This document shows, in pieces, positions 1 to 64,000 of a stretch of DNA of 64,000 bases (position 1 is the first letter of the stretch; each line of letters begins with the position of its first letter). Under the pieces are notes generated by a model that saw only the letters and a program-made list of their open reading frames with translations, was not told where the DNA came from and ran no database searches. The DNA comes from Streptomyces sp. NBC_01235 (GTDB taxonomy: Bacteria; Actinomycetota; Actinomycetes; Streptomycetales; Streptomycetaceae): assembly GCF_035989285.1 (NCBI RefSeq), contig NZ_CP108513.1, forward strand, positions 8,990,001 through 9,054,000, in the 5' to 3' direction. The translations under genes were made by a program, and so were the position numbers.

Positions 1-10977
<10,977 letters not shown>

Positions 10978-10989
10978 GGGGACAACTCT

Positions 10990-12315
10990 GTGGACACCAA
11001 AGAATCCGACCTGCGCGCACCGGAGACGTACGACGTGGTCGGCATCGGCTTCGGGCCCTCCAACCTGTCGCTCGCCATCGCACTTCAGGAGGGCCCGGAG
11101 CCGGTGACGGCCAGGTTCTTCGAGCGCCAGCCGTCGCTGAGCTGGCACCAGGGCATGCTGATGCCCTCCGCGAAGATGCAGGTCTCCTTCCTCAAGGACC
11201 TGGCCACCTTCCGCAACCCGACGTCGGCCTTCAGCTTCGTGGCGTATCTGCACGAGACCGGCCGACTGGCGCAGTTCGTGAACAACTGCGACTTCTTCCC
11301 GACCCGGCGCGAATTCCACTCCTACCTGGAGTGGGCCGAGTCCAAGGTGCGCCACCATGTCTCGTACGGCACGGAGGTCATCGCCATCGAACCGCTGCCG
11401 CACCCCGACATCGGCGCCGTGGACCGGCTGCGCGTCGTGCTGCGTGACGCGAGCGCGCCGGGCGGCACGCGCCATGTCGAGGCACGCAACGTCGTCGTCT
11501 CCACCGGCCTTGTGCCGAGGATGCCGGTCGGCCTGGAGCGGGACGCGCACGTCTGGCACAGCTCGGCCTTCCTGCACAACTTCCGTGCGTGGAAGAAGGG
11601 CGGGCTGAAGCGGGTGGCCGTCGTCGGCGCGGGCCAGAGCGCCGCCGAGATAGTCCGGTTCCTGTACGACACGGTGCCCGACGCGACGGTGCACGCGATC
11701 CTGCCGTCGTACGGCTACGCCATCGCGGACAACACCCCCTTCGCGAACGAGGTCTTCGATCCGGCAGCCGTTGACGACTTCTACCGCGGCACCCAGCGCG
11801 CCAAGGACGCCATATGGCGTTACCACAAGAACACCAACTACTCGGTCGTGGACGACGAGGTGATCCGCGACCTGTACCGGCGCGCCGGCGACGACGAGGC
11901 CGACGGCCGGCGGCGGCTGCGGTTCGCGCGGCTGTCCCGGGTCGTGGACGCCAAGCGGGTCGCCCAGGACACCCGCGTCACCGTCCACTCGCTGATCGAC
12001 GACGACACCTACGACCTCGACGTCGACGTCCTGGTGTGCGCCACCGGGTACGAACCGATGGACCCCGCCGGGATACTGTCCGGCCTCGACGGCCGTCTGC
12101 TGCAGGACGACGACGGCCGCTACCGCATCGCCCGCGACTACCGCCTGCTCGGTGCGGACGACCTGACGTGCGGCATCTACCTGCAGGGCGGCGCGGAACA
12201 CACTCACGGACTGTCGTCGTCACTGCTGTCCAACATCGCCGTACGCAGCGGCGAGATCGCGCACTCGATCGTGACCGGGCGCACCGCCGCCCAGGAAAGG
12301 GGAGTCTCCGCATGA
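10990..12315 (+). CDS. L-ornithine/L-lysine N-monooxygenase (SidA/PvdA/KtzI family)
   Basis: A flavin-dependent N-hydroxylating monooxygenase of 441 residues, the usual size. An FAD-binding motif [15 protein letters not shown] lies near residue 18. The family stretch [20 protein letters not shown] follows, then an NADPH-binding motif [14 protein letters not shown] near 215, and the C-terminal ATGYE motif. The family converts ornithine or lysine to the side-chain hydroxylamine with NADPH and oxygen. The GTG start is supported by GAGGGGAC eight bases upstream; the gene follows the NRPS by 12 bp and its stop overlaps the MbtH start. In a cluster with a KtzT-like gene (23304-23948) the likely role is N5-hydroxyornithine supply for piperazate. 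A hydroxamate siderophore role is the alternative, but no acyl- or formyltransferase is seen nearby. Confidence 0.92.
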
Positions 12316-12536
12316 GTACCAACCCGTTCGACGACACCGAAGGCCGCTTCCACGTCCTCGTCAACGACGAGGGGCAGCACTCGCTGTGGCCCACGTTCGC
12401 CGAGGTGCCGGACGGCTGGCGGATCGCGCTGCGCGACGAGAGCCGGGAGAAGTGCCTCGCGTACGTCGAGGAGAACTGGACCGACATGCGTCCGCGCTCG
12501 CTGCGCGAGGCGATGGCCGCCGACCAGGCATCATGA
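12312..12536 (+). CDS. MbtH-like protein
   Basis: 74 residues matching the MbtH family along its whole length. Landmarks are [12 protein letters not shown], the PDGW turn, and the ending [14 protein letters not shown]. MbtH proteins bind NRPS adenylation domains and are often needed for their folding and activity, so this one probably serves the A domains of the adjacent synthetase and any trans-acting A domain. The ATG overlaps the monooxygenase stop (ATGA), and GGAGTCTCC lies just upstream. Confidence 0.96.
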
Positions 12537-12550
12537 GGAGTACGTCCCCA

Positions 12551-13753
12551 ATGACTTCACTGGCCGAACGGTGGGGCATCCACCCGGAGCACTTCTGGCT
12601 CTACGGACGTGAGCCTGGGCAACAGGTCACGTTCGACGAGCAGATGGACGCCTACATCGTCTACGGGTACCCCGAGGCCGTCGAGATCCTCAGTGACCCG
12701 GGCACCTTCTCGTCCGAAACCTCGAGCCTGGTGCCGATGGGCGTCGACGAGTCGTTCACCGAGGGCGACCTGCTGCAGACCGACCCGCCGGACCACCGTG
12801 AGCTGCGCAAGCTGGTCAGCCACGCTTTCACCCCGAAGGTCGTCGCCGACCTCGAACCGCGGATCACGGCACTCACCCACGAACTGCTCGACGCGGTCGC
12901 CGGGGAGGACCGGTTCGACCTGATGTCGAGCCTCGCCTATCCGCTGCCGGTGACCGTGGTCGCCGAACTGCTGAGCATCCCACGCAGTGATCAGCATCTG
13001 GTGGAGAAGTGGATGCGGGGCATGACCGAGAGCCTCGGCGACCTGTCGATGTCCGACGACGTCGAGGAGCAGGAGCGCGTCTTCGCGGAATCCATGGGCC
13101 CGATGCGGGAGATGCTCGAGTACCTGCGCGAGCACACCGCGCAGAGCCGACGGCGGGCCCGCCAGGACGACCTGATGGGACGGCTCATCGAGGCCGAGGT
13201 GGGCGGGCAGCGGCTGACCGACAACCACATCGTCAACTTCGGCAAGATGCTGCTGATCGCGGGCTATCTGACCACCACCATGCTGATCGGCAACACTGTC
13301 CTGTGCCTCGACCACTACGCCGACCAGGCGGCGCGGGTGCGTGGCGACCGCTCGCTGGTGCCGAGCCTGCTGGAGGAGTCGATGCGCTACCTCAGCCCCG
13401 TCGCCGCCACCTACCGGGCCACCACCCGTGAGGTGGAGGTCGCCGGGCAGCGCATGGAGAAGGGCAAGATGGTGCTGGTGTGGTACGGCTCGGCCAACCG
13501 TGATCCGCGCCAGTTCGCCGACCCGCACTCCTTCGACGCCGGCCGCACCCCCAACAAGCACCTCGGGTTCGGCCGCGGCATCCACTTCTGCCTGGGCGCG
13601 CCGCTGGCCCGGATGGAGGGCCGGGTGGCCATGAACCTGCTGTTCGACCGCTACAAGGAGCTGCGCACGGATCCGGACGCCGTGCCAAAGTTCTCGCTCG
13701 GCTTCGACACCACGGGGGTGAACAGTCTGCCGGTGCGCGTTGTACCGGCCTGA
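12551..13753 (+). CDS. Cytochrome P450, NRPS tailoring
   Basis: A 400-residue bacterial class I P450. Visible motifs are the K-helix ESMRY near residue 276 and the heme loop FGRGIHFCLGAPLAR, with the Cys thiolate ligand. The I-helix reads LLIAGYLTTTML: the usual acid of the A-G-x-(D/E)-T motif is Leu here, which is uncommon and could mean altered proton delivery. The ATG at 12551 has GAGGAG about 10 bp upstream and lies 14 bp after mbtH, so the gene is the last of the NRPS operon, ahead of a strong terminator. Substrate is unknown; hydroxylation or oxidative coupling of the peptide or of a carrier-bound residue is likely. Confidence 0.93.
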   Translation: MTSLAERWGIHPEHFWLYGREPGQQVTFDEQMDAYIVYGYPEAVEILSDPGTFSSETSSLVPMGVDESFTEGDLLQTDPPDHRELRKLVSHAFTPKVVADLEPRITALTHELLDAVAGEDRFDLMSSLAYPLPVTVVAELLSIPRSDQHLVEKWMRGMTESLGDLSMSDDVEEQERVFAESMGPMREMLEYLREHTAQSRRRARQDDLMGRLIEAEVGGQRLTDNHIVNFGKMLLIAGYLTTTMLIGNTVLCLDHYADQAARVRGDRSLVPSLLEESMRYLSPVAATYRATTREVEVAGQRMEKGKMVLVWYGSANRDPRQFADPHSFDAGRTPNKHLGFGRGIHFCLGAPLARMEGRVAMNLLFDRYKELRTDPDAVPKFSLGFDTTGVNSLPVRVVPA

Positions 13754-13815
13754 GACCGGTCGCCGCCCGAAGGGCGTTCACGGTTGCGTCGTGATGGCGC
13801 GATGGATGACCGAGT

Positions 13816-13852
13816 CCGCTGGACGGGCTTCCACGAGAAGCCCGTCCAGCGG
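13816..13852. terminator. Perfect 16-bp inverted repeat after the NRPS operon
   Basis: The arms at 13816-13831 and 13837-13852 are perfectly complementary around a 5-nt loop (CACGA). The hairpin lies 60 bp after the P450 stop and about 60 bp before the next start. It should end NRPS-operon transcripts and separate them from the regulator/ABC transporter operon. No U-tract follows, as is common in streptomycetes. Confidence 0.85.
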
Positions 13853-13882
13853 TTGGGCTGGTCGCGGGGCAGCGTCTTGGAC

Positions 13883-13914
13883 ATGGCGCCATACGTGTGC
13901 CACGATAGCGCCAT
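13883..13914 (+). promoter_or_regulatory. Putative operator over the start of the ribbon-helix-helix gene
   Basis: ATGGCGC at 13883-13889 and GCGCCAT at 13908-13914 form an inverted repeat with an 18-bp spacer. The second arm covers the start codon of the RHH gene. Autoregulation by that RHH protein is an inference from position. Confidence 0.4.
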
Positions 13915-14407
13915 GAAGTTGACGCCCTACGTCGACAACCTCCGCCGCGAGTTCCTCGCCACGGCGGCTGCGACCGGTGAGGAGCCGCACGCTCTGGCGG
14001 AGCGATTGCTCGCGTCGCTCGACGCGTCCGTCCGGCTGATGCTCCTTGAGGTGCTGTCGGCAGCCGCGGACGAGATCTCCCGGGAGTTCGCCCCAGGATC
14101 GGTCGACATCCGTCTGCAGGGCCTGGATCCGAGCTTCGTGGTGACCCAGGCGCCGTCCGAGGCGTTCCACGAGGACATGACTGCCCCGTCCGTCACGGAT
14201 CCGCAGGCGGAGGGCACTCCGGCGCGCATCAACTTCCGCGTGCCCGGGCCGCTCAAGGCCCGGATCGAGGAGGCGGCGAGGCAGAGCGGACTCTCGGTCA
14301 ACGCCTGGCTCGTACGGGCCGTCAACGACACGCTGCACGCCGTCCCGAGTCACCCGCAGCGGCGCCCGTCGTCCGGGCAGCGGCACGTCACGGGTTGGGT
14401 GCGGTAG
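13913..14407 (+). CDS. Ribbon-helix-helix (HicB/Arc-like) DNA-binding protein
   Basis: 164 residues. The C-terminal third holds a ribbon-helix-helix segment: strand ARINFRVPGPLKARIEEAA, then QSGLSVNAWLVRAVNDTL, as in Arc/HicB-type antitoxins and regulators. The N-terminal part is helical and resembles the toxin-antitoxin HicB-family proteins that precede DUF4097 genes in streptomycetes. No HicA toxin is next to it, so it is more likely a transcriptional repressor of the following DUF4097/ABC genes than part of a toxin pair. The start was chosen at the conserved MKLTPYVDNL; the ATG lies in a small palindrome. Confidence 0.75.
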   Translation: MKLTPYVDNLRREFLATAAATGEEPHALAERLLASLDASVRLMLLEVLSAAADEISREFAPGSVDIRLQGLDPSFVVTQAPSEAFHEDMTAPSVTDPQAEGTPARINFRVPGPLKARIEEAARQSGLSVNAWLVRAVNDTLHAVPSHPQRRPSSGQRHVTGWVR

Positions 14408-14444
14408 GCGGCGCGACCGCACCAGTTCACCAGGGAGATCCGGC

Positions 14445-15296
14445 ATGGCCATGTATGACACCCCCGAACCGATCTCGGTCCGGATCGAGATCGGTTCGGG
14501 TGATGTCCAGCTCATCGCGGGCAAACGTGTCGACACCGTCGTCGAGATCCGGCCCGGGAACGACGCCGTCGCCGCCGATGTGCGGGCCGCCGAGCAGACC
14601 CGGGTGGACTTCAGTCGTGGCAAGCTGCTGGTCAAGGGCCCCTCGCCGCGCCGCAATTCGGGGGCCACGCCATCCGGCGGTTCGATCGACGTGTCCGTGG
14701 AACTGCCCGCGGGCTCGCAACTACGAGGCACCATCGCCTGGGGGACACTGCGCTCGACGGGACTTCTCGGAGAGTGCCGATTCAACGTCGCCGAGGGCGA
14801 CATCCGCCTGGACCGGACCGGCCCGGTGCGCTTGGCCACGTCCCGTGGCGAGATCACCGTTGCCGGCATCGAGGGACACGCCAAGATCGCGAACGGCTCC
14901 GGTGCGATCCGGGCCGACGAGATCCACGGCACCGCCGAGATCGGCAACGACATGGGGGAGACCTGGGTCGGCGAGATCACCGGCAGTGCCAAGCTGACCG
15001 GCATGACCGGCGACTTCCAGGTCGACCGGGCGCACGACGGTGTCCAGGTCAAGACGGCCCATGGCACTGTCCGGCTCGCCGAGGTCAGGCGTGGCTCGGT
15101 GCAGGTCACGGCCGCGTCCGCCGAGATCGAGATCGGTATCCGCGAGGGCAGCGCGGCCAAGCTCGACATCAGCACGGTGGCCGGCAGTGTGCACAGCCGG
15201 CTGGAAGAGGTGGCGGGCCCCGCTGACAGCGACGACGTCGTTCAGGTGCGTGCCCGGACCTTCGACGGGGACATCGTCGTCCGCCGCGCCTGGTGA
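14445..15296 (+). CDS. DUF4097 family beta-strand repeat protein
   Basis: 283 residues with a repetitive pattern of short beta strands (for example GEITVAGIEGHAKIANGSGA and similar turns) typical of DUF4097, a right-handed beta-helix-like fold of unknown function. No signal peptide or membrane segment is visible. GGGAG upstream supports the ATG. It follows the RHH gene by 37 bp and precedes an ABC transporter, an arrangement suggesting a cell-envelope or export-stress function; that role is inferred only from context. Confidence 0.85.
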   Translation: MAMYDTPEPISVRIEIGSGDVQLIAGKRVDTVVEIRPGNDAVAADVRAAEQTRVDFSRGKLLVKGPSPRRNSGATPSGGSIDVSVELPAGSQLRGTIAWGTLRSTGLLGECRFNVAEGDIRLDRTGPVRLATSRGEITVAGIEGHAKIANGSGAIRADEIHGTAEIGNDMGETWVGEITGSAKLTGMTGDFQVDRAHDGVQVKTAHGTVRLAEVRRGSVQVTAASAEIEIGIREGSAAKLDISTVAGSVHSRLEEVAGPADSDDVVQVRARTFDGDIVVRRAW

Positions 15297-15451
15297 CCAC
15301 CAGGTAGGCCCTCCCGCCGAAACCGAGGCGGAGTTGCCCCGCGGGCTGCCAAGCCGCGGGCCGGAGACCGTATCCCCCGGCGGTCTCCGGACCGCACCTC
15401 CCATCCACATGCCCGGACGGGCGTGTGTGTCTGAAGACTGGGGAATCAACC

Positions 15452-16396
15452 ATGACAGCGCGCGAAGAGGCCATCCTCGATGTCGAGGGCTTGCGCATGC
15501 GCTACGGCGCCACGGAAGTCCTGCGTGACGTGACCCTGCGTGTGCACCACGGTGAAGTCGTCTGCCTCCTGGGGCCGAACGGCGCCGGCAAGACAACGGC
15601 CTTGGAGATCCTGGAAGGCTTCCGGATGCGGTCGGCCGGCCGGGTCGAGGTGCTCGGCACCGACCCGGCGCACGCCGACGAGCGGTGGCGGGCCCGGATC
15701 GGGGTCGTGCTGCAGTCGTGGCGTGACCACGGCCGGTGGCGCGTTCGCGAACTGCTGACCCACCTCGGCCGCTACTACGCGCCCTACACCACCGGGGAGA
15801 TCATCCGCCCGTGGGACGCGGACGAGCTCATCGCGGCCATCGGGCTGACACAGCAGGCCCAGAAGAAGGTCCGGATGCTGTCTGGCGGGCAGCGTCGCAG
15901 GCTGGACGTGGCCATTGGCCTCGTAGGCCGCCCCGAGCTCCTGTTCCTCGACGAGCCGACCGCCGGCCTCGACCCGGTGGCCCGGCACGAGTTCCACGAA
16001 CTGGTGGAGAGCCTCGCCGCCCAGCGGCACACAACGATCGTGCTCACCACCCACGACCTGTCCGAGGCCGAGAAGCTCGCCGACCGCATCATGGTGCTCG
16101 ACGGCGGCCGCATCATCGCCGACGGCACCGCGGCGGAACTGGCCCGCCGGATCGCCGGCGAGGACCACGTGCGGTGGACCCTGGAGGGTCGCCGCCACGA
16201 GCACACCACCACGGAATCCACCCGGTTCGTCCGCGAGCTCTTCGAGCGGCACGGCGACGGGATCAGCGACCTGGAAGTCCGCCGGGCCTCGCTCGAGGAC
16301 ACCTATCTCACCCTGGTGCGCCGGGCCGAGTCCGGCGAGCGCGCCGACGCCCACACGACAGAATCCGACAACGAGTCGTACGAGGTGGTCCGATGA
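15452..16396 (+). CDS. ABC transporter ATP-binding protein (DrrA-type)
   Basis: 314 residues with Walker A GPNGAGKTTALEIL, signature LSGGQRRRLDVAIGL, Walker B LLFLDEPTAGLDP and the H-loop TTHDLSEAEKLADR. It is the ATPase half of a two-gene drug exporter of the daunorubicin-resistance type; the following gene is the permease (ATGA overlap). The C-terminal extension past residue 240 resembles the regulatory tail of this class. Beside an NRPS, self-resistance or product export is the natural role. Confidence 0.95.
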   Translation: MTAREEAILDVEGLRMRYGATEVLRDVTLRVHHGEVVCLLGPNGAGKTTALEILEGFRMRSAGRVEVLGTDPAHADERWRARIGVVLQSWRDHGRWRVRELLTHLGRYYAPYTTGEIIRPWDADELIAAIGLTQQAQKKVRMLSGGQRRRLDVAIGLVGRPELLFLDEPTAGLDPVARHEFHELVESLAAQRHTTIVLTTHDLSEAEKLADRIMVLDGGRIIADGTAAELARRIAGEDHVRWTLEGRRHEHTTTESTRFVRELFERHGDGISDLEVRRASLEDTYLTLVRRAESGERADAHTTESDNESYEVVR

Positions 16397-17241
16397 GCCC
16401 GACCATGACCGCGCTGCGGGCCGGCTGGTCCAGCGGACTGATCGAACTGCGGCAGTCCCTCACCAATGCCGGGGACCTCCTCAACCATTTCCTGTGGCCG
16501 GTGCTGATGCTGCTCGTCACCTACTTCGTGCGGGACGTCTCCTTCGGTGACACCGGCTTCGACCTCGGCACGCTCGTCCTCCCGAGCATTCTCGGCATGA
16601 ACTCCGCGATGGCCATGATCACCATGAGCCAGCTGCTGACGATGGAACGCGAGGACGGCACGCTGCTGCGTGCGAAGGCCACGCCGAACGGGGTGGCCGG
16701 CTACCTCACCGGCAAGATCGTCTTCGTCACGCTCGGGCTGATCGTCGACCTTGCGATCTTCCTGATCCCGGGCCTGCTGATCGTCCCCGGACTCTCGGTC
16801 GGCAGCCCGGATGCCTGGCTGACCCTGCTGTGGGTGCTGGCTCTGGGCCTGATCGCCACCCTGCCGATCGGGGCGGTGCTGGGCTCGGCGTTCACCAGCA
16901 CGCGCAGCCAGGGGCTGATCATGATGCCGATGATGGCCATGATTGCCGGCTCGGGCATCTTCTACCCGGTCACCTCGATGCCGGACTGGGTGCAGGTGAT
17001 CGCCCAGTTCTTCCCGGTCTACTGGCTCGGCCTCGGCATGCGCTCGGCGCTGCTGCCGGACAGTGCGGTGGCCGTCGAGATCGGTGAGTCCTGGCGGCAT
17101 CTGGAGACCGTGGCCGTGCTCGGCGCCTGGGCCGTGATCGGCCTGGCAGTCGCCCCGTTCATACTGCGCCGTATGGCCCGCCGCGAGTCGGGGTCCACGG
17201 TTGCGGAGCGGCGCGAGAAGGCGCTCCAGCGGGTCGGCTGA
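16393..17241 (+). CDS. ABC-2 type transporter permease
   Basis: 282 residues with about six hydrophobic segments: FLWPVLMLLVTYFV near 34, the LVLPSILGMNSAMAMI segment, IVFVTLGLIVDLAIFLIPGL, a leucine-rich segment near 145, MMPMMAMIAGSGIFYPV near 180, and a final one near 245. The PVTSMPDWVQVIAQFFPVYW stretch is typical of ABC-2 (DrrB-like) permeases. It overlaps the ATPase gene and should form the exporter with it. Confidence 0.94.
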   Translation: MSPTMTALRAGWSSGLIELRQSLTNAGDLLNHFLWPVLMLLVTYFVRDVSFGDTGFDLGTLVLPSILGMNSAMAMITMSQLLTMEREDGTLLRAKATPNGVAGYLTGKIVFVTLGLIVDLAIFLIPGLLIVPGLSVGSPDAWLTLLWVLALGLIATLPIGAVLGSAFTSTRSQGLIMMPMMAMIAGSGIFYPVTSMPDWVQVIAQFFPVYWLGLGMRSALLPDSAVAVEIGESWRHLETVAVLGAWAVIGLAVAPFILRRMARRESGSTVAERREKALQRVG

Positions 17242-17249
17242 GTGACCGG

Positions 17250-17337
17250 CCCTGTCGGGGATCTCGGTGGTGAGGTCGACCAGTGCCTGCTCGGCCTGCG
17301 CTGTGGGCGGATGACCTGCCGCTGTTCCCCGACAGGG
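17250..17337. repeat. Split 12-bp inverted repeat
   Basis: CCCTGTCGGGGA at 17250-17261 and its exact complement at 17326-17337 are separated by 64 bp, just after the permease stop. It may be the terminator of the ABC operon with a long loop, or a hairpin split by an insertion. Confidence 0.4.
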
Positions 17338-17357
17338 TCTTGAGCGCGCGAGCGGAC

Positions 17358-17558
17358 TCATTCCGCCTTGGATCGTCCGGCCCTCCCCGTCGGCGTGCGC
17401 CCGGCTGATCCTGATGCTGCCCTGCTCGGTGCGGATGCGGCCGACTCCGCGCACCCTTCACTGTTTGTCTCAGCGCGGTCGCTTACGACGATCCGGACAT
17501 GGCCGATCATCAGGTTGAGGACCACGCGGACAGGTGCGGGTGTCTCGAACGTCGGCAT
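17358..17558 (-). pseudogene. Truncated DUF4097-type gene remnant
   Basis: On the minus strand the 66-residue frame begins MPTFETPAPVRVVLNLMIG and continues HVRIVVSDRAET, closely resembling the N-terminus of DUF4097 proteins (compare MYDTPEPISVRIEIGSGDVQ at 14445). After about 32 residues the resemblance ends and the frame runs into unrelated residues. It reads as the 5' stump of a second DUF4097 gene left at the cluster's internal junction. Confidence 0.55.
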
Positions 17559-17580
17559 GGCGGACCCGCTCCTGCGACAA

Positions 17581-17634
17581 CAGGGTCCCTCGGCAGCTCG
17601 GTCGGTTCGTACCCCGAGCTGCCGAGGGACCCTG
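17581..17634. terminator. Perfect 21-bp inverted repeat, bidirectional terminator
   Basis: The arms 17581-17601 and 17614-17634 are perfectly complementary with a 12-nt loop. The hairpin is 25 bp past the stop of the minus-strand ferredoxin gene and downstream of the plus-strand ABC operon, the expected place for a shared terminator. Confidence 0.88.
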
Positions 17635-17658
17635 GCTTCATAGGCCGGCGGCGCCGCG

Positions 17659-17922
17659 TCACCCGATGGAGATGGCCTCGGCGGGGCACAGACCGGCGGC
17701 GTCGTGAGCGGCCTCCGAGTCCGGGGCGGTGCGCGGCAGCCGAGTGCGCAGCAGCAGGACGAGGCCGTCCTCACTGTCCTGGTCGAACACTTCGGGTGCG
17801 GTCAGGGTGCACATCCCGGCACCTATGCAGAGCTCCCGGTCGGTTCGGATCTGTATCTCCGTCTCCCCGTCGGATCCACGAAGTTCACGATCCTCGAGGC
17901 CCGCGGGGTCTTCCGTGGCCAT
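17659..17922 (-). CDS. 3Fe-4S ferredoxin (P450 redox partner)
   Basis: 87 residues with the single-cluster pattern CIGAGMCTLTAPEVF and the later Cys in AAGLCPAEAIS, giving three Cys ligands for a [3Fe-4S] centre. Such small ferredoxins pass electrons to actinomycete P450s. It starts 4 bp after the stop of the P450 at 17927-19180, so the two are co-transcribed and almost certainly partners. No dedicated reductase lies beside them. Confidence 0.93.
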   Translation of the reverse strand: MATEDPAGLEDRELRGSDGETEIQIRTDRELCIGAGMCTLTAPEVFDQDSEDGLVLLLRTRLPRTAPDSEAAHDAAGLCPAEAISIG

Positions 17923-17926
17923 CGGA

Positions 17927-19180
17927 TCAGGCCTCGTCCCAGGTCACCGGGAGGCTGTGCAGCCCGTGGATGTTCGGGTTGGGCCGGTGCGGAACGTCGC
18001 CGACAGGTACGGCCAGGCGCAGGGTGGGGAAGCGAGTGAGCAGAGCAGGCAGCGCCACCTGCATCTCAACGCGGGCCAGCTGCTGTCCCAGACACTGGTG
18101 GATGCCGTGACCGAAGCCCAGCTGGCCGGTGGCCTTGCGGCGCAGGTCGAGGGTGTCCGGGTCGGGGAAGCGCAGCGGATCGCGGTTGGCGGCCTCGGTG
18201 GATATGGTGACGGAATCTCCGGCCTTGATGAGCTTGCCGTTCAGTTCGACGTCCTCCAGGGCCGCCTTGACGGTGGTGTGCGCAATGGTCAGATAGCGCA
18301 TCAGCTCCTCCACGGCCAGCGGGGCGAGGTCCGGGTCCCCGCGCAGGGCGGCGAGCTGCTCCGGATGGCTGAGCAGAGCGAACGTACCGAGGGAGAGCAT
18401 GTTCGCCACGGTTTCCAGGCCGGCGGCGAGCAGGAGGACGCTGACTCCGGTGAGTTCCTCCTCCGTGAGGTCGGAAGCCGTGATGTCGCCGAGCAGGTCG
18501 TCGGTGGGGTGGGCGCGCTTGGAGGAGACCAGTTCGGCCATGTACGCCTCGAACGCGACGGTCGCTTCCTCCTGCGCCTGCTGGTCGGAGAGCTCGCTGG
18601 TCATCATCTTCGCCCACTGCTGGAACCTGTCCCGGTCGGCGCTCGGGACGCCCAGCAACTCGCAGATCATCAGCGAGGGGATCGGCTGGGCGAACGCCTC
18701 CACCAGATCGACCGGGCCGCCCTTGCGCTCCATCGCGTCCAGGCACTCGGTGGTGATCTCCTCGACCCGCTCGGTCAGTTCGCGCATCCGGCGTACGGTG
18801 AACTTGCTGATCAGCAGCTTCCGGAAGCGGGTGTGCTCGGGGGCGTCGAGCCCGGTCATGTCACCGACCGGTGCGGGCGGCAACTGGCCGACATCGGCGA
18901 GCGGGTAGTGGACGAGCTCATGCCGCGCACTGAATCGCTGGTCGGCGAAGATCGACCGCACCGTGGCGTACCCGGTGGCCAGCCAGCCGATGTGCCCATC
19001 GGGGTACCGCATCCGCACCAACGGGTCCTGGTCGCGCAACTTGTCCAGCCCGGCAGGGGGGTCGAAGGGATCGCTCGCGGCACGTCCCATGGGGAGGACC
19101 ACCGGCTCTCGAAGCTCTGTCTCCCCCTCGCTCGCGGCGGAGGTGTGCCCGGCTGGGCAGGTCATCGGTTCGTTCTGCAT
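17927..19180 (-). CDS. Cytochrome P450 (CYP105-like)
   Basis: 417 residues. I-helix [12 protein letters not shown]-helix EELMRY and heme loop [15 protein letters not shown] are intact. The start is [12 protein letters not shown], with GGAGG four bases upstream (on the minus strand). The gene is transcribed opposite to most of the cluster and heads a two-gene operon with the ferredoxin. The sequence style ([29 protein letters not shown]) is that of CYP105/107 secondary-metabolite hydroxylases. The target is unknown; hydroxylation of the peptide product or a side chain is the working guess. Confidence 0.94.
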
Positions 19181-19672
19181 GTGTCCTCCAGAGCAAAGGG
19201 CGGCGACGCCAGTGTGGCGCCACTGTGGCGCCAAGGCAAGATCTCTCGATATTCTGGGGCGCCAAGTCCTCGTCGGTCCTCGTGACTTGGAATGCGGTCG
19301 CGGTCGTACCGGGAAGGACATCTGGCACGATTTCAAGGCAAGAAAGAGGCAACGCGGCGGTGCCGGAGTCAATACCATCCGGTCGACAGGAACAGCCGAC
19401 TTCACACCGTACACGTCGGTGAGACATATGGTGGAGTCCAAGAGTTTTGCAGGCCGGCCGTGCATTGCGAGGAAAAGCCGAAGAGCGCGGGCATCCGGAT
19501 TACTGTCCTGTCGGCGGGACAACCAGCGCCCGGCAGGGTGTCCGCACTGACATCTCTTGCCCTGGGTTTCCCGGGCAATTTACCTTGGCGTTGCGGCCGC
19601 CCCTGGGTGCACGCGAAAGCCGCGCACAGTCAACGGATTTGTCTTTGTCGGTGGAGAAAGGAAACTCTCGCA
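19181..19672. promoter_or_regulatory. Divergent promoter region between P450 and carrier-protein operons
   Basis: This 490-bp stretch has no convincing gene and must hold the promoters for both diverging operons. Near the minus-strand start, 19211-19232 contains two tandem copies of an 11-bp unit (AGTGTGGCGCC then ACTGTGGCGCC), a plausible repressor or activator site. GGCGCC motifs also occur near other starts of this cluster (around 13885 and 22297). Confidence 0.45.
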
Positions 19673-19984
19673 ATGGAATCGTGGCCGCGGGTCTACCAGC
19701 GAAGTGAGAACGACGAGACGGCAGAACGACAGGACGAGCCTTCGAGCACGCCGACGCCACTCATACAGGAGATCTCAGCGCTGTGGGCGGAATGCCTCAA
19801 CGGTCGCGAGGTCGGGGCAGACGATGACTTCTTCGCGCTCGGAGGTAATTCACTGATCGGGATCCAGATCATCGATCGGGTGTCGGAGGACTACGGCGTC
19901 CAGCTCTCCGTGCGCGACTTCTACCTGGCACTGACCCCGGCCCGGGTCGCCGAGTTGATCGAGCAGGGGAGGGCGCTGCGGTGA
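19673..19984 (+). CDS. Free-standing peptidyl carrier protein (PCP)
   Basis: 103 residues with one carrier domain: EISALWAECLNGREVGADDD, then FFALGGNSLIGIQIIDR, where the Ser takes phosphopantetheine. The N-terminal 35 residues are charged and probably disordered. The ATG has GGAGAAAGGAAA upstream. Its stop overlaps the next start (GTGA), coupling it to the P450. A lone carrier followed by a P450 and a type II thioesterase suggests that an amino acid is tethered and oxidised on this carrier before use. No adenylation domain lies beside it, so it must be loaded in trans. Confidence 0.93.
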   Translation: MESWPRVYQRSENDETAERQDEPSSTPTPLIQEISALWAECLNGREVGADDDFFALGGNSLIGIQIIDRVSEDYGVQLSVRDFYLALTPARVAELIEQGRALR

Positions 19985-21231
19985 GGTTGACACCGGGGGC
20001 CGGCCGCGCCATCGATCTCGATGGCGTCGATCTGTTCGACCTGGACCTCTACACATCGGGCGATCCGCACCCGATCTGGGACGTGCTGCGGGCGAAGGCG
20101 CCCCTGCACCACCAAGTCCTGCCGGACGGGAGGGAGTTCTGGTCGGTGACCCGGTATGACGACGTCTGCCGCGTGCTCGGCGACTACCGGGAGTTCACCT
20201 CGGAGCGCGGCACGGTGGTCACCCACCTCGGGGTGGACGACGTCGCGGCGGGTGTGCTGATGACGTCCACCGACCCGCCGCGGCACACCGAGGTCCGCAG
20301 GTCGATCGGCTCCAAGCTCACCGTGCGGACGGTGAGGTCCTGGGAGGACGTGATCCGGCGGGCGATCGTGCGCTTCCTCGAACCGGCGCTCGACGGCGGC
20401 ACCTTCGACCTGGCCGAGCAGGCGCTGCGCCTCCCGGCGATGGTCACGGGCCCGCTCCTGGGGATCCCGGAGCGGGACTGGGACGAACTCGTGCGGCTGA
20501 CCGCGATGGTGACGGCCCCCTCGGATCCGCACTTCCGGCTCGGCAGCGAAGCGGCGACGCTGGCCATCTCCCACCACGAGCTCGTCACCTACGTCACCCA
20601 GTGGGTCAAACAGCGGCGGTCCGACGGCGGTGAGAACGGGAGCCTGCTTGACCACCTCATGAACGTCCGCGCGGGAGACGCGCCGCTGACCGATGAGGAG
20701 ATCGCCCTCGACGGCTACAGCATTCTCCTGGGTGCCAATGTGACGACGCCGCACACCGTGTCGGGCACGGTGCACGCGCTCATCGAGCGGCCCGAGCAGT
20801 TCGAGAAGGCGCAGGCCGAACCGTCGCTGATCCCGAACCTGGTCGAGGAAGGGCTGCGCTGGACGTCGGCCGCCTGCAATTTCATGCGGTACGCGGTCAA
20901 GGACACCCAGATCGGCGGGGGCACGATTCCGGCCGGCGGGGCGGTCGTGGCGTGGATCGGGTCAGCCAACCGGGACGAGTCCCAGTTCTCCGATCCGCAC
21001 ACGTTCGATATCACGCGGAGCGGCGCGAAGCGCCAGATCGCGTTCGGGTTCGGACCGCACTTCTGCATCGGGGCGCCGCTGGCCCGGATGACCCTGCGCA
21101 TCTTCTTCGAGGAACTGCTCCAGCGGTTCGGATCGATCGAGCTCGCCGGCGAACCGCAGCACCTGCGGTCGTACTTCATCGCCGGGATGACCCATCTCCC
21201 CATCGTCGCCCAGAAACGAAAGACGCCATGA
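19981..21231 (+). CDS. Cytochrome P450, probably acting on a carrier-bound amino acid
   Basis: 416 residues. Heme loop FGFGPHFCIGAPLAR and K-helix EEGLRW are present. The I-helix reads LLGANVTTPHTV, with Val in place of the usual acid. Start GTG overlaps the carrier stop and the gene ends in ATGA overlap with the thioesterase, so all three are made together. P450s of the NikQ/NovI kind, encoded beside a carrier domain, beta-hydroxylate aminoacyl-carrier substrates; the same role is inferred here from the neighbourhood, not proved by sequence. Confidence 0.93.
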   Translation: MRLTPGAGRAIDLDGVDLFDLDLYTSGDPHPIWDVLRAKAPLHHQVLPDGREFWSVTRYDDVCRVLGDYREFTSERGTVVTHLGVDDVAAGVLMTSTDPPRHTEVRRSIGSKLTVRTVRSWEDVIRRAIVRFLEPALDGGTFDLAEQALRLPAMVTGPLLGIPERDWDELVRLTAMVTAPSDPHFRLGSEAATLAISHHELVTYVTQWVKQRRSDGGENGSLLDHLMNVRAGDAPLTDEEIALDGYSILLGANVTTPHTVSGTVHALIERPEQFEKAQAEPSLIPNLVEEGLRWTSAACNFMRYAVKDTQIGGGTIPAGGAVVAWIGSANRDESQFSDPHTFDITRSGAKRQIAFGFGPHFCIGAPLARMTLRIFFEELLQRFGSIELAGEPQHLRSYFIAGMTHLPIVAQKRKTP

Positions 21232-21971
21232 CATCCGGCTCCACCGCCGCCGCGTCGCCGTGGTTCGTCCGGCCGCAGTCCACCCGTCACCCTGCCCGGA
21301 TCTTCGGCTTCCCCTTCTCCGGGTCCGGGGCTTCGGCTTTCAGCGCCTGGCCGGCAGCGCTGGACGACGTCGAGGTCTGCCCGGTGCAGTTCCCCGGCCG
21401 TGAGAACCGGCTGGGTCATCCCCACTACGGCACTTTCGAGGAACTCGCCGCCGACCTGGTCGAACCACTGGAGCCGCTGCTCGACCGGCCGTTCGCGTTC
21501 TTCGGACACTGCTCGGGTGCGCTGCCCGCGTACGAGACCGTGCTCCGACTCGCCGAACTCGGCCTGCCCGGGCCCGACTGCCTCATCGTGTCGGGCCAGC
21601 CCGCACCGCACGACGCCTCACGCGACCGGATGCTCACGATGACCGAGCCCCAACTGCGCGCCGAGGTGGAGTCGTTCGTCCGCAACCGGGGGATCGAGCC
21701 GAGGCCGGACATGATCGATATGGGTTTGTCCGTGCTGCTCCGTGATCACGTCGCCGCGCGTACCTACCGGCGGGTGGAGCCGATCGCGATCCGGTGCCCC
21801 ATCGTCGTACTGCACTGGCGGGACGACCCCGACGTGAGCCTCGATGCGCTTGAGGGGTGGCGTCAGTACTCGGATTCGGTCGACTTCCGGGCGCTCGACG
21901 GTGGCCGATACGCTTTCATGGACGTGCCCGACGAGCTGCGCAAGTCGTTGACCGGTTGGCGACTGTGGTGA
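21228..21971 (+). CDS. Type II thioesterase
   Basis: 247 residues of the alpha/beta-hydrolase thioesterase II class. It begins with the typical IFGFPFSGSGASAFSAWP and CPVQFPGRENR stretches. The nucleophile is the Ser of FFGHCSGALPAYE, the Asp sits in VLHWRDDPDVS, and the catalytic His of the usual G-x-H near the C-terminus is not obvious: LDGGRYAFMDVPDEL stands where G-H-F is expected. Family members clear misprimed carriers or, in carrier/P450 cassettes, release the modified amino acid. Either role is possible. Confidence 0.9.
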   Translation: MTSGSTAAASPWFVRPQSTRHPARIFGFPFSGSGASAFSAWPAALDDVEVCPVQFPGRENRLGHPHYGTFEELAADLVEPLEPLLDRPFAFFGHCSGALPAYETVLRLAELGLPGPDCLIVSGQPAPHDASRDRMLTMTEPQLRAEVESFVRNRGIEPRPDMIDMGLSVLLRDHVAARTYRRVEPIAIRCPIVVLHWRDDPDVSLDALEGWRQYSDSVDFRALDGGRYAFMDVPDELRKSLTGWRLW

Positions 21972-22012
21972 CTGTGCGCGATGGCGCCGGGGTGAGCCCG
22001 CTCGGACGGTGG

Positions 22013-22170
22013 TAGGTGTACGCGGCGAGACAAGGGCCATGTGCTGGTACCAGCCGGGCAGCGAGCGCCCTGCGAAGTCCGGCAGCCCGGCGTCCCGCTC
22101 CATGGAGCGTGTGAGTTCCGGCGCCAACTCTTGAAGATCGTTCGGCTGAAATGATCCAAGTGGAATGCCG
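22013..22170 (-). pseudogene. Possible transposase fragment
   Basis: The minus-strand frame reads PELTRSMERDAGLPDFAGRS and then LPGWYQHMALVS, resembling the C-terminal block of IS701-type transposases (x-R-S-x-x-G-W-x-x-H). It then runs into unrelated sequence. It is a weak remnant in the 640-bp gap between the thioesterase and the LmbU-family gene; the rest of that gap shows no gene. Confidence 0.3.
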
Positions 22171-22614
22171 AGTTGGCTGGGTTCATGCCGTCCCCCGAAG
22201 TCGGGGGTGCGTTACAGAGTTGTAAACCTCAAATCCAGCCATCCTGTGGTGCCACTCCATGGACGGCCGGTTGGCTTGTTCTGGCGCCTCGGATGGCGCC
22301 CGGTCGTGGCGGAAACCGGACCAGTTGTCGCAGGCCGGCGGCCTGGCCCCTCGGTTGAAGGACTCTTCGAACTCCGCGAAGCAGCGTTCGATGGCGCCAA
22401 GATCCTTGCACTGGCGTCAGCGCCGAGATTTACTCGGAAGCGTGCCGGTCGGCCACCCCGAATTCTCCAGGAAAGGCCGTGCAAAAACGGGGTGAATGCC
22501 TGCCGAGTGCACATGGGCAACCATCATGAACTCGCGCGGTCGCCGTGCGAGTTGACACGGAGGCATGATGATTGATCAAGTCGAAGACACCAGGGCGCCT
22601 TTGGTCGGTGGAAA

Positions 22615-23244
22615 GTGGCCGAGGTAGTGCCGATGGCCAGGAAAACCAGTGAGACGGAGACCCGGCGCAATCAGGTCCTCACCACAAACGTGGGGCTGCA
22701 CATACCCAAGGGAATCGCCTTCGAGGAGTGGGAGCGGGCCGGGCGTCAGCTCTCCGGGCTACTCAATTCCTCGTCCTGGTGGCTGGGTGACTGGCTCGTA
22801 TACGGCAAGGACCACTATGCCGACAGATATGAGCGCGGTATTCGTGCGGCGGGACTGCGGTATCAGACGCTGCGCAACTACGCCTGGGTTTCTCGGCGGT
22901 TTGAGCTGCACAGGCGACGTTCCGCGCTCAGCTTCCAGCACCACGCCGAGCTGGCGTCCCTGCCCCACGGCGAGCAGGAGACCTGGCTCGACCGCGCCGA
23001 GCGGATGAGGTGGACCACCAAGCAGCTGCGCCACGCCATTCGGTCCCAGCGCGAGGACGCCGCGCAGCAGGCTGACGCCGTTGCGGCGACGCGTCGACTC
23101 GCTGTGCCCGACAGCCGGCTCCAGTGGTGGCACAAGGCGGCGGACCACGCCGGCACCGAGTTGGAGGAGTGGGTGACAGCCACCCTCGATGCCGCCGCCA
23201 GCCAGGTGCTGAGGGACGACGACCGGCAACTGCCCTTCGAGTGA
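22615..23244 (+). CDS. LmbU-family transcriptional regulator
   Basis: 209 residues. The diagnostic LmbU core is present: GLHIPKGIAFEEWERAGRQL, SSSWWLGDWLVYGKDHYADR, and LRYQTLRNYAWVSRRFELHR, followed by a helical region (WLDRAERMRWTTKQLRHAIR). LmbU proteins are cluster-situated activators found in lincomycin, hormaomycin, novobiocin and himastatin-type clusters and lack a classical helix-turn-helix. The GTG at 22615 and the ATG at 22633 are both possible starts; GAGG suits the latter. It is convergent with the KtzT-like gene, and the 600 bp upstream, rich in GGCGCC motifs, probably hold its promoter. Confidence 0.92.
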   Translation: MAEVVPMARKTSETETRRNQVLTTNVGLHIPKGIAFEEWERAGRQLSGLLNSSSWWLGDWLVYGKDHYADRYERGIRAAGLRYQTLRNYAWVSRRFELHRRRSALSFQHHAELASLPHGEQETWLDRAERMRWTTKQLRHAIRSQREDAAQQADAVAATRRLAVPDSRLQWWHKAADHAGTELEEWVTATLDAAASQVLRDDDRQLPFE

Positions 23245-23253
23245 CCGTCACCG

Positions 23254-23287
23254 GCGGGGTCCGCACACTACGGCGTGAGGACCCCGC
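23254..23287. terminator. Hairpin between convergent genes
   Basis: GCGGGGTCC (23254-23262) pairs exactly with GGACCCCGC (23279-23287) around a 16-nt loop, in the 59-bp gap between the converging LmbU-type and KtzT-like genes. Confidence 0.6.
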
Positions 23288-23303
23288 GCCACGGGCAATT
23301 CCG

Positions 23304-23948
23304 TTACGGCAGGCGGCTCATGAGATCCGCCGTCTGTGCGTGCCGGGTGCATCCGCGCTCGGCGAACGACCGCACCACCCGCTCGCGGACCTCGGGGCTC
23401 TGTTCCTGGCTGAGCTTGAACATTCCCTCAGCCTTGGTGACCCGGACGCGGAAAGCGCCCACACCGGGCACTATCTTCCGGAAGTAGTCGACGGACTCGC
23501 GCATGTCCCAGTCGTTGCCGAATTCCTTCTCGAATTCCTGCACCGTGGCCTGCACGACGCCCAGTGTCTCCTCCGTCGACTCGATCCTTTCCACCACTCC
23601 GTGCACATGCACGGAGGTGAAGTTCCATGTGGGGGCGGCCGGCGTAATATCGTACACGGTGGGCGAGACATAGGCATGCGGACCGGTGAACGTCAGCAGG
23701 ATCACCGACCCTGTGTTGAGCGCCTTCCAGTGCGGATTGGCCCGATTCATATGGCCCAGCAAGGGCATGCCGGCCAAATCCGCAGCGGGCGCTCCGTCCC
23801 AGTGAGGGTCGGTGATGACCGGAAGGTGGGTGGCGAACGGTCCGTCGGCGGGCGTTCCATTACTGACCATCAGTGCCAGCGGATTCCCATGGATCAGGTC
23901 GACCATCCATGAAACGTCCGGTACCCGGTAGTGGTTGGGGACGAACAT
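23304..23948 (-). CDS. PaiB/FMN-binding-split family protein, candidate piperazate synthase (KtzT-like)
   Basis: 214 residues beginning MFVPNHYRVPD, with GAAGGTGAG upstream. Family landmarks are LLGHMNRANPHWK near residue 75, GPHAYVSPTVYD, PTWNFTSVHVHG, and the C-terminal VRVTKAEGMFKLSQEQ. This is the PaiB-like family that includes KtzT and HmtC, heme enzymes that close N5-hydroxyornithine to L-piperazate by N-N bond formation. The cluster also encodes the N-monooxygenase needed to make that substrate (10990-12315), so piperazate synthase is the best call. A PaiB-like regulator or a flavin oxidoreductase is the alternative; heme binding cannot be judged by eye. Confidence 0.82.
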   Translation of the reverse strand: MFVPNHYRVPDVSWMVDLIHGNPLALMVSNGTPADGPFATHLPVITDPHWDGAPAADLAGMPLLGHMNRANPHWKALNTGSVILLTFTGPHAYVSPTVYDITPAAPTWNFTSVHVHGVVERIESTEETLGVVQATVQEFEKEFGNDWDMRESVDYFRKIVPGVGAFRVRVTKAEGMFKLSQEQSPEVRERVVRSFAERGCTRHAQTADLMSRLP

Positions 23949-24501
23949 ACGGCACTCACCTTCGTCGTGTGACAATCGTGTCCTGTCGGCAGGACGGCTG
24001 GGTTCTTCATAATGGCTCGCCGGCGTCTCCGGACGCAATGAAAGAAGAAGTGGCAACTTCAGAACGCGAGAAATTCCCATTCAACCGTCAGGAGAATTCC
24101 CGGGAAGCGGGCAGGCGGTCGACTCGTGTGCCGGGGCGGAAAGGCTCGCTCGTCGTGCAGGGCGGTAAGCGCCGCGGCCGGCTTGCCGCGGCTGGTGATG
24201 CCTACGGCTTCCTATTGCGGATCCAACTGCTGATGCTCGGTCAATGGGAGGTGCTGACCCGGCGCCGCGTGGAACACCGGCCCCGGAAGGGCCTGGAGCC
24301 GCACTGCGTGGAAAAGGGGAAACCGTGTGTACGGACAGGCCAAGCGCTTGGAAGGCACTTGAGCGGACCATAGGACGTGCAGGCCTGACCTGGCATTTTC
24401 CGGGCGTGGAGTGCGGACGTTCGGCTACTTCGACACGCATTCGACAGACGAGGATATGAGCGCGCCTGGGCTACGCCCGTGCATCCTGCTGCAGTTGAAT
24501 G
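23949..24501. other. Gene-poor stretch at the cluster edge
   Basis: No convincing coding region. The 3' part carries one copy of a 19-bp sequence (24338-24356) that recurs at 35032-35050. The KtzT-like promoter should lie just after 23948. Confidence 0.5.
24338..24356. repeat. 19-bp direct repeat, left copy
   Basis: This exact 19-bp sequence, containing the palindrome CCAAGCGCTTGG, occurs again in the same orientation at 35032-35050, where it forms the anticodon arm of a tRNA remnant. The flanks do not match. It might mark the left limit of an inserted segment of 10.7 kb. Confidence 0.5.
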
Positions 24502-24702
24502 TCAGCGGAACAGCTCTGGCGCCGGGCAGGTCTCCAATGGCTCCTCCGGCCGGTCGGCCCAGCCCCACGAGACATGCCGACCGGCGCACCTCCACAGCGA
24601 CCGGCAGGCCCGTCGGCCGTCGTCCTCCCGCCTGGACAGTACGAAGCCACCGGACTCCATGGGTTGGCCGCAATCAGGACAGACCGGGGCGTCTTTGGTC
24701 AT
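24502..24702 (-). CDS. Small zinc-ribbon-like hypothetical protein
   Basis: 66 residues from MTKDAPVCPDCG, with an N-terminal CPDC pair, a later Cys/His group (WRCAGRHVSWGWADRP), and the ending ETCPAPELFR. The spaced cysteines suggest a zinc ribbon. Short proteins of this form occur widely in streptomycetes, but I know no function. No clear ribosome-binding site; a GTG three codons upstream is an alternative start. Confidence 0.5.
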   Translation of the reverse strand: MTKDAPVCPDCGQPMESGGFVLSRREDDGRRACRSLWRCAGRHVSWGWADRPEEPLETCPAPELFR

Positions 24703-24754
24703 GCGGCGCACACTAGTGCTGGTGACCGCATAGACACCTCACGACCTCAAGTCG

Positions 24755-25984
24755 TCAAGCCGCAGCGGCCAAGGCAGTTGGGAATGCGGTGTTCTCATCG
24801 AACAGTTCCCGTCGCTGGAGGCAGTGGAACATCTGTCCGAGCATGCGGTTGAAGAGGTTGCGCTGGGCGGCAGCGTGCCAGTCCCCACGCTCGTCGCGGC
24901 GGCGACGGTAGTGGGCCATGGCTCCGGGCGAGGCCCGGAGGGCGGAGAAGGCCCAGAGGTAGCCGGCGTGGTTGAGGCGGTCGTTCTTGACCCAGCGGCG
25001 GGTGATGCTGGACTTCTTGCCGGAAGCCCGGGTGATGGGCGAGGAGCCGGCGTATGCCTTCAGGCCGCGGGCGTCGGCGAAACGGCCGCGGTCGTCCCCG
25101 ATCTCAGCGAGCACCCGGGCGCCGAGCTGGACGCCGAGGCCGGGAAAACTGAGGATGATCTCAGCGTCCGGATGCTGAGGGAAAGCTTCCTCCACAGCCT
25201 GGGCGAGGTCGTCGGTAGCCGTGCAGGCGGCCTGGAGCTGGACCAGGAGGGCGAGCATCTGCTTGCCGAGCGCGTCCTCGACGAGGGCAGGATGGTGGGT
25301 GCAGTCCTCGCGGAAGACCTCACGGAGGCGTTCGGTCTCGGCTTCGATGCCGCGTTGGCGACCAGCCCGCTTGAGGGCGGCTTGGAGCTGGGTGCGAGTC
25401 AGTCGAGCAGCTCGCGTGGGAGTTGGAGCCAGCTTGAGGACTTCGTGGGCTTCAGGGCGGCAGAGACCGTTCTTCCAGGACTCGAACGCCGCCAGGGCGG
25501 CTGGGTAGTACTCGCGCAGCAGGGAGCGGAGCTGGTTGGAAATCTGCTGACGGTTCCAGGTGGAGTCCTGCTGGGCGCGGGCGAGGACAGCGATGGCGCG
25601 GGCCAGGTCGCTGTCATCGGGCAAGACCCGGTGGGCGTGCATGTCGGTGCGCAGGATGTTCGCGAGCACCAGGGCGTCGCCCGGGTCGGACTTCTTGCGG
25701 GAGACGCTGTGCCGGTCGCGGTAGCGGGCGGCGGCCATCGGGTTGATCGCGAAGACCTTCCGCTTGCCCTGCCGCAGCACGGCGACCAGCAGACCTCGGG
25801 AGGTCTCGATGGCCACCGGGATCGGGTGTTCCTCGGTGTCGCCGTACTCGGCGAGCATCTCCAACAAGATCTTGTAGCCGGCCGCATCATCCGTGATGTG
25901 GCGTTTGGCCATCAGCTGGCCCGAGTCGTCGACCAGGGCGACGTCGTGCGTCCTCTCGGCCCAGTCGATTCCGCAGTAGATCAA
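24755..25984 (-). CDS. IS110-family transposase
   Basis: 409 residues. The N-terminal DEDD domain begins MIYCGIDWAERTHDVALVD (first Asp) and continues VAIETSRGLLV and SDPGDALVLANILR. The C-terminal Transposase_20 domain contains ILSFPGLGVQLGARVLAEIG and AYAGSSPITRASGKK with the Ser catalytic motif. It looks full length and possibly active. IS110 elements transpose through a circular form guided by a noncoding end (bridge RNA) and usually lack terminal inverted repeats, so the element's ends were not fixed; the 500 bp upstream of the gene (25985-26470) are noncoding and could hold the bridge-RNA-like end. Confidence 0.95.
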   Translation of the reverse strand: MIYCGIDWAERTHDVALVDDSGQLMAKRHITDDAAGYKILLEMLAEYGDTEEHPIPVAIETSRGLLVAVLRQGKRKVFAINPMAAARYRDRHSVSRKKSDPGDALVLANILRTDMHAHRVLPDDSDLARAIAVLARAQQDSTWNRQQISNQLRSLLREYYPAALAAFESWKNGLCRPEAHEVLKLAPTPTRAARLTRTQLQAALKRAGRQRGIEAETERLREVFREDCTHHPALVEDALGKQMLALLVQLQAACTATDDLAQAVEEAFPQHPDAEIILSFPGLGVQLGARVLAEIGDDRGRFADARGLKAYAGSSPITRASGKKSSITRRWVKNDRLNHAGYLWAFSALRASPGAMAHYRRRRDERGDWHAAAQRNLFNRMLGQMFHCLQRRELFDENTAFPTALAAAA

Positions 25985-26515
25985 GGCGTCCTCCCCATGG
26001 CGTGGGTGTTTGCGCTGGTCACGAGCGCATGCGGGCCACGCGGCGACCTAATTCCAGGACTCGGCGACAAGGCCGGTCCGCCACCTCACTAGCCGTTCGT
26101 GGCACCAGCGCGTCACACGGGCCTCGGTCTCGACGGGAGCTCGCAAAGCTCGGGCATATCGAGAGGTCATCATGCAGCGGGCTCGCACCACCAACGTCAA
26201 CGAGCAAGCACGGCCTGGGGTAGTGGCGGTCACGCAGGCGCGAGCGCTTCGCTCTTCGCTCAAGGCTTCTCAAGCCAGGCTTCGTGTAGGAATCCGTCCG
26301 ATGCCCACGCGACCACCACCACGAGTACGGGGACTGCACGCCGCTCTATGCGGAGGTCTCAATGAACCCGGTTCGCCGGACGCGTCGCAGCCCCCGTACT
26401 CGAACAACCCGCTGGAGCGACAACCGCTCTGTGTGGGCCGTTGAGAACGAATTAGGTTCATCGGGTTGAGGTGGAGCCGCGCCTCGACACACCCGTGCCT
26501 GGCAGGATCTCCCGC
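25985..26515. other. Noncoding stretch upstream of the IS110 transposase
   Basis: About 530 bp with no credible gene. Several short palindromes are visible. It may contain the noncoding left end of the IS110 element and its RNA; this is inferred from the family's layout. Confidence 0.35.
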
Positions 26516-26830
26516 ATGTTCGGAGAGAAGCTCGACATGCTGTCACAGATGATGGCCGAGCATATGGCCACGCCGTTCCCGCCGAGCTTCCGCGGCCTGG
26601 ACATCGAAGGCCAGGACATGGTGTTGCTTGACGCGGACGCCTACGCATTCGCGTCCAGTGTTCTCAACGGCCCGCTCAATGAGCGGCGTCGCGCAGGCCT
26701 GATGAGGCTCACAGCGGCGTTCGAAAAGGTTCTCCCCGCGATCGGCGACGAGCAGGGGGCCAAGTACTACACGCACCTACGCGACATGGCCGTGCTGGCC
26801 GTCGAAATCGAGACCTCGCGCGACAAGTAG
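26516..26830 (+). CDS. Hypothetical protein
   Basis: 104 residues starting MFGEKLDMLSQMM, soluble and mostly helical, with no motif I recognise (segments FRGLDIEGQDMVLLDADAYA and LNERRRAGLMRLTAAFEKV). A GTG at 26471 and an ATG at 26537 are alternative starts. It is probably a real gene because the frame has normal third-position GC and a protein-like composition, but its function is unknown. Confidence 0.5.
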   Translation: MFGEKLDMLSQMMAEHMATPFPPSFRGLDIEGQDMVLLDADAYAFASSVLNGPLNERRRAGLMRLTAAFEKVLPAIGDEQGAKYYTHLRDMAVLAVEIETSRDK

Positions 26831-26878
26831 ACCTCCAACCGCCACGACCACCAGCCGGCGAACTTGCGCGGTCCAGCA

Positions 26879-27361
26879 CTAACGGTTGATCGGGATCTCA
26901 TAGACGATCTCGCAGTGTGCGGCGGGCACAACGATGTCCGCCGTCTCCACGGGACGCTCCTCGTCGCTGTAGTACGTCCGCCGGATGTGCGTGACGAGCG
27001 CGGCCTTCTGGATGCCGAGAAGCGATGCCTCATCGGCGGTCGCCTGCCTCGGCTCCGGCTGCTCCACGGCATGGCTGACGGTGATGCCGATGGCGGCCAT
27101 GCGGTTCACCACGCCCGTCCCGGCGTGCGGCCCTCCCTCGGGCAGGACGACGAGAGTGCCGGCCGTGAGGTCGTACGGCTCCCAACTCGTCGACAGTTGC
27201 ACAGGCTTGCCGTCCGCCAGAAACTCGTACGTCGTCCGGACGCACAGCTCATCCTCGGCGATGCCCAGCCGTGCCGCGATCTCCGCCGGTGCCGGCACCT
27301 TGGCGTCGGTCCGGCTCTCCCGATCCCCTAGAGAGCTTTGCCGTGCTGAGCCCTCTGTCAT
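26879..27361 (-). pseudogene. GntR-family regulator fragment, UTRA domain only
   Basis: The frame gives a UTRA effector domain: EIAARLGIAEDELCVRTTYE, then VQLSTSWEPYDLTAGT, ending ADIVVPAAHCEIVYEIPINR. The winged-helix DNA-binding half that should precede it is missing. The first 25 residues (MTEGSARQSSLGDRES...) are not GntR-like and read into a plus-strand fragment. It is most likely the 3' part of a GntR/HutC-type gene, cut at about 27310. Confidence 0.7.
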
Positions 27362-27575
27362 CGGAGGTTCGGGAGACGGTCTCCGCCCGCCTCCCGACAC
27401 CCGATGAGGCGTCCACCGGATCAACCCCACCACTGCGGTACTCGCGATCACACGCGTTGCCGCCGACACCGCCGGGTGCGTCGTCGAGGCCGCGCTCTTG
27501 GTGTTCCCGGGGGATCGCGTCGACGCGGTCTTCACCACCCACCACGTGATCGACGAGAGGCAGACGCAAGGATGA
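27355..27575 (+). pseudogene. Second GntR/UTRA C-terminal fragment, frameshifted
   Basis: The plus strand reads LSSEVRETVSARLPTPDEA and then, one frame over from 27411, INPTTAVLAITRVAADTAG, followed by the final VFPGDRVDAVFTTHHVID. This is the end of a GntR/UTRA regulator broken by a frameshift near 27407 and without its 5' part. It meets the minus-strand UTRA fragment head to head, so the junction at about 27310-27355 is a rearrangement scar. Confidence 0.65.
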
Positions 27576-27871
27576 CGGCACAGAACGAGCTGCGGCTTCT
27601 CCCGTGGTCGGGGCCGGAGGGCAAGCCCTGCTACCTGAGCACCGACGACAGAGCTGGCTACATGTCCCGCCTGGCCGACAACATCGAATCGGAGCAACTC
27701 GAGACGGCGGCCGAACTGCTGAAGCAGGCCGCGGAAATCCTCGGCGACGAGCATGCGTGCCCGGAGGACATGCAACTCCTGGCGAAGGACCGGAACCCTG
27801 CGAGACGTGCTTCGCGTAGCCACCAGCACCGCGGTCACCTCCTTGAGGTGAGCGAACCTCACCGCTTCTGA
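27572..27871 (+). CDS. Small hypothetical protein, C-terminus probably frameshifted
   Basis: The ATG overlaps the stop of the GntR fragment. The first 75 residues (MTAQNELRLLPWSGPEGKPC, YLSTDDRAGYMSRLADNIES, LETAAELLKQAAEIL) look like a genuine small actinomycete protein commonly paired with a GntR regulator. From about 27797 the present frame becomes RNPARRASRSHQ, while the neighbouring frame reads LRDVLRVATSTAVTSLR and stops at 27850, which looks like the original ending. Probably decayed along with its GntR partner. Confidence 0.5.
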   Translation: MTAQNELRLLPWSGPEGKPCYLSTDDRAGYMSRLADNIESEQLETAAELLKQAAEILGDEHACPEDMQLLAKDRNPARRASRSHQHRGHLLEVSEPHRF

Positions 27872-27875
27872 GGAG

Positions 27876-28216
27876 AACGGTCGGCAAGGCGGGTGCCGGG
27901 GCAGCCTCCCGTTCAACCCGCACTGGGAGAGGAACGTGGACAACCGGGTTCCTCTCCCTCTTGCGGCACTTCGGTTGGGCCTGACGGGAAGGCGTGCTCG
28001 ACTCGGGGTGTGTTCCCTCGGTCCGGGCTGACGGGGCTTGTGGAGCTGCTCTGTTGATTCTTGGTTCTCGCCGCTGGTTGTTTCCGGACGCTCCCACGGT
28101 CTCGTCATCGGGGTACTACAGTCTTTCGTTGTGCTGTACGTCACATGACGCCGGCGTGGGGTGGGTGGCCTGGGTGGGGCAGCCAAGTGCCCGAGTTGCG
28201 AGATCTGGGGGGCTAC
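27876..28216. other. Intergenic stretch, promoter of the TerD fusion gene
   Basis: About 340 bp with no supported gene; GC is somewhat lower than in the neighbours. It should hold the promoter of the TerD-nuclease gene; GGGGGG lies five bases before its ATG. Confidence 0.4.
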
Positions 28217-30256
28217 ATGCATGAGATGGTCAAGGGCTCGAACATAGCGCTGACGGCGCTGAGTGAGAACGCCGGTTCGGTGATCGTGAGTTTGAGCTGG
28301 GTCAGCCCGACCGGTGAAGGGGATGCCGACGTGTCCGTCCTGCTGCTGGACGCGAACGGCAAGGTGCGCAGTGACAGTGACTTCTACTTCTACAACAACC
28401 CGGTTGCCGCTGACGGGAGTGTGCAACTGCTGGGTAAGACCCCGACGGAGAGCGGCGACGAGGACCGGATCAGCTTCGACTTGACTGCGGTCCCGTCCGG
28501 GGTTGACCGGATCGTCGTAGCGGCGAGCCGCTACGAGGGAGCCGGCTTCGGGGAACTGGAAGATCTGAAGGTGACGTTGGCCGACGGGGGCGGCGAGAGC
28601 TTCCTCAAGTTCGCCATTGATGACGCAGGCACGGTGGGCGCGATCATCTTCGGCGAGTTGTACCGGCGTGGGGACGAGTGGAAGTTCCGTGCTGTCGGAC
28701 AGGGCTACGACACAGGTCTGGCCGGTCTGGCGATGGACTTCGGTGTCGACATCGATGACGACGCGGGCGCAGAGGAAGCGCTGAACGGTACAGAGAGCAG
28801 CGAGCAGGCTGATACGGCTGTTCAGGCTCCGGCTGTTGAGCAGGAACCGCAAGTGGCGCCAGGCTTGGTTCCGGCTCCCCGCCCGCCCGGCGACGAGGTG
28901 GGGCCGAAGAAGGCGGCACGGCCTCGAACTGCGAAGAAGAAGGTCACTGTGCCCAGGGTGGCCAGGAAGTCTCTGGCGGACAATGAGTCCTGGAAGCAGG
29001 CCAGGCTCTTTCCGGTCTCGGTACTCAAGAGCGACCGGGACCGTGAGATGCGCGCTACGTCGGTACTGCTGTCGGTGATGGCGCAGGTGCCGGAGTTCGG
29101 CCGGAGACTCACGGCGGCGTTCGGAGCACCGTCGGGCCGTATGGAGACGTTCACCGAGGTCTCCCTGCCGCACGGCGACACCCCGCGACGCCCCGACGGG
29201 GTTATCCGTGTCGAGCGGGCCGGCAAACTATGGACCGCGCTGGTGGAGACCAAGACCAACGGCAACGACCTCAAGCCCGAGCAGGTGCAGGCATACGTGG
29301 ACATCGCCGCCCGCCGTGGATACGAGGCCGTGATCACGCTGTCGAACGACGTCGCGCTGGAAGGCAGCCCGCTCGTCGACGTCAAGATCGACGGACGGCG
29401 CAAGCACAAGGTGGCTCTCTGGCACCTGTCCTGGGCCGAAGTCACCCACCAGGCGCAGATGCTGATCCGGCACGAGGGCGTCGGAGACAAGGCGCATGCC
29501 TGGCTCCTCCAGGAACTGCTGTACTACCTGCGGCATGAGAACTCCGGCTGCCACGGCTTCCAGAACATGGGATCGGCCTGGGTCCCCGTACGCAACGGAA
29601 TCGACGACGAAACCCTGTGCCAGGGCGACCCGCGCGCACTGGACGTGGTCGAGAGCTGGGAACGGCTCATCCGTCAGATCTGCCTGAGCCTCGGTGGCGA
29701 ACTCGGACAGAAGGTACTGCCTGTCCAGCGCGCCAAGCGCGGAGCCGATCCGAAAGCGCGCCGCAGTCGCCTTGCCGATCAGCTCTGCCTCGACGGCAGA
29801 CTTCAGGCAGAGCTCCGGATCGAGGGCGCACCCGGAATTCTGGCGATCAGCGCCGACCTGCGCACCGGCAAGCTTCGCACCTCCATCGAGATCCCCGCAC
29901 CCGAGCAGGGCTACCCGTTGACCTGGGCCAAACGCCTCATCCGCCACCTGGCCGAGGCCCCAGCAGACCTCCACATCGAAACCCTGGTCGAAGGAGAGAC
30001 CGGTGGGCCACGGGCCACGCTGGAGCGGCTCCGCCCGGAGCCGGCGGACATGCTCCCGAAGAACAACGACACCCACATCACTGGCTTCCGCCTGTCGCTG
30101 TTCAAAAGCATGGGAAGCAGTCGCGGGAACGCCGAATCCGGCTTCATCCGCAGCGTCGACGACGCCGTTCACCGCTTCTACACCACCGTCGTAGTCCGCC
30201 TGGACCACCCGACGCCCCGGCAAGCAACAGCGAAGGAACGCGCCGGAACGGGGTGA
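28217..30256 (+). CDS. TerD-domain protein fused to a PD-(D/E)XK-like nuclease
   Basis: 679 residues. The N-terminal 175 are a TerD domain (MVKGSNIALTALSENAGSV, DADVSVLLLDANGKVRSDSD, SVQLLGKTP), the calcium-binding stress-response fold. A proline- and lysine-rich linker follows (about 195-265, PKKAARPRTAKKK). Residues about 270-480 resemble a restriction-endonuclease core: PDG with Asp 327, then LVETKTNGNDL with Glu 344 and Lys 346, matching D-x16-E-x-K, and an alpha helix EQVQAYVDIAARRGYEAVI. The last 190 residues are unassigned. The protein probably cuts or binds nucleic acid under envelope or phage stress; that function is inferred. It stands alone with its own terminator and has no ter operon nearby. 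Confidence 0.85.
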   Translation: MHEMVKGSNIALTALSENAGSVIVSLSWVSPTGEGDADVSVLLLDANGKVRSDSDFYFYNNPVAADGSVQLLGKTPTESGDEDRISFDLTAVPSGVDRIVVAASRYEGAGFGELEDLKVTLADGGGESFLKFAIDDAGTVGAIIFGELYRRGDEWKFRAVGQGYDTGLAGLAMDFGVDIDDDAGAEEALNGTESSEQADTAVQAPAVEQEPQVAPGLVPAPRPPGDEVGPKKAARPRTAKKKVTVPRVARKSLADNESWKQARLFPVSVLKSDRDREMRATSVLLSVMAQVPEFGRRLTAAFGAPSGRMETFTEVSLPHGDTPRRPDGVIRVERAGKLWTALVETKTNGNDLKPEQVQAYVDIAARRGYEAVITLSNDVALEGSPLVDVKIDGRRKHKVALWHLSWAEVTHQAQMLIRHEGVGDKAHAWLLQELLYYLRHENSGCHGFQNMGSAWVPVRNGIDDETLCQGDPRALDVVESWERLIRQICLSLGGELGQKVLPVQRAKRGADPKARRSRLADQLCLDGRLQAELRIEGAPGILAISADLRTGKLRTSIEIPAPEQGYPLTWAKRLIRHLAEAPADLHIETLVEGETGGPRATLERLRPEPADMLPKNNDTHITGFRLSLFKSMGSSRGNAESGFIRSVDDAVHRFYTTVVVRLDHPTPRQATAKERAGTG

Positions 30257-30260
30257 CGTC

Positions 30261-30313
30261 CGGCCGTGGACAGTTGCACGTGGCCGCGGTTCACGTGCAA
30301 CTGTCCACGGCCG
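30261..30313. terminator. Perfect 22-bp inverted repeat
   Basis: The arms 30261-30282 and 30292-30313 are perfectly complementary around a 9-nt loop, starting 4 bp after the stop of the TerD-nuclease gene. A very strong rho-independent-like terminator, or the scar of a palindromic element. Confidence 0.88.
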
Positions 30314-30582
30314 GGCGCCACGAGGCCGGGTAGCCGCAATGGGACGAGCACCCTGAGCTTGGGAAGCTTGGGTCTTTTAAGGGCAGTTGTTGGGCTGAAC
30401 TGCGGCGAAGCGGCTGTGTGATCCGACACCTGACTTGCTGGTCCCCGCCGTTCCCTCGCTGCTGTACTGCAACGGCTCCGGAGGCCGCTTGGCACCCGGA
30501 CAACGCTGCAGGTCACGGTCCTGCACGTGGCAGATCAGGCGGGACGAGTCCACGGATAGGCCACGGCTGAATGAGAACTGTT
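30314..30582. other. Gene-free stretch
   Basis: No coding region or RNA gene was recognised between the hairpin and the small minus-strand gene at 30583. Confidence 0.4.
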
Positions 30583-30816
30583 TCAAGGTGCCGGGGCATC
30601 GGAGATCTGCTGTGCCAACTCCTCGACGACCTGAGGAACGACCCGTTGAGCACCTTCGTCTTCCAGCGCCTCAACCAGCGCCTGATGGACTTCGCCGTAC
30701 GGATGTCCGGAATGAGAAGCTCGGGTACGGTCGACTGCCCGTTCGATCTTGGCAAGGTGGGCAGCCACGATCGGCATTGCCTTCTCGTACTCGCTGGGGT
30801 CGGTGGCCATGGACAC
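30583..30816 (-). CDS. Small hypothetical protein
   Basis: 77 residues (MSMATDPSEYEKAMPIVAAH, then KIERAVDRTRASHS, ending VVEELAQQISDAPAP), soluble and helical, with evenly spread charged residues. I recognise no domain. Its composition and clean frame make it plausible as a gene; no partner gene adjoins it. Confidence 0.45.
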   Translation of the reverse strand: MSMATDPSEYEKAMPIVAAHLAKIERAVDRTRASHSGHPYGEVHQALVEALEDEGAQRVVPQVVEELAQQISDAPAP

Positions 30817-31024
30817 AGCTGATCAAGACGGATCGAGGGGGTCAAGGCCCGCGGTGGCCATCAGCTTGGGAAGCTGCGGGCATATGCGGCTGGTACGGTC
30901 GCTGACCTGGGCGAACGTATGGCCCGTGCTCCTTCTGGGCTCGGCTGTCTTCACCGTGATTCCCCGCTGTTCCCCGCTCGATCTGGTGCGGTAGTGGTGC
31001 AGAGCTGCGGCGCCCAGGAGGTGA

Positions 31025-31339
31025 TCAGCTGGGCACGTTCCATTCATCGAGGCGGATCTTCACCTGACGGTTGTGATCCGCGTGCCAGATCACCTCACCG
31101 GCGACGGTAGCGCCCATGGCGGGCAGCTCCATGTGGTGAGGCATGGCGGTGATCTCGGCAAGGCCGACTGCATTCGGCACGCCATCGATCAGGAGGAAGA
31201 CGCCAAACGGCTGTCGGCCGATGACGCGACCGCTGACGTGAGATCCAAGGGGCAGTGCGGAGACGATTGCTGGCCAGTCTCGGTCTACGGCATCCGCGGC
31301 CGGCACCTGTGAGCGGTCCGGCCAACTGAACTCGGGCAT
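31025..31339 (-). CDS. S1 RNA-binding domain protein
   Basis: 104 residues. An S1/OB-fold segment is clear: PLGSHVSGRVIGRQPFGVFL, then VGLAEITAMP, GATVAGEVIWHADHNRQVKI and RLDEW, the five-strand order of the family. It is a single stand-alone S1 domain with a 30-residue N-terminal extension. Small S1 proteins of this kind are widespread in streptomycetes and of unknown role; RNA binding is the expected activity. Confidence 0.82.
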   Translation of the reverse strand: MPEFSWPDRSQVPAADAVDRDWPAIVSALPLGSHVSGRVIGRQPFGVFLLIDGVPNAVGLAEITAMPHHMELPAMGATVAGEVIWHADHNRQVKIRLDEWNVPS

Positions 31340-31876
31340 TCGCCAATCATGGTCAGAACGGCGGAAGTTGTCGACAGCCGGTCACGGGTCCGACCTCTCG
31401 GGCGCGAGGCACCAACACGCTTTCCAAGTCTGGGTGGCTTGCTGGGCGTCGTCCACCGTCGTTCCCCTGCGTTCATGCCGGTTCGTCGGTGTGGTAGTCG
31501 ATCCGCCTCGTCTAACGTCGCGTACGGCTCTGAACGGCAATGAATGAGACGGAATCTGAGACGGCGCTGGGCTGGGTGGGCTGATCCGAAGTCAGTGGTT
31601 ACGGTCGAGCCATGGAGTGGATCGCATTTGGCCTGCCGTGAACGGGCGGCGAGCCAACCGAAAGGCACCCGCCAGTAGCCCATGGATCGAAAGTCGGTCC
31701 CGGCCGCCTGGCCCGCCTCCGGGCCGTTGACCGGCGGGTTTTGGGTTCACGCTGCCGCGTCGGTTTTCTCAGCTTCGGCGAGCGGGACTTCTGCACCTTC
31801 ACCGCAACTCGGGTAAGTGTGACAATGGAGTCTGGCAGGTATGTTCCTGACCCTCGTCCTGGACGGAGGTGGGATC
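31340..31876. other. Gene-free stretch upstream of the acyltransferase
   Basis: No supported gene in about 535 bp. The final part carries GGAGGTGGG just before the acyltransferase ATG at 31877. Confidence 0.4.
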
Positions 31877-33310
31877 ATGAACACGTCCAGTGGAGCGCCC
31901 AAGCCTGCCCAGCCCGGACCCCGGGTGGCGATCATGGAGCGGTTGGGTCCGCAGGATCTCATGCTGCTGTGGCCGGATGATCTCGGCTGGCCCGAGACCA
32001 TAGGCGCCCTCGCCATCCTCGATGGCACCAGGCTGCTCGATCCGGATGGTCGCTTCCGGGTCGAAGCGGTGCGTGAGGTGATCGAAAGCCGTCTGCCTCT
32101 GGTACCGCGGTTCCGGCAATTGCTCTACACACCTCGGCGGGGGCTGGGCTGGCCACTGTGGGTCGATGCTCGATCCTTCGATCTCACCGAGCACGTCCGG
32201 GTCCTCCCACTCGCTGCTCCCCCCGGTGAGGCGCAGCTTCTTCGCACCGTTGAGCAACTGCGTGCTCTCCCGCTGGACCGGTCACGGCCACTGTGGGAGA
32301 TGTGGTTCCTGCCCGGCCTGGCCGACGACCGGGTAGCCATGTTCATGAAGGTGCACCACACCATCGCCGACGGCGCGGCGGGCGTGGCTCTGCTCGGCAC
32401 GTTCCTCGATCCGAGCGCCGATGCGCCCACGATGCCCGCCCGTTCTTGGACCCCGGCGCCTGAGCCGTCGAGCCGCGACCTGTTCGAGGACAACCTTCGT
32501 CGGCGCGTGCAGGCGGCCGAAGGCGCGCTGTCGAAGCTGCTTCGGCCCGCCGTCACGCTGCACCAGGCCCAGGAGAGGTGGCCGGCAGTACGCGAGGGCT
32601 TCATCAAGGAGCGAGCGCCGCGGACCAGCTTCAACATCCCGATCGGCCGGCACCGCAGGATGGCAGTCATCCACGGCAGTCTCGACGTCACCAAGCAGAT
32701 CGCTCACAACCACAACGCCAAACTGAACGACGTCCTGATGTCGGCCGTCGCCGGCGGCCTGCGAGAACTGCTGCGCGGCCGTGAAGAACGCATTGAAGAT
32801 CTGGTGCTGCGAGCCTTCGTTCCCATCTCGCTTCACCGGGAGAAGCCCGGTCAGGCACACGGCAACCAGGACGGAATGATGTTCGTGCCGCTCCCGATCG
32901 GTGAGGCCGATCCTGTTCGGAGACTGCAGCTGATCGCAGCGGCCAGCGCCGAACGAAAGAAGTACGTCGTTCGTCCTCCCGAAGGCCTGGTCGCCCGCAA
33001 CCGCGTCCTCCAGCGGGCAATGGTGCGCCGCTTCGCCCATCAACGGTGGGCGAACGTATACATCGCCAACATCCCCGGCCCTCCGATTCCGCTCTACCTT
33101 GGCGGAGCGCAGCTGCTTGAGGTGTTCCCTCTGGTGCCGATCAGCGCGAACATCACGCTGGGCATCGCTGCTCTCTCATACGCCGGGCAGCTCAACATCA
33201 CCGTCGTCGCCGACGCGAACGCCCTCCCCGACATCGAGGTCTTCGCCGAGGGCGTGCGGAACTCTCTGCAGGCACTGCGGTCGTTCCGAGCTCGTACTGA
33301 CGCTCGGTGA
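31877..33310 (+). CDS. Wax ester synthase/diacylglycerol acyltransferase (WS/DGAT) family
   Basis: 477 residues. The acyltransferase motif HHxxxDG appears as KVHHTIADGAAGV near residue 165. The C-terminal WS/DGAT domain reads VYIANIPGPPIPLYLGGAQL and LSYAGQLNITVVAD. The family joins fatty acyl-CoA to diacylglycerol or fatty alcohols to store neutral lipid. The ATG was chosen for its strong GGAGGTGG site; an upstream ATG at 31841 lacks one. It is a single gene without operon partners. Confidence 0.92.
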   Translation: MNTSSGAPKPAQPGPRVAIMERLGPQDLMLLWPDDLGWPETIGALAILDGTRLLDPDGRFRVEAVREVIESRLPLVPRFRQLLYTPRRGLGWPLWVDARSFDLTEHVRVLPLAAPPGEAQLLRTVEQLRALPLDRSRPLWEMWFLPGLADDRVAMFMKVHHTIADGAAGVALLGTFLDPSADAPTMPARSWTPAPEPSSRDLFEDNLRRRVQAAEGALSKLLRPAVTLHQAQERWPAVREGFIKERAPRTSFNIPIGRHRRMAVIHGSLDVTKQIAHNHNAKLNDVLMSAVAGGLRELLRGREERIEDLVLRAFVPISLHREKPGQAHGNQDGMMFVPLPIGEADPVRRLQLIAAASAERKKYVVRPPEGLVARNRVLQRAMVRRFAHQRWANVYIANIPGPPIPLYLGGAQLLEVFPLVPISANITLGIAALSYAGQLNITVVADANALPDIEVFAEGVRNSLQALRSFRARTDAR

Positions 33311-33598
33311 AAGCCGAGGACGCCTCGATAATGTCGGTGATCCGACTGGTCAACCTCCGTGGCTGCCAGGCGCCACTTGGGTGCTGCCGTACTCGACTGC
33401 ACAAGTAGGGCGATCTGACACCGCTTTAGGAGAGAGGCTGGGGCGTCTTGCCGGTGACCTGCAACTCTGATGGTGGAGCTACCGGGAACGGGCACGCCCG
33501 CCACGCGCCCGTGTTGACCGTGGTTGCCCCTTGCATCTGGCACGGCTGTGGCACGCGAGATCTTCGCATCCAGCTTGCGGCTGGGAGGTCATCGCAGG

Positions 33599-34654
33599 CT
33601 AGCCGTGTGCGAACACCGAACCATGGCCCAGGGCGGCGGCCGTCAGGGCGGGTATTGCGGACAGCGCCTCCTCCATCAGATGTTCGATAGCCACCGCAGG
33701 CGACGTCGGACGATCGACGTCAATCATGTAGGCCCAAGTCTCAGGCTCGTAGCGGGCGAGAGACGAGAGAGCAAGCAGGATTGCCCACCAGGTCAAGAGC
33801 GGGTGGACCGGCTCGGACATCCCTTTCAAGGCGGGGAATGCCCACCACTCGCCGCCGTACTGGGTAGCCCGACGCACCCACGGTGCCCGTTCGCCGGGTG
33901 AACCACCCAGTTGCTGAACCAGTCGCCAACTATCGTGCTCGACTCGCGCCGGCCAGATCAGCCTCATGCGCACGTCATCATTACGCCGCACCAACCTCGG
34001 CCTCTCCGACCACCCGGCAAGTTTCGGGTAACTGGCCAACCACTGATCGACGGCTTCGGCTGACTGCTGTGCCTTATAAATGCTCAACGGCACACCGCTC
34101 AGCCAGGCGACTTCGATGTCTGTTCGCGAGCTCCGAGGACCTGATGCAAGGTGTTCATAACGCACGGCTGCCAACGAACTGAGTTCGTAGGGGCCTCTTT
34201 CGGGCGCGGTATCAGGAAGTAACGGCCAGAGTTCCGCCAACGTCAACTGGGTCTTGGCGGGCCAGACAGCAGAGTTGAGGGCTTTGGCTACGATCTGAGG
34301 TGTGCCGCTCTTGGTTACTTCAACAGTTACGCGCCACAACTCGGTTTGGTCACGCGTACCCTGAGTCCTCATGCCATGTCCGACTGGCCGATACTCAGAG
34401 TCACTCAGACGACTGGACGCTGCCGCAATCGCACGTCCTGCCTGTGACAAACCATAGAAGATGTGGAGAGGGCGAGTCTCAGGCCCTGCCCCTTCGGCGC
34501 TACGAAGAAACTGCTCCGATTGTTCCAGAGCAGCTTGAAAGGTTCTGCCCCGCTTAGGATCGCGACCAGTCATACCGACGGCTCGCGAACGGGCGCCTCG
34601 CAGGAACCGCCAGGAGTCATCCCTGCTGCTCCACCGGGACTCCATATTTGCCAT
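33599..34654 (-). CDS. YaaC-like protein
   Basis: 351 residues from MANMESRWSSRDDSWRFLRG. The family stretch HIFYGLSQAGRAIAAAS is visible near residue 65, and the C-terminal block HPLLTWWAILLALSSLARYE and WAYMIDVDRPTS resembles YaaC-like proteins, a group of unknown function found scattered in accessory regions and near defence genes. No catalytic motif is evident. No operon partner. Confidence 0.7.
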   Translation of the reverse strand: MANMESRWSSRDDSWRFLRGARSRAVGMTGRDPKRGRTFQAALEQSEQFLRSAEGAGPETRPLHIFYGLSQAGRAIAAASSRLSDSEYRPVGHGMRTQGTRDQTELWRVTVEVTKSGTPQIVAKALNSAVWPAKTQLTLAELWPLLPDTAPERGPYELSSLAAVRYEHLASGPRSSRTDIEVAWLSGVPLSIYKAQQSAEAVDQWLASYPKLAGWSERPRLVRRNDDVRMRLIWPARVEHDSWRLVQQLGGSPGERAPWVRRATQYGGEWWAFPALKGMSEPVHPLLTWWAILLALSSLARYEPETWAYMIDVDRPTSPAVAIEHLMEEALSAIPALTAAALGHGSVFAHG

Positions 34655-34978
34655 GTCCTGGATGGTATAGGGAGGTTGGTCGGCATTCGCTTGATTTTGA
34701 AGCCGCGCGGACCTCTGACGCGCCCATCCTGCAGGAGCGACGGTCGTCGTCCTTGTGTTGGCATAGCGGGCTTGAACTCCAAGTCCGAGTGGCGAGCCAG
34801 CCCGGACTTGGTCGACATCCCACACCCTGATGGATCAAGGTATGGCCCACCTCCAGTTCGACACGGCCACCCGCGAAAACCCGGTGACAGCCGGATAGCC
34901 CCGGCACTTCCCCATGATCGTCGGGGGAGTGTCCGGGGCTGCGTCGTGCCGCGTGAAACGTGCTCTGACCAGCAAAAT

Positions 34979-34997
34979 GCCCTCCTAAAGGGAGGGC
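34979..34997 (-). terminator. Short hairpin beside the tRNA remnant
   Basis: GCCCTCC (34979-34985) pairs with GGAGGGC (34991-34997). It sits directly 3' of the tRNA-like 3' half on the minus strand, where a tRNA terminator is expected. Confidence 0.55.
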
Positions 34998-35006
34998 GGA
35001 GCATTG

Positions 35007-35052
35007 CGCCCCCGGCAGGACTCGAACCTGCGGCCAAGCGCTTGGAAGGCGC
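35007..35052 (-). pseudogene. tRNA 3' half (anticodon arm, T arm, acceptor 3' strand)
   Basis: On the minus strand the sequence has an anticodon stem-loop GGCGC-CTTCCAA-GCGCT (anticodon TCC by position), a perfect T arm GCAGG-TTCGAGT-CCTGC, and the acceptor 3' strand CGGGGGC plus discriminator G. The matching 5' acceptor strand GCCCCCG and any D arm are absent upstream. It is therefore a 3' half tRNA, as is left behind at integrative-element attachment sites, and still has a terminator hairpin next to it. Confidence 0.65.
35032..35050. repeat. 19-bp direct repeat, right copy (within tRNA remnant)
   Basis: Exact copy of 24338-24356, lying in the anticodon arm of the tRNA 3' half. tRNA anticodon-loop sequence is a common core of tyrosine-recombinase attachment sites. 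Confidence 0.5.
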
Positions 35053-35189
35053 CTGTTCCACAGGCTGGATCACACCTGCTGACCTGCCGAGAGCGTTCGC
35101 GCTGTGGCGGTGCTGCAGGATTGGCGGCAGTGGAGGCGGTGAGCGTGGGAGGCGCACGGCCCGGTGCGGCACTGCGCGAGTCTGGGTAA

Positions 35190-35465
35190 ACCGTTCACAC
35201 CGTCGGCCCCGTGCACAGCACGACCGAGGACCGGTCGCAGCCGCTGGCCTCCTGCTACCGGGAGCCGCTGCGGGTCGCGGACGAGCTCGGCGCCCGCACC
35301 GTCGCCTTCCCGGCGGTCTCCGCGGGCATCTACGGCTGGCCGATGGACGACGCCGCCCGGATCGCGGTGGAGACGGTCCGGGCCACGGAGACGAGCGTCG
35401 AGGAGGTCAGGTTCGTCCTCTTCGACGAGCGGGCGCACGACGCGTTCGCCCGGCAGGTCGGGTGA
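35190..35465 (+). pseudogene. Macro-domain (ADP-ribose binding) protein, 3' fragment
   Basis: From VHTVGPVHSTTEDRSQPLAS through ELGARTVAFPAVSAGIYGWP to VRFVLFDERAHDAF, the sequence is the C-terminal half of a macro-domain O-acetyl-ADP-ribose deacetylase. An in-frame stop (35187-35189) stands directly before it and the N-terminal strands with the Asn/Asp ligand are missing. The 5' half was lost next to the tRNA-remnant junction. Confidence 0.75.
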
Positions 35466-35559
35466 CGACGGTCGTCGCCCGTGGAGGGTGAGGACCGCTG
35501 AGTGGGCGTCCCTCCGTCGCCGCGCCGAACGTGCCGGTCGCTGGGTCGGGCGGCCGTCA

Positions 35560-36079
35560 GTGCACCAGGTCGCTCGGGTCGGTCTTGGCGCCGCAGAGTA
35601 CGACGACGGCCCTTTCGCCGGGGCCGGCCGGTAGGCGGCCTCGGAGGCCGTGAGGGCGGCGAGGCGGACGTCGGCGCCGTACGCGCGCAGCTTGGCCACC
35701 TTCACCGCGGGCGCCGAGGTGGGCACGAAGACCGTCGCGCCGACGCCCTGCTGCCACGCGGCTCATGCACAGGCGAGCCCGGCGTTGCCGCCCGAGGCGA
35801 TGGCCACGCCCGCGTCGGGGAGAGTGCCCGCGTCGCGGTGGGCCTGGAGGAAGCTCTGCGCGCCGCGGGCCCTGAAGGAGCCGGTGTGCTGCATGGACTC
35901 CAACGCCAGCCACAGATCGCACGTGCCGGAGCGCTCCCGGCGTCGGCCGGAGCGAGGGTGACGGGACGGACGCGGCCGGTGATCCGTCCGGCGGCGGCCA
36001 TGATGTCCCCGTAGGTGAACTGGTGGATGTCAATTTGCGCATCGTCAGCCGGTTCACGGGTGACACCGGAGGGCGTCAC
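35560..36079 (-). pseudogene. Threonine/serine dehydratase (PLP-dependent) pseudogene
   Basis: Minus-strand pieces in different frames line up as one gene: DIMAAAGRITGRVRPVTLAP (N-terminus), a scrambled middle where SFLQAHRDAG, PDAGVAIASGGNAGLA and CAWQQGVGATVFV can be read across frames, then PTSAPAVKVAKLRAYGADVR and AALTASEAAYRPAP, and finally VVVLCGAKTDPSDLVH, the normal C-terminal end. The centre of the gene, roughly 150 residues before the last block, is deleted. At least two frameshifts and one large deletion make it nonfunctional. Confidence 0.7.
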
Positions 36080-36121
36080 CCGTGACGGGCTGCGAAGCGG
36101 TGGACGGCGGCCGGTGCCGGA

Positions 36122-38032
36122 TCAGCCGTCGATGCGGTGGGTGGTCCAGAACGACGTCAGGTCCGTGGTCGTGGCGGCCTGGGCCGCCGCCTTGAACTCG
36201 GCCGTGGTCGAGACGCCGTACCAGTGCGAAGTGGCGTAGTCCTTCAGCAGGTTGGCCATGGCGGTGTCGCCGATGAGCCGTCGCAGGTCGTGCAGGGCGC
36301 ACTTGCCGTAGCCGTAGACGACGGTGGAGTACCGGGAGGAGTGCGCGTCCCAGTAGGCCATCGAGTTGGTGATCTTCTCCGCCGACGAGGCCCACGAGAC
36401 GCTGCTCCAGCAGCCGCTGCCGGTCTTGCCCAGCGCCAGGTCGGTGGAGTAGTCGGTGAACGACTCGTCCAGCCAGGGGCTGTTGTACTCGTCGTCGCCG
36501 ACGATGCCGTACCACCACTGGTGGCCGATCTCATGGGTCAGCGCCGTGGTGCTCACCAGGTCGAGGACGAACCCGGGGTACTCCATGCCGCCGAACCAGA
36601 AGTTGTTGTCGATGACGGCGTCCAGCTCGCCGTACGGGTAGGCGCCGAAGCGGGCGGCGTGCGCGTCCACGGCGGACTTGGCGGTGGTGAGCATCGACTG
36701 GGCGTTGGCCGAGCTGATGCCGGAGACGGAGTAGACGTTGATCGGGGTCCCGGCGGTCGAGGTGCCGGAGATCTTGCTGAACGGGCCCGCCGCCCACGCG
36801 AAGTCACGCACCTTGGAAGCGGTTGCCGTGGTGACGGTGCGTCCGCTGGAGCCGGCGGCGTCGACCGAGGCGCCGGTGGCCGGCACCAGCAGGGTGGTCG
36901 GGTGGTCGAGAGTCACCCTGAAGTCGGCGGCCAGGGAGTAGAACGACTCGCCGTTGTTCGTGTACGGGTCCAGGTGCCAGCCCGCGCCGTCCTTCACCGC
37001 CAGCACGGGCAGCGCGTTGCCGACGAAGCTGAACGCCCCGTCGTAGCCGAACCGGTCGGCGCCGCTGGGCACGGTGATGCCCAGGTCGAAGCCGATCGTG
37101 GCGCTCTGGCCCTGGGCGAGGGGCGTGGCGAGGGTGATCTGGAGGGCCGTGCAGCCCACCGAGAGGGCGCCCGCGGTGCCGCCGGTGACGTTGCTGACCG
37201 CGATCGGCATCGACGTGCAGGTGCCGTGGTAGTTGTCCCACAGCCGCAGGTACACCTCGCTCAGCGCGGTGGCGGAGGCGTTGGTGAAGGTCGCGCTCTC
37301 GTGACCGGTCCAGACCGTGCCGGCCGTGTTGCTGGTGAGACTGACGGTGTACGAGGGTGCGGCCGGGGTGCGCGTGGAGTCGGCAGGCGGTGCGGTGTCG
37401 CCGGAGGTGTTGAGCGCGATGTCGTCGAGGACGAAGCTCGACTGGAGGCTGGAGTCCTCGGTTCCGGTGAAGGCGAGGCTCACGGTCTGGCCCGCGAAGG
37501 CCGACACGTCGAACGACTTCTGGACGTAGCCGGTGTTCTTGTCGAGGTTCGAGTACGTGGCCAGCGTCGTCGTGCCGATCTTGGCCGTCAGCTTGTCGTA
37601 CGCGGTGGACGAGGTCGTCTCGGCCGTGTCGATGTGCAGCCAGAAGGTGAGGGTGGCGGTGGCGCACCCGGACGGGATGGTGACGCTCTGCGAGAGCGTG
37701 TCCGTGTGCGTGCTGCCGACTCCGTCCAGCCAGGCGAAGGCGGTGCCGCCGTGCGCGGACTGACCGGTGCGGCTGGTGATCACACCGGTCGAGGACTGGG
37801 TCCACGCCGAGGTGCCGCTCTCGAAGTCGCCGCCCGCGACCACCTGGGCCGGGGTACAGGCGGCTGCCGCCGAGGCGGCCCCCTGCGGTGCGGCGTCGAC
37901 CGAGGCGGTACTCCGCGGTGCCTGCGGTGCCTGCGGTGCGGCTGCCACGGGTGTGGCGGGGAGCGAGACGGCGGCCAGCGCGGCGAGGACGAGTGCGCTC
38001 GCGGCGAGGGCCTTGCGGGGGGTGGGTCTCAC
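36122..38032 (-). CDS. Secreted M1-family zinc metallopeptidase
   Basis: 636 residues. The GTG start has AAAGGAG six bases upstream and opens a Sec signal peptide ([20 protein letters not shown], cut near PVAAAP). A beta-sandwich domain follows (about 55-215, [16 protein letters not shown]), probably carbohydrate- or protein-binding. The M1 catalytic part has GGMEYPG (substrate) and [20 protein letters not shown] with LDESFTDY, giving HEXXH-x18-E. It is a secreted aminopeptidase-type enzyme for protein breakdown outside the cell. Confidence 0.93.
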
Positions 38033-38189
38033 ACGTGGCTCCTTTGCGGCGGCCGGGTTTCCGGCCTGCTCGGTGGCTGTCCCTGACGGCGTGGGTGTGC
38101 CGGAGGGCGGTCCGCGACGGCTGCCGGAAGCCTGACAGATTTGACGCGGGCATGCCATCAGGGATTGGCAAAGGCGCCACACAGCTACC

Positions 38190-38740
38190 GGACGAAACGC
38201 CCCCGCTCAAAGACCTGCCGTGGCCCGGAGCCGACCCCGCACCCGGGACCGCTCCGCCCGCGCCCCGGAGCCCGTCTTGCCGCAGCCCCGGACCGGCCCC
38301 GCCCGCAGCCCGCCCGGCCCGCAGCCCCGGACGGTCCCGCCCGCGCCCTGGAACTCGCCCCGCCCGTGGCCCGGAAACCGTCCTTCACTACCCCGGACTG
38401 CCCGGCCCGCAGCCCGGAACCTGTCCGGTCCGCTGCCCGGCTCGCTGCCCGGAACCTGTCCGGCCCGCAGCCCGGCTCGCTGCCCGGAACCTGTCCGGCC
38501 CGCAGCCCGGAACCTGCCGGCCTGGAACCCGGAATCTGGCCTGCCCGCACCCCCCGACCGCCCCGCCCACAGTCGGGAAGCACGCTCGCTCGGGCCCGGA
38601 TCCTTCCCGCCCGGCAGCCCGGACCGCCCCGTCCACATCCCACAAGCCCCCCTGCCCGCACCCCGCTCACAGCCCGGAAACCCGCCCGCACAGGCCCCGG
38701 AACCCTTCCCGTCCGCCACCCCGGACCGACCCCGCACGCA
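38190..38740. repeat. Degenerate GC-rich repeat block
   Basis: Between the metallopeptidase promoter and the nitrate reductase gene lies about 550 bp of imperfect tandem repeats of a roughly 10- to 30-bp unit, with recurrent CCCGGAACCTG, CCGGCCCGCAG and GCTCGCTGCC. The clearest stretch is 38405-38530. No frame gives a believable protein. The units could form repeated hairpins. Confidence 0.8.
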
Positions 38741-38925
38741 ACCCCGGTAGCCTGCTCTTCTGCGGGCCGGTGGCGGCCCGCTCACACCCGCCCGCCCTCC
38801 GGTGTGCGCCGGGCTTAACTCCCGGCGGCCGGTCCGGGAGACACCTGCGTAATGCACGGTTCGTACCGTCGCAGAGGCTTGCAGAGGCTCTCACCAGGCC
38901 GATCGTCAGAGGGAAAGGGGCGCCC
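38741..38925 (+). promoter_or_regulatory. Upstream region of the nitrate reductase gene
   Basis: About 185 bp without a gene that should contain the promoter; GAGGGAAAGGGG lies just before the GTG start. A GlnR/NnaR-type site is expected for nitrogen control, but no clear box was identified by eye. Confidence 0.3.
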
Positions 38926-41900
38926 GTGGCCGCGTTGGACCCGCGGACCGACAGCGCGACGGACACGAAGGTGCGCACGGTCTGCTCGTACTGCGGTGTC
39001 GGCTGCGGCATGGTCCTCGACATCGGCCGCGGACCGGACGGCCGCCGCACGGTCCTGAAGGCGTCCGGCGACAAGGAGCACCCCGCGAATCTCGGCCGGC
39101 TGTGCACCAAGGGCGCGACCACCGCCGACCTGCTCGCCGCACCCGGCCGGCTGACCACCGCCCTCGTCCGCTCGGACCGTGGCGAGGAACCGGAACCCGC
39201 CCCGGTGGACGCGGCCGTCGCCGAGACGGCACGGCGGCTGCGGGCGATCGTCGACGAGCACGGCCCCGACGCGGTCGCCCTCTACGTGTCCGGCCAGATG
39301 AGCCTCGAAGCGCAGTACCTGGCCAACAAATTGGTAAAGGGTTACCTCCGCACCAACCAGATCGAGTCGAACTCCCGGCTGTGCATGGCAAGCGCCGGAA
39401 CCGGTTACAAGCTGTCTCTGGGCGCCGACGGCCCACCCGGCTCCTACGAGGACCTCGACAAGGCGGACGTCTTCCTCGTCATCGGCTCCAACATGGCCGA
39501 CTGCCACCCGATCCTGTTCCTGCGGATGATGGACCGGGTGAAAGCGGGTGCGAAACTGATCGTCGTCGACCCACGCCGCACCGCCACCGCAGCGAAGGCC
39601 GACCTGTTCCTCCAGGTCAGGCCGGGTACCGACCTCGCGCTCCTCAACGGCCTGCTCCACCTCCTGCACGAGAACGGCCACACCGACCCCGCCTTCGTCG
39701 CCGCGTACACCGAGGGCTGGGAGGCGATGCCGGAGTTCCTCGCCGACTACCCGCCCGCGACCGTCGCGGAGATCACCGGCATCCCCGAGACCGACCTCCG
39801 TGAGGCCGCTCGGCTGATCGGGGAGGCGGGGGAGTGGACCAGCTGCTGGACCATGGGCCTCAACCAGTCCACGCACGGCACCTGGAACACCAACGCGCTC
39901 ATCAACCTCCACCTCGCCACCGGCGCGATCTGCCGCCCGGGCAGCGGGCCCTTCTCCCTCACCGGCCAGCCCAACGCCATGGGCGGCCGGGAAATGGGTT
40001 ACATGGGTCCGGGGCTCCCCGGCCAGCGCTCCGTCCTCGTCGACGCCGACCGCGCCTTCGTCGAGGAGCTGTGGGGGCTTCAGCCGGGCACGATCCGGGC
40101 CGACGGCGTCGGCAAGGGCACCGTCGAGATGTTCCGGAAGATGGCCGACGGCGAGATCAAGGCCTGCTGGATCATCTGCACCAACCCGGTCGCCTCCGTC
40201 GCCAACCGCAGGACGGTCATCGAGGGACTGGAGGCCGCCGAGTTCGTCGTCGCCCAGGACGTCTTCGCCGACACCGAGACCAACGCGTACGCCGACGTCG
40301 TCCTGCCCGGCGCGCTGTGGACCGAGACCGAGGGCGTCCTCATCAACAGCGAGCGCAACCTCACCCTCGCGCGGCCCGCCGCCGACCCGCCCGGCGAGGC
40401 CATGGCCGACTGGCGGCTCATCGCGGCCGTCGCCCGCGCGATGGGTTACGAGAGCGGTTTCGCCTACGACAGCGCCGAGCAGATCTTCGAGGAGATCAAG
40501 CGCGCCCACAACCCGGCAACCGGTTACGACCTGCGCGGAGTGACGTACGACCGACTGCGCGCCACCCCCGTGCAGTGGCCCGCCGCCACCGCCGACGGTC
40601 CGGACCGCAATCCGATCCGGTACGTGAACGACGACGGCTCGCTCACCTTTCCCACGGCTTCCGGCCGTGCCGTCTTCCACCCGCGTCCGCATGTCCCGCC
40701 CGCCGAGATGCCGGACGACGACTACCCGTTCGTCCTGAACACCGGCCGTCTCCAGCACCAGTGGCACACCCTGACGAAGACCGCGAAGGTGGCCAAGCTC
40801 AACAAGCTCAACCCGGGGCCGTTCGTCGAGGTGCACCCCGAGGACGCGGCGGCGCTCGGCATGGTGGACGGCGACTCCGTCGAGGTCGCCTCGCGGCGGG
40901 GAAGGGCCGTGCTGCCGGCCGTCGTCACCGACCGCGTCCTGCCCGGCTCCTGTTTCGCGCCGTTCCACTGGAACGATCTGTTCGGCGAGTACCTCAGCGT
41001 CAACGCGGTCACCAGCGACGCCGTCGACCCGCTCTCCTTCCAGCCCGAGCTGAAGGTGTGCGCGGTCTCGCTGACGAAGGTGTCGACACCGGTGACCGTG
41101 CAGCCGCCGGCCATGGACGCCCCGGCCACGGGGACGCCGGTCATGAACGGACCGGTCACGGAATCGCCGGTCATGGCGGCGCCCGTGCCCGTCCTCGTGC
41201 CGACCGCGGTCCAGCCCTCCGCGGCCGCCGTCTTCGGTCTGGACCCCGCCCCGCCGCCGGTCCTGACCGAGCGTGAACGGCAATACCTGGTCGGTTTCCT
41301 CGCCGGCATACCGGCCGGAGCCCCCGGCGTCCCCGTGCTGCCGCCCGACGCCCCCTTCAGTCCCGAGCACGCCCTGTGGGTCAACGGCACCCTCGCCGGC
41401 ATGTACTCCCGCACCGCCGCCGCACCCCAGGAGTCCCCGGCACCCCAGGAGTCCCCGGCACGCCGGGTGGTGATCCTGTGGGCCTCGCAGACCGGCAACG
41501 CCGAGGACTTCGCCGCCGCCACCGCCGCCCGGCTCACCGCGGGCGGTCACCCGGCCTCCCTCGTCGCCATGGACGAGGCAGACCCCACCGCCCTGCCCTC
41601 CGACGCGGACCTGCTGCTGATCACCAGCACCTTCGGCGACGGTGACGCCCCCGACAACGGCGCCGGCTTCTGGGACGGCCTCGCCGCGCTGGACACCGGC
41701 CGCCTCGAAGGCCGTCGCTACGCCGTCCTCGCCTTCGGGGACTCCGCGTACGACGACTTCTGCGGACACGGCCGGCGCCTGGATCACCGGATGGACGAGC
41801 TCGGCGCGGTCCGGCTCGCCCCGCGCACCGACTGCGAACCGGACTACGAGACGGAGGCGGAGGCCTGGCTCGACCAGGTGGTCACCGCCTTGAAGGAGGC

Positions 41901-43155
41901 CACGGAGCTCGTGCCCGCGGCCCCCGACGTGACCCCCGCCTCTGCCCCGGCCCCGGCCGTCGGCCCTGCCGGGACGCCCGCGGTCACCGTCACCGTCACG
42001 AGGGCCGAGCCCGCCGCACCCGCCCGCTCCAAGCGTCCCGTCCCCGTCACCGCCCGCCTCACCGGCAACCGGCTGCTGAGCCTGCCGGGTTCCGGCAAGG
42101 AGGTCCGGCGCTTCACCTTCGACACCCGCGACAGCGAGACCCCGCTCGTCTACGAGGCCGGGGACGCCCTCGGCGTGCGCCCCCTCAACGCCCCGGAGCT
42201 GGTGGCGGAGTGGTTGACCGTCACCGGCCTCGACGCGCACGCGCCCGTTGTCGTCAACGGTTTCGGTGAGGTTGCCCTCGGCGAGGCCCTGCTGCGCCAC
42301 CTCGACATCACCCGGGTCACCCCCGCCCTGCTCCGCTTCGCCGCCGACCGCACCCGCGACCCGCGCGAGCTGCGCAAACTGCTGCGCCCCGACAACAAGG
42401 ACGAGCTGGCGAAGTGGTCCTGGGGTCGCCAAGCTGTCGACGTGGCAGCCGAGTCGGGCCTCCGCGCCGACGCCCAGGAATGGGTCGAGGTGCTCGGACG
42501 GCTGCAACCGCGCCTGTACTCCATCTCGTCCAGCCCGCTGACCGACCCCCACCTCGTCTCGCTCACCGTCTCCGTCGTGCGGTACGAGAACCTGGCCGGC
42601 CGCCCCCGCCAGGGCGTGTGCTCGCCCTTCCTCGCCGACGCCGAATCCGGCACCGAGGTCCCGGTCCATGTGCAGCGCTCCCCGCACTTCCGCCCGCCCG
42701 CCGACCCGGCGACCCCGATGGTGATGGTCGGCCCCGGAACGGGTGTGGCACCGTTCGTCGGGTTCCTCCAGGAGCGCCGGGCGCGCGGGCACCGGGCGCC
42801 CAACTGGCTGTTCTTCGGCGAGCAGCACCGGGCGACGGACTTCTACTACGAGGAGGAGCTGACCGCCCTGCGGGCCGACGGCACCCTCGCCCGCCTGGAC
42901 ACCGCCTTCTCCCGCGACCAGCGCGCCAAGGTCTACGTCCAGGACCGGATCCGGGAGCACGGCTCCCACCTGTGGTCCTGGCTCCAGGACGGCGCCCACT
43001 TCTATGTCTGCGGCGACGCCTCCCGCATGGCCAAGGACGTCGACCGGGCCCTGCGCGACGTCGCCGTCGTCCACGGCGGCATGAGCGAGGAGGCGGCGGT
43101 GGCCCATGTGAAGCAACTCGCCTCCGACAAGCGGTACGTGCGGGACGTCTACTGA
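38926..43155 (+). CDS. Assimilatory nitrate reductase fused to sulfite-reductase-type flavoprotein
   Basis: 1409 residues. The N-terminal half is a bis-MGD molybdoenzyme of the Nas type: Cys 20, 23, 27 and 60 for the [4Fe-4S] cluster ([14 protein letters not shown]), and Cys 153 in NSRLCMASA as the molybdenum ligand. A proline-rich linker (about 720-845) leads to a flavodoxin domain ([15 protein letters not shown]) and a CysJ-like FAD/NADP domain ([36 protein letters not shown]) ending RYVRDVY. The protein thus carries its own NADPH-to-molybdenum electron path, reducing nitrate to nitrite in the cytoplasm. Fusions of this kind are known in streptomycetes. Confidence 0.95.
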
Positions 43156-43332
43156 CGGGAGTCACCCGTCGGGCCCGTGTGAGCGATGGGTACCAAGTGG
43201 CGTTGCGCCGAAGAGAGTTGATATTCAGCCATCGCCGCCAATCCATGTTCGTTTTTCCAACAGGATTGGACAGATCTGACCCACCCTCCGTCCGTGCAAA
43301 GCCGCACGGTCGCCCCGAGGAAGGTCGTGGTC

Positions 43333-46300
43333 ATGTCGCACCCGCATGTGTCGCCCATGGACCGGCCGGACCGCCCCCAGCGGGTGGAGCCGGACCACCT
43401 CCGGCGGACGGTCGTCAGCCGTCGTCGTCTGCTCGAAGGGTCGGCCGCCGTCCTCGGCGCGCTCGCCCTGTCCGCACCGTCCACCGCGCAGCGAGCCGTC
43501 GCGGCGGACGGTACGCCGGAATGGAACGGCTCCATCGACGTCTTCCGGCTCGGCACCGAAGCCCCGCACACCACCCTCATGCCGTACGCGGACCTCGGCC
43601 AGGCCCTCGCCGCCGACCGCACCCGCTCCCCGTACCGGCTGAGCCTCGACGGCACCTGGAAGTTCGCCCACGCCGAGCGCCCCGACGACCGCGACGCCGA
43701 CTTCCACCGCACCGACCTCGACGACAGCGGCTGGGACACCATCCCCGTCCCCTCCGCCTGGCAGTTGCACGGCTACGACCGCCCGATCTACGTCAACAGC
43801 GACTACCCGTGGTGGGGCCCCAACGGCCTGGGCGAGGAGGCGCAGCCGCCGGCCGCCCCCACCCGCTACAACCCCGTGGGCCAGTACCGTCGCACCTTCA
43901 CGGTCCCGCGCGGCTGGGCGGGACGGCGGACGTTCCTGCACTTCGAGGGGGTCAAGTCCGCCCACTACGTATGGATCAACGGGGAGTTGGTCGGTTACCA
44001 CGAGGATTCCTACGACCCCGCCGAGTACGACATCACCCCGCACCTCAAGCCGGGCACCAACCAGATCGCCGTGGAGGTCTACCGCTACTCGGACGGCGAC
44101 TGGCTGGAGGACCAGGACATGATCCGGCTGAGCGGCATCTTCCGCTCGGTCCACCTGTACTCCACGCCGGCCGTGCACCTGCGCGACTTCAGGCTGGACA
44201 CCCCGCTGAGCGACGACTACAAGCGGGCCGAACTGTCGGTCACCGCGAGCGTGCGGGACTACGGCGGACAGGGCGCGGGCCGGTACTCCGTCGAGACCCA
44301 GCTGTACGACGCGAACGGGCATCCGGTGTGGTCCAGACCGCTCCAGCAGGCCGTCGCGCTCGGCTCCGGTCAGGAGAAGACCGTGCAGGCGGCGAAAGCG
44401 GTGCCGACTCCGCGTCTGTGGTCGGCCGAACACCCGAACCTCTACACCGCCGTGCTCCGTCTGCGCGACCCGGCGGGAAAGGTGATCGAAACCGTTTCGC
44501 ACCGGGTCGGCCTGCGCGAGTTCGCGCTCAGGGACGGGCTGATGCGCATCAACGGCAAGCCGGTTTCCCTCCGGGGCACCAACCGGCACGAGATGCACCC
44601 GACGCGCGGCTCGGCCCTCACCCGCGCGGACCTGGTCCAGGACATCGGGATCATCAAGCGGCTGAACATCAACACCGTCCGCACCTCGCACTACCCCAAC
44701 AACCCGCTCTGGCTGGAACTCGCCGACGAGTACGGCCTGTACATCGTGGACGAGACCAACCTCGAGACCCATGGCATCCGCAGCGAGTACCCCGGCAACC
44801 ACGCCGAGTGGACCAAGGCGTGCGTGGCCCGCGCCCAGAGCATGGTCCACCGCGACAAGAACCACGCCTCGGTCGTCATCTGGTCCCTCGGCAACGAGGC
44901 CGGCGGCGGCAGCACGTTCACCGCCATGCACGACTGGATCCGTTCCTACGACACCACCCGTGTCATCCAGTACGAGGGCGACGACCGCCCCGGGATCAGC
45001 GACATCCGCTCCGAGATGTACGACAGTCCCGCCCGCGTCGAGGCGCGGGCGAAGGACACCGCCGACACCCGGCCGTACGTGATGATCGAGTACTCCCACG
45101 CGATGGGCAACTCCAGCGGAAACTTCAAGAAGTACTGGGACCTCGTGCGTCGCCACGACGTGCTGCAGGGCGGCTGGATCTGGGACTTCGTCGACCAGGC
45201 CCTCGACTGGCCCACCCCCACCCGCAAGCTGTTCACCGAGGCCGGGCCCGCCGGGCTGCGCGGCGAGCTCATCGCCCCCGGCGGCACCTTCACCCGTGAC
45301 CAGGGTGTCTTCGGCGGAACCGTCTTCGCCCGCGACGCGCGCCTCGACCTCACGGGCTCCCTCACGCTGGAAGCCTGGGTCACCCCGCACGTGACCGGCT
45401 ACCACCAGCCCATCCTCGCCAAGGGCGACACCCAGTACGCCCTGAAACAGACGAACAGGACCCTGGAGTTCTTCGTCTACGGCAGCGGTCAGTGGATCAC
45501 CGCGAGCTGGGCGCTGCCGGACGACTGGACCGGCGCCGAACACCATGTGGCGGGCGTCTTCGACGCGGCGGCGGGCACCCTGACCCTTCATGTCGACGGT
45601 ACGGTCCGGGCCACCCGGACCACCACGGTGCGCCCCGCCGTCAACACCGCGCCGCTGTCCCTGGCCACCGACGTCGACAACCCGACCCGGGAGTTCAGCG
45701 GCACCGTCCGCCGGGCCCGGGTGTACGCCCGGGCGCTGAGCGCCGCCGAACTGGCCTCCGCCGGCCGTGGTCCCGGCGACGACGGCGTACGGTTCTGGTT
45801 CGACGCCGCCACCGTCGGTCTCACCGAGAAACGGCCCCGCGAGAAGTCGTTCCGCGCCTACGGCGGTGACTGGGGCGACAACCCCAACGACGGGGCCTTC
45901 TGCGGCAACGGCATCGTCACCGCCGACCGCGGACTCACCGGCAAGTCCGCGGAGGTCAAGCGGATCTACCAGGCCGTCGACGCCGTACCGGCCTTGGGCG
46001 AACGGCTCGCTCCCGGAGCGTCGGTCACCCTCACCAACGAGTACCTCTTCACCAACCTCCGTGAATTCGACGGACGTTGGGAGCTCATCGGCGACGGCAG
46101 AGTGCTGCAACGCGGAAAGCTGAGCCGTGCGCAGCTGGACGTGGCTCCGCTGTCGAGCAAAAACATCACCGTGCCCTTCAAGGCGCCGGGCGACCCGGCG
46201 CCGGGCGCGGAGTACTTCCTGCGCCTGTCGTTCACCACCCGGGAGACGACGAAGTGGGCGAAGTCCGGCTTCGAGGTGGCCAGGCAGCAACTCGTCGTCG

Positions 46301-47262
46301 ACGTCGGCAGCCCCGCCGTCACGCCCGTGTCCCTGGACGGCGTCCCCGCGCTCAGCCATGAGGACGGCGACGGGTCGGTCACCGTCACGGGCCGGGACTT
46401 CTCCGTCACCGTCGACAAGAAGACCGGCGTCATCACCTCCTACCAGGCCGACGGCGCCCCACTGATCACCTCCGGGCCGGCCCCGAACTTCTGGCGTGCC
46501 CCCACCGACAACGACCGGGGCAACGGCCAGCACACCCGCAACCAGACCTGGCGCGACGCCGGCGCCCGACGCAAGGTGACCGACGTGAAGGTGCGGGCGC
46601 TGCGCGACCGGGCCGTCGAGATCAAGGTCGCCGGCACCCTGCCCACGACGACGGAATCGACGTACACCACCACCTACACCGTTTTCGGAAACGGTGAGAT
46701 CAGGGTCGACAACACCCTGCACCCGGGCGCGGCCTCACTGCCCTACATCCCCGAGGTCGGCACGCTGCTGTTCCTGCCCGCCCGCCTGGAGAAACTGCAC
46801 TACTACGGCCGCGGCCCGGAGGAGAACCACTGGGACCGCAACGACGCAACCGACGTCGGCCTGTACTCCGGCACCGTCACCGGGCAGTGGACCTCCTACC
46901 TGCGGCCGCAGGAGAACGGCAACAGGACCGACGTCCGCTGGGTCGCCCTCACCGATGGCGACGGCAACGGCCTGCTGGTCTGCGGTGAGCCTCTCCTGGA
47001 GGTCAACGCCTCGCACTTCACGCCCGAGGACCTGTCCGTCGGGGCCCGCCACGACTACCAGCTCACGCCCCGCAAGGAGGTCGTACTCCGCCTGAACCAC
47101 CGGCAGATGGGCATCGGCGGCGACAACAGCTGGGGCGCCCACACCCACGACGAGTACAAGCTGTTCGCCGACCGCGACTACACGTACACCTACCGACTGC
47201 GGCCGTTGACCGACGTCGACGAGGCGACGGCCGCCTCGCGCAGGCCCACCGCGGGGGAGTAG
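43333..47262 (+). CDS. Tat-exported GH2 beta-galactosidase with LamG-like insertion
   Basis: 1309 residues. A twin-arginine signal ([20 protein letters not shown]) lies in the first 60 residues; the start at MSHPHVSP follows GAGGAAGG. Domains: GH2 sugar-binding sandwich ([13 protein letters not shown]), Ig-like domain, TIM barrel with acid/base Glu 522 (SLGNEAGGG) and nucleophile Glu 586 ([10 protein letters not shown]), then Bgal_small_N at the C-terminus. Residues about 657-823 are an inserted concanavalin/LamG-type domain ([38 protein letters not shown]), which probably binds polysaccharide. The enzyme would cleave beta-galactosides outside the cell. Confidence 0.94.
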
Positions 47263-47393
47263 ACCCGGTCCGTCGGTGCCGTCTCCCGCCCGTGTGACCC
47301 CCTCCACACCGGATGATCTCTGTGGCGGCGGGCGGGGAAGAGCGGAACAATTCCCACGGAACGGGAAACGGTATCGACGGAAGAGGAACCCCC

Positions 47394-48806
47394 ATGCCCG
47401 AGCAGGACGAACGCTTCGACGTCGTGGTCCTCGGCGCCGGTCCCGGCGGCTACGTCGCCGCGGTCCGGGCCGCCCAGCTGGGCAAGCGCGTCGCGGTGGT
47501 GGAGGAGAAGTACTGGGGCGGCGTCTGTCTCAACGTGGGCTGCATCCCCACCAAGGCGCTCCTGCGCAACGCCGAACTCGCCCACATCTTCACGCGCGAG
47601 GCGAAGACCTTCGGTATCAGGGTCGACGGGCAGGTCTCCTTCGACTACGGCGAGGCCTACCGCCGCAGTCGCAAGGTCGCCGACGGCCGGGTCAAGGGTG
47701 TCCACTACCTGATGAAGAAGAACAAGATCACCGAATTCGACGGCCGGGGCGCATTCGTCGACGACCACACCCTCCGGGTAACCGGTTATGACGGCGAGAT
47801 CCGCACCATCGGCTTCGACCACTGCATCATCGCCACCGGCGCCACCCCCAAGCTGCTCCCCGGCACGAAGCGCAGCGCGCGCGTGGTGACGTACGAGGAG
47901 CAGATCCTCGCCGAGGACCTTCCGCAGTCGATCGTCATCGCGGGCGCAGGCGCCATCGGTATCGAGTTCGCCTACGTGCTGCACAACTACGGTGTGAAGG
48001 TCACGATCGTCGAGTTCCTGGACCGGGTCGCACCCCTGGAGGACGTCGAGGTCTCCGCCGAACTGGCCAAGCAGTACCGGAAGTTGGGCATCGACGTGCT
48101 CACCTCGACCCGCGTGGAGTCGATCGACGAGTCCGGCCCGCAGGCGCTTGTCACCGTCACCGGCAAGGACGGCGCCCAGCAGGTCCTGGAGGCCGACAAG
48201 GTCCTGCAGGCGATCGGCTTCGCGCCGAACGTCACCGGTTACGGCCTGGAGAACACGGGCGTAACGGTTACCGAGCGCGGCGCGATCGACGTCGACGGCC
48301 GCTGCCGCACCTCGGTCCCGCACATCTACGCCATCGGCGACGTCACCGCGAAACTGATGCTCGCGCACACGGCCGAGGCGATGGGTGTCATCGCCGCCGA
48401 GACCCTCGCCGACGCGGAGACCATGGAGCTGGACTACGCGATGATCCCGCGGGCCACCTACTGCCAGCCCCAGATCGCCAGCTTCGGCTACACCGAGGCC
48501 CAGGCCCGCGAGCTCGGCTACGACGTCAAGGTGGCGAAGTTCCCGTTCACCGCGAACGGCAAGTCGCACGGCCTCGGCGACACCACAGGCTTCGTGAAAC
48601 TGATCAGCGACGCCAAGTACGGCGAGCTCATCGGCGGTCACCTCATCGGCCCCGACGTCACCGAGCTCCTGCCCGAACTCACCCTGGCCCAGCAGTGGGA
48701 CCTCACGGTCCACGAGGTCGCCCGCAACGTCCACGCCCACCCGACCCTGGGCGAGGCCGTCAAGGAGGCCGTGCACGGACTGGCCGGCCACATGATCAAC
48801 ATGTAG
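47394..48806 (+). CDS. lpdA: Dihydrolipoyl dehydrogenase
   Basis: 470 residues of the class I pyridine nucleotide-disulfide oxidoreductase family. The FAD motif [20 protein letters not shown], redox-active disulfide [19 protein letters not shown] motif [19 protein letters not shown] and the C-terminal His-Glu pair (HAHPTLGEA) are all intact. It reoxidises lipoyl groups of 2-oxoacid dehydrogenases or glycine cleavage complexes. It is not in an operon with such a complex, so it may be a second isozyme. GGAAGAGGAA precedes the ATG. Confidence 0.95.
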
Positions 48807-48824
48807 CTCCCGCGCACCGCACCC

Positions 48825-48854
48825 GGCGGGGCCGTTCACCCGAACGGTCCCGCC
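48825..48854. terminator. Terminator hairpin after lpdA
   Basis: GGCGGGGCCGTTC (48825-48837) pairs with GAACGGTCCCGCC (48842-48854) with one G-T wobble and a 4-nt loop, 18 bp after the stop. Confidence 0.8.
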
Positions 48855-48969
48855 GCGCTCGCCGCCGCCGTACGGCCGGGATGTGCTGGCATCCACCGGA
48901 CCGAACCCGGACCCGATCCGGACCCCACCGGGAACGGGCCGGACCGGACCGACGGCGAGGGAGCCCGCC

Positions 48970-50379
48970 ATGCCGGACAGCAGTGCCCCGGGCGGCGGCG
49001 CTCGGGACAACGGTGCGCCCGGCAAGGACGTCTCTGGCAGCGGTGCCCCCGGCAACGACGTCTCTGGCAGCGGTGCGCCCGGCAACGACGTCCCTCCTCG
49101 CAGCGGTGCGTCCGCCGACGCGGAACTGGAGGCACTCAGGGCGCGCATCGCGGCACTGGAGGCGGAGCGCACCCGCCGACCCACGCACCACCGGGTCCGC
49201 TCGCTCGTCGCGGTCGTCCTCATCGTCCTCGGCTGCGTCCTGGCCCCGCTGGGGGTGGTCGCCGCCTGGACGGCCGACATCGTGGGCGACTCGGATCGCT
49301 ATGTCGACACCGTCCGCCCTCTCGCCTCCGACCGGGACGTGCAGAACGCGGCCGCGAACCGTGTCACCAAGGCCGTGATGGACCACCTCGACCTCAACGC
49401 GCTGCTCCAGGACGTGGTCCCGGCACAGCGTCCGCTGGTCCAGAAGGCGTTGGGCAGGCTCGGCGGTTCCATCGAGGGCGCCGTCCGCAGTTTCGTGCTC
49501 GACAAGACGCAGGCCGTCATCGCCTCCGACGCCTTCGAACGGATCTGGGCCGACGCCAACCGTCGCGTCCACAGCACCGTGAACAAGGCCCTCACCGGCA
49601 GGGGCGGCGGCGCCGTGAAGATCGAGAACGACACGGTGACCGTGGACCTCGCCCCGGTCGTCGACGAGGTCAAACAACGGCTGGTCGACTCCGGCATGAC
49701 GGTCGCGAGGAAGATCCCCGAGGTCCACACCGACTTCACGGTCGTCAGGTCCGACGACATCGGGAAGGTCAGGACCTACTTCCGCCTGCTGCAACTGGCC
49801 GGTCTGTGGCTGCCGGTCGTCTCCGTCCTGCTGGTGGCGTCGGGCGTCCTGCTCTCCACCCACCGCCGACGCGTCCTCATCGTTTCCGCGCTCTGTTTCG
49901 CCTTCGCCACCCTCCTGCTGGGCGTCGCGCTCACCGTTTTCCGGGTCGTTTACCTGGACGCCCTCCCGTCCGGCATCTCCCAGCCGGCAGCCGAATCGGT
50001 CTACGACACGCTCACACGTTTCCTGCGGACCTCCGTGCGGGAGGTCGTCGCCGTCGGGGTGGTGCTCGCCCTCGCCGCCTGGCTGACCGGGCCGGGCCGC
50101 CGGGCCGCCCTCGTCCGACGACTGTGGCACTCGGGCATCGGTGCCGTACGCACGACCGCCGACCACGCGGGACTGCACACCGGTCCCGTCGGCCCGTTCG
50201 TGAACCGGTTCCACGACTGGATCACCTGGATCCTGGCAGGGTCGGCCGTCCTGGCCTATCTGCTGTGGCCGTACCCGACCGGCTGGGTCGTGATCGGCCT
50301 CGCCCTCACCCTGCTCTTCGCGCTGGGCGTCGTCGACTTCCTCGCGATCCGGCCCCGCCGAAAGGACAGCCCCGCATGA
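48970..50379 (+). CDS. Integral membrane protein with repeat N-terminus
   Basis: 469 residues. The N-terminus has three near-identical 10-residue repeats (GAPGNDVSGS type; DNA 49012-49104), a coiled coil (AELEALRARIAALEAERTRR), a first membrane helix (LVAVVLIVLGCVLAPLGVV), an outside or periplasm-like region of about 180 residues, and four further helices from about 280 onward. No enzymatic motif is seen. GAGGGAG precedes the ATG. It overlaps the next membrane gene by ATGA, so both are co-translated. Confidence 0.85.
   Translation: MPDSSAPGGGARDNGAPGKDVSGSGAPGNDVSGSGAPGNDVPPRSGASADAELEALRARIAALEAERTRRPTHHRVRSLVAVVLIVLGCVLAPLGVVAAWTADIVGDSDRYVDTVRPLASDRDVQNAAANRVTKAVMDHLDLNALLQDVVPAQRPLVQKALGRLGGSIEGAVRSFVLDKTQAVIASDAFERIWADANRRVHSTVNKALTGRGGGAVKIENDTVTVDLAPVVDEVKQRLVDSGMTVARKIPEVHTDFTVVRSDDIGKVRTYFRLLQLAGLWLPVVSVLLVASGVLLSTHRRRVLIVSALCFAFATLLLGVALTVFRVVYLDALPSGISQPAAESVYDTLTRFLRTSVREVVAVGVVLALAAWLTGPGRRAALVRRLWHSGIGAVRTTADHAGLHTGPVGPFVNRFHDWITWILAGSAVLAYLLWPYPTGWVVIGLALTLLFALGVVDFLAIRPRRKDSPA
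49012..49104 (+). repeat. Three 30-bp tandem repeats within the membrane-protein gene
   Basis: Unit of 30 bp coding GAPG(K/N)DVSGS, the third copy slightly altered. The copies are almost identical, so this is a likely site of slipped-strand length change. Confidence 0.85.
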
Positions 50380-50840
50380 GCTCGCACTCTCCCACCGGCG
50401 ACCCGCACGGCGAGATCGGCACCGCCTGGTCCACTCCCCGCGGCGGACCGCGCCGGTCCACCCCGCCCGACAGCCGGGTCGGCGGCGTCGTCTTCGCCGG
50501 CGTCCTTATCCTGTGCGGCGGCGTGCTCGCCGTCCTCCAGGGCATCGCCGCCATCGCCGAGGACGACGTCTACGCCCGCGTCGGCACGTACGTCTACGCA
50601 CTCAGCCTCACCGGCTGGGGCTGGATCCACCTCGTCCTAGGTCTTGCCGCGGCCGTGACCGGCGCGGCCCTCCTCAAGAACGCCGGCTGGGCCCGCTTCA
50701 CGGGCATCTTCCTCGCCGCGCTGAGCATGGTCGCCCAGTTCCTGTTCCTGCCGTACGAGCCGCTCTGGTCGATCACCGTCATGGCGATCGACGTGTTGGT
50801 GATCCGGTCGCTGGTGTCGTCACGGGAGAAGGCGGGGTAG
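50376..50840 (+). CDS. DUF7144-type small membrane protein
   Basis: 154 residues with four membrane helices: VFAGVLILCGGVLAVLQGIA, ALSLTGWGWIHLVLGLAAAV, FTGIFLAALSMVAQFLFLPY and ITVMAIDVLVIRSLV. The layout matches the short four-helix membrane proteins common in streptomycetes. Function unknown. Coupled to the preceding membrane gene. Confidence 0.82.
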   Translation: MSSHSPTGDPHGEIGTAWSTPRGGPRRSTPPDSRVGGVVFAGVLILCGGVLAVLQGIAAIAEDDVYARVGTYVYALSLTGWGWIHLVLGLAAAVTGAALLKNAGWARFTGIFLAALSMVAQFLFLPYEPLWSITVMAIDVLVIRSLVSSREKAG

Positions 50841-50956
50841 CGGCAGGGACGGCGACCGGTGACAGGCGAGTGGGTTACAGGTGCGATGCAGGACACGCGA
50901 GGTCGATGTCGGATTCTCGCCAGCACCGGGGTCGCGTGCTGGTCGATGCTGGACGC

Positions 50957-52483
50957 ATGCAGAACGGGATGTACACCGATCGCGAGCGCTGTGTGCGCGC
51001 AGTACAGTCCAAGGACGCGCGGTTCGACGGCTGGTTCTTCACGGCGGTGCTGACCACCGGAATCTACTGCCGGCCCAGCTGCCCGGTGGTGCCGCCCAAG
51101 CCGGGCAACATGGTCTTCCATCCGAGCGCCGCCGCCTGCCAGCAGGCCGGTTTCCGCGCCTGCAAGCGCTGCCGGCCCGACACCACCCCTGGTTCCCCGG
51201 AGTGGAACCAGCGCGCCGATCTGGTCGCCCGCGCCATGCGGCTGATCGCCGACGGTGTCGTCGACCGCGACGGCGTACCCGGGCTCGCCGCCCGCCTCGG
51301 CTACAGCACCCGCCAGGTCGAACGCCAACTCCTCGCCGAACTCGGCGCGGGGCCGCTCGCGTTGGCCCGCGCCCAGCGCTCCCAGACCGCTCGCCTCCTC
51401 ATCGAGACGACCGAACTGCCCATGGCGGACGTCGCGTTCGCCGCAGGCTTCTCCTCCATCCGCACCTTCAACGACACCGTGCGCGAGGTCTTCGCACTCT
51501 CCCCGAGCGCACTACGAGCCCGTGTCCCACGGAAGAACCCGTCAGCCCCCTCAGCCCTCTCAGCCCTCTCGGACGCCTCGGCTCGCCCGGCCACGCCCGG
51601 CACGCTCGTCCTCCGCCTCCCCTTCCGTGCCCCCCTCAATCCCGACAACCTCTTCGGGCACCTCGCCGCGACCGGCGTGCCGGGCGTGGAGGAGTGGCGG
51701 GACGGCGCGTTCCGGCGCACGCTCCGGCTGCCCTACGGGCACGGCATCGTGGCCCTCACCCCGAACCCCGACCACATCGGCTGCCGTCTCACCCTCAGCG
51801 ACCTGCGCGATCTCACCGTCGCCATCAGCCGCTGCCGGCGCATGCTCGACCTGGACGCCGATCCGGTCGCCGTCGACGAGCAGTTGCGCACAGACCCGCT
51901 GCTCGCGCCCCTGGTGGACAAGGCCCCCGGCCGCCGGGTGCCGCGCACGGTCGACGAGGCGGAGTTCGCCGTGCGCGCCGTGCTGGGCCAGCAGGTCTCC
52001 ACGGCGGCCGCCCGTACCCACGCGGCCCGCCTGGTCACCGCGTACGGCGACCCGGTCGACGATCCCGAAGGCGGCCTCACCCACCTCTTCCCGACCCCCG
52101 AGGCGCTCGCCGCCGTCGACCCCGAGAGCCTGGCGATGCCCCGCACCCGCCGCACCACCTTCACCACTCTGGTCGGTCAACTCGCCGATGGGACACTCCA
52201 CTTGGGCGTCGAGAGCGACTGGCCCGAGGCCCGCGCCCGCCTCCTCGCGCTGCCCGGGTTCGGACCGTGGACGGTCGACGTCATCGCGATGCGCGCCCTC
52301 GGCGACCCCGACGCGTTCCTCCCCACCGACCTCGGAATCCGGCGCGCGGCCCAGGAGTTGGGCCTGCCCTCCACCCCGGCGGCGCTCACCGCCCGCGCGG
52401 CGGCCTGGCGGCCCTGGCGCGCGTACGCCGTCCAGTACCTCTGGGCGACCGACAGCCACCCGATCAACTTCCTTCCTGTGTAG
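50957..52483 (+). CDS. alkA: Ada-AlkA fusion: methylphosphotriester-sensing regulator and DNA-3-methyladenine glycosylase II
   Basis: 508 residues. The N-terminal Ada zinc domain (TGIYCRPSCPVVPPKPGN and FRACKRCRPD) carries the four Cys, including the methyl-accepting one. An AraC-type DNA-binding domain follows (GLAARLGYSTRQVERQLLAE, MADVAFAAGFSSIRTFNDTV). After an alanine-serine linker the C-terminal part is an AlkA glycosylase with its helix-hairpin-helix GFGPWTVDVIAMRALGDPDA and catalytic Asp in FLPTDLG. The protein both senses alkylation damage and removes alkylated purines. The following gene, ogt, is coupled closely (9-bp gap), giving an alkylation-repair operon. Confidence 0.95.
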   Translation: MQNGMYTDRERCVRAVQSKDARFDGWFFTAVLTTGIYCRPSCPVVPPKPGNMVFHPSAAACQQAGFRACKRCRPDTTPGSPEWNQRADLVARAMRLIADGVVDRDGVPGLAARLGYSTRQVERQLLAELGAGPLALARAQRSQTARLLIETTELPMADVAFAAGFSSIRTFNDTVREVFALSPSALRARVPRKNPSAPSALSALSDASARPATPGTLVLRLPFRAPLNPDNLFGHLAATGVPGVEEWRDGAFRRTLRLPYGHGIVALTPNPDHIGCRLTLSDLRDLTVAISRCRRMLDLDADPVAVDEQLRTDPLLAPLVDKAPGRRVPRTVDEAEFAVRAVLGQQVSTAAARTHAARLVTAYGDPVDDPEGGLTHLFPTPEALAAVDPESLAMPRTRRTTFTTLVGQLADGTLHLGVESDWPEARARLLALPGFGPWTVDVIAMRALGDPDAFLPTDLGIRRAAQELGLPSTPAALTARAAAWRPWRAYAVQYLWATDSHPINFLPV

Positions 52484-52492
52484 GGACGTTCA

Positions 52493-52990
52493 GTGAACCA
52501 GCACACGATCACCGACAGCCCGTACGGCCCCCTCACCCTCGTCGCCGACGACGGCGTCCTGTGCGGCCTCTACATGACCGGACAGCGCCACCGTCCACCC
52601 GAGGAGAACTTCGGCCCCCGCGACGACACCCTCTTCGGCGAGACCGAGGAACAGCTCAAGGGCTACTTCGCGGGTGAGCTGAAGGAGTTCACCCTCGAAC
52701 TGCGCCTGCACGGCACCCCGTTCCAGCGCACGGTCTGGGCCGAACTGCGCAAGATCCCGTACGGCGAGACCCGCACCTACGGCGAACTCGCCGAGGCCCT
52801 CGGCAACCCGACCGCCTCCCGGGCGGTGGGCCTCGCCAACGGCAAGAACCCCGTCGGCATCATCGTTCCCTGCCACCGCGTGATCGGCGCCGGCGGCAGT
52901 CTCACCGGCTACGGCGGCGGCCTGGAGCGCAAACAGCGCCTGCTGAACTTCGAGAGTGGCACGGTGCCCGGCGAAACGACCTTGTTCTAG
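52493..52990 (+). CDS. ogt: Methylated-DNA-protein-cysteine methyltransferase
   Basis: 165 residues. The active-site motif IVPCHRVIG with the acceptor Cys, and the DNA-binding TFQRTVWAELRKIPYGETRT-type region (here TPFQRTVWAEL) and AVGLANGKNPVG are typical of O6-alkylguanine-DNA alkyltransferase. It removes alkyl groups from O6-guanine in a single-turnover transfer. GTG start 9 bp after the Ada-AlkA gene; same operon. Confidence 0.96.
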   Translation: MNQHTITDSPYGPLTLVADDGVLCGLYMTGQRHRPPEENFGPRDDTLFGETEEQLKGYFAGELKEFTLELRLHGTPFQRTVWAELRKIPYGETRTYGELAEALGNPTASRAVGLANGKNPVGIIVPCHRVIGAGGSLTGYGGGLERKQRLLNFESGTVPGETTLF

Positions 52991-53030
52991 GCCGAGTCGG
53001 GAAGGATCGCGCACAAAGTCCAGGCAGCCC

Positions 53031-53482
53031 TCATGTCTGGGCGGCGCTCGACCCGGCGAGCTCGCGCAGCAGCTTCGGCAGCGCCGTCCCGATCGGCTCC
53101 CGGACGACGTCGTCGGCGCGTTCGTCGTACGGCGTCGTCTCGGCATCGACGACGACCAGCCGGGCGCCGTGGTCGGCGGCGATGCCGGCCAGTCCGGCGG
53201 CGGGCTGGACCTGGAGACTCGTGCCGACGGCGATGAAGACCTGACCGGCCTTGGTGATGGCGACGGCCTCGCCCAGCACCACCGGGTCGAGCCGTTCGCC
53301 GAACATGACGGTGGCCGACTTCAGGATTCCGCCGCACTCCAGGCACGGCGGATCGTCCTCACCGGCCTCGACCCGCGCGATGGCGTTCTCCATGGGCCCG
53401 CGCGCACGGCACCGCACGCGACACTGCGTGCGGTGCCGTGCAGTTCGAGGACCTTGCGGGCGGGCATCCCGGCGAGCTGGTG
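53031..53482 (-). pseudogene. Sir2-type deacetylase, duplicated and truncated
   Basis: The minus strand reads the C-terminal two thirds of the sirtuin whose intact copy lies at 57504-58238. HQLAGMPARKVLELHGTARS marks the point where homology begins (53482), followed by a frameshift near the zinc Cys block, then MENAIARVEAGEDDPPCLEC, ATVMFGERLDPVVLGEAV and REPIGTALPKLLREL. The NAD-binding N-terminal half is absent and there is no start, so it is a dead partial duplicate. Confidence 0.88.
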
Positions 53483-53649
53483 AGGCACGGACAGATACAG
53501 ACAGCTCATCGTCGGCGGCGGCCCGAATCGGACCAGTAGCCATGGCCTGTATGGCGTATCTCGGTCTTCCTCCCGGGTGACCCCGGTGGCGCGAGTCCGT
53601 GGATCGCTGGTGTCTGTACGGAGGAGGACCAGGCAGAAAGCGAGAGACC

Positions 53650-54282
53650 ATGGAGCGAAAGCACGAGCGCCTCGCGACACCCTGGGCCGCCGGGGTGGCG
53701 GGGGTCGTGTTCGCGATCCTGATGGCCGCGGCGATCGTCCTGATGCGCATCGCTCTGCCCGGCGCCGGAGACGACGCAACCGTCGATGCCGGACAACGGA
53801 GTACCGCGCGGACGGCGCTGGCGCTGCTTCCGTTCGCCGGGATCGCCTTCCTGTGGTTCATGGGCGCCCTGCGCGAGCAGGCCGGCGAGGGCGAGGACCA
53901 GTTCTTCTCCACCGTGTTCCTGGGCAGCGGCCTGCTCTTCGTCGCCACCCTGTTCGGCGCTGCCGCGGCGGCCGGAACCGTGCTCGAGGAGAGTCAGCAG
54001 CACCCTCCTTTCGGCCGGCACTTCGCCTACGCCCTGCTGACCACGTACGCCATGCGGATGGCGGCGGTGTTCATCATCACGACCTCGACCATCGGCCGCC
54101 GACGCGGCGTCCTCCCGCGCCCGCTCGTCGTCCTCGGCTACCTGGCGGGCCTGACGCTGCTCGTGGTGGGAGCGAACCTGCCCTGGTCCGAACTTGTCTT
54201 CCCGGCCTGGGCGCTGGTCCTCAGCCTGAACATCCTGTGGGGCCGGCGTCCCGCCCACCCGCGGCCGGCCCCGTCGACCTGA
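53650..54282 (+). CDS. Integral membrane protein, unknown function
   Basis: 210 residues with five to six hydrophobic helices: AAGVAGVVFAILMAAAIVLM, LALLPFAGIAFLWFMGALRE, FLGSGLLFVATLFGAAAAAG, YALLTTYAMRMAAVFIITTS, PLVVLGYLAGLTLLVVGANL and VFPAWALVLSLNILW. It resembles small streptomycete membrane proteins with no assigned role. Start MERKHERL; GCGAGAG upstream. Divided from the ferredoxin gene by about 110 bp. Confidence 0.82.
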   Translation: MERKHERLATPWAAGVAGVVFAILMAAAIVLMRIALPGAGDDATVDAGQRSTARTALALLPFAGIAFLWFMGALREQAGEGEDQFFSTVFLGSGLLFVATLFGAAAAAGTVLEESQQHPPFGRHFAYALLTTYAMRMAAVFIITTSTIGRRRGVLPRPLVVLGYLAGLTLLVVGANLPWSELVFPAWALVLSLNILWGRRPAHPRPAPST

Positions 54283-54390
54283 GCCGACCGCACCGCTCAC
54301 TCGAACGGCCTCCTTCTCGTCGCCGCATCCCGTCCGGCCACCGAGGGTGGTCGTAGGGGGCTGACCGGGCCATTGGAGAGGACCGATCCC

Positions 54391-54618
54391 GTGGTAAGGA
54401 TTGCCGTCGACCTGAACCGCTGTCAGGGGTACGCGCAGTGCGCGTTCCTCGCCCCCGAGATCTTCACCATGCACGGCGAGGAGGCCCTGCTGTACGACCC
54501 GGAGGCCGACGAGGCGCAGCGCGCGCAGCTGGACCGGGCCACCGCGGCCTGCCCGGTCCAGGCCATCCTCGTCGATGCGGTGGAGATACCGGCCGAGGCG
54601 GTGTCCGGTGCTCGGTGA
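54391..54618 (+). CDS. 3Fe-4S ferredoxin
   Basis: 75 residues: VDLNRCQGYAQCAFLAPEIF and the later ATAACPVQAIL give the three Cys of a [3Fe-4S] cluster. Start GTG at 54391, behind GGAGAGG, is preferred to the TTG at 54373. The following reductase start overlaps its stop, and a P450 comes next, so this is the electron carrier of the cassette. Confidence 0.93.
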   Translation: MVRIAVDLNRCQGYAQCAFLAPEIFTMHGEEALLYDPEADEAQRAQLDRATAACPVQAILVDAVEIPAEAVSGAR

Positions 54619-55999
54619 CGGATCCCCGAAACGGCTCAAACGCGAGGGCCGCATCGTCGTCGTAGGCGCCTCGCTGGCCGGCCTGCGCGCTGCCGAAACC
54701 CTGCGGGCCGAGGGCTTCGCGGGCTCCCTGACCCTGATCGGCGACGAGCCCCACGAGCCGTACGACCGGCCCCCGCTGTCCAAGCAGGTGCTGCTGGGCA
54801 GGGCTGCCGCAGACCGCACCGCGCTGCCCCGGCTCCGATCGGTCGACGCGACCTGGCGGCTGGGTGTCCCGGCCACCGGCCTGGACATGGCCGCAAGGCG
54901 GGTGCGGCTGGCCGACGGCGACGAGGTGCCGTACGACCGGCTGCTGATCGCCACCGGGGTCCGGGCGCGACCGTGGCCGCGCGAGGCCGAGGCGGAACTC
55001 GACGGCGTCTTCGGCTTGCGGACCCGCGACGACAGCGCCGCGCTCGCGTGGCGGCTCGAGGCCGGCCCCAAGCGGGTCCTGGTCATCGGGGCCGGGTTCA
55101 CCGGCTCGGAGATCGCCTCCGCCTGCCGCGAACGCGGCCTTGCCGTCACCGTCGCAGAGCGCGGCGCGGCGCCCCTGGTCGGCGCTCTCGGCGGGGTGGT
55201 CGGCGCGGTGGCCGCCGAGATGCAGCGCGAGCACGGTGTGGACCTGCGGTGCGGGGTCATGGTGACCGCTCTGGAGGGCGATGCCTCGGGACGGGTGCGC
55301 GCCGCGCATCTGTCCGACGGCTCCACCGTGGAGACCGACGTGGTGATCGTCTCGCTCGGCGCCACCCGCAACACCGAATGGCTCGCCGGATCCGGACTCG
55401 GGGCAGGCCCCCGAGGCATCGCCTGCGACGCAGGCTGCCGCGCCTTCGACATCCGCGGAATCGTCACCGACGACATCTATGCGGCGGGCGACGTCGCACG
55501 CTGCCCGCACCCCCTGTTCGGCTACCAGTTCCTGTCCCTGGAGCACTGGGGCAACGCCGTCTCCCAGGCTCGGATCGCGGCGCACAACATGATCAGCGAG
55601 AGCACCGACCGCATCCCCCACATGGAGGTGCCGGCCTTCTGGTCCTCGCAGTTCGGAGTCAACATCAAGTCCGTCGGGGTGCCGTCGCTGGGGACGGAGA
55701 TCCTCATCTCGCAGGGATCGCTCAAGGATCACCGGTTCCTCGGCGTCTACGGATATCAGGGGCGCGTCATCGGCGCGGTCGCCTTCGACCACGCCCGGTG
55801 GCTGCCGTTCTACCAGGAGCTGATCGAGACCACCGCGCCCTTCCCGCCGTCGTTCCCCACGGTCGACCGGCGCTCGGACGGACAGCGGCCGATCGACGCA
55901 GGCTTCCCCGATCCTTCGGTCCCCACCCACGGTCCCACCGTGACCCTCGGCGGATACTCGCCGGCCGACCGCCGGATGACGTTCACCCCCGCGCACTGA
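54608..55999 (+). CDS. FAD-dependent ferredoxin reductase
   Basis: 463 residues. FAD motif RIVVVGASLAGLRAAETLRA near the start, EPYDRPPLSKQVLLG, NAD-binding VLVIGAGFTGSEIASACRE and IYAAGDVARCPHPLFG near 295 mark a class I P450 ferredoxin reductase of the rubredoxin/putidaredoxin reductase family. GTG 54608 overlaps the ferredoxin stop. Together ferredoxin, reductase and P450 form a complete self-contained electron chain, unlike the other P450s in the window. Confidence 0.94.
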   Translation: MLGDGSPKRLKREGRIVVVGASLAGLRAAETLRAEGFAGSLTLIGDEPHEPYDRPPLSKQVLLGRAAADRTALPRLRSVDATWRLGVPATGLDMAARRVRLADGDEVPYDRLLIATGVRARPWPREAEAELDGVFGLRTRDDSAALAWRLEAGPKRVLVIGAGFTGSEIASACRERGLAVTVAERGAAPLVGALGGVVGAVAAEMQREHGVDLRCGVMVTALEGDASGRVRAAHLSDGSTVETDVVIVSLGATRNTEWLAGSGLGAGPRGIACDAGCRAFDIRGIVTDDIYAAGDVARCPHPLFGYQFLSLEHWGNAVSQARIAAHNMISESTDRIPHMEVPAFWSSQFGVNIKSVGVPSLGTEILISQGSLKDHRFLGVYGYQGRVIGAVAFDHARWLPFYQELIETTAPFPPSFPTVDRRSDGQRPIDAGFPDPSVPTHGPTVTLGGYSPADRRMTFTPAH

Positions 56000-56023
56000 C
56001 CCGTACGGCCACGAGGACTCGCC

Positions 56024-57259
56024 ATGACGCAATCCTTGCTGCACCAGATCCTGGACTACGCCAACCGCACCAACCCGTACCCGATCTACGAACGGCTGCG
56101 GAAGACGCCGGTACACCACGAAGACGGCGGGCCGTACGTCATCAGCACCTACTACGAGATCCGCAGCCTCCTGCACGATCCTCGGATCAGCTCCGACGCC
56201 CGCAATCTGGCCTCGACCGCCCGCGACCCGCTGGCCGAGCCGGCCCACGAGGAGAGCGCCCTGCCGCCCGGGTTCCTGCGGCTCGACCCGCCGGAACACG
56301 ACCGGCTGCGACGTATGACGAACCGGCCCTTCGGCCCGCCGCACTCCCCCCACCGTGTCGACGGTATGCGCGGAGAGCTCCACGACATCGTCTGCGGCCT
56401 CATCGACGGCATCGGCGACCCGGGCCGGATCGACCTGGTGGAGCAGTTCTCGTACCCCTTCCCGGTGACCGTGATCTGCCGGCTGCTCGGGGTGCCGCGC
56501 GAGGACGAGGCGCGCTTCCACACCTGGGCGGACACGCTCGCCGCGAGCCTGGACCCCGACCCGGACGCGGATCCCACCGAGCGGGGCAAGGGCGCGCACG
56601 ACGCCCGTATGCAGTTGGGCATGTACCTGGCCGGCCTGATCGAGGAGCGCCGCAGGAATCCCGGCGACGACATGCTCTCCCAGCTGGCCACGGCCAAGGG
56701 CGAGGACGGTGCGATGACGACGATGGAGCTGCTCAGCACCGCGGCGCTGCTGTTGATCGCGGGGCACGAGACCACCGTCAATCTCATCACCAACGGAATG
56801 CTGACCCTGCTGCGCCATCCCGACGTCCTGCAGCGGCTGCGCTCGGATCCGCGGCTGGCCGTGCCCGTCGTCGAGGAGCTGCTGCGCTTCGAGCCGCCGG
56901 TGCAGCTGGTGCCACAGCGCACCACCCTTGCCGACATCGAGGTCCGCGGCGTCACCATCCCGAAGGGCGCCTCCCTCTGGCTGGTTCTGGCGTCCGGCAA
57001 CCGCGACCCCCAGCGCTTCGAGGACCCGGACCGCTTCGACCCGGACCGCCGGGACATCCAGCACCTCGGTCTGGGCAGCGGCATCCACAGCTGCTTCGGC
57101 GCACCACTCGCCCGGCTGGAGACCCAGTTCGCCCTGTCGGAACTTGCCCGGAGGCTGGAAAGCCCACGCCTGCTGGAGGACCCGCCCCCGTACCGGCAGA
57201 ACGCCGTGCTGCGCGGGCCGCGGCATCTGCACATCTCTTGCGACGGGATTCGCCCTTAG
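56024..57259 (+). CDS. Cytochrome P450 (cassette with own ferredoxin and reductase)
   Basis: 411 residues. I-helix LLLIAGHETTVNLITNG with the normal acid-threonine pair, K-helix EELLRFEPPV, and heme loop LGLGSGIHSCFGAPLARLET. The Phe usually seven residues before the thiolate Cys is Leu here. The sequence style (RDEDEARFHTWADTLA-type, EHDRLRRMTNRPF) is CYP107-like. It is 24 bp after the reductase gene. The stop codon overlaps the first base of a MITE-like inverted repeat at 57258. It lies far from the NRPS genes and may serve a different pathway. Confidence 0.94.
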   Translation: MTQSLLHQILDYANRTNPYPIYERLRKTPVHHEDGGPYVISTYYEIRSLLHDPRISSDARNLASTARDPLAEPAHEESALPPGFLRLDPPEHDRLRRMTNRPFGPPHSPHRVDGMRGELHDIVCGLIDGIGDPGRIDLVEQFSYPFPVTVICRLLGVPREDEARFHTWADTLAASLDPDPDADPTERGKGAHDARMQLGMYLAGLIEERRRNPGDDMLSQLATAKGEDGAMTTMELLSTAALLLIAGHETTVNLITNGMLTLLRHPDVLQRLRSDPRLAVPVVEELLRFEPPVQLVPQRTTLADIEVRGVTIPKGASLWLVLASGNRDPQRFEDPDRFDPDRRDIQHLGLGSGIHSCFGAPLARLETQFALSELARRLESPRLLEDPPPYRQNAVLRGPRHLHISCDGIRP

Positions 57260-57495
57260 GGCCTGTCCGGCGGATCATGCGGCAGACGCGGGGTCTGGCA
57301 CGCCCTCCCCCGCTCTCGGCTTCGCTCGAGCGGGAGGGACACCCATCGCGTCGACGCCCTCCTCCGCCTGGCAGCTGGACGCTCCCCCACGCTCGAACAA
57401 CCTCGCGCGGGGCCCCCATCGCCCCCCATCGCCCCCGCTCACCTGCGCTTATAAGACGCCGTCGCTCCTGCGACTTGATCCGCCGGACAGGCCCT
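57258..57495. mobile_element. MITE-like element, 238 bp
   Basis: Perfect 20-bp terminal inverted repeats at 57258-57277 and 57476-57495 (inner sequence beginning GGGCCTGTCCGGCGGATCA on the left) enclose about 200 bp without a gene. Similar CTGTCCGGCGGATCA-type ends are common on small nonautonomous elements and IS relatives in streptomycetes. It fills the space between the P450 stop and the convergent Sir2 stop. No clear target-site duplication was seen. Confidence 0.75.
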
Positions 57496-57503
57496 GGAGG
57501 GCC

Positions 57504-58238
57504 CTAGGGGTGCACCATGCCGAGTTGGCGCAGTAGCTTCGGCAGCGCGGTGCCGATGGGTTCGCGGATGACTTCGTCGGCCATTTCGTCGTACGGGGTG
57601 GGCTCGGCGTTGACGATGACGAGCCGTGCCCCATGATCCGCGGCGACGCCGGCGAGCCCGGCGGCGGGCTGCACCTGAAGACTGCTCCCCACGGCGACGA
57701 ACACCTGACACGCCTTGGTGATCGCAACGGCCTCACCCAGCACCACCGGATCGAGCCGCTCCCCGAACATCACGGTCGCCGACTTGAGGATCCCGCCGCA
57801 TTCCAGGCACGGCGGATCGTCTTCCCCGGCCTCGACCCGGGCGATGGCGTCCTCCATGGGCCCGCGCGCATGACAGCCGGTGCACACGAAACTCCGTGCG
57901 GAGCCGTGCAGTTCGAGCACCTTGCGGGCGGGCATGCCGGCGAGCTGGTGCAACCCGTCGATGTTCTGGGTGATGACCCGCACCGGTACGCCGGCCTTCT
58001 CCAGCTCGGCCACGGCGAGATGCGCGGAGTTCGGCTCGGCCTTCAGTGTCCGGTTCTTGCGCCGCATCTGCCACGACCGCCGCCGGATCTCCGGATCGCC
58101 CATGTAGTACTCGTACGTGACGAGCTTCTCCGCCTCCGGGTCCCGCCGCCACAGCCCGTTGGGCCCGCGATAATCGGGGATGCCCGAGTCCGTGGAGATC
58201 CCGGCCCCGCTCAGGATGGCGACGAGTGGTTTGCTCAT
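57504..58238 (-). CDS. Sir2-family NAD-dependent protein deacylase
   Basis: 244 residues, complete. The GAGIS and NAD-binding VAILSGAGISTDSGIPDYRG, catalytic His of VLELHGSARS after ITQNIDGLHQLAG, and four zinc Cys (CTGC and CLEC blocks) are present. Sirtuins remove acyl groups from lysines using NAD and release O-acetyl-ADP-ribose. A truncated copy is at 53031-53482. Nearby are genes handling ADP-ribose (ADP-ribosylglycohydrolase, NUDIX), a possible functional neighbourhood. Confidence 0.95.
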   Translation of the reverse strand: MSKPLVAILSGAGISTDSGIPDYRGPNGLWRRDPEAEKLVTYEYYMGDPEIRRRSWQMRRKNRTLKAEPNSAHLAVAELEKAGVPVRVITQNIDGLHQLAGMPARKVLELHGSARSFVCTGCHARGPMEDAIARVEAGEDDPPCLECGGILKSATVMFGERLDPVVLGEAVAITKACQVFVAVGSSLQVQPAAGLAGVAADHGARLVIVNAEPTPYDEMADEVIREPIGTALPKLLRQLGMVHP

Positions 58239-58315
58239 GTGTTCGAGCGTAAGTCGGGGGATCCGGGAGTCGCGAGCGGATATCGCGGCGCTCCGCCCGG
58301 TGTTACCGTCCCGGC

Positions 58316-58516
58316 ATGGCCAAGGTCGCGCTCTCGCTCGATGCCGAACTCGTCGTCGAAGTCATGGTGCTCACCGGCGTGGGGAACCCTCAGGACGCCG
58401 TCGAACTGGTTGTGCGCGACTACATCGAGCGCGGCCATCGCACGGAGGCCCGGACGGCCGTCCGGGACGAGGTCCTGCGCGAGGTGGACTCCAAGCCGCG
58501 CGACGTGGAGGGATGA
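58316..58516 (+). CDS. VapB/DUF2191-like antitoxin, orphan
   Basis: 66 residues: AKVALSLDAELVVEVMVLTG and VELVVRDYIERGHRTEAR form a ribbon-helix-helix plus helix like antitoxins of the VapB type. No PIN-domain toxin follows; the next gene is on the opposite strand 44 bp away. It may be a relic or act alone as a repressor. Confidence 0.6.
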   Translation: MAKVALSLDAELVVEVMVLTGVGNPQDAVELVVRDYIERGHRTEARTAVRDEVLREVDSKPRDVEG

Positions 58517-58559
58517 GCCTCGACGGGCCCTTTGGGCGATCAGTCCGCCGAGCCGGCGG

Positions 58560-59060
58560 TCAGCCCACCCTGCGGCCGTTCTCGAGTTCGGCCGTCACCG
58601 AGCCGTCCGCCAGGGCGTCCAGCGCGGCCAGGACCCGGTGGCCCAGTTCGCCCGGCAGGTAGTCGGTGAGCTCCTCGCGGGGAACCAGCCGCCAGGACAG
58701 CAACTCCGACTCCTGCAGCCGGATCGCCTTGAAGTCGTTCTCGTCGAGGACCCCGCCGTCGTACACGTACGCGACCCGCGGCGGCAGGCCCGGTTGGGGC
58801 ACCCAGGCCACCGCGAGCAGCCGTCCGAGCTCGCGGTCGAGACCGATCTCCTCGAGCGTCTCGCGGCGCGCGCCCTGCCGTGGGCTCTCGCCGCTGTCGG
58901 ACTCGATCGTGCCGCCCGGCAGCGCCCAGCCCGTCCGGTAGTTCGGCTCGACGAGCAGGACCCGCCCCTCGGCGTCACGGAAGATCGCGGCGGCACCCGC
59001 CAGGACCCGGGGCAGGGAGACGATGTGCGCGGCGAAGCCGGGCGTGCTGGAAGCGGTCAT
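58560..59060 (-). CDS. NUDIX hydrolase
   Basis: 166 residues. The NUDIX box GGTIESDSGESPRQGARRE followed by TLEEIG fits G-x5-E-x7-R-E-x2-E-E-x-G. The family splits nucleoside diphosphates linked to other moieties, such as ADP-ribose. Its ATG overlaps the stop of the ADP-ribosylglycohydrolase gene, so the two are co-translated and ADP-ribose is a natural candidate substrate. Confidence 0.93.
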   Translation of the reverse strand: MTASSTPGFAAHIVSLPRVLAGAAAIFRDAEGRVLLVEPNYRTGWALPGGTIESDSGESPRQGARRETLEEIGLDRELGRLLAVAWVPQPGLPPRVAYVYDGGVLDENDFKAIRLQESELLSWRLVPREELTDYLPGELGHRVLAALDALADGSVTAELENGRRVG

Positions 59061-60205
59061 CCAGGAAGCGTAAGCGGCGGTGGGCCGGCCGGCGGCGCGT
59101 CCGACCGGTTCTCCGTCGGACGTGGGAACGGTGCGTCCGTCAGCTGCACCAGCCGCGTCGTCCGTTCCGCCAACTCGCTGATGCGCGAACCGTCGAAGCC
59201 GAACACCGCGCTGCGCACCGTGTCCTGAAGCGGTTCCGTCCACTGGGGCGGGATCGCCGCGGCCCCCGTCAGGACGCCGGCCACCGAGCCGGCCGTCGCC
59301 CCGTTGGAGTCGGTGTCCAGGCCGCCGCGCACGGTGAGCGCGACGGTACGGGTGAAGTCGCCGTCGCCGTACAGCAGCCCGGCGGTGAGGACGGCGACGT
59401 TCGGGACGGTGTGGATCCAGCCCAGACCGGCCGTTTCCGCTTCCATCGTCGTGAGCGTGTCCTCCCAGGTCATGCGGGTGGCGTGCAGGGAGGTGACCCG
59501 GCGTACGGTCCGGGCGAGGCGGCTGCTCGCCGGGACGACGGCCAGCGCCTCGTCGAGCGCGTGTCGCACCGTCGGCGCGGTGAACGCCGCCGAGATCAGC
59601 GCGGCCGCGAACATCGCGCCGTACACGCCGTTGCCGGTGTGCGAGAGCACCGCGTCCCGGCGGGCGAGGGAGGCGGCGCGGCGGGGGAGCCCCGGGCAGG
59701 TCCAGCCGTGGATGTCGGCGCGGATCAGGGCGCCGATCCACTCCTGGTACGGGTTGTCGTACGTCGCCGTCAGCGGTGGCTTGAGGCCGGCCGTGAGGTT
59801 GCGGTAGGCGGCCCGCTCGGCGGTGAACGTCTGCAGATACGGCAGCCGCAGCAGCCACAGGTCGCCGACCTGCTCGGTGCTGAACCCGAAACCGTGGGTC
59901 TCCAGGAGGTCGAGGCCGAGGATCGCGTAGTCGACGTCGTCGTCGCGGCAGCTGCCGTGGATACGGCCACGCACGCACGCGCGCCACTCCGGGCGCAGCC
60001 GCAGGCCGTCCTCCTCGGTGGGCGGTTCGGGCAGGTAGTCGGTGAGGGGCAGGGCGGCGGCCCGCCGCAGATAGCGGTCGATGCGTTCGCGCGTCCACAG
60101 GTCGCCCTGCTCGACCGGTTTGCCGAGCATGTTGCCCGCGATCCGGCCCAGCCAGCCCCCGAGGACACGGTCGGCGAGCTCCGGCTCGCCACCCACAGGG
60201 GTCAT
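59057..60205 (-). CDS. ADP-ribosylglycohydrolase family protein
   Basis: 382 residues. It starts DRVLGGWLGRIAGNMLGKPV and carries HGSCRDDDVDYAILGLDLLE (metal-binding acids) and TVRGGLDTDSNGATAGSVAG (second metal motif), as in DraG/ARH hydrolases. It removes ADP-ribose from proteins or splits related N-glycosidic bonds. The next gene in the operon is a NUDIX hydrolase. Confidence 0.93.
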   Translation of the reverse strand: MTPVGGEPELADRVLGGWLGRIAGNMLGKPVEQGDLWTRERIDRYLRRAAALPLTDYLPEPPTEEDGLRLRPEWRACVRGRIHGSCRDDDVDYAILGLDLLETHGFGFSTEQVGDLWLLRLPYLQTFTAERAAYRNLTAGLKPPLTATYDNPYQEWIGALIRADIHGWTCPGLPRRAASLARRDAVLSHTGNGVYGAMFAAALISAAFTAPTVRHALDEALAVVPASSRLARTVRRVTSLHATRMTWEDTLTTMEAETAGLGWIHTVPNVAVLTAGLLYGDGDFTRTVALTVRGGLDTDSNGATAGSVAGVLTGAAAIPPQWTEPLQDTVRSAVFGFDGSRISELAERTTRLVQLTDAPFPRPTENRSDAPPAGPPPLTLPG

Positions 60206-60390
60206 GGCTCCGGTTTACCCGATTATGGATCGCGGGAACACTCGTGCGGGTCCCGACGGCCCACAGACGGCGCTCAGGCTTGCTCCAGGGTCCGGCCACC
60301 GCATGACGGCGGGGGCGTCCTCCGGTTAAGGTCGCAGCGGCGCGACTGGCCCTGACGTGCGCGGGGCCCGGAGAGCAAGGGGATGGCAAG

Positions 60391-61542
60391 GTGGCGGACG
60401 CTGCAGCGCAGGGCACCCGACGGGTGCTCGTGGCCGCGGACAAGTTCAAGGGCTCGTTGACGGCCGTGGAGGTCGCCGAGCGGGTGACGGCCGGGCTGCG
60501 CCGGGTCGTACCGGACGTCGAGGTGGAGGCCCTGCCCGTCGCCGACGGCGGTGACGGGACGGTCGCCGCGGCGGTCGCGGCCGGGTTCGAACGCCGGGAG
60601 GTGCGGGTCGCCGGCCCCCTCGGGCACGAGGTCACCGCCGCGTTCGCGGTGCGCGGCGACACCGCGGTCGTGGAGATGGCCGAGGCGAGCGGGCTGCAAA
60701 GGCTCCCGGCCGGCGTCTTCGCACCGCTCACGGCGTCGACGTACGGCTCCGGGGAGCTGCTGCGGGCCGCGCTGGACGCGGGCGTGCGCACGATCGTGTT
60801 CGGGGTCGGCGGCAGCGCGACCACGGACGGCGGCGCGGGCATGCTGTCCGCGCTGGGCGCGCGGTTCCTGGACGAGGACGGGGAGCCGGTCGCACCGGGC
60901 GGCGGCGGCCTCATGGAGCTGGCCCGCGCCGACCTGTCGGACCTGGACCCGCGCCTTGCCTCCGTGGAACTGGTCCTGGCGAGCGACGTCGACAACCCGC
61001 TGACCGGCCCGAAGGGCGCACCGGCGGTCTACGGGCCGCAGAAGGGCGCCTCGCCGGACGACGTCGAGACGCTGGACGCGGCGCTCGCGCACTACGCGAC
61101 GGTGCTGGAGGCCGCGGTCGGGCCGAGGGCGGCGGAGTACGCCGCCGCGCCCGGTGCGGGCGCCGCCGGCGGCATCGGCTACGGCGCGCTGCTCGTCGGC
61201 GCCCGCTTCCGCGCCGGGATCGAGGTCATGCTGGACGTACTGGGCTTCGCGCCGGCCCTCGAGCGGGCGGAGCTGGTGATCACCGGCGAGGGCTCACTGG
61301 ACCAGCAGACCCTGCACGGCAAGGCCCCCGCGGGGGTCGCCGCGGCGGCACGGGCGGCCGGCAAGGAGGTCGTCGCCGTGTGCGGCCGTCTCGCCCTGCA
61401 GCCGGCGGAGCTGGGACGGGCCGGGATCCGCCGGGCGTACCCGCTGACCGACGTCGAGCCGGACATGGCCACGTGCATCTCGGACGCCGGACCGATCCTG
61501 GAGCGGGTCGCCGAGCGGATCGGGCGGGACTTTCTGTCCTGA
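60391..61542 (+). CDS. Glycerate kinase
   Basis: 383 residues of the type I (GarK/GlxK) glycerate kinase family. Typical blocks are VLVAADKFKGSLTAVEVAER, ALPVADGGDGTVAAAVAAGF, ETYGSGE-like STYGSGELLRAALDAG, and IVFGVGGSATTDGGAGMLSA. It phosphorylates D-glycerate, usually in glyoxylate or glucarate breakdown. GTG start with AAGGGGA upstream. It is a single gene, convergent with the hydrolase gene to its right. Confidence 0.95.
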   Translation: MADAAAQGTRRVLVAADKFKGSLTAVEVAERVTAGLRRVVPDVEVEALPVADGGDGTVAAAVAAGFERREVRVAGPLGHEVTAAFAVRGDTAVVEMAEASGLQRLPAGVFAPLTASTYGSGELLRAALDAGVRTIVFGVGGSATTDGGAGMLSALGARFLDEDGEPVAPGGGGLMELARADLSDLDPRLASVELVLASDVDNPLTGPKGAPAVYGPQKGASPDDVETLDAALAHYATVLEAAVGPRAAEYAAAPGAGAAGGIGYGALLVGARFRAGIEVMLDVLGFAPALERAELVITGEGSLDQQTLHGKAPAGVAAAARAAGKEVVAVCGRLALQPAELGRAGIRRAYPLTDVEPDMATCISDAGPILERVAERIGRDFLS

Positions 61543-61554
61543 GCCCTACGGGTC

Positions 61555-62787
61555 CTACAGGGGGAACAGGGCGCCGAACTCGTCCCGGTAGTAGCTGCCG
61601 TTCGTGAGGCCCTCGACCTGGCCCTTGTCGAGCCAGTGCCGCGCGTAGCGCTGCACGACCTTGGCGTTGCGCTCCCAGACCACGGAGTGTCCCGCGCCGG
61701 CCAGCTGGAACATCAGCTTGTCCGGCCCCTTGACGGCCGTGTAGAGGTCCGGGACGGAGAAGTGCAGGACCGGAGGGAGCGTCGCCGAGGTGTTGGCCTG
61801 CGTGTCCTGCTCGCCGTAGAGGATGAGCACAGGTACCCGGTCACCGAGTACGGAGGCGCCTCCCAAGTCCTTGTGCGGGACGGTCTGGTTGTTCCAGCCC
61901 CACCAGTAGGAGTTCCGGTACCGCAGGACACCCTCGAACACGCCTGGTGACAGTACCGGGCCCCACTTGCTGCCGACGGGGTCGTTCTCCATGAGGGCGG
62001 CCCACACCTTGTCCTCGATGCCGGGCTCGCGCTGCAGAGGGCTGGCCTGCTCCTTGTCCCAGCCGGTCTTGAAGCCGGTCTTGCCGCCGACGTTCATCGG
62101 GAAGCCGAACGTGACGGCGGGCAGGGAGAGGGGCAGTGTCGTGGCCTCCGGCGGGCGCCCGAAGGGGTCCGCGGGGTTCGTGGACCAGCGGCCCTGCGGC
62201 GGGAAGATCGGGGCGAGCAGAAGCAGGCTCTTGACGTCGCCGGGGTGCTGGAGCGTGTAGGGGCCCATGACGAACGCGGCCGCGGACCAGCCGATGAAGT
62301 CGATCGGATGATCCCTGCCGGGCAGAGCCCTGATGAACTCGACGACGGTGTTCAGCTCCGCCCACTCGCTCTCGGAGTTGCCCAGCTGGTGCGGGTAGGG
62401 AGGTGCGCACGGGGTGGTCGTGAGGGGGTTCGGGTTCAGGACATCCGTCTGTTGCGCCGGGTTGGCGTTGCACGGTGCGTCCATCTGCGGACGTGGTGAG
62501 CGTCCGCTGCCCTGGAGGTCCATGAGGAACACGTCGTAGCCGTCGTCGGCCAGGTCCTGCGCCCAGCTGTACCGGGTCGCTGGGCCGCCGGCCCCCGCAG
62601 GGAGCACGAGGTCGAACCCCGCGACCGCCGGCACGCTTCTGCCGTGGAGCATCAGGACCGGCTGGGGCGTGTGGCTCGGCTTGGTGCCGTCGTACTCCCG
62701 GACGAACAGGTTCACGTTGATGCCCGCGTTCGCCGGAATCGTCGAGACGTGCGGGACGAGGTGGTCCTCGGGGGTGTGTGCGGGCAT
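61555..62787 (-). CDS. Alpha/beta hydrolase
   Basis: 410 residues. The strand PVLMLHGRSVPAVAGFD gives the oxyanion-hole HG, the nucleophile Ser is in DFIGWSAAAFVMGPYTLQHP, an Asp in LILYGEQDTQAN and the His in QLAGAGHSVVWERNA complete the triad. GGAGGGCG upstream supports the start MPAHTPEDH. No signal peptide is evident. Substrate unknown. Confidence 0.9.
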   Translation of the reverse strand: MPAHTPEDHLVPHVSTIPANAGINVNLFVREYDGTKPSHTPQPVLMLHGRSVPAVAGFDLVLPAGAGGPATRYSWAQDLADDGYDVFLMDLQGSGRSPRPQMDAPCNANPAQQTDVLNPNPLTTTPCAPPYPHQLGNSESEWAELNTVVEFIRALPGRDHPIDFIGWSAAAFVMGPYTLQHPGDVKSLLLLAPIFPPQGRWSTNPADPFGRPPEATTLPLSLPAVTFGFPMNVGGKTGFKTGWDKEQASPLQREPGIEDKVWAALMENDPVGSKWGPVLSPGVFEGVLRYRNSYWWGWNNQTVPHKDLGGASVLGDRVPVLILYGEQDTQANTSATLPPVLHFSVPDLYTAVKGPDKLMFQLAGAGHSVVWERNAKVVQRYARHWLDKGQVEGLTNGSYYRDEFGALFPL

Positions 62788-62902
62788 GGTCGCCCTCCGA
62801 TCCATCGAACGGGACGAATCCCTGTGAATCCCCCTGATTCCACCGTCCTCTTGTTCTTTGGCCCCTGCAAATGGGTGTGAGGGAGAGGTAGTTGACCCGT
62901 CA

Positions 62903-62946
62903 AACGGGTGTGGCCCGAGCCTTTTCAGGCTCGGGCCACACCCGTT
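62903..62946. terminator. Perfect 19-bp hairpin after pssA
   Basis: The arms 62903-62921 and 62928-62946 are perfectly complementary around TTTTCA. The hairpin lies downstream of pssA on the minus strand, 18 bp from its stop, and just upstream of the hydrolase promoter. Confidence 0.88.
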
Positions 62947-62963
62947 CGACGGTGAGGTGAGGG

Positions 62964-63818
62964 TCAGGGCAGCTGCGCCGCCCGTGCCTCGCGTCGGTTG
63001 TCGCGGAAGTTGTTCACCCGGCGGGCCGTGGCGAACAGCGGGATGACCGCGCCCATGACCAGCTGGAGCGCGCAGCCGGTCTGGAGCAGGAGCTGGCCGC
63101 TCGGGGCGTCGAACGCCCAGCCGGCCAGCAGGCCCATCGACAGCACGATCCAGGCGAGCATCGCGCCGGCGAGGCGCCCCCGCGGCTTCGGGTACTCGAC
63201 CCGGCTCACCATCAGCCAGGCGGTGCCCAGGATGGCCATCAGCGTCGCCGCGAAGGGCAGCTCGAGGAGCACGATCGAGACGACCGTCAGCGCGCCGAAC
63301 GGGGACGGCATGCCCTGGAAGGTGCCGTCCTTGACGGTGACGCAGGAGAATCTCGCGAGCCTCAGCACCACCGCCAGGAGTACGACGATCGCGCCGACCG
63401 CCGCCACCCGCTGGTGCGCGTCGTCGGCGACCATGCCGTAGACCAGGACGAAGTACGCCGGGGCCAGGCCGAAACTGATCAGGTCCGAGAGGTTGTCCAG
63501 CTCCGCGCCCATCGGGGAGGAGCGGAGCTTGCGGGCGACCAGGCCGTCGAACAGGTCGAAGACCGCCGCGCACAGCATCAGGATGACCGCCGTGGCCGCG
63601 CTGTGGCGGGCCATGCCGGACTCCTGGCTGCCGGTGAGGTGCGGGATCAGGATCCCGGTGGTGGTGAAGTACACCGCCATGAAGCCGCACGTGGCGTTGC
63701 CGAGGGTGAGGGTGTCCGCTATCGACAGGCGGAGAGAGAGGGGCATCTCCTCCTCTTCGTCCACCTCGTCGGCCTCGGGCACCCAGCCGGCCTGGGTCTC
63801 AGGGTCAATCACGGTCAA
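62964..63818 (-). CDS. pssA: CDP-diacylglycerol-serine O-phosphatidyltransferase
   Basis: 284 residues. CDP-alcohol phosphotransferase motif: [19 protein letters not shown] and [20 protein letters not shown], fitting D-G-x2-A-R-x8-G-x3-D-x3-D. Several membrane helices follow ([55 protein letters not shown]). It makes phosphatidylserine from CDP-diacylglycerol and serine. The TTG at 63818 or the GTG at 63812 serves as start; both overlap the psd end, so pssA is translated with psd. Confidence 0.95.
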
Positions 63819-64000
63819 TGCGAGTCACCCCCGCCACGGTCTTCTGTCCCACCTCGACCGCGACCTCCACGCCCTCGGGCAGGTAGATGTCGACGCGCGA
63901 GCCGAAGCGGATCAGGCCGACCCGCTCACCCTGCTCGACCTTGGTGCCCTCGGGGACGTAGGGGACGATGCGGCGGGCGACGGCTCCGGCGATCTGGATC
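63805..64000 (-). CDS. psd: Phosphatidylserine decarboxylase, C-terminal part (cut by window edge)
   Basis: The minus strand enters the window as [20 protein letters not shown] and continues [20 protein letters not shown], ending [18 protein letters not shown] holds the Gly-Ser bond where the proenzyme cleaves itself and makes the pyruvoyl group. The short-form bacterial psd converts phosphatidylserine to phosphatidylethanolamine. It directly precedes pssA in the usual streptomycete psd-pssA pair. Confidence 0.93.

Follow-up and report, generated by a model that had tools for sequence, protein, structure and literature searches.

What would a bacterium do with a protein that carries a TerD domain at one end and a restriction-type nuclease behind it? 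The question is raised by a gene in the window analysed here, a 64,000-nucleotide stretch of the genome of Streptomyces sp. NBC_01235. A nuclease wired to TerD offers a direct read-out via DNA cutting, from which one might learn what the Ter signal is and whether Ter serves immunity.

Gene layout and constraint

The gene occupies an open frame on the forward strand (28217..30256) that translates into 679 residues. Its start codon matches the start position of the frames of Streptomyces relatives, and a G-run (28207-28212) lies about 5 bases upstream of the ATG. The whole protein can be described as a TerD domain, a basic linker, a PD-(D/E)XK-type core and a tail resembling YbjN and the type III chaperones, the folds being predicted ones. 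TerD takes up residues 1-175 (28217..28741), and it is followed by a flexible linker (residues 176-255; 28742..28981), modelled with low confidence over residues 181-249 (pLDDT <50). Residues 231-251 of this linker (28907..28969) are basic in sequence, as the original prediction had it, and by eye their RPRTAKKKVT is conserved, fully or almost fully, in Streptomyces relatives. The predicted nuclease core comprises residues 256-440 (28982..29536) and the tail domain residues 448-667 (29558..30217). Across 23 pairs of Streptomyces-type orthologs the median dN/dS was 0.095 for the nuclease, 0.154 for the tail and 0.172 for TerD, and the linker was the least constrained part (0.434, 22 pairs); the nuclease part is thus the most strongly constrained region.

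We considered whether the fusion might be a false join of two genes, and rejected this: a single frame was found in 26/26 intact members of the class sample described below and in 18/18 members from the genus, and plasmid records annotated by others, in which the fusion is intact, contradict it as well.

Directly 3' of the stop codon lies an inverted repeat of 27 pairs (30258..30316, forward strand; -59.9 kcal/mol, z -8.28), a likely transcription terminator; none of 200 shuffled sequences was equally stable. The claim that the gene has its own terminator therefore holds as far as the inverted repeat is concerned, but the repeat has no T-run, and a scan for terminator consensus sequences listed only a separate site at 30352-30372.

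Database profiles recognised little of the protein. Pfam gave nothing besides TerD above cut-off, NCBIfam gave a single weak hit, to TonB (E 0.21), and PHROGs gave one family without assigned function over residues 6-175.

A predicted PD-(D/E)XK core

The nuclease assignment depends on a motif and on a fold. PD-(D/E)XK nucleases are characterised by the order D, then E-x-K, then Q-xxx-Y. In the window protein this order is represented by P326-D327 (29192..29197), E344-T-K346 (29246..29254) and, in the next helix, Q356-xxx-Y360 (29282..29296), so that D327, E344 and K346 are placed as originally claimed; an acidic residue in the first helix, E277 (29045..29047), goes with them. In an alignment of 121 sequences, the most distant of them 24% identical to the window protein, P326, D327, E344, K346, Q356 and Y360 were identical in 121/121 rows and E277 in 120/121, the remaining row having a gap. 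All seven were also invariant in an alignment of 12 cores, the other 11 of which are 40-44% identical to that of the window protein, and E277 was invariant in a further alignment (A2). A chance motif is ruled out by the invariance in 121 sequences together with two fold models.

These two models, computed separately for proteins of different clades, both predict a restriction-endonuclease fold, with the alpha-beta-beta-beta-alpha-beta core elements in order and with D and then E-x-K on neighbouring strands. The original prediction had staked itself on this fold, and it is this one, not another, that was obtained. Structures aligning to the core include FokI, BspD6I, MspJI, AspBHI, EcoT38I, BamHI and Card1, as well as Can2, Cap4, McrC, Avs4, Shedu and TnsA; this comparison covers Foldseek's top chains, and further families may also match. 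The Foldseek E-values for the nuclease part were at best 0.012 and 0.0011 in the two models.

At the level of sequence the core stands apart from named families. None of the Pfam nuclease families VRR_NUC, Mrr_cat, PDDEXK_4 and Tox-REase-7 was above cut-off on the window protein: VRR_NUC scored 12.3 bits against a cut-off of 23.8 (E 0.19, residues 324-372), and no other nuclease family appeared at E <=5. The matches of relatives were weak only, the commonest among members of a further alignment (A4) being VRR_NUC (23/99) and Tox-REase-7 (18/99), both at E <=1. These two families belong to the same superfamily as PD-(D/E)XK. No convincing relative of the core was found among PDB sequences. From the models, the window core is a predicted PD-(D/E)XK nuclease for which metal-dependent cleavage of nucleic acid is likewise predicted, and the original statement of a TerD domain fused to a nuclease of this type stands at that level.

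The TerD and tail domains

The TerD match (PF02342, residues 2-175) scores 164.1 bits against a cut-off of 25.3 (E 3.1e-48), and structure comparison of the predicted model places this part in the TerD fold. The two solved TerDs share an acid-rich loop (GDN, TGEG, GDDE), which we take to hold the residues that bind calcium. In the window TerD this loop is changed to GKTPTESGDEDR, and a calcium site can therefore not be assumed, so that the description of the domain as calcium-binding is not supported. By eye, the acid-rich loop is likewise missing in some other TerD paralogues of the window genome (L175, L176).

A signalling role for Ter proteins is an idea that reportedly goes back to Anantharaman and others in 2012. 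PMC7159879 counts TerD among the nucleotide-binding domains for which specialised nucleotide derivatives are conceivable ligands, and PMC7824862 presents the Ter system as synthesis of a nucleoside signal, TerB and TerD sensors, and membrane and sub-membrane components. A TerD-dependent anti-phage system with a McrBC-like part is mentioned in PMC3710099.

The tail, earlier left unassigned, has a predicted fold like that of YbjN and the type III secretion chaperones. YbjN/AmyR or type III chaperones made up 5/8 of the structure rows on the tail in the first model and 7/9 in the second. The matches to YbjN, AmyR and Spa15 have middling Z (7-8), and 2a8e, which is of another family, scores equal to YbjN. 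Pfam had no match for the tail in the window protein or in its relatives. The predicted fold may resemble that of the TY-chaperones (YbjN, type III chaperones, TY-Chap1-3), as described in PMC9503650, where TY-Chap families are said to occur in conflict systems; the window tail differs from them in having no Pfam sequence match and in being fused behind a nuclease, and peptide binding is only proposed for it.

Distribution and mobility of the family

The core is a member of a large family that has no Pfam model and that is fused to TerD in some actinobacteria and standalone (about 460 aa) in others. A protein search with residues 250-679 gave at least 1875 relatives at E <=1e-3 (7997 candidates scored); the TerD Pfam label is on every one of the 120 relatives listed, and Streptomyces is the sole organism named among them. 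When a TerD-free relative served as the query, at least 5699 matches were obtained, and a relative of 27% identity gave at least 787, including Pseudolabrys, a Pseudomonadales MAG and several proteins with a C-terminal GYF_2; these three sets may overlap, and about 8000 candidates were scored per search. Standalone cores occur in Nocardioides, Terrabacter, Phycicoccus and others, under the names "hypothetical protein" or "Stress response protein". One testable nuclease family would in this way take in proteins by the thousand that at present go under "TerD family protein" or "hypothetical protein". The distant relatives P0293, P0295, P0300 and P0312 are among those with a C-terminal GYF_2 (PF14237), a candidate gate or adaptor.

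Among genome contigs, 524 stretches encode a relative, and the 80 that were kept are from Streptomyces apart from one Kitasatospora and one Actinacidiphila. The full fusion, with frames checked, was present in 18/61 genus members and in 11/40 genomes of a second, overlapping draw. Twelve plasmid records have a core match, covering at least 80% of the core in 11; they include Streptomyces plasmids (6) and Rhodococcus plasmids (5), and ten are annotated "TerD family protein", two records being unannotated. Searches of IMG/VR and of phage records revealed no relative. Decayed copies were also seen, namely a frame break in G334, a fragment in G350 and a remnant in G040 that retains only the start of TerD and the end of the tail, as after internal deletion. 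One genome (G109) has two standalone core copies on different contigs (L144, L153).

Neighbourhood

The window gene was described as standing alone in an accessory region, and this was borne out by its lack of a fixed partner, its patchy occurrence in the genus and its presence on plasmids. With a simple gene caller, which called the gene at 97 of 100 loci (L070, L102 and L146 were dropped), no conserved neighbour that could be an operon partner was seen. The commonest neighbour cluster lay within six genes at 39 of 78 Streptomyces-type loci; of the 16 clusters found most often, none was adjacent more than 17 times. At the 19 other loci no cluster was found more than three times. No repair gene was recognised among the commonest neighbour families. 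Within the window itself, by eye, a frame on the reverse strand (24755-25984) resembles an IS110-type transposase, which fits an accessory region, and part of a long reverse-strand frame in the region 26879-27290 resembles the ligand domain of GntR-family regulators.

Defence genes were sought with PADLOC 2.0.0, which had no family matching the window protein at E <=1. For the neighbours, 139 proteins within three genes of the gene were scanned at 32 of the 97 loci, one per cluster, and the result applies to these chosen loci alone. At E <=1e-5, 28 families were matched, scattered and each in at most 2/139 proteins among the matches listed; strong ones were mad3 (1.6e-73), mad8 (2.8e-33), PDC-S48 (6.6e-39) and DUF3644 (1.2e-16). 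In two of the four plasmid contexts looked at, defence-type or toxin genes lie near the fusion. On the Rhodococcus plasmid pRZP3 (L190 7263-14160) the fusion is followed by a ThiF-JAB-DUF6602 set, whose first gene is about 1 kb away, and preceded by a RES-family gene; pR8L1 has a RES-family gene together with a helix-turn-helix gene near the fusion. The pSglau1 stretch includes one gene of polymorphic-toxin type and one with a helicase domain, and the fourth context had nothing clear.

The fused form and the Ter genes

In a class sample of 394 Actinomycetia genomes, 58 had a core match, and frames were checked by profile: the TerD-core fusion was intact in 26 genomes and the standalone core in 24. 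Eight were left out, comprising a fusion with a frame break (G334), two broken standalone genes (G384, G439), two partial ones (G350, G205) and three tiny matches without a core by profile (G260, G421, G196). TerD was found in 104/394 genomes, and PRTase_2, representing the nucleoside branch of Ter, in 128/394 at E <=1e-3, in 95 over cut-off and in 92 at E <=1e-40, the last being our definition of a full match.

All 26 fusion genomes had at least seven TerD matches (the fusion's own included), whereas TerD was found in one of the 24 standalone genomes, G209, as a single match. Full PRTase_2 was present in 24/26 fusion genomes versus 0/24 standalone ones (Fisher p 2.7e-12, which ignores kinship). 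The two fusion exceptions are G378, with eight TerD matches and no PRTase_2 match, and G381, with a weak PRTase_2 match in a fragmented assembly. Several standalone genomes have short weak PRTase_2 matches (E 1e-5 to 1e-3), which were excluded from the count, and in the standalone genome G207 a short match is over cut-off together with its neighbours. Thus the fused form occurs, in this genome sample, only alongside other TerD genes. Standalone proteins have the same nuclease core, tail and invariant residues as the fusion; they differ from it in having no TerD and in occurring, as sampled, in genomes without full PRTase_2.

Fused cores were found in 9 genera and standalone cores in 12, one genus (g43) having both: there G219 and G151 are fused and have Ter, and G209 and G376 are standalone and have no PRTase_2. 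In a tree of the cores the 26 fused ones lie on one side of a single branch, with support of 80/74 and a long-branch warning (window genus and f6), and 24 standalone rows from 23 genomes form a separate clade (100/96); a distant GYF_2/proteobacterial group, with G299, is outside both. Since the fused cores are on one side of a branch, the Ter link may rest on a single fusion that then spread among Ter-bearing lineages. The two g43 fusions group with G378, of another family.

As to where the Ter genes are, in six fused genomes (G000, G185, G162, G246, G458 and G434) contig C1 carries both the core and PRTase_2, more than 1 Mb apart, so that any signal would have to reach the fusion in trans. 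Only G162 was seen to have a free TerD gene close to the fusion (within 3 kb). The window genome has 17 TerD stretches, 16 of them above cut-off and some two per protein. PRTase_2 and TRSP are found at 3.701-3.702 Mb, probably in one frame, since the open frame around each has 1295 codons, and TerD genes adjoin at 3.704-3.708 Mb. The window gene, at 9.018 Mb, is 5.3 Mb from this ter cluster, neither in nor beside it.

Two other proteins show what TerD can be joined to. At 2.34 Mb of the window genome (L182, 1-1950, forward strand) an Mrr_cat domain (residues 347-459, E 1.5e-31) is followed by a C-terminal TerD (501-645), and since this joins another nuclease to TerD, such fusions arose more than once. 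In a genus member, G052, the sole relative of this type is a 691-codon frame (L194, 1423-3495, reverse strand) with a TerD 63% identical to that of the window protein over residues 1-180; no nuclease core was found behind it by the core profile, and Pfam recognised nothing apart from TerD and, below cut-off, a weak TerB at residues 599-685 (E 0.028). This single case suggests, from sequence, that the window type of TerD may be exchanged between effectors, as expected of a transferable gate.

Possible roles

Our preferred explanation, to which we give a probability of roughly one half, is that the window protein is a nuclease switched on in trans by the Ter stress pathway. This is the simplest reading because TerD has been proposed as a sensor of nucleotide derivatives (PMC7159879, PMC7824862) and because fusions are, as sampled, found only alongside other TerD genes. 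For the gating, the DNA or other nucleic-acid substrate, the part played by the tail, an anti-phage role and the purpose of the protein, we infer the following. The Ter cluster elsewhere in the chromosome would, as others have proposed, respond to stress from phages, plasmids or chemicals by making a nucleoside-like signal; the TerD domain would bind it, and binding would free or assemble the nuclease. The basic linker might help to hold the DNA, and the tail might take a second input by binding a peptide, perhaps one that derives from an invader or from damaged proteins. Cutting of DNA would then stop the invader or the cell. In genomes without Ter the same core is kept without TerD, so it would there be gated by something else. 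Of the original idea of a one-gene sensor-effector system, what survives is that a sensor-type TerD and a predicted nuclease share one chain, but the system is probably incomplete as one gene: the fusion goes together with Ter genes located at other sites of the genome, and therefore the signal would come from other genes. Counting against Ter gating are that the Ter signal is itself a proposal from the literature, that the gene is distant from the Ter cluster, and the exceptions G378, G381 and G207. A broader version can be offered only tentatively: Ter would be a second-messenger immune system and the window protein its DNA-cutting arm, with a TerD receptor gating a new PD-(D/E)XK family, the tail as a protein-sensing input, and gate and effector as plug-in modules. 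The plug-in element is based on cores that elsewhere have no partner or a C-terminal GYF_2, and on the other effector part behind the same TerD type in G052.

Other explanations should also be considered. The enzyme may serve stress response or DNA repair, with TerD sensing metal or oxidative stress, the nuclease trimming or clearing damaged DNA and the YbjN-like tail docking a repair partner. The low dN/dS of the nuclease domain points in this direction, and such constraint is no less compatible with a housekeeping enzyme than with a defence gene under rapid evolution. The size of the family, its standalone form in Ter-less genomes, the lack of relatives in IMG/VR and phage records, and the YbjN homologue DR1245, which reportedly partners the repair protein DdrB (cited in the reference list of PMC9503650), point the same way. 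We nevertheless regard this as rather improbable, since patchy occurrence in the genus, broken copies and carriage on plasmids are unusual for core repair, and no neighbour family is found beyond half of the Streptomyces-type loci, with none of the commonest recognised as repair.

It is more doubtful still that the protein is a type IV-like restriction enzyme that reads modified or foreign DNA itself and needs no Ter signal, TerD and the tail being accessory folding or regulatory parts. The modification-dependent MspJI and AspBHI are among the closest structures listed, standalone cores exist in genomes without TerD, and the same genome encodes the fusion of TerD with an Mrr catalytic domain; yet Pfam reveals no DNA-reading domain, and the association of the fusion with PRTase_2 would be left unexplained. 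Finally, TerD could be a mere localiser or a remnant, acquired by a chance fusion once in a Ter-rich ancestor and leaving the control of the nuclease unaffected. The fused cores can be one clade, so that the Ter association has few independent events, as this explanation would have it. We consider it very unlikely, however, because TerD is under clear purifying selection and is kept in all intact clade members, because the g43 fusions group with a different family, again in Ter-bearing genomes, and because the same TerD type has another C-terminal part in G052.

Relation to known systems

Signal-gated PD-(D/E)XK nucleases are already a known kind. The nearest analogues of a Ter-gated nuclease are Can2, Card1 and Cap4, which belong to CRISPR type III and CBASS, and by analogy the window nuclease may be gated as they are. 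It differs from them in that the sensor is TerD rather than CARF or SAVED and in the addition of a basic linker and a YbjN-like tail; in a casual look, no CRISPR or cyclase gene was noticed beside the window gene. With the Ter systems (TerD, TerC, TerB, PRTase_2, TRSP) the protein shares TerD, and its genome holds the PRTase_2-TRSP-terD cluster at 3.70-3.71 Mb, but the gene is far from this cluster and adds a nuclease effector. The joining of TerD to a nuclease is probably not new in itself, its combination with restriction-type domains having probably been anticipated in earlier work. No description of this nuclease family or architecture was found in the literature searched by title and abstract start, and as far as that search reaches, the new elements are the family of nucleases, its YbjN-like tail and the finding that fused and standalone forms divide according to the presence of Ter.

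Like the window protein, the L182 protein has TerD and a restriction-type nuclease in one chain, but its nuclease is of the Mrr family and lies upstream of a C-terminal TerD, and Mrr_cat is absent from the Pfam listing of the window core. Further TerD fusions were seen in the window genome (L179, L184, L176, L178), consisting of TerD with AIM24, TerD with CAP and two double-TerD proteins.
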